Below the pieces are notes generated by a model. That model was not told the DNA's origin and ran no database searches. It saw nothing but the letters and a program-made list of their open reading frames with translations. Source: an uncultured Flavobacterium sp. (GTDB lineage: Bacteria; Bacteroidota; Bacteroidia; Flavobacteriales; Flavobacteriaceae). Taken from it: 42,119 bases of DNA. The DNA is taken from contig CAJXRR010000003.1 in NCBI GenBank assembly GCA_913060575.1, positions 1-42,119 on the forward strand, given 5' to 3'. Positions 1-42,119 of the stretch are shown here, piece by piece. The stretch's first letter is position 1, and the number at the start of each line of letters is the position of its first letter. The position numbers and the translations under genes were made by a program.

Positions 1-46
1 AGATCTAGTACGGTCTCGTGGGCTCGGAGATGTGTATAAGAGACAG
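1..46. other. Illumina Nextera adapter (i7 side: AGAT + 8-nt index CTAGTACG + GTCTCGTGGGCTCGG + mosaic end AGATGTGTATAAGAGACAG)
   Basis: Exact match by eye to the standard Nextera read-2 adapter and transposon mosaic end. Confidence 0.98.
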
Positions 47-1094
47 TCTTAATGTAGTTTTTGACAATGGTTTTTGCTAAATCTTTGTTTTCTATTGGAG
101 TAAGTTTCGATTTTAAAATATCTAATTGTGATTCTTGAAATGATAAATTGGTAAAACCAAAACCAATAACTTGATTTTTCTCGATTAAGACCATTGCATT
201 CTCATCAATTTCTCTTCCTTTTAATTGAATAATAAAATCGGAATGAGCAAAATTTTCTGAAGTATTTTTCTTCTTTTTTGTAAAGTTGTATTTAGGTTGA
301 AGTGTTTCTAATTCTATATAGTATTTTAACCTGTTAAACAATTCATTTCCAGTAAATTCATAAGTTACATTTTTAACTTTATCCTGAATTTTAAGCGCTC
401 TTTTGCTTTGCTTTAAAAACAGTTTATTTACTTCCGATTTTAAGTTTTTACCTCTTCCAATAAAAATCACTTTTCCTTCTGTATTATGGATATAATAAAT
501 ACCCATTTGTTCAGGAATAGTCTCCAAAATAGAATTTATTTTATCTTTTACTTCTCTATTGTCAAAGTATTTAATAGAATTCTGAATAATTTCTTTGTTA
601 TTATCTTTCTCTAATAATAGCTTAAATAATTGAATCGTAGCCAACGCATCACCAGTTGCTCTGTGTCTATCACTCATAGGTATTCCGAGAGATTTACATA
701 ATTTACCTAAGCTATAAGATTTTTCATTAGGTATCAGTTTTCTGCTTAATTCTACTGTACATAAAGAGTTTTTTTGATAATCAAACCCAAGTCTATTAAA
801 CTCTGTTTTTAGTATTCTCGAATCAAACTCTGCGTTGTGGGCAACTAAAGTAACGTCTTTTGTAATTTCAACGATACGTTTGGCAACTTCGTAAAACTTT
901 GGTGCATTGCGTAACATTTTATTGTTAATACCTGTAAGCTTCACAACAAACTCTTGGATAGGTTTTTCAGGATTAACAAGACTTATAAATTGATCAACAA
1001 TTGCATGTCCATCAAATTTGTAAATGGCAATTTCTGTAATTCCCTCTTCATTAAATTTACCACCGGTAGTTTCTATATCTAAAATTGCGTACAA
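47..1094 (-). CDS. DnaQ-like 3'-5' exonuclease fused to GIY-YIG nuclease domain, C-terminus truncated by contig end (not in supplied ORF track)
   Basis: Minus-strand translation reads LYAILDIETTGGKFNEEGITEIAIYKFDG...VAHNAEFDSRIL...HRATGDALATIQLF...MGIYYIHNTEGKVIFIGRGKNLK: ExoI/II/III-type DEDD motifs then a GIY-YIG motif. No in-frame ATG before the upstream stop at 1110-1112, so a TTG start at 1092-1094 is most likely. Confidence 0.85.
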
Positions 1095-1104
1095 ATCTAT
1101 CTTT

Positions 1105-1776
1105 CTATGTTAAATAATTTCTGGCGCCAAATATAGAGCTTCCTACTCTAATCATAGTACTTCCATTTTTGATTGCTAGTTGATAGTCACCACTCATTCC
1201 CATGGAAAGAATTTCAATAGCTGGATATTGACTTTTATGATGATCAAAAAATGCTTTTAATGATGAGAATTCTTCATTTAAAATTGTTTCGTCATCAGTA
1301 AATGTTGCCATTCCCATAAATCCAACAATTTTCACATTGGTAAGGTTTTGTATTTCTTCCGATTTTAGAATAGCTGTAATTTCTTCAAAAGGCAATCCAA
1401 ATTTGGTTTCTTCTTTGGCAATTCTTGCTTGTAACAAACAATTAATAACTCTATCGTGTTTTTTTGCTTGTTTATTGATTTCTTTTAAAGTTTTGAATTT
1501 ATCAACACCATGAATCAAATCAACAAAATGAGCCATATATTTTACCTTGTTACTTTGCAAATGACCAATCATATGCCATTGGATATCCTTAGGTAAACTA
1601 TCAAACTTAGTAACCATCTCTTGAATTTTGTTTTCACCAAATATTCTTTGACCGGCATCATAAGCTTCTTGTAAATCAGCTATTGGTTTGGTCTTTGAAA
1701 CTGCTACTAGTGTAACGTCTTCTGGAATTGAAGTGTTGATTTTTTCTAAATTGTCTTTGATATAATTCATAATCAA
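1105..1776 (-). CDS. yggS: YggS/PROSC family pyridoxal phosphate homeostasis protein
   Basis: Motifs VTLVAVSKTKP, FGENKIQE, WHMIGHLQSNK, LSMGMSGDYQLAIKNGSTMIRVGSSIFGAR. Confidence 0.93.
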   Translation of the reverse strand: MIMNYIKDNLEKINTSIPEDVTLVAVSKTKPIADLQEAYDAGQRIFGENKIQEMVTKFDSLPKDIQWHMIGHLQSNKVKYMAHFVDLIHGVDKFKTLKEINKQAKKHDRVINCLLQARIAKEETKFGLPFEEITAILKSEEIQNLTNVKIVGFMGMATFTDDETILNEEFSSLKAFFDHHKSQYPAIEILSMGMSGDYQLAIKNGSTMIRVGSSIFGARNYLT

Positions 1777-3008
1777 AATTCATACATGGTTAATCCACTT
1801 CTCAGTTTGGGTTCTATATAACTAGTTTTTGGGGGCATTTTTAATTTGGCATCAGCGATCTCTTTCATTTCATCTACTGTAATTGGTAACATTCCAAAAC
1901 TTACTTTGTAAAGACCATTATCTACATTGGTTTTTAAAGAAAGAATATCAAGTTTGTCATTGGTATACCCAATTCTATTGTTGTTGTTTAAATCATCAAT
2001 GCCTAAAATGGGTTGCAAAATTGTTCTATATAAAATTTCAGTATCTAATTTACTTAGTGCATCATTAAAAGTGTAATTGTTTTTCCTTAAATATAAAGAG
2101 TAAAATTCTCCATCCAAATACATACTAAAATGATATTTTTTTGAAGGCTTATACAAATTACTTCCTCTATTTTCAATCTTAAAATAAGTATCTAATTCAA
2201 TTAAAAATTCCTCAACTGTATGACCATTCAAGTCTTTTATGAAACGATTAAATTCTGAAATTTTTAGATGTGATTCAGGAATCAAGTAACTCATAAAGTA
2301 ATTGTAGTTTTCTGTTCCTTTATGGTTTTTGTTTTCTGCTTTTAAATCTTCTGCTAATAGGGCAGAAGAAGCGCTTCTATGATGTCCGTCAGCTATGTAT
2401 AAGCTTTTTTCTTTGTTGAAAAATGAAATAATTTTATTAATTGCTTGTTCATTTTGAACTAACCATAAGCGATGCAATTTCTTATCAGTAGTTGAAAACT
2501 CGTATTCAGGTCTAGCTTCTTTAATTGTTGTTATAACCTTATCAAAATTCTCATCATCTTCATACATCAATAAAACTGGTTCTGCATTAAAACTTGTGGT
2601 TTTTAGATAGTTTTCAAATAGTACTTCTCTTTTTTTAATGGTTCCTTCATGTTTTTTGATAACGCCATTTTTAAAATCTTCAACAGAGGTTGCAGCTATA
2701 ATTCCACAATAAGTATCATTAAGATCAGAGATTTCATAAATATAGAAGGAAGGAGTTTTCTCTTTAATGAAAATTCTATTTTTTTTGAATTCTTTATAAC
2801 GATCATGCACCATGTGAAATCGTTGTTCTTCAGAAATTTTTTGATGGTATTTATAACCCGGATTAATGATATGTAAAAAAGTAAACGGATTAAAATCTAA
2901 TTTAGCGCCTAATTCTGCATAGGTATAAGCTTCATAAGATTTTGAAGAAACCAAAGCAACTTTATCTCTGCTTGGTCTTACCGCTTTAAAAGGTTTTACA
3001 ACTGCCAT
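1773..3008 (-). CDS. DUF1015 family protein
   Basis: N-terminal VKPFKAVRPSRDKV and LYIADGHHRSASSALL motif; 4-nt ATGA overlap with yggS. Confidence 0.9.
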   Translation of the reverse strand: MAVVKPFKAVRPSRDKVALVSSKSYEAYTYAELGAKLDFNPFTFLHIINPGYKYHQKISEEQRFHMVHDRYKEFKKNRIFIKEKTPSFYIYEISDLNDTYCGIIAATSVEDFKNGVIKKHEGTIKKREVLFENYLKTTSFNAEPVLLMYEDDENFDKVITTIKEARPEYEFSTTDKKLHRLWLVQNEQAINKIISFFNKEKSLYIADGHHRSASSALLAEDLKAENKNHKGTENYNYFMSYLIPESHLKISEFNRFIKDLNGHTVEEFLIELDTYFKIENRGSNLYKPSKKYHFSMYLDGEFYSLYLRKNNYTFNDALSKLDTEILYRTILQPILGIDDLNNNNRIGYTNDKLDILSLKTNVDNGLYKVSFGMLPITVDEMKEIADAKLKMPPKTSYIEPKLRSGLTMYEF

Positions 3009-3014
3009 GTATTT

Positions 3015-3063
3015 AATTACGAATTACGAATTACGAATTACGAATGATGAATTACGAATGATG
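3015..3063. repeat. Heptamer tandem repeat (AATTACG x4, AATGATG, AATTACG, AATGATG)
   Basis: Seven consecutive 7-bp units in one register, ending 6 nt upstream of the DUF1015 start codon. Confidence 0.95.
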
Positions 3064-3095
3064 TTCCTCTATTTTAAACTTTTCTAACAACTAAC

Positions 3096-4046
3096 CTATT
3101 TAAGTAATTCTGTAATTTGAGTTGCTAGTTCTGTTCCTATTCTATCTTGAGCTTCTAGGGTAGCTGCTCCTATATGAGGTGTTAAAGATAACTCAGGGTT
3201 CATTAATAATTGAACCTCTGGACTTGGTTCTTTTTCAAAAACATCCAATCCAGCAAATTTTACTTTTTCTTCTTCAATAGCATTAATTAAGGCAATTTCA
3301 TCGATAACACCACCTCTTGCTGCATTAACAATTCCAACACCTTTTTTCATTTTATCGATTTCATTTTTACCTATAACATAAGCATCTTGAGCAGGAACAT
3401 GTAAGGTGATAAAATCACTTTCTTTTAATAGCGTATCCATATCTTGAGTATCAATAGGAATCGTAATTCTTTGGCCATTAAAAAACTCAATGGTAATCGG
3501 AGCGCTTTCTGTAAATGGATCATTTGCAATCACTTCCATCCCAAGACCTAAAGCAATTTTTGCTACTTCTTGTCCGATTCTTCCAAAACCAATAATTCCA
3601 ATTTTCTTTCCTCTTAATTCAGTTCCAGCTGCATAGGCTCTTTTTAAATCTTTAAAACGAGAATCTCCTTCTAATGGCATTTCTCTATTAGATTGGTGTA
3701 AAAAACGAACCATACCAAACAAATGAGCAAACACCAATTCGGCAACAGAACTCGAAGATGCTGCAGGCGTATTAATTACATGCAACCCTTGATCTCTTGC
3801 ATAATCTACATCTATATTATCCATACCAACTCCACCACGTCCAATTAATTTAATACTTGGACAAGCATCAATCAATTCCTGTCTTACTTGTGTGGCACTT
3901 CTTACTAAGATGGCATCAATTTGATGTTCATTGATGAAATTTTCTAATTGCTCTTGAGCAACTTTGGTTATAATAACTTCAAATCCTTCCTTTTGCAAGG
4001 CATCGATTCCGCTTTGTGAAATTCCGTCGTTTGCTAATATTTTCAT
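3096..4046 (-). CDS. serA: D-3-phosphoglycerate dehydrogenase
   Basis: 2-hydroxyacid dehydrogenase NAD-binding GIIGFGRIGQEVAKIALGLGM; INAARGGVIDE; followed-by-serC synteny. Confidence 0.92.
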   Translation of the reverse strand: MKILANDGISQSGIDALQKEGFEVIITKVAQEQLENFINEHQIDAILVRSATQVRQELIDACPSIKLIGRGGVGMDNIDVDYARDQGLHVINTPAASSSSVAELVFAHLFGMVRFLHQSNREMPLEGDSRFKDLKRAYAAGTELRGKKIGIIGFGRIGQEVAKIALGLGMEVIANDPFTESAPITIEFFNGQRITIPIDTQDMDTLLKESDFITLHVPAQDAYVIGKNEIDKMKKGVGIVNAARGGVIDEIALINAIEEEKVKFAGLDVFEKEPSPEVQLLMNPELSLTPHIGAATLEAQDRIGTELATQITELLK

Positions 4047-4055
4047 CTTTAGTTT

Positions 4056-4067
4056 CCGCGAAAGCGG
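4056..4067. repeat. Perfect CCGC-GAAA-GCGG hairpin in the serC-serA intergenic gap
   Basis: 4-bp GC stem with GNRA tetraloop (TTTCCGCGAAAGCGGTTA) in the 32-nt gap between serC and serA. Confidence 0.7.
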
Positions 4068-4078
4068 TTATTTTTTAA

Positions 4079-5143
4079 TTATGCTTTTCTTTCTAATTCT
4101 CGCATGGTATCTACTAAAGCTTGCACACTGTATAATGGCAAAGCATTATACATACTTGCTCGGTAACCTCCAACACTTCTGTGTCCATTTAAACCATTAA
4201 TTCTAGCTTCTTTCCAAAGTGAATCAAAAGTATCTTTCAAGGTTTCATTTGTTAATGTAAAAGTAGCATTCATGATACTTCTATCTTCAGTTGCTACAAC
4301 TCCTTGAAACAAAGGATTCCTGTCGATTTCATTGTATAGTAAATCAGCTTTCTTTTGATTTACTTTTTCAATAAAAGGAATTCCGCCTAAATCTTTTAAC
4401 CATTGTAAAGTTAACATTGACACGTAGACAGGAAATACAGCCGGCGTATTAAACATACTGTCTTTGCTTATATGTGTTTTATAACTTAGCATAGAAGGAA
4501 TTGTTCTTTCTACTTTTCCTAAAATATCTTCTTTAATGATGATGACTGTTGTTCCTGCAGGTCCCATATTTTTTTGAGCTCCTGCATAAATCAAATCAAA
4601 CTTAGAAAAATCTAATTGACGAGAGAAAATATCTGAACTCATGTCACAAACCATTGGAATATCTAGTTCTGGGAACTCTTTTATTTGAGTTCCAAAAATA
4701 GTATTGTTACTTGTACAATGGAAATAATCTGCATCAGTTGGAACTTTATATCCTTTTGGAATGTATGTGAAGTTTTTGTCTTTAGAAGAGGCAACTTCAA
4801 TTAATTCGCCAAATAACTTAGCTTCTTTGATTGCTTTATCAGCCCAAGTTCCAGTGTTTAAATACGCCGCTTTTTTATTTAATAAATTGTAAGCAGCCAT
4901 TAAAAATTGAGTACTGGCACCTCCTTGTAAGAATAAAACCTTATATCCTTTATTTTCTAAACCTAGTAATTCTAAAGTTAAGGCTCTTGCATGCTCCATT
5001 ACATCTACAAAAGGTTTACTTCTATGAGATATTTCTAGTAATGAAAGATCATCATTATTAAAATTAATAACAGCTTCGGAAGCTTTCTGTAAAACTTCTT
5101 CAGGTAAGATGCACGGTCCTGCGCTAAAGTTATGTTTTTTCAT
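4079..5143 (-). CDS. serC: 3-phosphoserine/phosphohydroxythreonine transaminase
   Basis: MKKHNFSAGPCILP, ISHRSKPF, FLQGGASTQF, YAGAQKNMGPAG. Confidence 0.96.
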   Translation of the reverse strand: MKKHNFSAGPCILPEEVLQKASEAVINFNNDDLSLLEISHRSKPFVDVMEHARALTLELLGLENKGYKVLFLQGGASTQFLMAAYNLLNKKAAYLNTGTWADKAIKEAKLFGELIEVASSKDKNFTYIPKGYKVPTDADYFHCTSNNTIFGTQIKEFPELDIPMVCDMSSDIFSRQLDFSKFDLIYAGAQKNMGPAGTTVIIIKEDILGKVERTIPSMLSYKTHISKDSMFNTPAVFPVYVSMLTLQWLKDLGGIPFIEKVNQKKADLLYNEIDRNPLFQGVVATEDRSIMNATFTLTNETLKDTFDSLWKEARINGLNGHRSVGGYRASMYNALPLYSVQALVDTMRELERKA

Positions 5144-5204
5144 TTTTTACTATTTTTCAAGTGGCAAATTTCCAAAAAAATACTGGATATGCTGCCTTTA
5201 TAAA

Positions 5205-6266
5205 TTAAATTTTGGATAAAAATTCTAGAGTATTTACACCATCTGCATAATCCCACAATTCTGGATGCTGTGTTTGTCCAAATTTCACTTCGTTTTCTAA
5301 GAAGCTATTGGCTACAATGCACTGTATGTTTTCCGATTCTTGGTGAATTTTTATTTTTAAATCTACAGGATTGTCATAATACTCGTAAAATATTGTTGCA
5401 ATAGGAGAAGAATAACTTTCATCTTCTTTAATCATTAGGAATCCGTTTTCTAGAATATCGAATTCACTCATTAAATACACGGTTTTGTTATAATCGTAAT
5501 TGTTAGCGTATTTAGCATTGTTGATAATTTCATGTTTTTTATACATTCCTTCAAAGAATACATCAAAATTAAAACCTTTTGGAACAAATAATTTAGAAAC
5601 ACTTCTACAACCTAAACCAAAATAACGAAATACGTCTTCACTTAGATTTTCGAAATCCTGAGCCGTTTCATTTCCTTGAATCACAGCAACAGAATTTCTA
5701 TTTTTGCGAATGATGCTAGGTTTATCTTTAAAATAATACTCGAAGTAACGAGCTGTATTATTGCTGCCAGTGGCAATGACAGCATCAAACCCTTCTAATT
5801 GTTTTTCTGTAAATGTCATTTTTCCTTTAAAAGAAGGATCAACATATTCTAAGTATTTCGCTAGAAATGGCAATAGATTTTTGTCATTCGACGATTGTTT
5901 TACTAGTACAGAATGTCCAGAAATTAAGACTGATAAAAAATCATGAAAACCTACTAGTGGAATATTTCCTGCCATAATAATGGCAATAGTTTTACTGCTT
6001 TGATTAGATACATAACTTGATTTTATCCAAGTATTTAAATTTACTTTTGACAACGCTTTAGTCCAGCTTTCGATGGCGAAAAGAATGTTATCCTCGGTAA
6101 ACCAAGCATTATTTTCTTTAGCTACTTTCATTTGATGTTTAAATCCATCAAAAAACAAATCGTTGTGTAAAACTGTTGGAGATTTTTCAATTTTCTTAGA
6201 AGAAAACTGACTTAAAAAGTTACCTAATTCTGCAAAAGCATGAATTCTATTTTGAATACTACTCAT
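5205..6266 (-). CDS. LuxC-like acyl-CoA reductase
   Basis: [55 protein letters not shown] motifs of the Bacteroidota acyl-CoA reductase (LuxC) family. Confidence 0.85.
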
Positions 6267-6270
6267 TTAT

Positions 6271-6302
6271 TTTGGTTGCTACCTTTTTAGGGTTTATTTT
6301 TG
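6271..6302 (+). promoter_or_regulatory. Bacteroidetes-type promoter for the ferredoxin gene (TTTG -n20- TATTTTTG)
   Basis: TTTG at 6271-6274 and TAnnTTTG match at 6295-6302. Confidence 0.55.
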
Positions 6303-6307
6303 CAATG

Positions 6308-6315
6308 CAAAGTTA
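6308..6315 (-). promoter_or_regulatory. -7 promoter element (TAACTTTG on minus strand) for the acyl-CoA reductase gene
   Basis: Exact TAnnTTTG match on the minus strand, about 42 nt upstream of the start codon. Confidence 0.5.
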
Positions 6316-6336
6316 CACAAACTAAAGAGAATAACG

Positions 6337-6687
6337 ATGGCGATAATTATAACAGATGAGTGTATTAATTGCGGGGCTTGTGAACCCGAATGTCCAAATA
6401 CTGCAATCTATGAAGGAGCTGATGATTGGAAATATGCAGATGGAACAGATTTAGAAGGAAATGTAGTTTTACCAAACGGAAATGCTGTTAATGCAGATGA
6501 AGATCAAGAACCTATTTCAGATGAAATCTATTATATCGTTGCAGATAAATGTACAGAATGCGTTGGTTTTCATGAAGAACCGCAATGTGCAGCTGTTTGT
6601 CCTGTAGACTGTTGTGTTCCTGATGAAGACAATGTAGAAACTGAAGAAGAGTTGTTAGGAAAGCAGAAGTTTATGCATAACGACTAG
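6337..6687 (+). CDS. 4Fe-4S dicluster ferredoxin
   Basis: [12 protein letters not shown] and [22 protein letters not shown] cysteine motifs. Confidence 0.93.
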
Positions 6688-6689
6688 TT

Positions 6690-6711
6690 GACTTCGAGAG
6701 CCTCAGTCACC
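6690..6711. repeat. Dispersed intergenic repeat copy (GACTTCGAGAGCCTCAGTCACC)
   Basis: One mismatch to 23386-23407 (GACTTCGAGAGCTTCAGTCACC). Confidence 0.85.
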
Positions 6712-6721
6712 AAAATAAAAT

Positions 6722-6752
6722 AAAAAAGTCCCGTTTCATTTCGGGATTTTTT
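6722..6752 (+). terminator. Intrinsic terminator after ferredoxin
   Basis: AAAAAAGTCCCG - TTTCATTT - CGGGATTTTTT. Confidence 0.8.
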
Positions 6753-6767
6753 ACATTAAAAAACGAT

Positions 6768-6775
6768 TATATTTG
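6768..6775 (+). promoter_or_regulatory. -7 promoter element upstream of ychF (TATATTTG)
   Basis: Exact TAnnTTTG match 20 nt before the ATG. Confidence 0.45.
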
Positions 6776-6795
6776 CAACCGCAAAATCAAGAAAC

Positions 6796-7887
6796 ATGAA
6801 AGCTGGAATTGTAGGATTACCAAACGTAGGAAAATCAACTTTATTCAATTGTTTATCTAATGCAAAAGCGCAAAGTGCTAACTTTCCGTTCTGTACTATT
6901 GAACCTAACTTAGGAGTTGTTAATGTACCAGACACTCGTTTAGAGAAATTAGAAGAATTGGTGAATCCCGAAAGAGTGATGCCAGCAACCGTAGAAATTG
7001 TTGATATCGCAGGATTGGTAAAAGGAGCAAGTAAAGGAGAAGGTTTAGGAAATCAGTTCTTAGCGAATATTCGTGAAACAGATGCTTTATTGCATGTAGT
7101 GCGTTGTTTTGATAATGATAATATTATTCATGTTGACAGTTCAATTGATCCAGTAAGAGATAAAGAGACAATCGATATTGAATTGCAATTGAAAGATCTA
7201 GAAACAGTTCAAAAACGTTTAGAGCGTGTAAAAAGAACCGCTAAAACAGGTAATAAAGAAGCACAAGCCGAATTGGTAGTGCTTTTAAAAATTGAAGAAA
7301 CTTTATTAAAAGGAATCTCTGTTAGAGCTATTGATTTTAATGAAAAAGAAGAAGAGTTTGTAAAACCATTACAGTTTATTACAGCAAAGCCTGTTTTATA
7401 TGTTTGTAATGTTGATGAAAATTCTGCTGTTTCTGGAAATGCCTATGTTGATAAAGTAAGAGAAGCTGTAAAAGATGAAAATGCAGAAGTGATTGTTTTA
7501 GCAGTTGGAACAGAAGCTGATATTACCGAATTGGAAGATTATGAAGAACGTCAGTTGTTTCTTGAAGATATGGGATTAGAAGAAGCTGGAGTTTCTCGAT
7601 TAATTCGTTCTGCCTATAAGTTATTAAACCTTCAAACTTATTTTACTGCTGGTGTCAAAGAAGTAAGAGCTTGGACCATTCCTATTGGAGCAACAGGGCC
7701 ACAAGCTGCAGGAGTGATTCATACTGATTTTGAGAAAGGATTTATCCGTGCAGAAACCATTAGTTACGAAGATTATGTAACTTATGGAACAGAAGCTAAA
7801 GTAAAAGAAGCAGGTAAAATGAGAGTAGAAGGTAAGGAGTATGTTGTGCAAGACGGAGACGTGATGCACTTTAGATTTAATGTTTAG
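6796..7887 (+). CDS. ychF: Redox-regulated P-loop ATPase YchF
   Basis: [50 protein letters not shown]-terminal TGS-like domain. Confidence 0.97.
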
Positions 7888-7919
7888 CCGAAGGCTAAAT
7901 ACTGAGCCTGTCGAAGTAT
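7883..7919. repeat. Two adjacent small hairpins: TTTAGCC-GAA-GGCTAAA (contains the ychF stop codon) and ATACTGAGCCTGTCGAAGTAT (dispersed-repeat copy)
   Basis: Perfect 7-bp stem at 7883-7899; the second matches the 25176-25198 and 23341-23361 elements. Confidence 0.75.
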
Positions 7920-7943
7920 CATTTTTAAGAATTTATAAATAAT

Positions 7944-7977
7944 AAAAAAGCCTGTTGCATCGCAACAGGCTTTTTTT
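7944..7977. terminator. Bidirectional terminator between ychF and gcvT
   Basis: AAAAAAGCCTGTTGC-ATC-GCAACAGGCTTTTTTT, perfect stem with A/T flanks on both sides. Confidence 0.95.
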
Positions 7978-7979
7978 AT

Positions 7980-9065
7980 TTATCCCTTATAAAAAGGTAA
8001 TTTTACAATAGTAGCAGGAATTGCTTTTTTTCGAACCTGAATAAAAATTTCAGTTCCAGTTTTAGAAAATTCTTTTTGAACATATCCCATTCCAATTCCT
8101 TTTCCTAAAGAAGGACTCATCGTTCCAGAGGTTACAATTCCGATTTCATTTCCTTCAGCATCAACAATAGGGTAGTCGTGACGGGGAATTCCTCTTTCTG
8201 TCAATTCAAAAGCAACTAATTTTTTGGTAACTCCAGCTTCTTTTTGAGCTTTCAAATTATCAGAATTTATAAAGTCTTTTGTAAATTTAGTAATCCAACC
8301 TAAACCAGCTTCTATAGGAGAAGTAGTCTCATTAATATCATTTCCGTATAAACAGTACCCCATTTCTAAACGCAAGGTGTCTCTAGCGGCCAAACCAATC
8401 GGTTTGATACCATAATCAGCGCCGGCTTCAAAAACTTTATTCCAAACTTGCTCTGCTAATTCATTCTTTACATAGATTTCAAATCCACCTGAACCGGTAT
8501 AACCTGTAGCAGAAATTATAGCATGCTCTGCGCCAGCAAAATCTGCGATTCTAAATTTATAAAAAGGAATTTCAGCCAAATCAATAGAAGTTAAAGATTG
8601 CATTGCTTCAATAGCTTTTGGACCTTGAATAGCCAATAAAGAATAAGTATCGGAAATATCTTTTAATTCGGCTCCAATGGTTTCGTTGTGTTTGTTAATC
8701 CAATTCCAATCTTTTTCAATATTAGAAGCATTGACCACTAATAAATAAGTATGTTCTTTTACTTTGTAACAAATTAAATCATCAACAATACCGCCTTTGT
8801 CATTTGGGAAACAACTATACTGAGCATCTCCAATTGTTAATTTTGAAGCATCGTTAGAAGTCACTTTTTGCACCAATGCTAAAGCATTTTCACCTTCCAC
8901 TAGAAATTCTCCCATATGACTGACATCAAAAACACCAACACCACTTCTTACGGTTAGGTGTTCAGCTGTTACTCCTTCATATTGTACTGGCATATTATAT
9001 CCTGCAAATGGAACCATTTTTGCTCCTAGAGCTTCGTGAACATGAGTTAATGCGGTATTTTTCAT
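7980..9065 (-). CDS. gcvT: Glycine cleavage system aminomethyltransferase T protein
   Basis: [58 protein letters not shown]. Confidence 0.96.
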
Positions 9066-9092
9066 TAGTTTAGTGATTAGTTATTTTGATCA

Positions 9093-9100
9093 CAAATGTA
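9093..9100 (-). promoter_or_regulatory. -7 promoter element upstream of gcvT (TACATTTG on minus strand)
   Basis: Exact TAnnTTTG match on minus strand. Confidence 0.45.
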
Positions 9101-9157
9101 TTGAAAATCGCAGAAAACTAAATCGTTTTCGATAGTAAAAGTTCTGTTAATTATTAA

Positions 9158-9186
9158 TTGGGATTTAAGAATATATGGTAGCTTTG
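9158..9186 (+). promoter_or_regulatory. Bacteroidetes-type promoter (TTG -n18- TAGCTTTG) upstream of the M24 peptidase
   Basis: TTG at 9158-9160, TAnnTTTG at 9179-9186. Confidence 0.55.
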
Positions 9187-9210
9187 ATTTTCTATTATAT
9201 GTACCATTAA

Positions 9211-10842
9211 ATGAAAAACTTTATTTTTTTATTATTTACCATTTTTATCGCTAAAGTTGGTTTATCTCAATCAACAAATCCTACAGATTTTTTACCAAAA
9301 GAATTTCATCAGCAAAGAAGGGAAATTCTTAGAAGTAAGATGCCTAATAACTCTGTTGTAGTAGTTTTTTCTAATGCTATTAGAAATAGAGCGAATGATG
9401 TTGATTTTGTTTTTCATCAAGATCCTAATTTTTATTATTTGACAGGTTATCGAGAACCGAGTGCAGTTTTATTAATTTTTTCTGACGAGCAAACAAATGA
9501 TAATGGAGAAACGTTTAATGAAATAATCTATGTACAAGAAAAAAATGTAACATCAGAAATGTGGAATGGTGTAAGACTTGGTAAAGAAGGAACCAAATCT
9601 AAACTGGGGTTTTCTAAAGTTGAAAATGGAATAGATTTTATACAATCTAACATCAATTTTAAACAATTTGATCAAGTTTTTATAGATGGGAAATTTAAAG
9701 ACGATTATCGAGATACTTCTGATATAGCCTCTATTTATGAACTAGTAAAAAGTTTTAAAGAAAAATCTGAGTACAATCCGAATATAAAAAACACAATAGA
9801 AAGTTTAGCGTATGGTTTAATATCAAAATCTACGCTAGAGAATAAAGATGAAACAAAAAAAGCGATAGAAGAGCTTACCACTAAGTATAGAGGTTTAAAA
9901 AACGATCCTTTCATTTTACATTTTATTGATTCTAATGATTTTTCACTATTAAAAGATATTCAAAGAAAAACAAGTCTTGCATTACAAATTGAAACGAATA
10001 TCAATTTAGATTTTTTTCCAAATCAGATGGCTACTTTAAGAGAAGTTAAAACAGATGAAGAAATAGTGTTGTTAACAAAAGCTATAAGAATTTCAGCTAT
10101 GGGGCAAATAGAAGTGATGAAAGCCATGAAACCTCATATGTCTGAAACTGAGTTACAAGGTATTCATGAGTTTGTTTACAAAAAATATGGAGCAGAATAT
10201 GAAGGATATCCATCTATAGTTGGAGCGGGAAACAATGGATGTGTTTTGCATTATATAGAAAATAGTAAAACCAAAGTTGGTAACGATTTAGTTTTAATGG
10301 ATCTTGGAGCAGAATATAGAGGTTATACTGCAGATGTAACAAGAACAATTCCAGCAAATGGAAAATTTACACCAGAACAAAAAGCAATTTACGACATCGT
10401 TTTTAAAGCGCAAGAAGCCGGTATAGCTGCCTATACGATTGGTGCTAAAATAAGCGAGCCTAAAAAAATAGCCAGACAAATTATTAATGAAGGTTTATTA
10501 AAATTAGGAATTATTAAATCATTAGATGAAAAACATTCATATTTACCTCATGGAACCACGCATCATATCGGATTAGATGTTCATGATCCTGGAAATTATA
10601 AAACTTTTGAAAAAAATATGGTTTTAACGATGGAGCCAGGAATTTATATTCCAAATGGTAGTCCTTGTGATAAAAAGTGGTGGGGAATTGCAGTTAGAAT
10701 TGAAGATGATATTTTAATTACTGAAAATGGTCCAATAAATCTTTCAGATGAAGCGCCAAGAACTACAAAAGCTATTGAAAAAATGATGGCTAAATCGAGT
10801 GTTTTAAATGCCTTTATCTTACCAAATCTTGATAAAAAATAA
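9211..10842 (+). CDS. Exported M24 family Xaa-Pro aminopeptidase (aminopeptidase P-like)
   Basis: Signal peptide [66 protein letters not shown] metal-ligand motifs. Confidence 0.93.
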
Positions 10843-11063
10843 TGAGTAAAGAACAACCCAATAATCCTTTGCACGGAATAAAATTAGCCACAATGCTAGA
10901 ACAATTGTATTTAGAATATGGTTGGGAAGAATTAGGAGAGATTTTAAATATTAAGGCTTTTAAAAACAATCCAACTTATAAGTCTAGTTTAAAATTTTTA
11001 AGAACTACGCCTTGGGCTAGAGAAAAAGTTGAAAATTTATATTTAAAGACAATTATTAATTAA
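10842..11063 (+). CDS. VF530 family DNA-binding protein
   Basis: [58 protein letters not shown] is characteristic of the family; overlaps the M24 stop (TAATG). Confidence 0.85.
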
Positions 11064-11071
11064 TAGTTTTT

Positions 11072-11443
11072 ATGAGCAGTATTAATGACAAACTATTTGA
11101 TTTACCAGTAAACGAAACAATCGATTTTTTAAAAGAGGTATATAAAAATAAGATTGAATTATCTCAAAGAGAAGTCAATTTCTTAAAAGAGAAAGAAATT
11201 TACGATTATATTTTGCTAGGAATAATAGGACTTTTGATAGATAACAAGCCAAGAATTTTATTGGGTAAAAAACAACCATTTGATCTTGATATTCAGCAAT
11301 GGTGCTCAGAAATTAAAATAGATTTATCTGATTTAGAAAAAATAGCAGAGGATTATTTGGAGGATGATTTCTCAAATGATTCAGAATATATAGTAAGAAC
11401 AGTTATGCTAGAATATCCTAAGGATAAATTCTTAGATACTTAA
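11072..11443 (+). CDS. Hypothetical protein
   Basis: 123-aa ORF, closely spaced after the VF530 gene; tail-to-tail 4-nt overlap with topB. Confidence 0.7.
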   Translation: MSSINDKLFDLPVNETIDFLKEVYKNKIELSQREVNFLKEKEIYDYILLGIIGLLIDNKPRILLGKKQPFDLDIQQWCSEIKIDLSDLEKIAEDYLEDDFSNDSEYIVRTVMLEYPKDKFLDT

Positions 11444-13776
11444 TTAGAAATAATTTCTAAGACTAGTTCTTTCGTCAGTGGTTTTCCGTTGGCTATTTTT
11501 TTGATATGATCAAACGTAAAAACAAAATCACAACCATTTTTATAGTCTGAACATCCATAAGCAGACTTTCCTTTTAATACACTGCCTTTTTTGCATTTTG
11601 GACATGGAATTGTATTTGCATTTCGACTTTGTTTCGTATTCAGTTTATCAGCCTGTTTCTTTCGCTCAAGTTTAAATTGAAAGTTTTCATCAAAACGAAT
11701 TAGTCCTTCAACTTTTCCTGTTTCTGTGCTAAACCCTTTTAAATTCGTTGTGGAATTTTTGTCTAACAATCGAATGAGCTGATTTTCTGAAATCTTTTTG
11801 CCTAAAAACTCAAAAGGCATAATAAAATCACAAGTTTTATTATACTCAGAACAACCAAAAGCTTTGGAACCTTTTAATAAAGTTCCGTTTTTACATTTTG
11901 GACAACTTTTTCCGATAACTTGTTTTTTAGTTAGTATTTTATTTTTTGAAGATTTTTCAGTTGATGTGTTATGAGAAATTCTAACTTTACTTTTATTAGA
12001 ACGAACTTCATAAACCAATTCATCAACCATTTTTTTCATGTTATTGATAAATGTTCCTGCATTAAATTCTCCTCGCTCAATTTCCTTTAATCGTTTTTCC
12101 CAACGCCCTGTTAGTTCTGCAGATTTTAAAAGTTCATTATCAATCAAATCAATTAATTGAATTCCTGTTTGAGTTGGAATTACTAATTTCTTTTTGCGCT
12201 CAATATATTTTCTTCTAAATAAAGTCTCAATAATACTCGCGCGAGTAGAAGGTCGTCCAATTCCATTTTCTTTCATTAACTCACGCATTTCATCATCATC
12301 TACCTGTTTTCCGGCGGTTTCCATAGCGCGTAATAAGCTTGCTTCTGTATAATTTCTTGGCGGTTTGGTTTCCTTTTCTAAGAATGAAGGTTCATGTGAA
12401 CCTTTTTCGCCTTCAGCAAAAGAAGGCAAAACCAATTGCTCAGAGATCGATTTTTTGGTCTTAGTTTCTTCGGCGCTTGCACTGAGTTTTGTAGAAGTCG
12501 CAAAAACCACTCGCCAACCCTGAGTTAAAATTTCTTTCCCCGTCGTTTTGAATGGAACCTCGGCAGCTTTTCCTATCACAGCAGTATTGGAAACATCACT
12601 GTCTTCATAAAAAACAGCGATAAATCGTTTGGTAATGATATCATAAACTTGTTGCTGATTGTATTGCAAATTAGTTTGAATTCCGGTTGGAATTATAGCG
12701 TGGTGATCTGTTACTTTAGCATCGTCAAAAACCTTTTTTGTTTTTCTGATTTTCTTTCCTAATAAAGGTTGAGTAAGCTGACTGTAATTGGTCAGTTTTG
12801 ATAATATCCCAGCAACTTTAGGATATACATCATTCGGTAAAAAAGTAGTATCAACTCTAGGATAGGTAACTACTTTCATTTCATATAACTTCTGAACCAT
12901 TTTTAAGGTTTCATCCGCAGAAAAACCAAATTTGTTATTGCAATATACTTGTAAACCTGTTAGATCGAATAATTTTGGAGCGTAATCTTTTCCTTTCTTT
13001 TTAGTGACAGAAACGATTTCAAACTCGGCAGCTTTTACTTTATCCGCTAAACTTTGTCCATCTTCTTTGTTGGTAAAGCGTCCATCTTCATAATTGAACA
13101 AGGTTTCTCTATAAGTAGTCTGTAATTCCCAATACGGTTCTGGTTTAAAGTTTTCAATTTCTTTAAAACGATTTACTAACATGGCCAAGGTTGGAGTTTG
13201 TACTCTACCAACCGATAGTACTTGTTTGTAGCCACCAAATTTAACAGTGTATAAACGTGTTGCATTTAAACCCAATAGCCAGTCACCAATAGCCCTAGAA
13301 AATCCTGCATAATATAGATTGTCATATTTTTCAGAGGATTGCAAGTTGTTGAATCCTTCTTTAATCGCTTCTTCTGTTAACGATGAAATCCACAAACGTT
13401 TTACTTCTCCTTTATATCCTGCTTGATTAATAACCCAACGTTGAATTAATTCTCCTTCTTGTCCTGCATCACCGCAGTTAATAACTACAGTAGCTTTTTC
13501 AAATAAACTTTTAACTATGTTGAATTGTTTTTTGATTCCTGAATCTCCAGTAACTTTAGTTGTAAATTTTTCAGGCAACATGGGTAAGTTGTTCAAATCC
13601 CAACTTTTCCAATGTGGTTTGTAGTCTTTAGGTTCTAAAAGTGTACATAAATGTCCGAAAGTATAAGTAACTGCATAGCCATTACCTTCATAGTAACCAT
13701 CACGTTTAGTGTTGGCTCCCAGAATGTTAGCAATCTCTCTTGCAACACTTGGCTTTTCGGCGATACAAACTTTCAT
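11440..13776 (-). CDS. topB: DNA topoisomerase III with two C-terminal C4 zinc ribbons
   Basis: MKVCIAEKPSVAREIANILG, GRVQTPTLAMLVNR, YPRVDTTFLPND, GIGRPSTRASIIETLFRRKYI; two CPKCK...GCSxY..xCDF motifs. Confidence 0.95.
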   Translation of the reverse strand: MKVCIAEKPSVAREIANILGANTKRDGYYEGNGYAVTYTFGHLCTLLEPKDYKPHWKSWDLNNLPMLPEKFTTKVTGDSGIKKQFNIVKSLFEKATVVINCGDAGQEGELIQRWVINQAGYKGEVKRLWISSLTEEAIKEGFNNLQSSEKYDNLYYAGFSRAIGDWLLGLNATRLYTVKFGGYKQVLSVGRVQTPTLAMLVNRFKEIENFKPEPYWELQTTYRETLFNYEDGRFTNKEDGQSLADKVKAAEFEIVSVTKKKGKDYAPKLFDLTGLQVYCNNKFGFSADETLKMVQKLYEMKVVTYPRVDTTFLPNDVYPKVAGILSKLTNYSQLTQPLLGKKIRKTKKVFDDAKVTDHHAIIPTGIQTNLQYNQQQVYDIITKRFIAVFYEDSDVSNTAVIGKAAEVPFKTTGKEILTQGWRVVFATSTKLSASAEETKTKKSISEQLVLPSFAEGEKGSHEPSFLEKETKPPRNYTEASLLRAMETAGKQVDDDEMRELMKENGIGRPSTRASIIETLFRRKYIERKKKLVIPTQTGIQLIDLIDNELLKSAELTGRWEKRLKEIERGEFNAGTFINNMKKMVDELVYEVRSNKSKVRISHNTSTEKSSKNKILTKKQVIGKSCPKCKNGTLLKGSKAFGCSEYNKTCDFIMPFEFLGKKISENQLIRLLDKNSTTNLKGFSTETGKVEGLIRFDENFQFKLERKKQADKLNTKQSRNANTIPCPKCKKGSVLKGKSAYGCSDYKNGCDFVFTFDHIKKIANGKPLTKELVLEIISN

Positions 13777-13825
13777 TTACTAATTTTGAATAGCGGAAAT
13801 TAGTAAATTATTTGGGAAGTTATGT

Positions 13826-14245
13826 TTATTTATTTCTTGAAAACTTTATTGCCATTAATCCTCCTAACCAAGCCATTGGTATGAAAGCGATTGTAATATC
13901 TAAAACGTTAAACCAAATAGGTCCAGGTAATAGACAGCACATTATTATTCCTCCTAATAGGAATAACACACCGATTACTAATGAAAACTTTATTTTGTTT
14001 TTTACAGCGATTAATCCAGCGACAAACGCTCCAACTAAAGTACCAAAAGCATGAGCAAAAAAGGGAAAAATAAAATACTCATATCCTAAAGTTGTCATCA
14101 CAGATGCAAGAGCTTCCATATCATTGATATCAACACCTTCAATTGGAAAAACTGAATGACCTGTTTGAATAAGACCCATATTAATGATGCTACCTGCCAA
14201 CCATCCAAATATAATTGCTAGGATACTTTTAATTTGTGGTTTCAT
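13826..14245 (-). CDS. Conserved hypothetical integral membrane protein (four predicted TM helices)
   Basis: Hydrophobic segments IKSILAIIFGWLAGSIINMGLI, AHAFGTLVGAFVAGLIAV, FSLVIGVLFLLGGIIMCCLLPG, ITIAFIPMAWLGGLMAI. Confidence 0.75.
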   Translation of the reverse strand: MKPQIKSILAIIFGWLAGSIINMGLIQTGHSVFPIEGVDINDMEALASVMTTLGYEYFIFPFFAHAFGTLVGAFVAGLIAVKNKIKFSLVIGVLFLLGGIIMCCLLPGPIWFNVLDITIAFIPMAWLGGLMAIKFSRNK

Positions 14246-14270
14246 AATTTAGTTCATTTAAGTTTCCAAA

Positions 14271-14290
14271 AATCATTATTGATAATGATT
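14271..14290. promoter_or_regulatory. Inverted repeat AATCATTAT-TG-ATAATGATT, possible metalloregulator-type operator
   Basis: Perfect 9-bp arms with 2-nt spacer, 26 nt upstream of the 13826..14245 gene start. Confidence 0.4.
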
Positions 14291-14447
14291 GGTTATTTTG
14301 CTTAAGTAGCTAATTTATTGAAAATTAAATAATTAACAGAAGGTAAAAGGTGATTTTTCATTAGTATGAAAAAGCCAACAATCTTACTATCACTATGTAA
14401 TATTTATTATCTTTAGACTTTATTTAATTTAAACCAAATAAATTATT

Positions 14448-17300
14448 ATGATGAATATTAAATTTCGTTCAGTAATTTTTACTTTTTCAATCGTACTATT
14501 AGGTTTTGTTTCTTGTCAAAAAGATTCAAACTCTGATAAATTATCAATTGAATTTGAAAAATATGAATTAGAAAATGGATTACAAGTTGTGTTGCATCAA
14601 GACAAATCTGATCCTATAGTATCCTTAGCTATTCAATATGGAGTAGGTTCTAACAGAGAAAAAACAGGAAGAACAGGTTTTGCTCATTTATTTGAGCACA
14701 TGCTTTTTCAAGAATCTGAAAACGTGCCACAAGATCAATTTTTCAAAAAAATACAAGACTTAGGTGGAACTCTAAACGGTGGAACTTGGAAAGATGGAAC
14801 CATTTATTATGAAATCGTTCCAAATAACGCACTAGAAACTATCATGTGGTTAGAAAGTGATAGAATGGGATATTTAATCAATACGGTTACAGAATCTGCA
14901 TTTTATAATCAACAAGAAGTTGTACAAAATGAAAAGAGACAACGTGTAGACAATAATCCTTACGGACATACAAACTGGGTTTTAGACAAAGCTATTTATC
15001 CTGAAGACCATCCCTATAACTGGCAAGTAATTGGTGAGTTAGTTGACTTACAAAGTGCAACGATTGATGATGTAAAAGAGTTTTACGACAAATATTATGG
15101 ACCAAACAATGCAACTTTAGTCATTGCAGGTGACTTTGAAACTGATGAAGCAAAAGCTTTGATTGAAAAGTATTTTGGAGAAATTAAGCGTCGTCAAGAA
15201 GTAAAACCATTAGAGCCAAGAAGAGTAACGTTGAGTGAAACAAAACGTTTCTATCATGAAGATAACTTTGCTAGATCTCCTCAATTAAATATGGTTTGGC
15301 CAACATTAGAGCAATATACTGATGATGCATATGCTTTAGATTTCTTAGCACAGTTATTATCAGACGGAAAGAAAGCTCCGATGTATAAAGTTCTTGTAAA
15401 AGAGAAAGAATTAACATCTAGAGTAACTGCCTATAACAATTCACAAGAATTGGCTGGAGAGTTTCATGTAATTGTAACTGCAAACGGAGTAAATAATTTA
15501 GATGATGTAGAGTCTGCTGTTTTAGAATCTTTTAAGAAATTTGAAGAAGAAGGAATTACAGATAAAGATGTAGAACGTATTAAAGCAGGTTTAGAAACTG
15601 GTTTTTACAATTCTATCAGTAGTGTTTTAGGGAAATCATTTCAATTAGCACAATACAATGTTTTTGCTGGTGATCCAGGATTTATTACTGAAGATATTGA
15701 AAATGTTAAAAAAGTAACAAAAGAAGATGTCACAAGAGTATATAATAGATATATTAAAGGGAAGCCTTACGTGATAACAAGTTTTGTTCCTAAAGGAAAA
15801 CTAGAATTAGCAGCAAAAGATTCAAAAATTGCTCCGATTGTTGAAGAGAAAATCAAAGATAATGTTGATGTAAAAATAGCAGATAAAGATGCTGAAGTAA
15901 TTAAAACACCTTCTAAATTTGATAGATCTGTGGCTCCAAAAACAGGAGAATCCCCAAAATTAAATATTCCAACTTCATGGTCTACGACATTAAGTAATGA
16001 CATGAAAGTCTACGGAATTGAACAAACTGAAATTCCGATTGTTAACTTTAGCATGGTAATCGATGGAGGACACTTATTAGATTCTTTTGACAAAAATGGT
16101 GTTGCAAATCTAATGACAGACATTATGATGGAAGGAACTGCCAATAAAACACCAGAAGAATTAGAACAAGAAATAGAGCTTTTAGGTGCATCTATTAGAA
16201 TGTTTACAGGAAATGAAGCAATTACTATTTCTGGAAACACACTGGCAAGAAACTTTGATAAAACAATGAAGTTAGTAGAAGAGATTTTACTACAACCACG
16301 ATGGGATGAAGAAGAATTGAAGAGAATAAAAGTGAGCACGATTAATAGTGTGAAACGTTCTTCTGCAAATCCTAATGTTGTGGCTAGAAACATTGGAAAT
16401 AAGTTAATGTATGGTGAGAAACATATTTTTGCATATCCTGCAAGTGGAAGTGTTGAATCCATAGAAGCTATTACCATGGATGATTTAAAAGCCTTTTATG
16501 AGAAAAACTTTTCTCCTTCAGTAACTAAATTTCACGTAGTAGGTAATATTACTCAAGATAAAGCAACTTCAGTATTAGCAGATCTAGAAAGTAATTGGAA
16601 AAGCAAAGAAGTTACTTTTCCAACCTATGAGATGAATGGAGATAGAGATAAGTCATCAGTATATTTTGTTGATATACCAAATTCTAAACAATCTGTTATA
16701 AATATTGGTTATTTATCTATGGCAAGAACAGATCCTGATTATTTTGCTGCAACAGTAATGAACTATAAATTAGGTGGTTCTTTTTCTGGAAATGTGAATC
16801 TTATTTTAAGAGAAGAAAAAGGATATACTTATGGTGCAAGAACTGGTTTTAGTGGAACTAAAGTTAAAGGAGCATTCTCAGCTTCTTCTAGTGTAAGAAC
16901 CAATACTACTTTTGAATCTGTAAACATCTTTAGAGATGAAATAGAAAAGTATAAAGATGGAATTTCTCAAGAAGATTTAGATTTCACTAAGAATGCTTTA
17001 ATTAAATCAAATGCTAGACGTTTTGAAACGCAAGGTGCTTTACTAGGAATGTTACAAAACATTAGTAACTATAATTTACCAACAGATTATATTGCAGGAG
17101 AAGAAGATATTATTAGAAATATGACTCTTGAGCAACACAAAGCCTTGGCAAATAAGTATTTAGATGCTTCTAAGATGGGATATATGATCGTTGGAGATGC
17201 AGCTACTCAGTTTGCTAAATTCAAAGATGCTGGATTTGACGAAGTGATTCTTTTAGATAAAGACGGTAAAGAAGTAAAGCTTTCAAAAATAAAAATGTAA
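14448..17300 (+). CDS. M16 (insulinase/pitrilysin) family metallopeptidase lipoprotein, two fused M16 units
   Basis: Lipobox IVLLGFVSCQK; HLFEHMLFQE (HxxEH); second M16-like unit GVANLMTDIMMEGTANKTPEELEQEIE without HxxEH. Confidence 0.95.
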   Translation: MMNIKFRSVIFTFSIVLLGFVSCQKDSNSDKLSIEFEKYELENGLQVVLHQDKSDPIVSLAIQYGVGSNREKTGRTGFAHLFEHMLFQESENVPQDQFFKKIQDLGGTLNGGTWKDGTIYYEIVPNNALETIMWLESDRMGYLINTVTESAFYNQQEVVQNEKRQRVDNNPYGHTNWVLDKAIYPEDHPYNWQVIGELVDLQSATIDDVKEFYDKYYGPNNATLVIAGDFETDEAKALIEKYFGEIKRRQEVKPLEPRRVTLSETKRFYHEDNFARSPQLNMVWPTLEQYTDDAYALDFLAQLLSDGKKAPMYKVLVKEKELTSRVTAYNNSQELAGEFHVIVTANGVNNLDDVESAVLESFKKFEEEGITDKDVERIKAGLETGFYNSISSVLGKSFQLAQYNVFAGDPGFITEDIENVKKVTKEDVTRVYNRYIKGKPYVITSFVPKGKLELAAKDSKIAPIVEEKIKDNVDVKIADKDAEVIKTPSKFDRSVAPKTGESPKLNIPTSWSTTLSNDMKVYGIEQTEIPIVNFSMVIDGGHLLDSFDKNGVANLMTDIMMEGTANKTPEELEQEIELLGASIRMFTGNEAITISGNTLARNFDKTMKLVEEILLQPRWDEEELKRIKVSTINSVKRSSANPNVVARNIGNKLMYGEKHIFAYPASGSVESIEAITMDDLKAFYEKNFSPSVTKFHVVGNITQDKATSVLADLESNWKSKEVTFPTYEMNGDRDKSSVYFVDIPNSKQSVINIGYLSMARTDPDYFAATVMNYKLGGSFSGNVNLILREEKGYTYGARTGFSGTKVKGAFSASSSVRTNTTFESVNIFRDEIEKYKDGISQEDLDFTKNALIKSNARRFETQGALLGMLQNISNYNLPTDYIAGEEDIIRNMTLEQHKALANKYLDASKMGYMIVGDAATQFAKFKDAGFDEVILLDKDGKEVKLSKIKM

Positions 17301-17320
17301 GAAGCTTCATATTTATAAAT

Positions 17321-17359
17321 AAAAAAAAAGGTGTGATTTAAAAATCACACCTTTTTTTT
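17321..17359. terminator. Bidirectional terminator between the M16 peptidase gene and lysA
   Basis: AAAAAAAAAGGTGTGATTT-AAA-AATCACACCTTTTTTTT. Confidence 0.92.
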
Positions 17360-17361
17360 AT

Positions 17362-18582
17362 TTAAATATCAATAATCTCTTGATTCTTTAAAATATCTTC
17401 AAAAGTTTCTCTTTTTCGGATTAAATAATCATTTCCTTCATAGATCATTACTTCTGCTGGACGGTAACGTGAATTGTAGTTAGAAGCCATCGAGAAACAA
17501 TAGGCTCCGGCATTATGGAAACATAAAATATTACCTTCAGAGATTTCGCTAATTCTTCGGTTAGAACCAAAGGTGTCCGTTTCACAGATGTATCCAACAA
17601 CCGAATAATAACGGTCTCTTCCTTCAGGGTTTGAAATATTTGTAATGTTGTGAAAAGAATCATACATCATAGGTCTAACTAAATGATTAAAACCACTGTC
17701 AACACCAGCAAAAACAGTTGAGGTAGTTTGTTTTATTACATTTACTTTTGCTAAGAAATAACCTGATTCAGAGACTAAAAATTTTCCTGGTTCAAACATT
17801 AATGTGATGTTTCTTCCAAAATCTTTACAAAACTTATTAAAACGTTCAGAAAGTTGAACGCCTAATTGCTCGATATCTGTAGATATATCACCTTCTTTGT
17901 AAGGAACTTTAAAACCACTTCCAAAGTCAATAAAATCTATAGATTCAAATTGTTTTGCAACATCAAATAAAATTTCTGATGCGCGTAAAAAAGTATCAAT
18001 ATCTAAAATATCAGAACCTGTATGCATGTGAATTCCATTGATATGCATTCCTGTATTTTCAACAACTCTTTTTATATGTGGAACTTGGTGAATAGAAATT
18101 CCAAATTTAGAATCGATATGACCTACAGAGATTTTACTATTTCCACCCGCCATAATATGAGGATTGATTCTAATACAAACAGGAATTTCAGGATGTTTTT
18201 GTCCAAATAACTCTAAAATTGAAAGGTTGTCTATGTTAATCTGCACCCCTTTTTGAGCAACTTTTTCAATTTCTTCTAAAGAAACTCCATTGGGTGTATA
18301 AATTATTTTTTCTGGTGAAACTCCAGAAGCTAATCCTAATTGTACTTCTTGAATTGAGACTGTATCTAAACCAGCACCTAATTTTTTAAAATATTTTAGA
18401 ATATTAATATTTGACAATGCTTTTACCGCATAATTTATTTGAACTTGCTCAACACTAGAAAAAGCATTGGTAATTCTTTCATATTGCGATGCAATCTTTT
18501 GTGTGTCATAGACATACAAAGGACTATCATATTTTTCTGTTAATTGAAGTAATTGTTCTCTATTCATGAGTTCTAATTTCAA
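17362..18582 (-). CDS. lysA: Diaminopimelate decarboxylase
   Basis: YAVKALSN PLP-lysine motif, INPHIMAGGNSKISVGHIDSKFGI, DFGSGFKVPY, CETDTFGSNR, FHNAGAYCFSMASNYNSRYRPAEV. Confidence 0.94.
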   Translation of the reverse strand: MKLELMNREQLLQLTEKYDSPLYVYDTQKIASQYERITNAFSSVEQVQINYAVKALSNINILKYFKKLGAGLDTVSIQEVQLGLASGVSPEKIIYTPNGVSLEEIEKVAQKGVQINIDNLSILELFGQKHPEIPVCIRINPHIMAGGNSKISVGHIDSKFGISIHQVPHIKRVVENTGMHINGIHMHTGSDILDIDTFLRASEILFDVAKQFESIDFIDFGSGFKVPYKEGDISTDIEQLGVQLSERFNKFCKDFGRNITLMFEPGKFLVSESGYFLAKVNVIKQTTSTVFAGVDSGFNHLVRPMMYDSFHNITNISNPEGRDRYYSVVGYICETDTFGSNRRISEISEGNILCFHNAGAYCFSMASNYNSRYRPAEVMIYEGNDYLIRKRETFEDILKNQEIIDI

Positions 18583-18771
18583 AGCGAAAATATAAAAATA
18601 TGTATACTGATTACTAATTGTTTAAAAATATTACATATTGTTATTTTTTGTAGAATTTGGCTAGTTTTATATCGTGGAAAATCTGTTGATAACTAATGTA
18701 GATGGGCATTTTGATTTTTAATGAGAAATCCTATTTTAGCAAGGACTTCAAAATAACGGCAGAAAGATTTT

Positions 18772-20628
18772 ATGGCTCAAGAAACTAAGTATACAGAAGA
18801 TAATATTCGCTCACTAGATTGGAAAGAACATATCAGAATGAGACCTGGTATGTATATTGGAAAATTAGGTGATGGATCTTCTGCGGATGATGGTATCTAT
18901 ATTTTAGTAAAAGAGGTCTTAGATAATTCCATAGATGAGTATGTGATGGGTGCCGGTAAGACGATTGATATTTCTATTCATGGTAATAAAGTTTCCGTTA
19001 GAGATTACGGTCGAGGAATTCCGCTTGGTAAAGTTGTAGACGTAGTTTCTAAAATGAATACTGGGGGAAAGTACGATTCTAAAGCTTTTAAAAAGTCGGT
19101 TGGATTAAATGGAGTAGGAACAAAAGCAGTGAATGCATTATCTTCTTTTTTTAGAGTTGAGTCTAATAGAGACAACAAATCTGCAACAGCTGAATTTGAA
19201 CAAGGGAATTTAATTAACAAAGAACTCCTTGAAGAGTCTTCAAGAAGGAAAGGAACTAAAGTATCTTTTATTCCAGATGAAGCTATTTTTAAGAAATATA
19301 AATTCAGAAATGAGTATGTAGCTAAAATGTTGAAAAATTACGTCTACCTGAATCCAGGTTTGACGATTCTTTTCAATGGTGAAAAATTCTTTTCAGAAAA
19401 TGGATTAAAAGATTTATTGGAAGACAACAACAATCAAGATGATATGTTGTATCCAATTATTCATTTAAAAGGAAATGATATTGAAGTAGCTATTACACAT
19501 AGTAAAACACAATATTCTGAAGAATATCATTCTTTTGTAAATGGTCAACATACTACCCAAGGAGGGACACATCAAGCCGCATTTAGAGAGTCTTTGGTGA
19601 AAACAATCCGTGAGTTCTATGGAAAGAATTTTGAAGCTTCAGATGTTCGTAAATCTATTATTTCAGCTATTGCTATCAAAGTAATGGAACCTGTTTTTGA
19701 GAGTCAGACTAAAACAAAACTAGGTTCAACTGAAATGGGAGGCGGCTTGCCAACCGTAAGAACTTATATTAACGATTTTCTTAAAACTCAATTAGATAAT
19801 TATCTTCATAAAAACCCTGTTGTAGCAGAAAGTATTCAGAAAAAAATTCAACAAGCAGAGAAAGAGCGTAAAGAATTATCTGGCATTCGAAAACTGGCTA
19901 GAGATAGAGCTAAGAAATCTAGTTTACACAATAAGAAGTTACGTGATTGTAGAGTTCATTTAGGGGATATTAAAAAAGAAACACACCTAGAAACCACCTT
20001 GTTTATTACAGAGGGAGATTCGGCTTCTGGATCTATCACCAAATCTCGAAATGTAAACACCCAAGCAGTATTCAGTTTAAAAGGAAAACCTTTAAACTCT
20101 TATGGTTTGTCTAAGAAGATTGTGTATGAAAATGAAGAATTCAATTTATTACAAGCAGCTTTAAATATTGAAGACGGGTTAGAAGATTTACGTTATAATA
20201 ATATTGTAATTGCTACAGATGCCGATGTGGATGGAATGCATATTAGATTGTTATTAATCACTTTCTTTTTGCAATTCTTTCCAGAACTTATCAAAGAAGG
20301 GCATTTATATATTTTAGATACGCCATTATTTAGAGTTCGGAATAAGAAAGAAACGTTCTACTGCTATTCAGAAGAAGAGAAAAGGACCGCAATTCAAAAA
20401 TTAAAAGGAAAACCAGAAATCACTCGATTTAAAGGATTAGGTGAAATCTCGCCAAATGAATTTGTACATTTTATTGGTGATGATATTCGTCTAGATCCTG
20501 TAATGTTAGATAAAGATATGTCGATAGATCAAATGTTACAATTCTATATGGGTAAAAACACACCTGATAGACAGAAGTTTATCATAGAGAATTTGAAAGT
20601 TGAACTAGATATCGTTGAGGAAGTATAA
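18772..20628 (+). CDS. parE: DNA topoisomerase IV subunit B
   Basis: [77 protein letters not shown]. Confidence 0.96.
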
Positions 20629-20631
20629 AAG

Positions 20632-23325
20632 ATGAGCGAAGAAATTAACGACCACGAAGAAGATAAAGAAGGCTTGGAGAATCATCAAGAAGAACAAACT
20701 GCTGATCTTGATAACCAGACTGATTCTGTAGAAACCATTACTAGAGTTACAGGAATGTACAAGGAATGGTTTTTAGACTATGCCTCGTATGTAATTTTAG
20801 AAAGAGCAGTTCCGGGTATTAATGATGGATTAAAGCCTGTACAACGTCGTATCATGCATTCTATGAAAGATTTGGATGATGGTCGTTATAACAAAGTTGC
20901 AAATATTGTGGGTCATACCATGCAGTATCATCCCCACGGAGATGCCTCTATTGCAGATGCGATGGTTCAAATCGGGCAAAAAGAATTGCTAATAGACATG
21001 CAAGGAAACTGGGGAAATATTCTCACAGGAGACCGCGCAGCAGCTTCACGTTATATTGAAGCTCGTTTATCTAAGTTTGCCTTAGATGTTGTTTTTAATC
21101 CTAAAACAACAGAATGGCAAGCATCTTATGATGGTCGTAAAAGAGAACCCGTTAACCTTCCTGTTAAATTTCCCCTTTTATTAGCGCAAGGTGCAGAGGG
21201 GATTGCAGTAGGCTTATCTACTAAAATATTACCACATAATTTTATTGAATTGATAGATGCATCTATCAAGTATTTGAAAGGGAGAAGCTTTACAATTCTA
21301 CCTGATTTCTTAACAGGAGGTATTGCAGATTTTTCTAATTATAATGATGGAAAACGCGGAGGTAAAGTTAGAGTTAGAGCAAAAATGTCTCAGCTTGATA
21401 AGAAAACTCTAGTCATTACAGAAATTCCATTTGGTACAACAACAACAACTTTAATTGATAGTATCATCAAAGCCAATGAAAAAGGGAAAATTAAGATCAA
21501 GAAGATTGAAGATAATACAGCGGCCAATGTAGAAATTTTAGTGCATTTACCGCCAAATATCTCACCAGATAAAACCATCGATGCCTTGTATGCATTTACC
21601 AATTGTGAAAATTCAATTTCACCATTGTGTTGTATTATTGACGATAATAAACCGCGATTTATTGGAGTTACAGAAATGCTGAAAACTTCAACAGATTATA
21701 CAGTGCATCTCTTAAAGAGAGAATTAGAAATTCAATTACATGAATTAGAAGAACAATGGCATTTTGCTTCCTTAGAACGAATTTTTATAGAGAATAGAAT
21801 CTATCGTGATATTGAAGATCAAGAAACTTGGCAAGGTGTAATCGATGCCATAGATAAAGGATTACAACCACATATAAAACACTTAAAAAGAGCTATCAAT
21901 GAAGAAGATATTGTTCGTCTAACTGAAATTAGAATCAAAAAGATTTCAAAATTTGATATTGATAAAGCGAAACAGTTCATTGAAGGCTTAGAAGATAAGA
22001 TTGCACAAGTTAAAGTTCAATTGGATAATTTGATAACTTATGCCGTTGATTATTTTAAGCGATTAAAAACTACGTATGCCGCTGGAAAAGAACGTAAAAC
22101 AGAAATTAGAGCTTTTGATGATATTGTAGCTACCAAAGTAGTCATTAGAAACACCAAACTTTATGTCAATAGAGAAGAAGGATTTATTGGTACTTCATTA
22201 CGTAAAGACGAATATGTAACCGATTGTTCAGACATTGATGATATCATAGTTTTTAGAAAAGATGGCCATCTGATGGTTACGAAAGTGGCTTCTAAAACTT
22301 TTGTAGGAAAAGATATTATTCACGTTGCAGTTTTTAAGAAGAAAGACAAACGAACCGTTTATAATATGATGTACAGAGATGGAAAAAGCGGTCCGAGTTA
22401 TATGAAGAGATTCAATGTAACTAGTGTAACTAGAGATAAAGAGTACGATTTAGCAAACGGAAAAAAAGGATCTATTGTCCATTATTTTTCTGCAAATCCA
22501 AATGGTGAAGCTGAGGTAGTAACTATTTTATTACGAGCAGTTGGCAGTGTAAAAAAATTGAAATGGGATATTGATTTTTCTGATTTAGCGGTCAAAGGTC
22601 GTGCTGTTAGAGGAAATACAATTACAAAATATGCTATCCGTAAAGTTGAATTCAAATCATCTGGAGTTTCAACATTAAAACCTCGTAAGATTTGGTTTGA
22701 TGATACGGTACAACGCTTAAATGTTGATGGTAGAGGTGAATTGTTAGGGGAGTTTAAAGCTGAAGATAAAATTTTGATTGCCACGCAATCTGGAAAAATT
22801 AAAGCTGTAACACCAGAATTACAAATGCATTTTGATGACGATTTGATAGTCTTAGAAAAATGGAAACCTAAAAAACCAATTTCTGCGATTTATTTTGATG
22901 GAGAAAAAGAGCGTTATTATGTAAAGCGTTTTCTTATAGAAGCTGAAGATAAAGAAGAGGTTTTTATTTCTGAGCATCCAAAATCTCAATTAGAAATTAT
23001 AGCGATCGACTACAGACCGGTTGCGGAAGTCATATTTTCTAAAAGGTCTATAGATACTAAAGAAGTCAACTTTGAAGAATTTATTGCTGTTAAAGGAATT
23101 AAAGCACAAGGGAATCAGCTCACTACTGATAAAATAAAACAAGTAAATCTATTAGATTCATTACCTTTTGATGAGCCCGAAGAAGTAATAATTGAAGATG
23201 TTGAGGTGGTTGATGAAGAAGAAATTTCTTCAGAAAACACTGAATCTAAATCAGAAGAAAAATCAACTAAACAGGATTCTGATAATACAAAAACAGAAGA
23301 AGACGGACAGATTACATTGTTTTAG
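20632..23325 (+). CDS. parC: DNA topoisomerase IV subunit A
   Basis: DYASYVILERAVPGINDGLKPVQRRIMHSM, HPHGDASIADAMV, GDRAAASRYIEARLS; 3-nt gap to parE. Confidence 0.96.
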   Translation: MSEEINDHEEDKEGLENHQEEQTADLDNQTDSVETITRVTGMYKEWFLDYASYVILERAVPGINDGLKPVQRRIMHSMKDLDDGRYNKVANIVGHTMQYHPHGDASIADAMVQIGQKELLIDMQGNWGNILTGDRAAASRYIEARLSKFALDVVFNPKTTEWQASYDGRKREPVNLPVKFPLLLAQGAEGIAVGLSTKILPHNFIELIDASIKYLKGRSFTILPDFLTGGIADFSNYNDGKRGGKVRVRAKMSQLDKKTLVITEIPFGTTTTTLIDSIIKANEKGKIKIKKIEDNTAANVEILVHLPPNISPDKTIDALYAFTNCENSISPLCCIIDDNKPRFIGVTEMLKTSTDYTVHLLKRELEIQLHELEEQWHFASLERIFIENRIYRDIEDQETWQGVIDAIDKGLQPHIKHLKRAINEEDIVRLTEIRIKKISKFDIDKAKQFIEGLEDKIAQVKVQLDNLITYAVDYFKRLKTTYAAGKERKTEIRAFDDIVATKVVIRNTKLYVNREEGFIGTSLRKDEYVTDCSDIDDIIVFRKDGHLMVTKVASKTFVGKDIIHVAVFKKKDKRTVYNMMYRDGKSGPSYMKRFNVTSVTRDKEYDLANGKKGSIVHYFSANPNGEAEVVTILLRAVGSVKKLKWDIDFSDLAVKGRAVRGNTITKYAIRKVEFKSSGVSTLKPRKIWFDDTVQRLNVDGRGELLGEFKAEDKILIATQSGKIKAVTPELQMHFDDDLIVLEKWKPKKPISAIYFDGEKERYYVKRFLIEAEDKEEVFISEHPKSQLEIIAIDYRPVAEVIFSKRSIDTKEVNFEEFIAVKGIKAQGNQLTTDKIKQVNLLDSLPFDEPEEVIIEDVEVVDEEEISSENTESKSEEKSTKQDSDNTKTEEDGQITLF

Positions 23326-23340
23326 GTTCTTATTATTGAA

Positions 23341-23407
23341 CACTGAGGCGCTCGAAGTGTCATTCAGAATGTAATCATGTAATGTGACTTCGAGAGCTTC
23401 AGTCACC
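23341..23407. repeat. Inverted pair of dispersed intergenic repeats (CACTGAGGCGCTCGAAGTGTC ... GTGACTTCGAGAGCTTCAGTCACC)
   Basis: The two arms are near reverse complements; the right arm matches 6690-6711 with one mismatch. Confidence 0.85.
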
Positions 23408-23514
23408 ATCGATAACGTTTCGATAGGCCTGTCTGCCGACAAGGCAAGCTCAACGTGACAACCCAGTGTCCATCTAGAGCGTTTTGAAATGTTAATTATA
23501 TAAAATACATCACC

Positions 23515-23841
23515 ATGAAACGTAAATATATTTTCTTATTCATTGCTATTTTAGGTGTTGCATATACTTGGTATTATAACATCCAGTATTTTTCTAGCAA
23601 TGAAGAAGCTTCTCTTGTTCATTTCTTTGAATTAGCACAATCTAATTTTGCTGGGAAATCTTTTGGAGCTGATTTAAGTGTTGTTGTGCTAACTTTCTTT
23701 GTTTGGTATATTCCAGATGCTAGAAAGTTAAAGGTGAAAGGATGGTGGGTATTAATTCCACTGACTTTCTTAATAGCTATAGCTTTTACGTTTCCTTTAT
23801 ATCTTTACTTAAGAGAACGAACTTTAGAGCTTAATAAGTAG
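23515..23841 (+). CDS. DUF2834 domain-containing membrane protein
   Basis: MKRKYIFLFIAILGVAYTWYYNIQYF...ADLSVVVLTFFVWYIPDARKLKVKGWWVLIPLTF. Confidence 0.78.
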   Translation: MKRKYIFLFIAILGVAYTWYYNIQYFSSNEEASLVHFFELAQSNFAGKSFGADLSVVVLTFFVWYIPDARKLKVKGWWVLIPLTFLIAIAFTFPLYLYLRERTLELNK

Positions 23842-23847
23842 TAAAAC

Positions 23848-24996
23848 TTACTTCATTTTTTCAAAAAACGTCAATTCATAATTTAATAATAAACTAGGAT
23901 TTGTAATTTTTATAATGTCTCTTAAAACTAAATCGGGTCGAGTAGGAGCTAACTCATAATAAATAACACCACCTGTTGCACCTATTTTTGTAGCAGCTGT
24001 ATAGATATTACCTTGTTGAAAAGCCGTAAAGCTTTTGTAATGACTATTATTTTCTAGCATTTGCTCTTTTGTAGAAAAGTAGCCTGGAGCAATCCAGTAA
24101 TCAGCATCTTGAGCTTTGTCAAAAACACTTTCAAAGCTTAATTGCAAACTGCCTTTTCCTTTAGAATCTTTCCATAAGTAGTTTACATTTGCATCTAATA
24201 AGAATTTAGCAACAAAACTCTCTCCTCCAGGAAGATTCCATATGTCATTTCTCATAATGGCACCAGAAAGAATCGTGGGTTTGTTGTTTGATTTTTTTGC
24301 AATTGCTTTAGCTTCCAAATAATTCGACTCAATTAGTTTAAATATACTATCTGCTTCTTTCTCTTTATCATACAAAGCTCCAAAAAATTTAATCCACTCT
24401 GCTCTACCTAAAGGAGTTTCTTCTAACCAATCTCCATTGATGATGACTGGTATTCCTTGTTTTTCAATTAGATTATAGGTTTTATTCGTTTTGTTCATAG
24501 CAAATCCAACCACAAGATCTGGTTGTAATTCAAAAAGAACTTCCGTATTCATCGCAGCTTCTTTTCCTAACTCTCTTACAAACCCACTATCGATTCGTTT
24601 ACGTGTTTTTTCTGAAGATATATAATTGGTATCCTGAAAACCCACCAAGCTATTTTCTTCTCCTAATAGTTCTAACATTGGAATATGAGTCGTAGAAGTC
24701 ACTACAATTTTATCCACAGGAACTTGAATGTCGCCTTTATTTAATTCACTTTTCTTGGACAGAGATTTTGATTTTAAAATATAAATCAAGCTTTCTTTAG
24801 CTTCAGGATATGGGGTTTTTATAATTACTTTTTTATAATCATTAAAACGCTCTATATCAAATCCTTTAGCGTATTTTACTTCACTCAACTGTTTAGTTAT
24901 ATTTTCGTTAGTATTAATTGCTTTTTTCTCTCTGCAAGAACTAAAGATTATGGAAAAAATAACGATAAATAAAAAAGAGTATTTCTGATTTTTCAT
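23848..24996 (-). CDS. ABC transporter substrate-binding lipoprotein, BtuF/FecB-like, probable cobalamin uptake
   Basis: Lipobox IIFSSCREKK; VVTSTTHIPMLELLGEENSLVGF, ELGKEAAMNTEVLFELQPDLVVGF; divergent from riboswitch-controlled BtuB-like receptor. Confidence 0.87.
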   Translation of the reverse strand: MKNQKYSFLFIVIFSIIFSSCREKKAINTNENITKQLSEVKYAKGFDIERFNDYKKVIIKTPYPEAKESLIYILKSKSLSKKSELNKGDIQVPVDKIVVTSTTHIPMLELLGEENSLVGFQDTNYISSEKTRKRIDSGFVRELGKEAAMNTEVLFELQPDLVVGFAMNKTNKTYNLIEKQGIPVIINGDWLEETPLGRAEWIKFFGALYDKEKEADSIFKLIESNYLEAKAIAKKSNNKPTILSGAIMRNDIWNLPGGESFVAKFLLDANVNYLWKDSKGKGSLQLSFESVFDKAQDADYWIAPGYFSTKEQMLENNSHYKSFTAFQQGNIYTAATKIGATGGVIYYELAPTRPDLVLRDIIKITNPSLLLNYELTFFEKMK

Positions 24997-25065
24997 GAAT
25001 GCGAATTGTACACTGCAAGATTACAAAATAGTTTACAAAATAAAATTTATGTATGAAAAATAGTA

Positions 25066-25073
25066 TACATTTG
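25066..25073 (+). promoter_or_regulatory. -7 promoter element (TACATTTG) upstream of the cobalamin riboswitch
   Basis: Exact TAnnTTTG match shortly before the aptamer. Confidence 0.5.
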
Positions 25074-25084
25074 CTCCGATTTTT

Positions 25085-25355
25085 GGTTCTATTATCAACA
25101 TCATTGATACTAGATTAAAAGGGAATTCGGTGAAAATCCGAGACTGTTCCCGCAACTGTAAGTATATCCTTAATTGTCACACTTAGCATGTCGAAGTGTA
25201 TATTCAGGATCTCATTTAAAATGAGTAGTTATGCTTCAAACCACTGGTTACTATCAAATAAGATTTGATACAAGCTGGGAAGGTTCATAACATAATACGA
25301 GTCAGGAGACCTGCCCTAAATCACGAGTAATAAAACTTTCGGGACAAAGGTTTGT
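25085..25355 (+). ncRNA. Cobalamin (B12) riboswitch
   Basis: AAAGGGAATTCGGTGAAAATCCGAGACTGTTCCCGCAACTGTAAG ... CCACTGG...CTGGGAAGG ... GTCAGGAGACCTGCC, then a P13-like hairpin AAACTTTCGGGACAAAGGTTT; followed by a btuB-like gene. Confidence 0.95.
25176..25198. repeat. Dispersed-repeat-like element inside the riboswitch (GTCACACTTAGCATGTCGAAGTG)
   Basis: 16/19 match to 7901-7919 by eye and related to 23341-23361; self-complementary ACACTT...AAGTGT. Confidence 0.65.
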
Positions 25356-25421
25356 GTACTAATACCATCATTTTTGTACAAAAATTTTACCTGATTTATT
25401 TGTAAAAATTAAATCAAAAAA

Positions 25422-27371
25422 ATGAAAAATCAATTTGTAATCATTGGTGTGTTAGCGTTGTGCTTATCTACTGCACAGCTCTTTTCACAAGAAAAAAAAT
25501 CAAAAGAAAAAAGAGAAGATTTAGAAGAGGTCGTATTGTCTGCAACTAAGTTTAATTTGAAAAAGGAAAATACAGGAAAAGTAATTTACAAAATCACACA
25601 AAAAGACATTCAAACAAATGCTGGTAAATCAGTGATACAATTGTTAAACAATGTGCCTGGAGTAGAAATTAGAGGAGTAAATTCTAATCCTGGAGAACCA
25701 AGAAATACTTACATCCGTGGTGGAAGAAGCAGACAAGTACTTATTTTAATAGACGGGGTTCCTGTTTCTGATCCTACAGGGATAGAACAATCTTACGATT
25801 TACGATTATTATCTTTGAATCAAATTGAATCCATTGAGGTTTTAAAAGGTGCATCAAGTACTTTATACGGAACTGGAGCGGGAACTGGAGTCATTAACAT
25901 TATTCTAAAGAAAGCTTCTAAAAACGATATTTCTGGGTCTTATGAGTTTAGTATGGGGACTAATACTACCTCAGAAAACAGAAACTCTGCATTAAATGAT
26001 AAAAATCAGAATGTTGCTATTAGTGGTACTTTAGAAAAATTACAATACAACGCATATTTCAATTTAACAGGTACGGATGGATTTTCATCTGCAAAAAGCA
26101 ATACAGATATCCCGTTTGAAGAGGATAGTTATGTAAGTAAAAACGGTTTTTTAAAATTAGGATATAAAGTAAATAAACAATTCCGATTAGATGCTTTTAT
26201 AAACTATGATGAGTTTGATTATTCTTTTGATGCAGGTGCTTTTAATGATTCTGATATCAATCAAGGGAGTCAAGAACAAATTAGAATCGGAATTAGACCG
26301 CAATTAAAATATAAAAAAGGAGAGTTGTTTTTAAACGCATCGATCAATTCTTTAGACAGAAGTTTTGATAGTTTTAATTCTTTCTCTGGAGGGATTAACA
26401 CCTTTATCTACAAAGGTTCAAGTGTCAATTTAGATTTGGCTAACAAATACGAATTCACAAAGTATTTTCAATTAATAACTGGACTTAATTATCAAAAACA
26501 TGAAAACGAAACCATCTCTGATTTTGGAAACATTGATCCAGATTTAGCAAATTTCAACGTTTTTGATCCGTATGTGTCAGCAGTCTATAGTACTGATTTT
26601 GGATTGAGTTTAAATGCTGGAGGGCGATTAAATATGCATAGTAATTATGGTAATAATTTCGTGTATGATACAAGTCTTGCCTTCGGAATCTTAAAAAATG
26701 AAAATGTAAACCTAAAGTTAATTTCCTCTTATAGTTCTGCCTTTATTGCACCAAGTTTATATCAACTATTTTCTGATTTTGGAAACGTTGATTTAAATCC
26801 AGAAACCAATACAACATTCGAATTTGGTTTTGAAAGTTGGATTGGGGATAAATTACAAGTGAATACTGTATACTTTAATAGAGTAGAAGTAGATAAAGTA
26901 ATCTTTCAGAACTTATCAACCCCTCCTTTTGGAGTTTATACTAATGCATTAGAAGACATCAATGTTTCGGGTATCGAGGCAGATATTACTTACTCATTTA
27001 CAAAAAATGTAAAAACAAATATAGGATATACACACATCGATAAAAGTGATGATGTAGATTATATCCCTAAAAGCAAATTAACTGCAAGTATTGAAGCAAA
27101 TCTTACGAAAAACTCAGCAATTTCTGCACTTTTTAGAAATGTTGGAGAAAGATCTTTGTTTGATGCTTTTGGAAGCTTTGGAACTGCAGGTCAGGATGTT
27201 ATTTTACCAAGTTACAGTGTTCTCGATATCAATGCAAACTATAAAGTTTTAGACGGAAAAGTGTTATTCTTCGGATCTGTCACTAATTTATTTAATGAGG
27301 ATTATCAAGAAACTATAGGTTTTAATACCAGAGGTAGAAATTATAAATTGGGAATAAGAGTTCGTTTTTAA
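25422..27371 (+). CDS. btuB: TonB-dependent outer membrane receptor, BtuB-like
   Basis: Plug domain EEVVLSATKFNLKKENTGKVIYKITQKDI...YIRGGRSRQVLILIDGVPVSDPTG..SIEVLKGASSTLYGTGAGTGVINI; C-terminal beta-barrel ending YKLGIRVRF; downstream of cobalamin riboswitch. Confidence 0.9.
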   Translation: MKNQFVIIGVLALCLSTAQLFSQEKKSKEKREDLEEVVLSATKFNLKKENTGKVIYKITQKDIQTNAGKSVIQLLNNVPGVEIRGVNSNPGEPRNTYIRGGRSRQVLILIDGVPVSDPTGIEQSYDLRLLSLNQIESIEVLKGASSTLYGTGAGTGVINIILKKASKNDISGSYEFSMGTNTTSENRNSALNDKNQNVAISGTLEKLQYNAYFNLTGTDGFSSAKSNTDIPFEEDSYVSKNGFLKLGYKVNKQFRLDAFINYDEFDYSFDAGAFNDSDINQGSQEQIRIGIRPQLKYKKGELFLNASINSLDRSFDSFNSFSGGINTFIYKGSSVNLDLANKYEFTKYFQLITGLNYQKHENETISDFGNIDPDLANFNVFDPYVSAVYSTDFGLSLNAGGRLNMHSNYGNNFVYDTSLAFGILKNENVNLKLISSYSSAFIAPSLYQLFSDFGNVDLNPETNTTFEFGFESWIGDKLQVNTVYFNRVEVDKVIFQNLSTPPFGVYTNALEDINVSGIEADITYSFTKNVKTNIGYTHIDKSDDVDYIPKSKLTASIEANLTKNSAISALFRNVGERSLFDAFGSFGTAGQDVILPSYSVLDINANYKVLDGKVLFFGSVTNLFNEDYQETIGFNTRGRNYKLGIRVRF

Positions 27372-27453
27372 AAATCTTTTTTGAAAAAGGAGAGAGAAGG
27401 GCGCTGTAATTTACTGAAAGACAATACTAATTAGTATAATTCAGTGCTCTCTT

Positions 27454-27966
27454 TTAAATAATCTTTTTAACTTCATTTTTTAAGAAAGCAATAGCGGTAT
27501 CAGTAGATGGCGCTTTTTTAGAGTATTCTAAAAATACATTTTCGCGAAAATCACTAGCTGAATTTGAGGTGTTAGAAACTTGCTTCAATTTGTTAATTAC
27601 AGCTGCTTTTGAAGCAAGAATAACATTCCAACACTCGTCAGAAATGTATAATTGTTGTACCATATTGTGCTGAAACTCCTGATCTATACTAGCTAATAAT
27701 AATTGTAAATAGTCTTCAGAAGCATCTCCAACTGGTTTTACTCGTAATAACATTTTAATTGGATTGATGCGTTCACAAAACAATAGCATACGTTCATAAG
27801 CTTGTAAACGAACAGGTAGTGATTCTTTTTTCTTTTGTGCTAAAAGATCCATTTTCTTTTCATTGGTATCTTGATTTCTCAAGCCAGTCATCACAAAATA
27901 TGCAACAGCTCCGGTAACCAAAGCTGGGATTGCATATCCTATACCTTGTAAAATTGCGTCTTCCAT
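27454..27966 (-). CDS. Conserved Bacteroidota hypothetical protein with N-terminal TM helix (DUF7935-like)
   Basis: GIGYAIPALVTGAVAYFVMTGLRN...LPVRLQAYERMLLFCERINPIKMLLRV...QEFQHNMVQQLYISDECWNVI. Confidence 0.75.
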   Translation of the reverse strand: MEDAILQGIGYAIPALVTGAVAYFVMTGLRNQDTNEKKMDLLAQKKKESLPVRLQAYERMLLFCERINPIKMLLRVKPVGDASEDYLQLLLASIDQEFQHNMVQQLYISDECWNVILASKAAVINKLKQVSNTSNSASDFRENVFLEYSKKAPSTDTAIAFLKNEVKKII

Positions 27967-28651
27967 TTTGTAAAAATATCTCTTTTGATTGGGATGGTCA
28001 AGATTGTTTGGTTTTTTATTTATTAGAAGATTATTCGCTCGGTATTTTTACAAAACCTTCCCAAATCAAAACAACATATATTAAGCACTTTAATTGATCT
28101 TGCTTTAAAAAAAGACTAAAAAACTTAAAAATGAAAGTAGCTTTCTTAACCAGTCCAGTAGTGTTCTTACTATGGGAATTTTTTAATTTTCCAGTAATTA
28201 TTGCTCCGACTATTCTATAAAAAAAAACCAAAGAGAAAAAATAAAGAAAGTCCTATTTAAATTTAAATATCTATTGTTTTTATATGTTTTGGGAAGTTTT
28301 TGTATATGAAGCTTTGGAAATTTAAAAGCACTTATTTTCTGTTTATCTCTATCTTTGTTTACAATGATGAAATTTAATTTAGCTAATTAATTATATACTT
28401 TGTTCTTGCTATCATTCTATATTATATTTTTTTCTAAAATGTATTTCACAAACATTGTACTTGACCAACTTGAATATAGCTTTCCGTGATGATCTTTGTC
28501 AATAGTATTGTCCATAACTGATTTTATAATAAGTGCCTTTGTTTGTAAGTTATTTACTAATTCACAACTATGAGAAACAGCATAGCATTCCATTTGTAGT
28601 GCAATTACTGATCACTAATAATAAAGGCATAATAAAAGTATTTAGAAGAAG

Positions 28652-29197
28652 TTAAATAATATTTCTAACTCTGAAAAGATCTATTTTAATTCCTACAAAA
28701 AAATTAAATTCATAAACAATATTATGCCCATTGGGATTATGATTTTCTATATCGGTTTTTCGTACCATTTGAATCAGTGAGGCTAATTTTATACTGTCAC
28801 TAAATTTATAACTAAGGTCAAATGTGCCCCCATAGCTATTAAACCCTTCAGACCATCTTTTAGTAATTGCATAATTAACGGCAACATTTGCTGTCATTTT
28901 TCTTAAGAGAATAGGCTGGCTAAAGCTATACCCTATTTGAAGAAATGCGTATCTATAACACGGTCCATCTTGTAAGTTTGCATATTCTAATGATTGACCT
29001 ATAAAGAAATGTCCAAAATCAGTTTCTTTTAATTGAAGAGAAAAATTTGTTAACGTATTGATTACTTTTTGTTGACTTTGATATTCATTGTCAATACCAG
29101 TTGTTTTTAATCCTAAAAAAACATCAATAGAAATTCTTTCTTGAGATAATAAACAAGTAGTGTGAAAGAGTAAAAAAATAATGATTATGTTTTTCAT
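28652..29197 (-). CDS. Hypothetical exported protein, possible small outer-membrane barrel; paralog of 29826..30338
   Basis: Signal peptide MKNIIIIFLLFHTTCLLSQ; EYANLQDGPCYRYAFLQIGYSF aligns with EYADIVGKDYKRYALGVGYVI. Confidence 0.7.
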   Translation of the reverse strand: MKNIIIIFLLFHTTCLLSQERISIDVFLGLKTTGIDNEYQSQQKVINTLTNFSLQLKETDFGHFFIGQSLEYANLQDGPCYRYAFLQIGYSFSQPILLRKMTANVAVNYAITKRWSEGFNSYGGTFDLSYKFSDSIKLASLIQMVRKTDIENHNPNGHNIVYEFNFFVGIKIDLFRVRNII

Positions 29198-29209
29198 TTT
29201 TTAAGAATT

Positions 29210-29701
29210 TTAATTTATAAATACTCCTTTAAAGGTTATAGTTACAGAGACTTGAAAAGTATCTACGGAAATAGAATCACCTGAAAATGTAAAAGGTATA
29301 CTATGACTATTTAACAGTTCCTGGGAAACATCCTCTAATTTATAAGAGTTTACTATGTTAATAGATGTAACACTATCATCAATGTTATTTTCGAGAATGG
29401 TGTTTCCAAGTTTAATTTCAGAATTAGTAACTCCATTATCATACCCTGAAATTGTGACCACAATAGAAGTCACTTCTAGTTCAATTAAATGTTCTATATA
29501 TTGCCCAAAAAATTCGGAATCTAACAAACTTATAGGAATAGATGAGTTAATTGAGTTTTGTATTTCTCCGTCAATCATTGTTGATAATATCATTTCTTTT
29601 GATATTGTTTCTTCATCAAAGAATGTTACTATATTTTCTCTTGGGTAACAAGAAAATAATAGTGCGATACAAAGGATAGAAAGAAGATGTTTTGATTTCA
29701 T
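29210..29701 (-). CDS. Hypothetical lipoprotein
   Basis: Lipobox LCIALLFSCYPRE; 12-nt gap to the downstream 28652..29197 gene. Confidence 0.7.
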   Translation of the reverse strand: MKSKHLLSILCIALLFSCYPRENIVTFFDEETISKEMILSTMIDGEIQNSINSSIPISLLDSEFFGQYIEHLIELEVTSIVVTISGYDNGVTNSEIKLGNTILENNIDDSVTSINIVNSYKLEDVSQELLNSHSIPFTFSGDSISVDTFQVSVTITFKGVFIN

Positions 29702-29825
29702 GATAATAACTTTTGAGTAAATTTAAAGAGTATTTAGGGCATAAAACATGACATTTGTCATTTGAAGATATTATTTATTCATTTAGATTTATACAAAATA
29801 ATTATTCACATGAAATCCCTCAATT

Positions 29826-30338
29826 ATGAAAAAAATATTATTTGCTTGTATCTTTTTTATGTTTACATTTTGTAGCTATGGACAAAACAATATTGAAATC
29901 TCTCTACAACAAGATGTAAGACTATTCTTTTTTGGAGATCAAATAGGAAACGATCCTTTGACTGTTAACTTTTTGTCTAAGATTGAAATTCCTATTTATA
30001 ATCTTAAAAAAAACCATTTTTCAACTTATATTTCTGTAGAGTATGCTGATATAGTTGGTAAAGACTATAAACGCTATGCTCTTGGAGTAGGATACGTAAT
30101 AAGAAGTATTTATGGAAAAATAGGTGCTATTGCCTATGTAGATTTTGGAAAAACGTACAGGCAAAAAGTAGGTTGTCCTACCTATAGTTTTAGTGGAGAG
30201 CTTAACTACAAGATAAATAATCGATTAAAGTTTATTGTTACACAACAATTTACACAAAGAAAAGATTTAGAAGTGGTTTATAACTCAAAAAACGAATATA
30301 GATTTAGTTCTTTTGTAGGATTAAAATTTAGGATGTAG
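29826..30338 (+). CDS. Hypothetical exported protein, possible small outer-membrane barrel; paralog of 28652..29197
   Basis: Signal peptide MKKILFACIFFMFTFCSYGQ; C-terminal amphipathic strand FSSFVGLKFRM with terminal aromatic/Met. Confidence 0.7.
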   Translation: MKKILFACIFFMFTFCSYGQNNIEISLQQDVRLFFFGDQIGNDPLTVNFLSKIEIPIYNLKKNHFSTYISVEYADIVGKDYKRYALGVGYVIRSIYGKIGAIAYVDFGKTYRQKVGCPTYSFSGELNYKINNRLKFIVTQQFTQRKDLEVVYNSKNEYRFSSFVGLKFRM

Positions 30339-30870
30339 GCTATAAATTAAAATCTTATATAAAAAAATAAGGGTAAGGGAGTTTGTTATAGGGATTTAGG
30401 GATCTCTTTAACTTTCTCCTTTTTTTTCACTATATACTGCACTTCAAATATATTTAACAATGTAAAGCCACTCAATAGGTATTTTCCTTAATTAAGATTA
30501 AAAGAGAGAAATAATTGAAGTTTTAAAAATATTAATGAGTTTATGTACTTACCCAAAACAATTCTTTCTAATATTGAAGTATGCCTTTAGTTTAGATAGT
30601 ACAGCTCTCCCTTTTAGCTTACTGTTGAGTAATTTTAATCTGATAATCAGGTGGTTAGGTGTTATCAAGCCCTTTTTAGAGTATTACAAACAGGTAGTTT
30701 TACGGGTTTTGAATCAATCAAAACTCACCAAGTATTATTTAAATAGAAGAGGCTGTCTGTAAAGTGTCACTCTGAGATCTGAGATTTTTTTTAAGCTGTT
30801 GTAATGATGTTTATACTATACGGTTTGTCATTTCTGCATAGTTAGGAATATCAAAAAGATTCAAAACAGA

Positions 30871-30890
30871 TTCCTGCCTACGCAGGAATG
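30871..30890. repeat. Small palindromic intergenic repeat TTCCTGCCTACGCAGGAATG
   Basis: ATTCCTGC / GCAGGAAT inverted arms. Confidence 0.75.
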
Positions 30891-31138
30891 AAAGTTCAAA
30901 ATATTTTTTTAACACACCAACATTCAGTTAATTAAAAAACACATCAATGTTAATGGAATGAAGAATCTCAATAATTTTTATAGAACGTTTTACTTTATAA
31001 AAAAAGTATTTAAAAAAGTGTCTATGATTTAATAAGTGAATTAAATTAATTGTAGCAGTTTGTTTTACTTCAAAATAAAAGTTACTAAGCTCAAAGCAGA
31101 AGGGGGTGAGCAATGAGCTTTTGTAACTTTACAAACCA

Positions 31139-31429
31139 TTAGGGGGTATTGGTTTTGTCTTGTTTATTCCAGTTTTCTTTGTATTGATCAATCCAAGTAA
31201 AGGCCGGTTTTAACATCGTAGGTTCTACTTTGCATAAACGCTCTCTTCCTTTTTTGTTGATATTTATGATTCCACATTCATTCAGTATTTTTAAGTGTTT
31301 TGACACTGCTGGTCTACTGATTTCGTAATTCTTAGCTACTTCATTTATGTTCATCGTGTCCTTCATTAAGAGTTTTATAATGTCTCTTCTAACCGGATCT
31401 GCAATAGCTTGATAAACATCTCTTCTCAT
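31139..31429 (-). CDS. ArsR/SmtB family HTH transcriptional regulator
   Basis: AIADPVRRDIIKLLMKDTMNINEVAKNYEISRPAVSKHLKILNECGIININKKGRERLCKVEP. Confidence 0.93.
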   Translation of the reverse strand: MRRDVYQAIADPVRRDIIKLLMKDTMNINEVAKNYEISRPAVSKHLKILNECGIININKKGRERLCKVEPTMLKPAFTWIDQYKENWNKQDKTNTP

Positions 31430-31450
31430 AAATATGTAACTGATTTATTA

Positions 31451-31477
31451 CAAATATATATGTAACCATTCGGTTAC
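31451..31477 (-). promoter_or_regulatory. Putative ArsR operator GTAACC-ATTC-GGTTAC (31462-31477) adjoining a minus-strand -7 element TATATTTG (31451-31458)
   Basis: Perfect 6-bp inverted repeat with 4-nt spacer next to an exact TAnnTTTG match. Confidence 0.65.
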
Positions 31478-31583
31478 GCAAATTTTTTCGCATTTTTTTT
31501 CATTTTTATTTTTAATAGGATAAAAAGACTTGCTGTTTTTTGTTCAAATTGTCGATAACTTTTGTTGTTACTCTGCATCTTGA

Positions 31584-33929
31584 TTGGTATTTTTGATGCT
31601 TACAAAAGTTACCTTGGCAAACTATTTAGATTCCTTAAATCCAGCACAAAAAGAAGCGGTTTTACAGAAAGACGGACCTATGATTATCATCGCAGGTGCA
31701 GGTTCTGGTAAAACACGTGTATTAACCTATAGAATTGCTCATTTAATGCAGCAAGGAGTAGATGCGTTTAATATTCTTTCGCTTACGTTTACAAACAAAG
31801 CGGCTCGTGAAATGAAAGATAGAATTGCTTCAGTTGTTGGAGCAAGCGAGTCTAAGAATTTATGGATGGGAACTTTTCATTCCGTATTTGCAAGAATTTT
31901 ACGTTCTGAAGCAGACAAATTAGGATACCCATCCAACTTTACGATTTATGATACGCAAGATTCGGTTCGTTTAATCACTTCTATCATCAAAGAAATGGGA
32001 TTAGACAAAGACAGATACAAGGCAAAACAAATTCTAAATCGTATTTCTTCCTTTAAAAATAGTTTGATTACGGTGCGAGCGTATTTTAATAATTCTGACT
32101 TGCAAGAGGCAGATTTAATGGCAAGCAGACCAAAAGTAGGAGATATCTACAAAGAATATGTAGAGCGTTGTTTTAAATCTGGCGCCATGGATTTTGATGA
32201 TCTTCTTCTAAGAACCAATGAATTATTGGCTCGTTTTCCAGAATCTTTAGCAAAATATCAAGACCGTTTTCGTTATATTATGGTTGATGAGTATCAAGAT
32301 ACAAATCATTCGCAATACATTATTGTAAAAGCATTGGCAGATCGTTTTCAGAACATTTGTGTTGTAGGTGATGATTCTCAGAGTATTTATAGTTTTAGAG
32401 GCGCCAACATTCAGAACATTTTAAGTTTTCAAAAAGATTATCCAGATACTAAAATGTTTAAGTTGGAGCAAAATTATCGTTCTACTCAAAACATTGTAAA
32501 TGCTGCGAATTCTGTTATTGAAAAAAACAAAACCAAATTAGATAAAGAAGTTTGGACTTCTAATGATTCTGGCGAACTTATTAAAGTTATGTGTACCATT
32601 TCTGATGGAGAGGAAGGAAGGTTTGTAGCGCAGTCTATCTTTGATCATAAAATGAATCAGCAACTGCAAAACGATCAATTTGCAGTTTTATATAGAACAA
32701 ATTCTCAATCCAGAGCAATGGAAGATGCATTGCGTAAAAAAAGTATTGAGTATAAGATTTATGGAGGAATTTCATTCTACGGGCGTAAAGAAATTAAAGA
32801 TTTACTGTCGTATTTAAGAATGTTAATCAATCCAAATGATGAAGAAGCTTTAAAAAGAATTATCAATTATCCTGCAAGAGGAATCGGCGCAACAACTATT
32901 GATAAATTAACGATAGCTGCGAATCACTATAAGAAATCAATTTTTGAAATTTTAAAGCATTTAGATAAAATTGATTTAAAATTAAACTCAGGAACAAAGA
33001 CAAAGCTTCAGAATTTTTTAAACATGGTATTGCGTTTTCAAATTGATGCGCAAAAAATGAACGCTTTTGAAGTTACAGAATTAGTAATTAAGCAAACGCA
33101 ATTAATCAAAGATTTAGAGAAAGAAGGAACTCCTGAAGCAGTTAGCAAAGTAGAAAATGTTCAAGAATTATTAAACGGAGTAAAAGATTTCATTACTGAT
33201 AAGATCGAAACTGGCGAAGATGCTTCGTTAACTTCCTTCCTAGAAGAAGTAGCTTTGGCTACGGATTTAGATTCTGATAAAAAGGATGATAAACCAAAAG
33301 TATCTTTGATGAGTATTCATCAATCTAAAGGATTAGAATACCCATATGTTTATATTGTAGGATTGGAAGAGAATTTATTTCCTTCTGCTATGAGTATGAA
33401 TACCCGTTCAGAACTAGAAGAAGAACGTAGATTGTTTTATGTAGCGCTAACAAGAGCAGAAAAAGCAGCCTATTTAACATATACTAAAACTAGATACCGT
33501 TGGGGAAAATTAATTGATTGTGAACCAAGTCGCTTTTTAGAAGAAATAGATGAACAGTTTTTAGAATATATCACTCCAAAAAGAGTAGAGCCATCTATTA
33601 ATCGATTTGTAGATCAAGATATTTTTGGAGATGCTCCAAAGAAAGTTCGTTTTCAAAAACCAATCCAACGTCAAAGAGTAGAAAAAGAAAATAAAACAGT
33701 TTTCAATCCTCCTAAAAACTTAACAAAAGTTTCTCATACGCAGCCAAAAACAAATTTGTTTGATGATAAAATTGTCGTGGGAAATATTGTAGAACACAAT
33801 CGTTTTGGTAGAGGAGAGGTTTTAAATTTAGAAGGAACAGGAGCCAATAAAAAAGCTGAAATTCAGTTTGGAACAGTAGGAAAGAAGAAACTATTACTTC
33901 AATTTGCAAAATTGAAGGTCATTGGTTGA
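31584..33929 (+). CDS. UvrD/PcrA family superfamily-1 DNA helicase
   Basis: LNPAQKEAVLQKDGPMIIIAGAGSGKTRVLTYRIAHL, FTNKAAREMKDRI, VDEYQDTNHSQY, VGDDSQSIYSFRGANI, LMSIHQSKGLEYPYVYIVGLEENLFP; start may be the downstream in-frame ATG (MLTKV) rather than 31584. Confidence 0.96.
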   Translation: MVFLMLTKVTLANYLDSLNPAQKEAVLQKDGPMIIIAGAGSGKTRVLTYRIAHLMQQGVDAFNILSLTFTNKAAREMKDRIASVVGASESKNLWMGTFHSVFARILRSEADKLGYPSNFTIYDTQDSVRLITSIIKEMGLDKDRYKAKQILNRISSFKNSLITVRAYFNNSDLQEADLMASRPKVGDIYKEYVERCFKSGAMDFDDLLLRTNELLARFPESLAKYQDRFRYIMVDEYQDTNHSQYIIVKALADRFQNICVVGDDSQSIYSFRGANIQNILSFQKDYPDTKMFKLEQNYRSTQNIVNAANSVIEKNKTKLDKEVWTSNDSGELIKVMCTISDGEEGRFVAQSIFDHKMNQQLQNDQFAVLYRTNSQSRAMEDALRKKSIEYKIYGGISFYGRKEIKDLLSYLRMLINPNDEEALKRIINYPARGIGATTIDKLTIAANHYKKSIFEILKHLDKIDLKLNSGTKTKLQNFLNMVLRFQIDAQKMNAFEVTELVIKQTQLIKDLEKEGTPEAVSKVENVQELLNGVKDFITDKIETGEDASLTSFLEEVALATDLDSDKKDDKPKVSLMSIHQSKGLEYPYVYIVGLEENLFPSAMSMNTRSELEEERRLFYVALTRAEKAAYLTYTKTRYRWGKLIDCEPSRFLEEIDEQFLEYITPKRVEPSINRFVDQDIFGDAPKKVRFQKPIQRQRVEKENKTVFNPPKNLTKVSHTQPKTNLFDDKIVVGNIVEHNRFGRGEVLNLEGTGANKKAEIQFGTVGKKKLLLQFAKLKVIG

Positions 33930-34000
33930 TGATTTGTTCAGCTAAACCAAAAATAAATACTTAATTTGCAACATACATAGATTACAACATCTTAAATTAT

Positions 34001-34654
34001 ATGATAGACTACGACTTAGAATACAATGCAGAAAGACCTCACTTAATTATTCCAGAATATGGAAGACATATTCAGAAATTGGTAGATCACTGCATTGCCC
34101 TTGAAACAAAAGAAGAAAGAAATGAAATGGCATTAGCTATTGTTGATGTAATGGGTAATTTACAACCACATCTTCGAGATGTTCCAGACTTTAAGCATAA
34201 GTTATGGGATCAATTATATATTATGTCTGATTTTAAATTAGATGCTGATTCACCTTATGAGATTCCTTCAAAAGAAGAATTACAAGAGAAGCCAGAATCA
34301 TTACCATATCCAAAATCTGCTAGTAAATATCGATTCTACGGAAATAACATCCAGATAATGATTGATACTGTTTTAACTTGGGAAGAAGGTGATATGAAAG
34401 ATGCATTAGTATATACGATTGCAAATCATATGAAAAAATGTTTCCTAAATTGGAATAAAGATACCGTAGAAGATGATGTCATTTTTAAACATTTGTTTGA
34501 ACTTTCTGATGGTAAAATTGATATAAGAGATTCAGAAGATGCACTTTCTGAAAGTATAAATTTACTAAGAAAAAGAAATTCGCAAGGTCAAGGGACTTCA
34601 AATCATAAGAATACCAAAAGTAAAAATTATCAAAACAAAAATAGAAAGAGATAA
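34001..34654 (+). CDS. DUF4290 domain-containing protein
   Basis: YDLEYNAERPHLIIPEYGRHIQKLVDHCIALETKEERNEMALAIVDVMGNLQPHLRDVPDFKHKLWDQLYIMS; immediately upstream of murA. Confidence 0.88.
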   Translation: MIDYDLEYNAERPHLIIPEYGRHIQKLVDHCIALETKEERNEMALAIVDVMGNLQPHLRDVPDFKHKLWDQLYIMSDFKLDADSPYEIPSKEELQEKPESLPYPKSASKYRFYGNNIQIMIDTVLTWEEGDMKDALVYTIANHMKKCFLNWNKDTVEDDVIFKHLFELSDGKIDIRDSEDALSESINLLRKRNSQGQGTSNHKNTKSKNYQNKNRKR

Positions 34655-35968
34655 ATGGCTTCATTTAAGATAGAAGGTGGTCACAAATTAAATGGAACGA
34701 TTACACCGCAAGGAGCAAAAAATGAAGCATTACAGATCTTATGTGCTGTTTTATTAACTCCAGAAAAAGTTACAATTCATAATATTCCTGACATTATAGA
34801 CATTAACAAACTAATTTTTATACTTGGAGAATTAGGAGTCAAAATTGAAAAACTAGGAAAAAACTCCTATAGTTTTCAGGCTGATGAAATAAACTTAGCG
34901 TACTTAGAGTCTCCAGAATTTAAAAGAGACGGAAGTTCTTTACGTGGATCTATCATGATAGTTGGTCCTTTATTAGCTCGTTATGGAAAAGGATATATTC
35001 CAAGACCTGGTGGAGATAAAATAGGAAGAAGAAGGCTAGATACGCATTTTGAAGGTTTTATCCGTTTAGGCGCTACTTTCAGATACAACAGAGAAGAATA
35101 TTTCTACGGAGTAGAAGCACCAGAAGGTTTAACCGGAACTGAAATGTTGTTAGATGAAGCTTCTGTAACCGGAACTGCAAACATTATTATGGCCGCAGTT
35201 TTATCCAAAGGAACCACAAAAATTTACAACGCAGCATGTGAACCTTACATCCAACAATTGTCAAAAATGTTGAACAGTATGGGGGCTAGCATCAAAGGTG
35301 TTGGTTCTAATTTATTGATTATTGAAGGAGTAAAATCTTTAGGAGGTTGTACTCATAGAGTATTACCTGATATGATTGAGATTGGTAGTTGGATTGGTAT
35401 GGCTGCAATGACACAATCTGAATTAACAATTAAAGATGTTAGCTGGGAAAATTTAGGTCAGATTCCAAATGTTTTTAGAAAACTAGGAATTCAACTAGAG
35501 AAAAGAGGTGATGATATTTATATTCCATCTCAAGAAAGTTACGAAATACAAAACTATATAGATGGTTCTGTATTAACTGTAGCAGACGCACCTTGGCCAG
35601 GATTTACGCCTGATTTATTAAGTATTGTTTTAGTAATTGCGACTCAAGCTAAAGGAACCGTATTGATTCATCAAAAAATGTTTGAAAGTCGTTTATTCTT
35701 TGTCGATAAACTAATTGATATGGGAGCCAAGGTTATTTTATGTGATCCACACAGAGCAACAGTAATTGGTCATGATCATCAATCACAATTAAAAGCAACT
35801 AAAATGACATCTCCAGATATTAGAGCTGGAATTTCATTATTAATTGCTGCTTTATCTGCTAAAGGAACAAGTATTATCAATAACATAGAACAGATTGATA
35901 GAGGTTATGAAGATATCGAAAATCGTCTTCGTTCATTAGGAGCAAAAATTGAAAGGATAGAAGACTAA
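34655..35968 (+). CDS. murA: UDP-N-acetylglucosamine 1-carboxyvinyltransferase
   Basis: IEGGHKLNGTITPQGAKNEALQILCAVLLTPEKVTIHNIPDI, RPGGDKIGRRRLDTHFEGF, DIRAGISLLIAALSAKGTS. Confidence 0.95.
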   Translation: MASFKIEGGHKLNGTITPQGAKNEALQILCAVLLTPEKVTIHNIPDIIDINKLIFILGELGVKIEKLGKNSYSFQADEINLAYLESPEFKRDGSSLRGSIMIVGPLLARYGKGYIPRPGGDKIGRRRLDTHFEGFIRLGATFRYNREEYFYGVEAPEGLTGTEMLLDEASVTGTANIIMAAVLSKGTTKIYNAACEPYIQQLSKMLNSMGASIKGVGSNLLIIEGVKSLGGCTHRVLPDMIEIGSWIGMAAMTQSELTIKDVSWENLGQIPNVFRKLGIQLEKRGDDIYIPSQESYEIQNYIDGSVLTVADAPWPGFTPDLLSIVLVIATQAKGTVLIHQKMFESRLFFVDKLIDMGAKVILCDPHRATVIGHDHQSQLKATKMTSPDIRAGISLLIAALSAKGTSIINNIEQIDRGYEDIENRLRSLGAKIERIED

Positions 35969-35990
35969 AGAATTAGTTTTTGTAAATTAT

Positions 35991-36021
35991 AAAAATAGTG
36001 TCAATCTGACACTATTTTTTT
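35991..36021 (+). terminator. Intrinsic terminator after murA
   Basis: AAAAATAGTGTCA-ATC-TGACACTATTTTTTT. Confidence 0.92.
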
Positions 36022-36072
36022 ATTGGCAAAATTATTGTCTATAAAATGTGAACATTTTAACGAGAACATAAA

Positions 36073-36606
36073 ATGAGTAAAAAAGAAAACATAAAAGAAG
36101 AAGAAATATTAAATACTGATTCGGAAGCACAAGTGGAAGAAAATCAGGAAGTTGTTAAAGAGGAACCCACAGCAGATGAATTGATTCAAGCAGAAAAAGA
36201 TAAATATTTACGATTGTTTGCCGAGTTCGAAAATTATAAAAAAAGAACTTCAAAAGAAAGAATCGAATTATTCAAAACTGCCAGTCAGGAATTAATGACA
36301 TCTTTACTGCCAATCATGGATGATTTTGACAGAGGATTAACTGAAATCAAAAAAGTTAAAGACAAAGAAGTTCTGAAAGGTATGCAATTGATTAACGATA
36401 AGTTTAAAAATACGTTAACTCAAAAAGGTTTAACCGAAATTGAAGTAAAACAAGGTGATGCTTTTGATGCTGAAATTCATGAAGCAATCACTCAAATTCC
36501 TGCACCATCAGATAAGTTAAAGGGAAAAGTGATTGACGCAGTTGAGAAAGGTTATAAGTTAGGAGATAAAATTATTCGCTATCCAAAAGTAGTGATAGGA
36601 CAATAA
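36073..36606 (+). CDS. grpE: Nucleotide exchange factor GrpE
   Basis: DKYLRLFAEFENYKKRTSKERIELFKTASQELMTSLLPIMDDFDR, precedes dnaJ. Confidence 0.95.
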   Translation: MSKKENIKEEEILNTDSEAQVEENQEVVKEEPTADELIQAEKDKYLRLFAEFENYKKRTSKERIELFKTASQELMTSLLPIMDDFDRGLTEIKKVKDKEVLKGMQLINDKFKNTLTQKGLTEIEVKQGDAFDAEIHEAITQIPAPSDKLKGKVIDAVEKGYKLGDKIIRYPKVVIGQ

Positions 36607-36608
36607 TT

Positions 36609-36664
36609 ATTAACAATCTACAATTAACAGTGATCACTGATCATTGATTATTGGTAATTGAAAA
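36609..36664. repeat. Degenerate heptamer-register repeat (ATTAACA ATCTACA ATTAACA GTGATCA CTGATCA TTGATTA TTGGTAA TTGAAAA)
   Basis: Eight consecutive 7-nt units in one register filling the grpE-dnaJ gap. Confidence 0.6.
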
Positions 36665-36667
36665 AAT

Positions 36668-37801
36668 ATGGCAAAACAAGATTACTACGAGACGTTAGGG
36701 ATAAATAAATCAGCAAGTGCTGCAGAGATAAAGAAAGCGTATCGTAAGATGGCGATTAAATACCATCCTGATAAAAATCCAGATGATGCTACAGCAGAAG
36801 CAAAGTTTAAAGAAGCTGCTGAAGCTTATGAAATTTTGAGCGATGACAATAAAAAAGCGCGTTACGATCAATATGGTCATGCAGCTTTTGATGGACCTCA
36901 AGGTGGCGGTGGCTTTGGTGGCGGAGGAATGAACATGGAAGACATCTTTAGTCAATTTGGAGATATTTTCGGAGGCGGCTTTGGTGGTGGTTTCGGAGGT
37001 GGATTTGGTGGCGGAGGACAACGTCAAGCGAGAGTAAAAGGAAGTAATATGCGTATTCGTGTAAAACTAACTTTAGAGGAAATTGCCAAAGGAGTAGAAA
37101 AGAAAGTAAAAGTTAGAAGAAAGGTTCAAGCGGATGGTGTCTCTTACAAAACCTGTTCAACATGTAATGGATCTGGGCAGCAAATGCGAGTGACCAACAC
37201 CATTCTTGGTAGAATGCAAACGGCAACTACTTGTGGAACTTGTCAAGGAGCTGGTGAAACTATTTCTAGTAAACCTAACGGGTCTGATGCACAAGGTTTA
37301 ATTGTGAAAGAAGAAACAGTTTCTATTAATATACCAGCAGGTGTTACTGAAGGTGTTCAATTAAAAGTAGGTGGAAAAGGAAATGAAGCACCAGGAAAAA
37401 ATTCAATTTCAGGAGATTTATTAGTATTGATAGAAGAAATTCAGCATGATACATTAAAAAGAGAAGGAACTAATATTCATTATGATTTGTATATAAATCT
37501 TTCTGAGGCAGTTCTTGGGGATACTAAAGAAATTGAAACGGTTACTGGAAAAGTGAAAATTAAAATTGAAGCCGGAACACAATCAGGTAAAATTTTACGT
37601 CTCAAAGGAAAAGGTTTACCAAGTATAGAACGTTATGGGACAGGAGATTTTTTAATTCATATTAATGTTTGGACACCGCAAGAATTAACAAAAGAACAAC
37701 GTCAATTTTTTGATAAAATGAAAGATGACGAGAATTTTGCACCCTCACCTAAAAAATCAGATAAATCTTTCTTTGAGAAAGTAAAAGATATGTTCTCTTA
37801 A
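36668..37801 (+). CDS. dnaJ: Molecular chaperone DnaJ
   Basis: J-domain QDYYETLGINKSASAAEIKKAYRKMAIKYHPDKNPDD; G/F-rich linker; two CxxCxGxG motifs. Confidence 0.96.
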   Translation: MAKQDYYETLGINKSASAAEIKKAYRKMAIKYHPDKNPDDATAEAKFKEAAEAYEILSDDNKKARYDQYGHAAFDGPQGGGGFGGGGMNMEDIFSQFGDIFGGGFGGGFGGGFGGGGQRQARVKGSNMRIRVKLTLEEIAKGVEKKVKVRRKVQADGVSYKTCSTCNGSGQQMRVTNTILGRMQTATTCGTCQGAGETISSKPNGSDAQGLIVKEETVSINIPAGVTEGVQLKVGGKGNEAPGKNSISGDLLVLIEEIQHDTLKREGTNIHYDLYINLSEAVLGDTKEIETVTGKVKIKIEAGTQSGKILRLKGKGLPSIERYGTGDFLIHINVWTPQELTKEQRQFFDKMKDDENFAPSPKKSDKSFFEKVKDMFS

Positions 37802-37837
37802 TACTTAAGAAACAAAATAATAATGTAAATTAGTAGC

Positions 37838-37864
37838 GTTGTTACGAAAGTAACAACTCTTTTT
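37838..37864 (+). terminator. Intrinsic terminator 1 after dnaJ
   Basis: GTTGTTAC-GAAA-GTAACAAC-TCTTTTT. Confidence 0.85.
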
Positions 37865-37876
37865 CATAGCAATTTT

Positions 37877-37907
37877 CCCACTCAATTTATTTTGAGTGGG
37901 TTTTTTT
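37877..37907 (+). terminator. Intrinsic terminator 2 between dnaJ and rnpB
   Basis: CCCACTCAA-TTTATT-TTGAGTGGG-TTTTTTT. Confidence 0.93.
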
Positions 37908-37921
37908 ATAAATAAAGATTG

Positions 37922-37929
37922 TACTTTTG
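37922..37929 (+). promoter_or_regulatory. -7 promoter element for rnpB (TACTTTTG)
   Basis: Exact TAnnTTTG match 12 nt before the P1 helix of rnpB. Confidence 0.6.
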
Positions 37930-37940
37930 ACAGCTTAAAA

Positions 37941-38235
37941 GCAGATCTATCTTATCGCCACGCTTTTAGCGTGGAGGAAAGTCCGGACACTAAAGAGTAG
38001 CATAGCGGATAACATCCGTCCGATGTAAATCGAGGACAAGTGCAACAGAAAGCAAGTACAGTTCGGCTGTAGTGAAACCAGGTAAACTCTATGCGGTGCA
38101 ATGTCATGTACATTAGAGCTTGAGGGTAACTCGCCCGATTCTAAGGGGTAGGCAGATCGATTCTAAGAGTAATTTTAGAACTAGATAAATGATAAGACTC
38201 CTTTTAGGAGAACAGAATCCGGCTTATTGATCTGC
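37941..38235 (+). ncRNA. rnpB: RNase P RNA (bacterial class A)
   Basis: GAGGAAAGTCCGGACAC, GTGCAACAGAAAGCAAG, GAAACCAGGTAAACTC, GAGGGTAACTCGCCCGATTCTAAGGGGTAG, CTAGATAAATGATAAGACTCC...ACAGAATCCGGCTTA; P1 GCAGATC/GATCTGC. Confidence 0.96.
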
Positions 38236-38383
38236 TTTTTTTATTTTTTTTATTAAATCTTCAAAGAAAACAAATAAAACCATCTTTTTATTGAATTATA
38301 TCCAAGGAAAAACCAAATAGCTTTTTTTTATTCATTAATTAAACCTATCTATTGTTTATTTTTTAAATATCGTTCAAAAACCT

Positions 38384-38391
38384 TAGTTTTG
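38384..38391 (+). promoter_or_regulatory. -7 promoter element upstream of aconitase (TAGTTTTG)
   Basis: Exact TAnnTTTG match 31 nt before the ATG. Confidence 0.45.
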
Positions 38392-38422
38392 TCTTACTAA
38401 AAAAATACTAAAAAATACATAT

Positions 38423-40690
38423 ATGGCTTTTGATATTGATATGATCAAAAAGGTATACAGTTCTATGGCTGAACGTGTTGATGCTGCTAGAGAAATAACT
38501 GGAAAACCTTTGACACTTGCAGAGAAAATTTTATACGCTCATTTATGGGACGGTAATCCAGATAAAGCCTTTGTTAGAGGTAAAGATTATGTAGATTTTG
38601 CACCAGATAGAATAGCTTTACAAGATGCAACTGCACAAATGGCTTTGTTACAATTTATGCAAGCTGGTAAAAGCAAAGTTGCGGTTCCAACAACCACACA
38701 TTGTGATCATTTAATTCAAGCTAAAGATGGAGCCTCTACGGACTTAAAACATGCAAATAATGTCAGTAGTGAAGTATTTAACTTTTTAGAGTCAGTATCA
38801 AATAAATATGGTTTAGGTTTTTGGAAACCTGGAGCAGGAATTATTCACCAAGTAGTTTTAGAAAATTACGCATTTCCAGGTGGAATGATGATTGGAACAG
38901 ATTCTCATACAGTAAATGCTGGAGGATTAGGTATGGTAGCTATTGGTGTTGGAGGAGCAGATGCAGTAGATGTAATGGCAGGAATGGCTTGGGAATTAAA
39001 ATTCCCTAAATTAATTGGAGTAAAGTTAACTGGTAAATTATCTGGTTGGACAGCACCAAAAGATGTTATTTTAAAAGTAGCTGAAATTCTTACAGTAAAA
39101 GGTGGAACAGGAGCTATTGTAGAATATTTTGGACCTGGAGCAACATCTATGTCTTGTACAGGAAAAGGAACTATTTGTAATATGGGTGCTGAAATTGGAG
39201 CAACCACTTCAACTTTTGGTTACGATGAATCTATGGAGCGTTATTTAAGAGCAACAGACAGATCTGATGTTGCTGATGCGGCTAATAATGTAAAAGAGTA
39301 CTTAACTGCAGATGCTGATGTATATGCAAATCCAGAAAACTATTTTGATCAAGTGATCGAAATTAACTTATCTGAATTAGGCCCTTTATTAAATGGACCT
39401 TTTACTCCAGATTTATCAACAGAAGTTGGTAAAGATATGAATGTAAAAGCGACTACAAATGATTGGCCATTAACTGTAGAGTGGGGATTAATTGGATCTT
39501 GTACGAACTCTTCTTATGAAGATTTATCTAGAGCTTCTTCAATTGCACAACAAGCTATAGATAAAGGAATTACGATGAAAGCTGAACTTGGAATTAATCC
39601 TGGTTCTGAAAAAGTTCGTTATACAGCAGAAAGAGATGGGATTCTTGGAATCTTTGAAAACTTAAATGCTAAAATTTTCACCAACGCTTGTGGACCATGT
39701 ATAGGTCAGTGGGCTCGTTATAGTGATCCAAAAAATGCACCTAAAAACAGTATCGTTCATTCTTTCAACAGAAACTTTGCAAAAAGAGCTGATGGAAATC
39801 CAAATACACATGCTTTTGTAGCATCACCAGAATTGACAGCTGCGATTGCTATTGCAGGACGTTTAGACTTTAATCCTCTAACGGATTCACTAATCAATTC
39901 TAATGGAGAAGAAGTAATGTTTGATGAACCAACAGGATGGGAATTACCTCCAAAAGGTTTTGAAGTAAAAGATAATGGATATTTAGCACCTGAAGAAGAC
40001 GGAAGTCATGTTCAAGTTGCAGTAAGTACAGAATCTGAACGCTTACAATTATTATCTCCATTTACTCCAATTGGAAATGAAATAAAAGGAGCTAAATTAT
40101 TAATTAAAGCTTTTGGGAAATGTACTACAGATCATATTTCTATGGCAGGACCATGGTTGCGTTTTAGAGGACATTTAGATAACATTGCAAATAATACTTT
40201 AATCGGAGCAGTAAATGCTTTTGGAAAGAAAACAAACTTTGTAAAAAATCAATTAACAGGAGATTTTGGTGGTGTACCAGATGTTCAAAGAGAATACAAA
40301 AAGGCAGGAGTTTATTCTATCGTTGTGGGAGATCACAATTACGGAGAAGGATCTTCTAGAGAGCATGCAGCTATGCAACCCCGTCATTTAGGAGTTGTTG
40401 CTGTTTTAGTAAAATCTTTTGCTAGGATTCATGAAACAAATCTAAAGAAACAAGGAATGTTAGGATTAACATTTGCAAATGAAAGCGATTACGATTTAAT
40501 ACAAGAAGATGATACATTTAACTTTGTTGATTTAAACGAGTTTGCTCCAGGTAAACCTTTAACTATAGAAGCAGTTCATGCAGATGGAAGTAAAGATGTT
40601 ATTATAACAAATCATACTTATAATAATAGTCAGATAGCTTGGTATAATGAAGGGTCTGCATTAAACTTAATCAAAAAGCAAAATGCTTAA
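38423..40690 (+). CDS. Aconitate hydratase, mitochondrial-type
   Basis: [101 protein letters not shown]. Confidence 0.97.
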
Positions 40691-40711
40691 TAATATTATA
40701 TAATTATTTTT

Positions 40712-40768
40712 AAAAAAACTCCTGAAGCTTGTGCTGAATTTATTTCAGTATAATTCAGGAGTTTTTTT
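40712..40768. terminator. Bidirectional terminator between aconitase and the downstream lipoprotein gene
   Basis: AAAAAAACTCCTGAA ... TTCAGGAGTTTTTTT with an internal CTGAA-TTTAT-TTCAG hairpin. Confidence 0.9.
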
Positions 40769-41324
40769 AAAATATAGTATTTCCCTCAATATTATTATCT
40801 CGAATATATATCTGAAGTAATGCATTTACAGGTGCAGGATTTTCAATAAGAGTAATTCTAAGATTAAATCCTCCCAGCAAAGTTTCACTTCCATTAGGTA
40901 ATCTTAACATAAACATCATATCATCAGAGATTGCTAAAACATCCTCTAAATTTGGAGTCCAAATTGAATTATCTTCAGAAAATGGAATACTAACAAAAGT
41001 TTCTCCGTTTTTAGAAAAGTAATGGTATCCATCGATGAAGCCTTCATCTCCACAATTTCCGTTGATACAATTATCTAAATAAGTATAAGCTCCAGTTGGA
41101 GATAGTTTAGACGGGATGTATACATAGTTTATAGATTCTGTAGCAATAAAATCACCGTTTGCATCTTTTGCGCCAATAAAAAGCTCTCCATTTTGAAAAG
41201 ATTTATCAGAATAATTATATAAACGAAAATTTAAAGAATCAGCACCAATAAATAACTGTTCTTCTTGAGTGCAACTGACAAAAAAGATTGAATATAGGAA
41301 TACCAAAAAGTAAGTTTTTTTCAT
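40767..41324 (-). CDS. Hypothetical lipoprotein
   Basis: Lipobox LYSIFFVSCTQEEQ; no recognised domain. Confidence 0.75.
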   Translation of the reverse strand: MKKTYFLVFLYSIFFVSCTQEEQLFIGADSLNFRLYNYSDKSFQNGELFIGAKDANGDFIATESINYVYIPSKLSPTGAYTYLDNCINGNCGDEGFIDGYHYFSKNGETFVSIPFSEDNSIWTPNLEDVLAISDDMMFMLRLPNGSETLLGGFNLRITLIENPAPVNALLQIYIRDNNIEGNTIF

Positions 41325-41387
41325 ATTATCAGAATTTACTCTTAAAAGTAATTAAAAATTAAATAATATTGCGACTTATACGTCTAT

Positions 41388-42062
41388 ATGAATTTTAAAA
41401 ACTTTTCCGAAGCCCCTTTGCTAGTCATTGATCCTTCAATTTCATTAGTTGATTATCTTCCTATTGATATTTCTAAATCGAATTCTGAATTAGAAAATTT
41501 TGATATTTCATCTTCTATAGAATGGTCTAATTATATTGAGAATTATTTAAGCAAAAAAAATGCTAAAGTTGCATTTGGCGGATACTTAGAAGTAAGAGAT
41601 ATTTATGCTAGAAGTAGCTATTTTAAATCTCAAAATTTTGAAAATGAACGAAATATTCATTTAGGAATAGATTTTTGGTGTCTTGAAAACACAAGTGTGT
41701 TATCAGTTTTAGACGGAGAAATTCATAGTTTTAAAAATAACAAAAATCATGGTGATTATGGCCCCACAATCATTATAAAACATCAATTTAAAGAAACTGT
41801 TTTTTATAGTTTATATGGTCATTTGACGATATCATCAATAAAAAATTTAGAGCTTGGTCAAAAAGTAAAAAGGGGAGAAGTAATTGGGTTTTTAGGTGAT
41901 GCCAGCATAAATGGAGATTATGCTCCACATTTACACTTTCAATTAATTAAAGATTTGCAAGGAAATTTTGGGGACTATCCCGGAGTATGTTCGTTAAATG
42001 AATTAGCATTTTACAAAGAGAATTGCCCAAATCCGAATGATTTATTGAAACTAAAAATTTGA
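41388..42062 (+). CDS. M23 family metallopeptidase, no obvious signal peptide
   Basis: HLGIDFW (HxxxD) and HLHFQ (HxH) zinc motifs, YSLYGHL; N-terminus MNFKNFSEAPLLVIDPS lacks a signal sequence. Confidence 0.87.
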   Translation: MNFKNFSEAPLLVIDPSISLVDYLPIDISKSNSELENFDISSSIEWSNYIENYLSKKNAKVAFGGYLEVRDIYARSSYFKSQNFENERNIHLGIDFWCLENTSVLSVLDGEIHSFKNNKNHGDYGPTIIIKHQFKETVFYSLYGHLTISSIKNLELGQKVKRGEVIGFLGDASINGDYAPHLHFQLIKDLQGNFGDYPGVCSLNELAFYKENCPNPNDLLKLKI

Positions 42063-42074
42063 GAACGTACTTTG

Positions 42075-42119
42075 CTGTCTCTTATACACATCTGACGCTG
42101 CCGACGATCTACTCTGTGT
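42075..42119. other. Illumina Nextera adapter (mosaic end CTGTCTCTTATACACATCT + GACGCTGCCGACGA + 8-nt index TCTACTCT + P5 start GTGT)
   Basis: Exact match by eye to the reverse complement of the Nextera read-1 adapter. Confidence 0.98.

Follow-up and report, generated by a model that had tools for sequence, protein, structure and literature searches.

The window, that is, the whole stretch of 42,119 nucleotides analysed here, derives from a marine flavobacterium. It carries a cobalamin riboswitch aptamer in front of a gene for a btuB-like TonB-dependent receptor, with a divergent gene for a periplasmic binding protein on the other side. The aptamer scored 81.6 bits against a gathering cut-off of 31.5 bits in cmscan, with model positions 1-189 covered, and 25067-25332 is the sole RF00174 match within the assembly. 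The receptor gene starts 90 nt downstream of the riboswitch, which places the switch upstream of a B12-uptake gene; the top NCBIfam match of the receptor is TIGR01779, at 200.7 bits, under the model cut-off of 599.7. The features are as follows.

7900..7918, + strand: repeat-class copy, intergenic (pattern match).
23341..23359, + strand: repeat-class copy, intergenic (pattern match), followed by the hairpin GTGACTTCGAGAGCTTCAGTCAC at about 23384-23406.
23848..24996, - strand: divergent periplasmic binding protein, BtuF-like by context (PF01497, 92.8 bits).
25067..25332, + strand: cobalamin riboswitch aptamer, RF00174 (cmscan, 81.6 bits, E 1e-18, full model 1-189).
25151..25162, + strand: core block CGCAACTGTAAG, unchanged (same in L023, the leader of the closest relative, and in almost every leader taken from relatives).
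25162..25165, + strand: 5′ strand of P7, GTAT, with its partner ATAC at 25295-25298 (RNAfold).
25166..25170, + strand: 5′ strand of arm A, ATCCT, ancestral (RNAfold; pair tally over 42 leaders).
25175..25199, + strand: palindromic repeat TGTCACACTTAGCATGTCGAAGTGT, the probable insert, forming the hairpin ACACTT/AAGTGT within the arm A loop (family in its own genome; absent from the closest orthologous leader; same class in this loop in genomes G306 and G272).
25206..25210, + strand: 3′ strand of arm A, AGGAT, ancestral (RNAfold; TCCTGA/TCAGGA in L023).
25211..25225, + strand: arm B hairpin CTCATT-TAA-AATGAG, ancestral, outside the insert (CTCATTAACTATGAG in the uninserted leader).
25228..25291, + strand: arm C, GTTATG/CATAAC, with CCACTGG (25241-25247) and CTGGGAAGG (RNAfold; kept in relatives).
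25300..25315, + strand: B12 box AGTCAGGAGACCTGCC (cmscan alignment; kept in relatives).
25333..25353, + strand: downstream hairpin AAACTTT-CGGGAC-AAAGGTTT, a P13/L13-like part of the expression platform (identical in L023).
25422..27371, + strand: btuB-like TonB-dependent receptor, the presumptive regulated gene (TIGR01779 TonB-B12; Pfam plug and barrel domains).

The fold described in the sequence-only reading, with AUCCU/AGGAU around ACACUU/AAGUGU and then a CUCAUU/AAUGAG hairpin, was reproduced independently by RNAfold, together with P7 (GUAU/AUAC) and an arm C that contains CCACTGG/GGGAAGG. The gap from CGCAACTGTAAG to CCACTGG is 78 nt in this leader. In the Rfam alignment the GCA of the repeat is placed under the conserved CCA; this placement was rejected, the true CCACTGG lying at 25241-25247, where it is paired in arm C by RNAfold. 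By likeness to known class-I switches, the hairpin at 25333..25353 may serve an L5-L13 role. Elsewhere in the window, the class A RNase P RNA (37938-38242, 201 bits) showed no unusual insert.

The best receptor match in the genome collection is that of Flavobacterium sp. SCGC AAA160-P02, with 77% identity. Its gene is preceded by the same leader (L023), the aligned columns of which are 84% identical to the window leader. Arm A of L023 reads TCCTGA-GTGAAAT-TCAGGA, with no repeat in the loop, and the uninserted segment of G503, a genome of the same genus which may be the same organism, is identical to it; both leaders thus present an empty orthologous site. What the window leader has in excess of the closest one is confined to about 25175-25199, and at 84% identity the flanks are too diverged for exact junctions or a target-site duplication to be read. 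Earlier, an expanded segment had been described at 25161-25240. The repeat within it is indeed extra, but the ATCCT/AGGAT stem and the CTCATT/AATGAG hairpin are ancestral; the hairpin is present as CTCAT/ATGAG in the uninserted leader and therefore predates the insertion. The core blocks, which had been described as intact, match those of the uninserted relative, and the two leaders have the same B12 box and P13-like hairpin. A pattern count over 158 genomes of the genus gave 46 long-form leaders, of which 35 are without an expansion at the position of the repeat and 11 are expanded. The segment is thus far from common to all orthologous riboswitches, and since the large majority of long-form leaders are uninserted, the direction of change is better read as an insertion in the window lineage than as a deletion in the relative.

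The repeat motif itself, CACTTAGCATGTCGAAGTG, lies at 25180-25198. With up to three mismatches, CACTGAGCNNGTCGAAGTG matched the window at exactly three sites, 7900, 23341 and 25180, where shuffles predict 0.03, in agreement with the earlier remark that the segment resembles repeats elsewhere in the window. The intergenic location of the repeats was checked from the open reading frames for the window copies. At 23341-23406 the repeat and the second hairpin, GTGACTTCGAGAGCTTCAGTCAC, form a paired, BIME-like arrangement. A further stretch, TGTCACTCTGAG at 30765-30776, is like the 5′ half of the repeat without its 3′ half and is possibly a decayed copy or a chance likeness. All copy numbers were derived from pattern searches. 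The draft genome to which the window belongs amounts to 2.21 Mb in 180 contigs and is about 77% complete; in it, the repeat in its 19-nt form gave 21 sites at up to two mismatches against 2 for the reversed-pattern control, and the 20-nt form 7 against 0. A genome-wide family, the TCGAAG class, is thus present, with a total of about 28 related sites in the draft. Elsewhere in the Flavobacteriaceae the 20-nt form has 45 copies in G306, 25 in G256 and 14 in G272, with control matches at 0, and it was absent from G503, G021, G034, G038 and G183 in the pattern search. In several genomes TGTCA or ATCA stands in front of many of the copies, and the window copy has TTGTCA; this common leader indicates a unit of about TGTCACMCTGAGC-N2/3-GTCGAAGKGT. 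The 25-nt unit is an imperfect palindrome with an ACACTT/AAGTGT stem (RNAfold), within the 20-40 bp or so of REP-like elements, and the 21 and 7 sites in its own genome and the 45 in G306 (controls 2, 0 and 0) give it the many dispersed copies expected of such elements. The window copy diverges from the class by a T for G at position 5 and may be an old or degenerate member.

To place arm A among its relatives, the segment was folded for 46 leaders, and the outer five pairs of the arm were tallied by hand for 42 of them. Standard pairs made up 208 of the 210, and most positions have several pair types, as in UGCUGA/UCAGCA, UACCGA/UCGGUA, UUUCGA/UCGAAA and UCCUGA/UCAGGA; the stems were taken by hand from the folds, so the tally leans towards pairing, while the two-sided changes are visible directly in the sequences. 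Throughout the 46 folded arms, arm A stays the outer stem and the insert is a nested hairpin inside it. Short-form leaders of the same genus are without arms A and B. As judged from these paired changes, arm A is an old, covarying helix of the flavobacterial long-form aptamer, adjoining P7. In G029 and G556, arm A (TGCTGAATTTATTTCAGCA or nearly so) is close to a dispersed repeat, ATGCTGAATTTATTTCAGCATC, copies of which are found in G026, G029 and G556; this likeness raises the possibility that a repeat gave rise to the arm.

Expanded segments, searched for at a length of 66-96 nt and with the own genome counted in both sets, were found in 11 of 158 genus genomes and in 8 of 301 family genomes. 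In two other genera the TCGAAG class occupies exactly the arm A loop (G306, TGCTGAATATCACCCTGAGCGCAGTCGAAGGGTTGTTTCAGTA; G272, TGCCAATGTCACCCTGAGCCCAGTCGAAGGGGAGTGTTGGTG). The same loop holds TTCCGATNNCTATCGGRA, a CCGAT..ATCGG palindrome, in G183 and G256, and this sequence is dispersed in both genomes (11 strand-hits and 69, respectively; control 0). In G021 the loop contains GTCATTTCGAG..CGAGAAATCT, and in 280 kb sampled from this genome the first 11 bases of the insert matched 12 times and the reversed pattern 3 times. Arm A of G034 and G037 carries TGCTGAGTTTATTTCAGCATC or a close variant, with none in the leader of the related G038. As a high-copy repeat in these two genomes GTGCTGARTTTATTTCAGCATC is weak (1 and 3 matches), and they are listed only as possible cases; the same sequence has 11, 5 and 5 matches in G026, G029 and G556. 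The arm A insert of G046 was rejected as a repeat, since 120 kb sampled from that genome gave no sign of one; ordinary hairpin growth may thus account for part of the loop expansion.

On a tree of the receptor proteins the three TCGAAG insertions need three gains, a number which the well-supported branches force, and the receptor group of G272 is deeply separated from the group of the own genome (G000) and G306. The Poisson chance of three such insertions is 6e-4, a rough guide under assumptions (12% intergenic DNA, 10-nt target) that are generous. The riboswitch of G272 with TCGAAG in arm A (L169) also has a GAGATCCCAAAACAAGTTTGGGACGACT hairpin in the P2/P3 region, possibly a second inserted repeat. 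In L167, L168, L170, L171 and L172 the upstream arms of the aptamer (P3-P5 region by position) are larger than in relatives, and other peripheral loops may accordingly also take inserts.

These results make it very probable that a dispersed repeat was inserted into an ancestral arm A, and that this arm is a recurrent, insertion-tolerant landing site at which the aptamer core is preserved. A palindrome of about 25 nt, of the flavobacterial (Y)CACMCTGAGC-N2/3-GTCGAAGKG class, would have entered the apical loop of arm A in the btuB B12 riboswitch once the window lineage and Flavobacterium sp. SCGC AAA160-P02 had diverged. Arm A has a closing stem of its own and overlaps none of the conserved blocks, so the insertion would only lengthen the arm into a nested hairpin; P7, CCACTGG/GGGAAGG, the P13-like hairpin and the B12 box would stay intact. 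With the core spared in this way, B12-dependent control of btuB most likely continues, and the tolerance would be owed to a dispensable loop of arm A. The repeat presumably arrived by the copying of a REP-like element, a mobility process, and not by slippage. Different dispersed hairpin repeats have entered this loop of arm A in several lineages. The earlier proposal that a mobile hairpin had been accommodated in a variable arm gains support from the dispersed family, the uninserted closest leader and the intact core; the repeat is a candidate mobile element.

Why this loop was hit is the concern of a further explanation, compatible with insertion into a tolerant arm A, in which hairpin loops are generally the preferred target, with copies entering single-stranded loops and the riboswitch arm being one such target among others. 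Nesting was assessed for 88 family copies outside riboswitches, 45 of which were left after removing similar flanks, and permutations of left and right flanks served as the null. Flanking stems of at least 6 bp surround 11 of the 45 TCGAAG-family copies, against 3.4 expected (permutation P 0.002), and stems of at least 8 bp surround 4 of the same copies, against 0.55. For the CCGAT..ATCGG family in G256, 5 copies are nested where 1.7 are expected (P 0.01). Three of the G256 copies (L210, L274 and L288) occupy the loops of stems that resemble terminators and have T runs, which suggests that intrinsic terminators are also landing sites; a terminator-like example from this genome reads AAAAAGCCCAATTAGA-TTCCGATAACTATCGGAA-CAATTGGGCTTTTT. 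However, nesting fits insertion into exposed loops or equally selection removing insertions elsewhere, which would give the same pattern, and nesting is also inflated where composite repeats spread as one unit, although the copies were deduplicated. Such composites are seen in the own genome, where TCGAAG copies lie inside larger repeated hairpins (L005, L013 and L015, and L009, L011, L014 and L020), the larger hairpins being TTGATAA..TTATCAA and GTGACT..AAGTCAC or close variants. A general preference for hairpin loops is thus a serious possibility to which we give somewhat less than an even chance.

More tentatively, and as a proposal that we incline to doubt, several unrelated short-palindrome families in Flavobacteriaceae may spread preferentially into the apical loops of hairpins (riboswitch arms, terminators, other repeats), and arm A may itself derive from such a repeat (about ATGCTGAATTTATTTCAGCATC in some species). 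If this is true, part of the periphery of the long-form B12 aptamer consists of domesticated mobile hairpins.

Other accounts of the extra hairpin fare less well than insertion of a dispersed repeat into a tolerant arm. The inserted hairpin could have taken on a function within the switch, for instance in arm A stability, as a protein site or in mRNA stability. The G019/G023/G501 clade keeps a nested hairpin in which ACTGAA/TTCAGT has become ACTAAA/TTTAGT, with both sides changed; in the window lineage, however, there is a single insertion and no relative that shares it. Recruitment is unlikely. Ordinary growth of a variable arm by slippage or drift, with a coincidental likeness to the dispersed repeat, is very unlikely. 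It is true that the length of arm A varies widely and that some expanded arms are without sign of a repeat (a count shows this for G046, appearance alone for G050 and G590). However, the 19-nt match of the window copy extends to the TGTCA leader, which is also present at several other copies, among them those in G272, G306 and G171. Chance would give 0.01-0.03 matches in the window, three CACTGAGCNNGTCGAAGTG matches occurred in 0 of 100 shuffles, and the same class occupies this loop in two other genera rich in the repeat; slippage is already strongly disfavoured. Least probable of all is a repeat ancestral in arm A of the flavobacterial riboswitch and lost in most lineages, for although the class is found at one position in all three genera, no fewer than three changes are forced by the tree, the G272 copy belongs to a receptor group deeply separated from that of G000 and G306, most leaders are uninserted, and G183, a near relative of G306, has a different palindrome in the loop.

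With insertion into arm A, nature offers a single riboswitch both with and without mobile hairpins at one site, a series that illustrates how peripheral RNA arms may grow. As hairpin loops look favoured, the site choice of REP-like palindromes, an old question, becomes testable. The leaders are also ready-made insertion variants for probing the tolerance of the AdoCbl aptamer.

REP elements and the TnpA-REP/RAYT transposases are well described (PMC2817692, PMC8266576, PMC6006769); among them is a transposase subclass whose flanking structures are atypical and which occurs chiefly in Bacteroidetes. Like the REP/RAYT systems, the family described here consists of imperfect palindromes of 20-25 nt, dispersed in tens of copies and sometimes paired. 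Unlike them, it shows no link to a Y1 transposase that could be found and no GTAG/CGTC tag, and the window copy lies inside a structured regulatory RNA. The sole Y1_Tnp (RAYT-like) gene found in the 77%-complete assembly (L125:1394-1954, in G000 C162) has GCGGATTTGTAATCCG-type hairpins on either side, which apparently are the REP of this gene and are distinct from the TCGAAG family, no palindrome of which flanks this gene. On direct reading, neither end of the unit TGTCACACTTAGCATGTCGAAGTGT has the GTAG or CGTC tag named in PMC3733652.

The riboswitch resembles class-I cobalamin riboswitches (RF00174) in its core blocks, P7, CCACTGG/GGGAAGG, B12 box, P13-like hairpin and the btuB-like gene downstream. 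It differs from the typical form by the extra small arms A and B of the flavobacterial long form and by the dispersed repeat in the arm A loop.

In a limited search of open-licence papers, the nearest case of a repeat in a riboswitch leader was the pneumococcal BOX element, and no report was found of dispersed palindromes repeatedly entering one riboswitch aptamer arm; a search by the repeat sequence string returned unrelated papers only. The BOX element, described in the available text of PMC3049150 as lying between two T-box riboswitches upstream of trp in a leader reported to be still functional, is likewise a dispersed repeat in a riboswitch leader. It sits between two riboswitches, whereas the repeat here is in the peripheral-arm loop of one aptamer, and that text reports no recurrence of the BOX insertion across lineages. 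Insertion sequences that target REP palindromes, such as ISPpu9 (PMC1525189, PMC8450116), are a further parallel, with mobile DNA landing in hairpin-forming repeats; those of the ISPpu9 type are full insertion sequences, whereas the inserted piece here is itself a short palindrome. The REP-like repeat and the B12 riboswitch are both of known kinds, and the added interest lies in the recurrence at one loop and the nesting in other hairpins.
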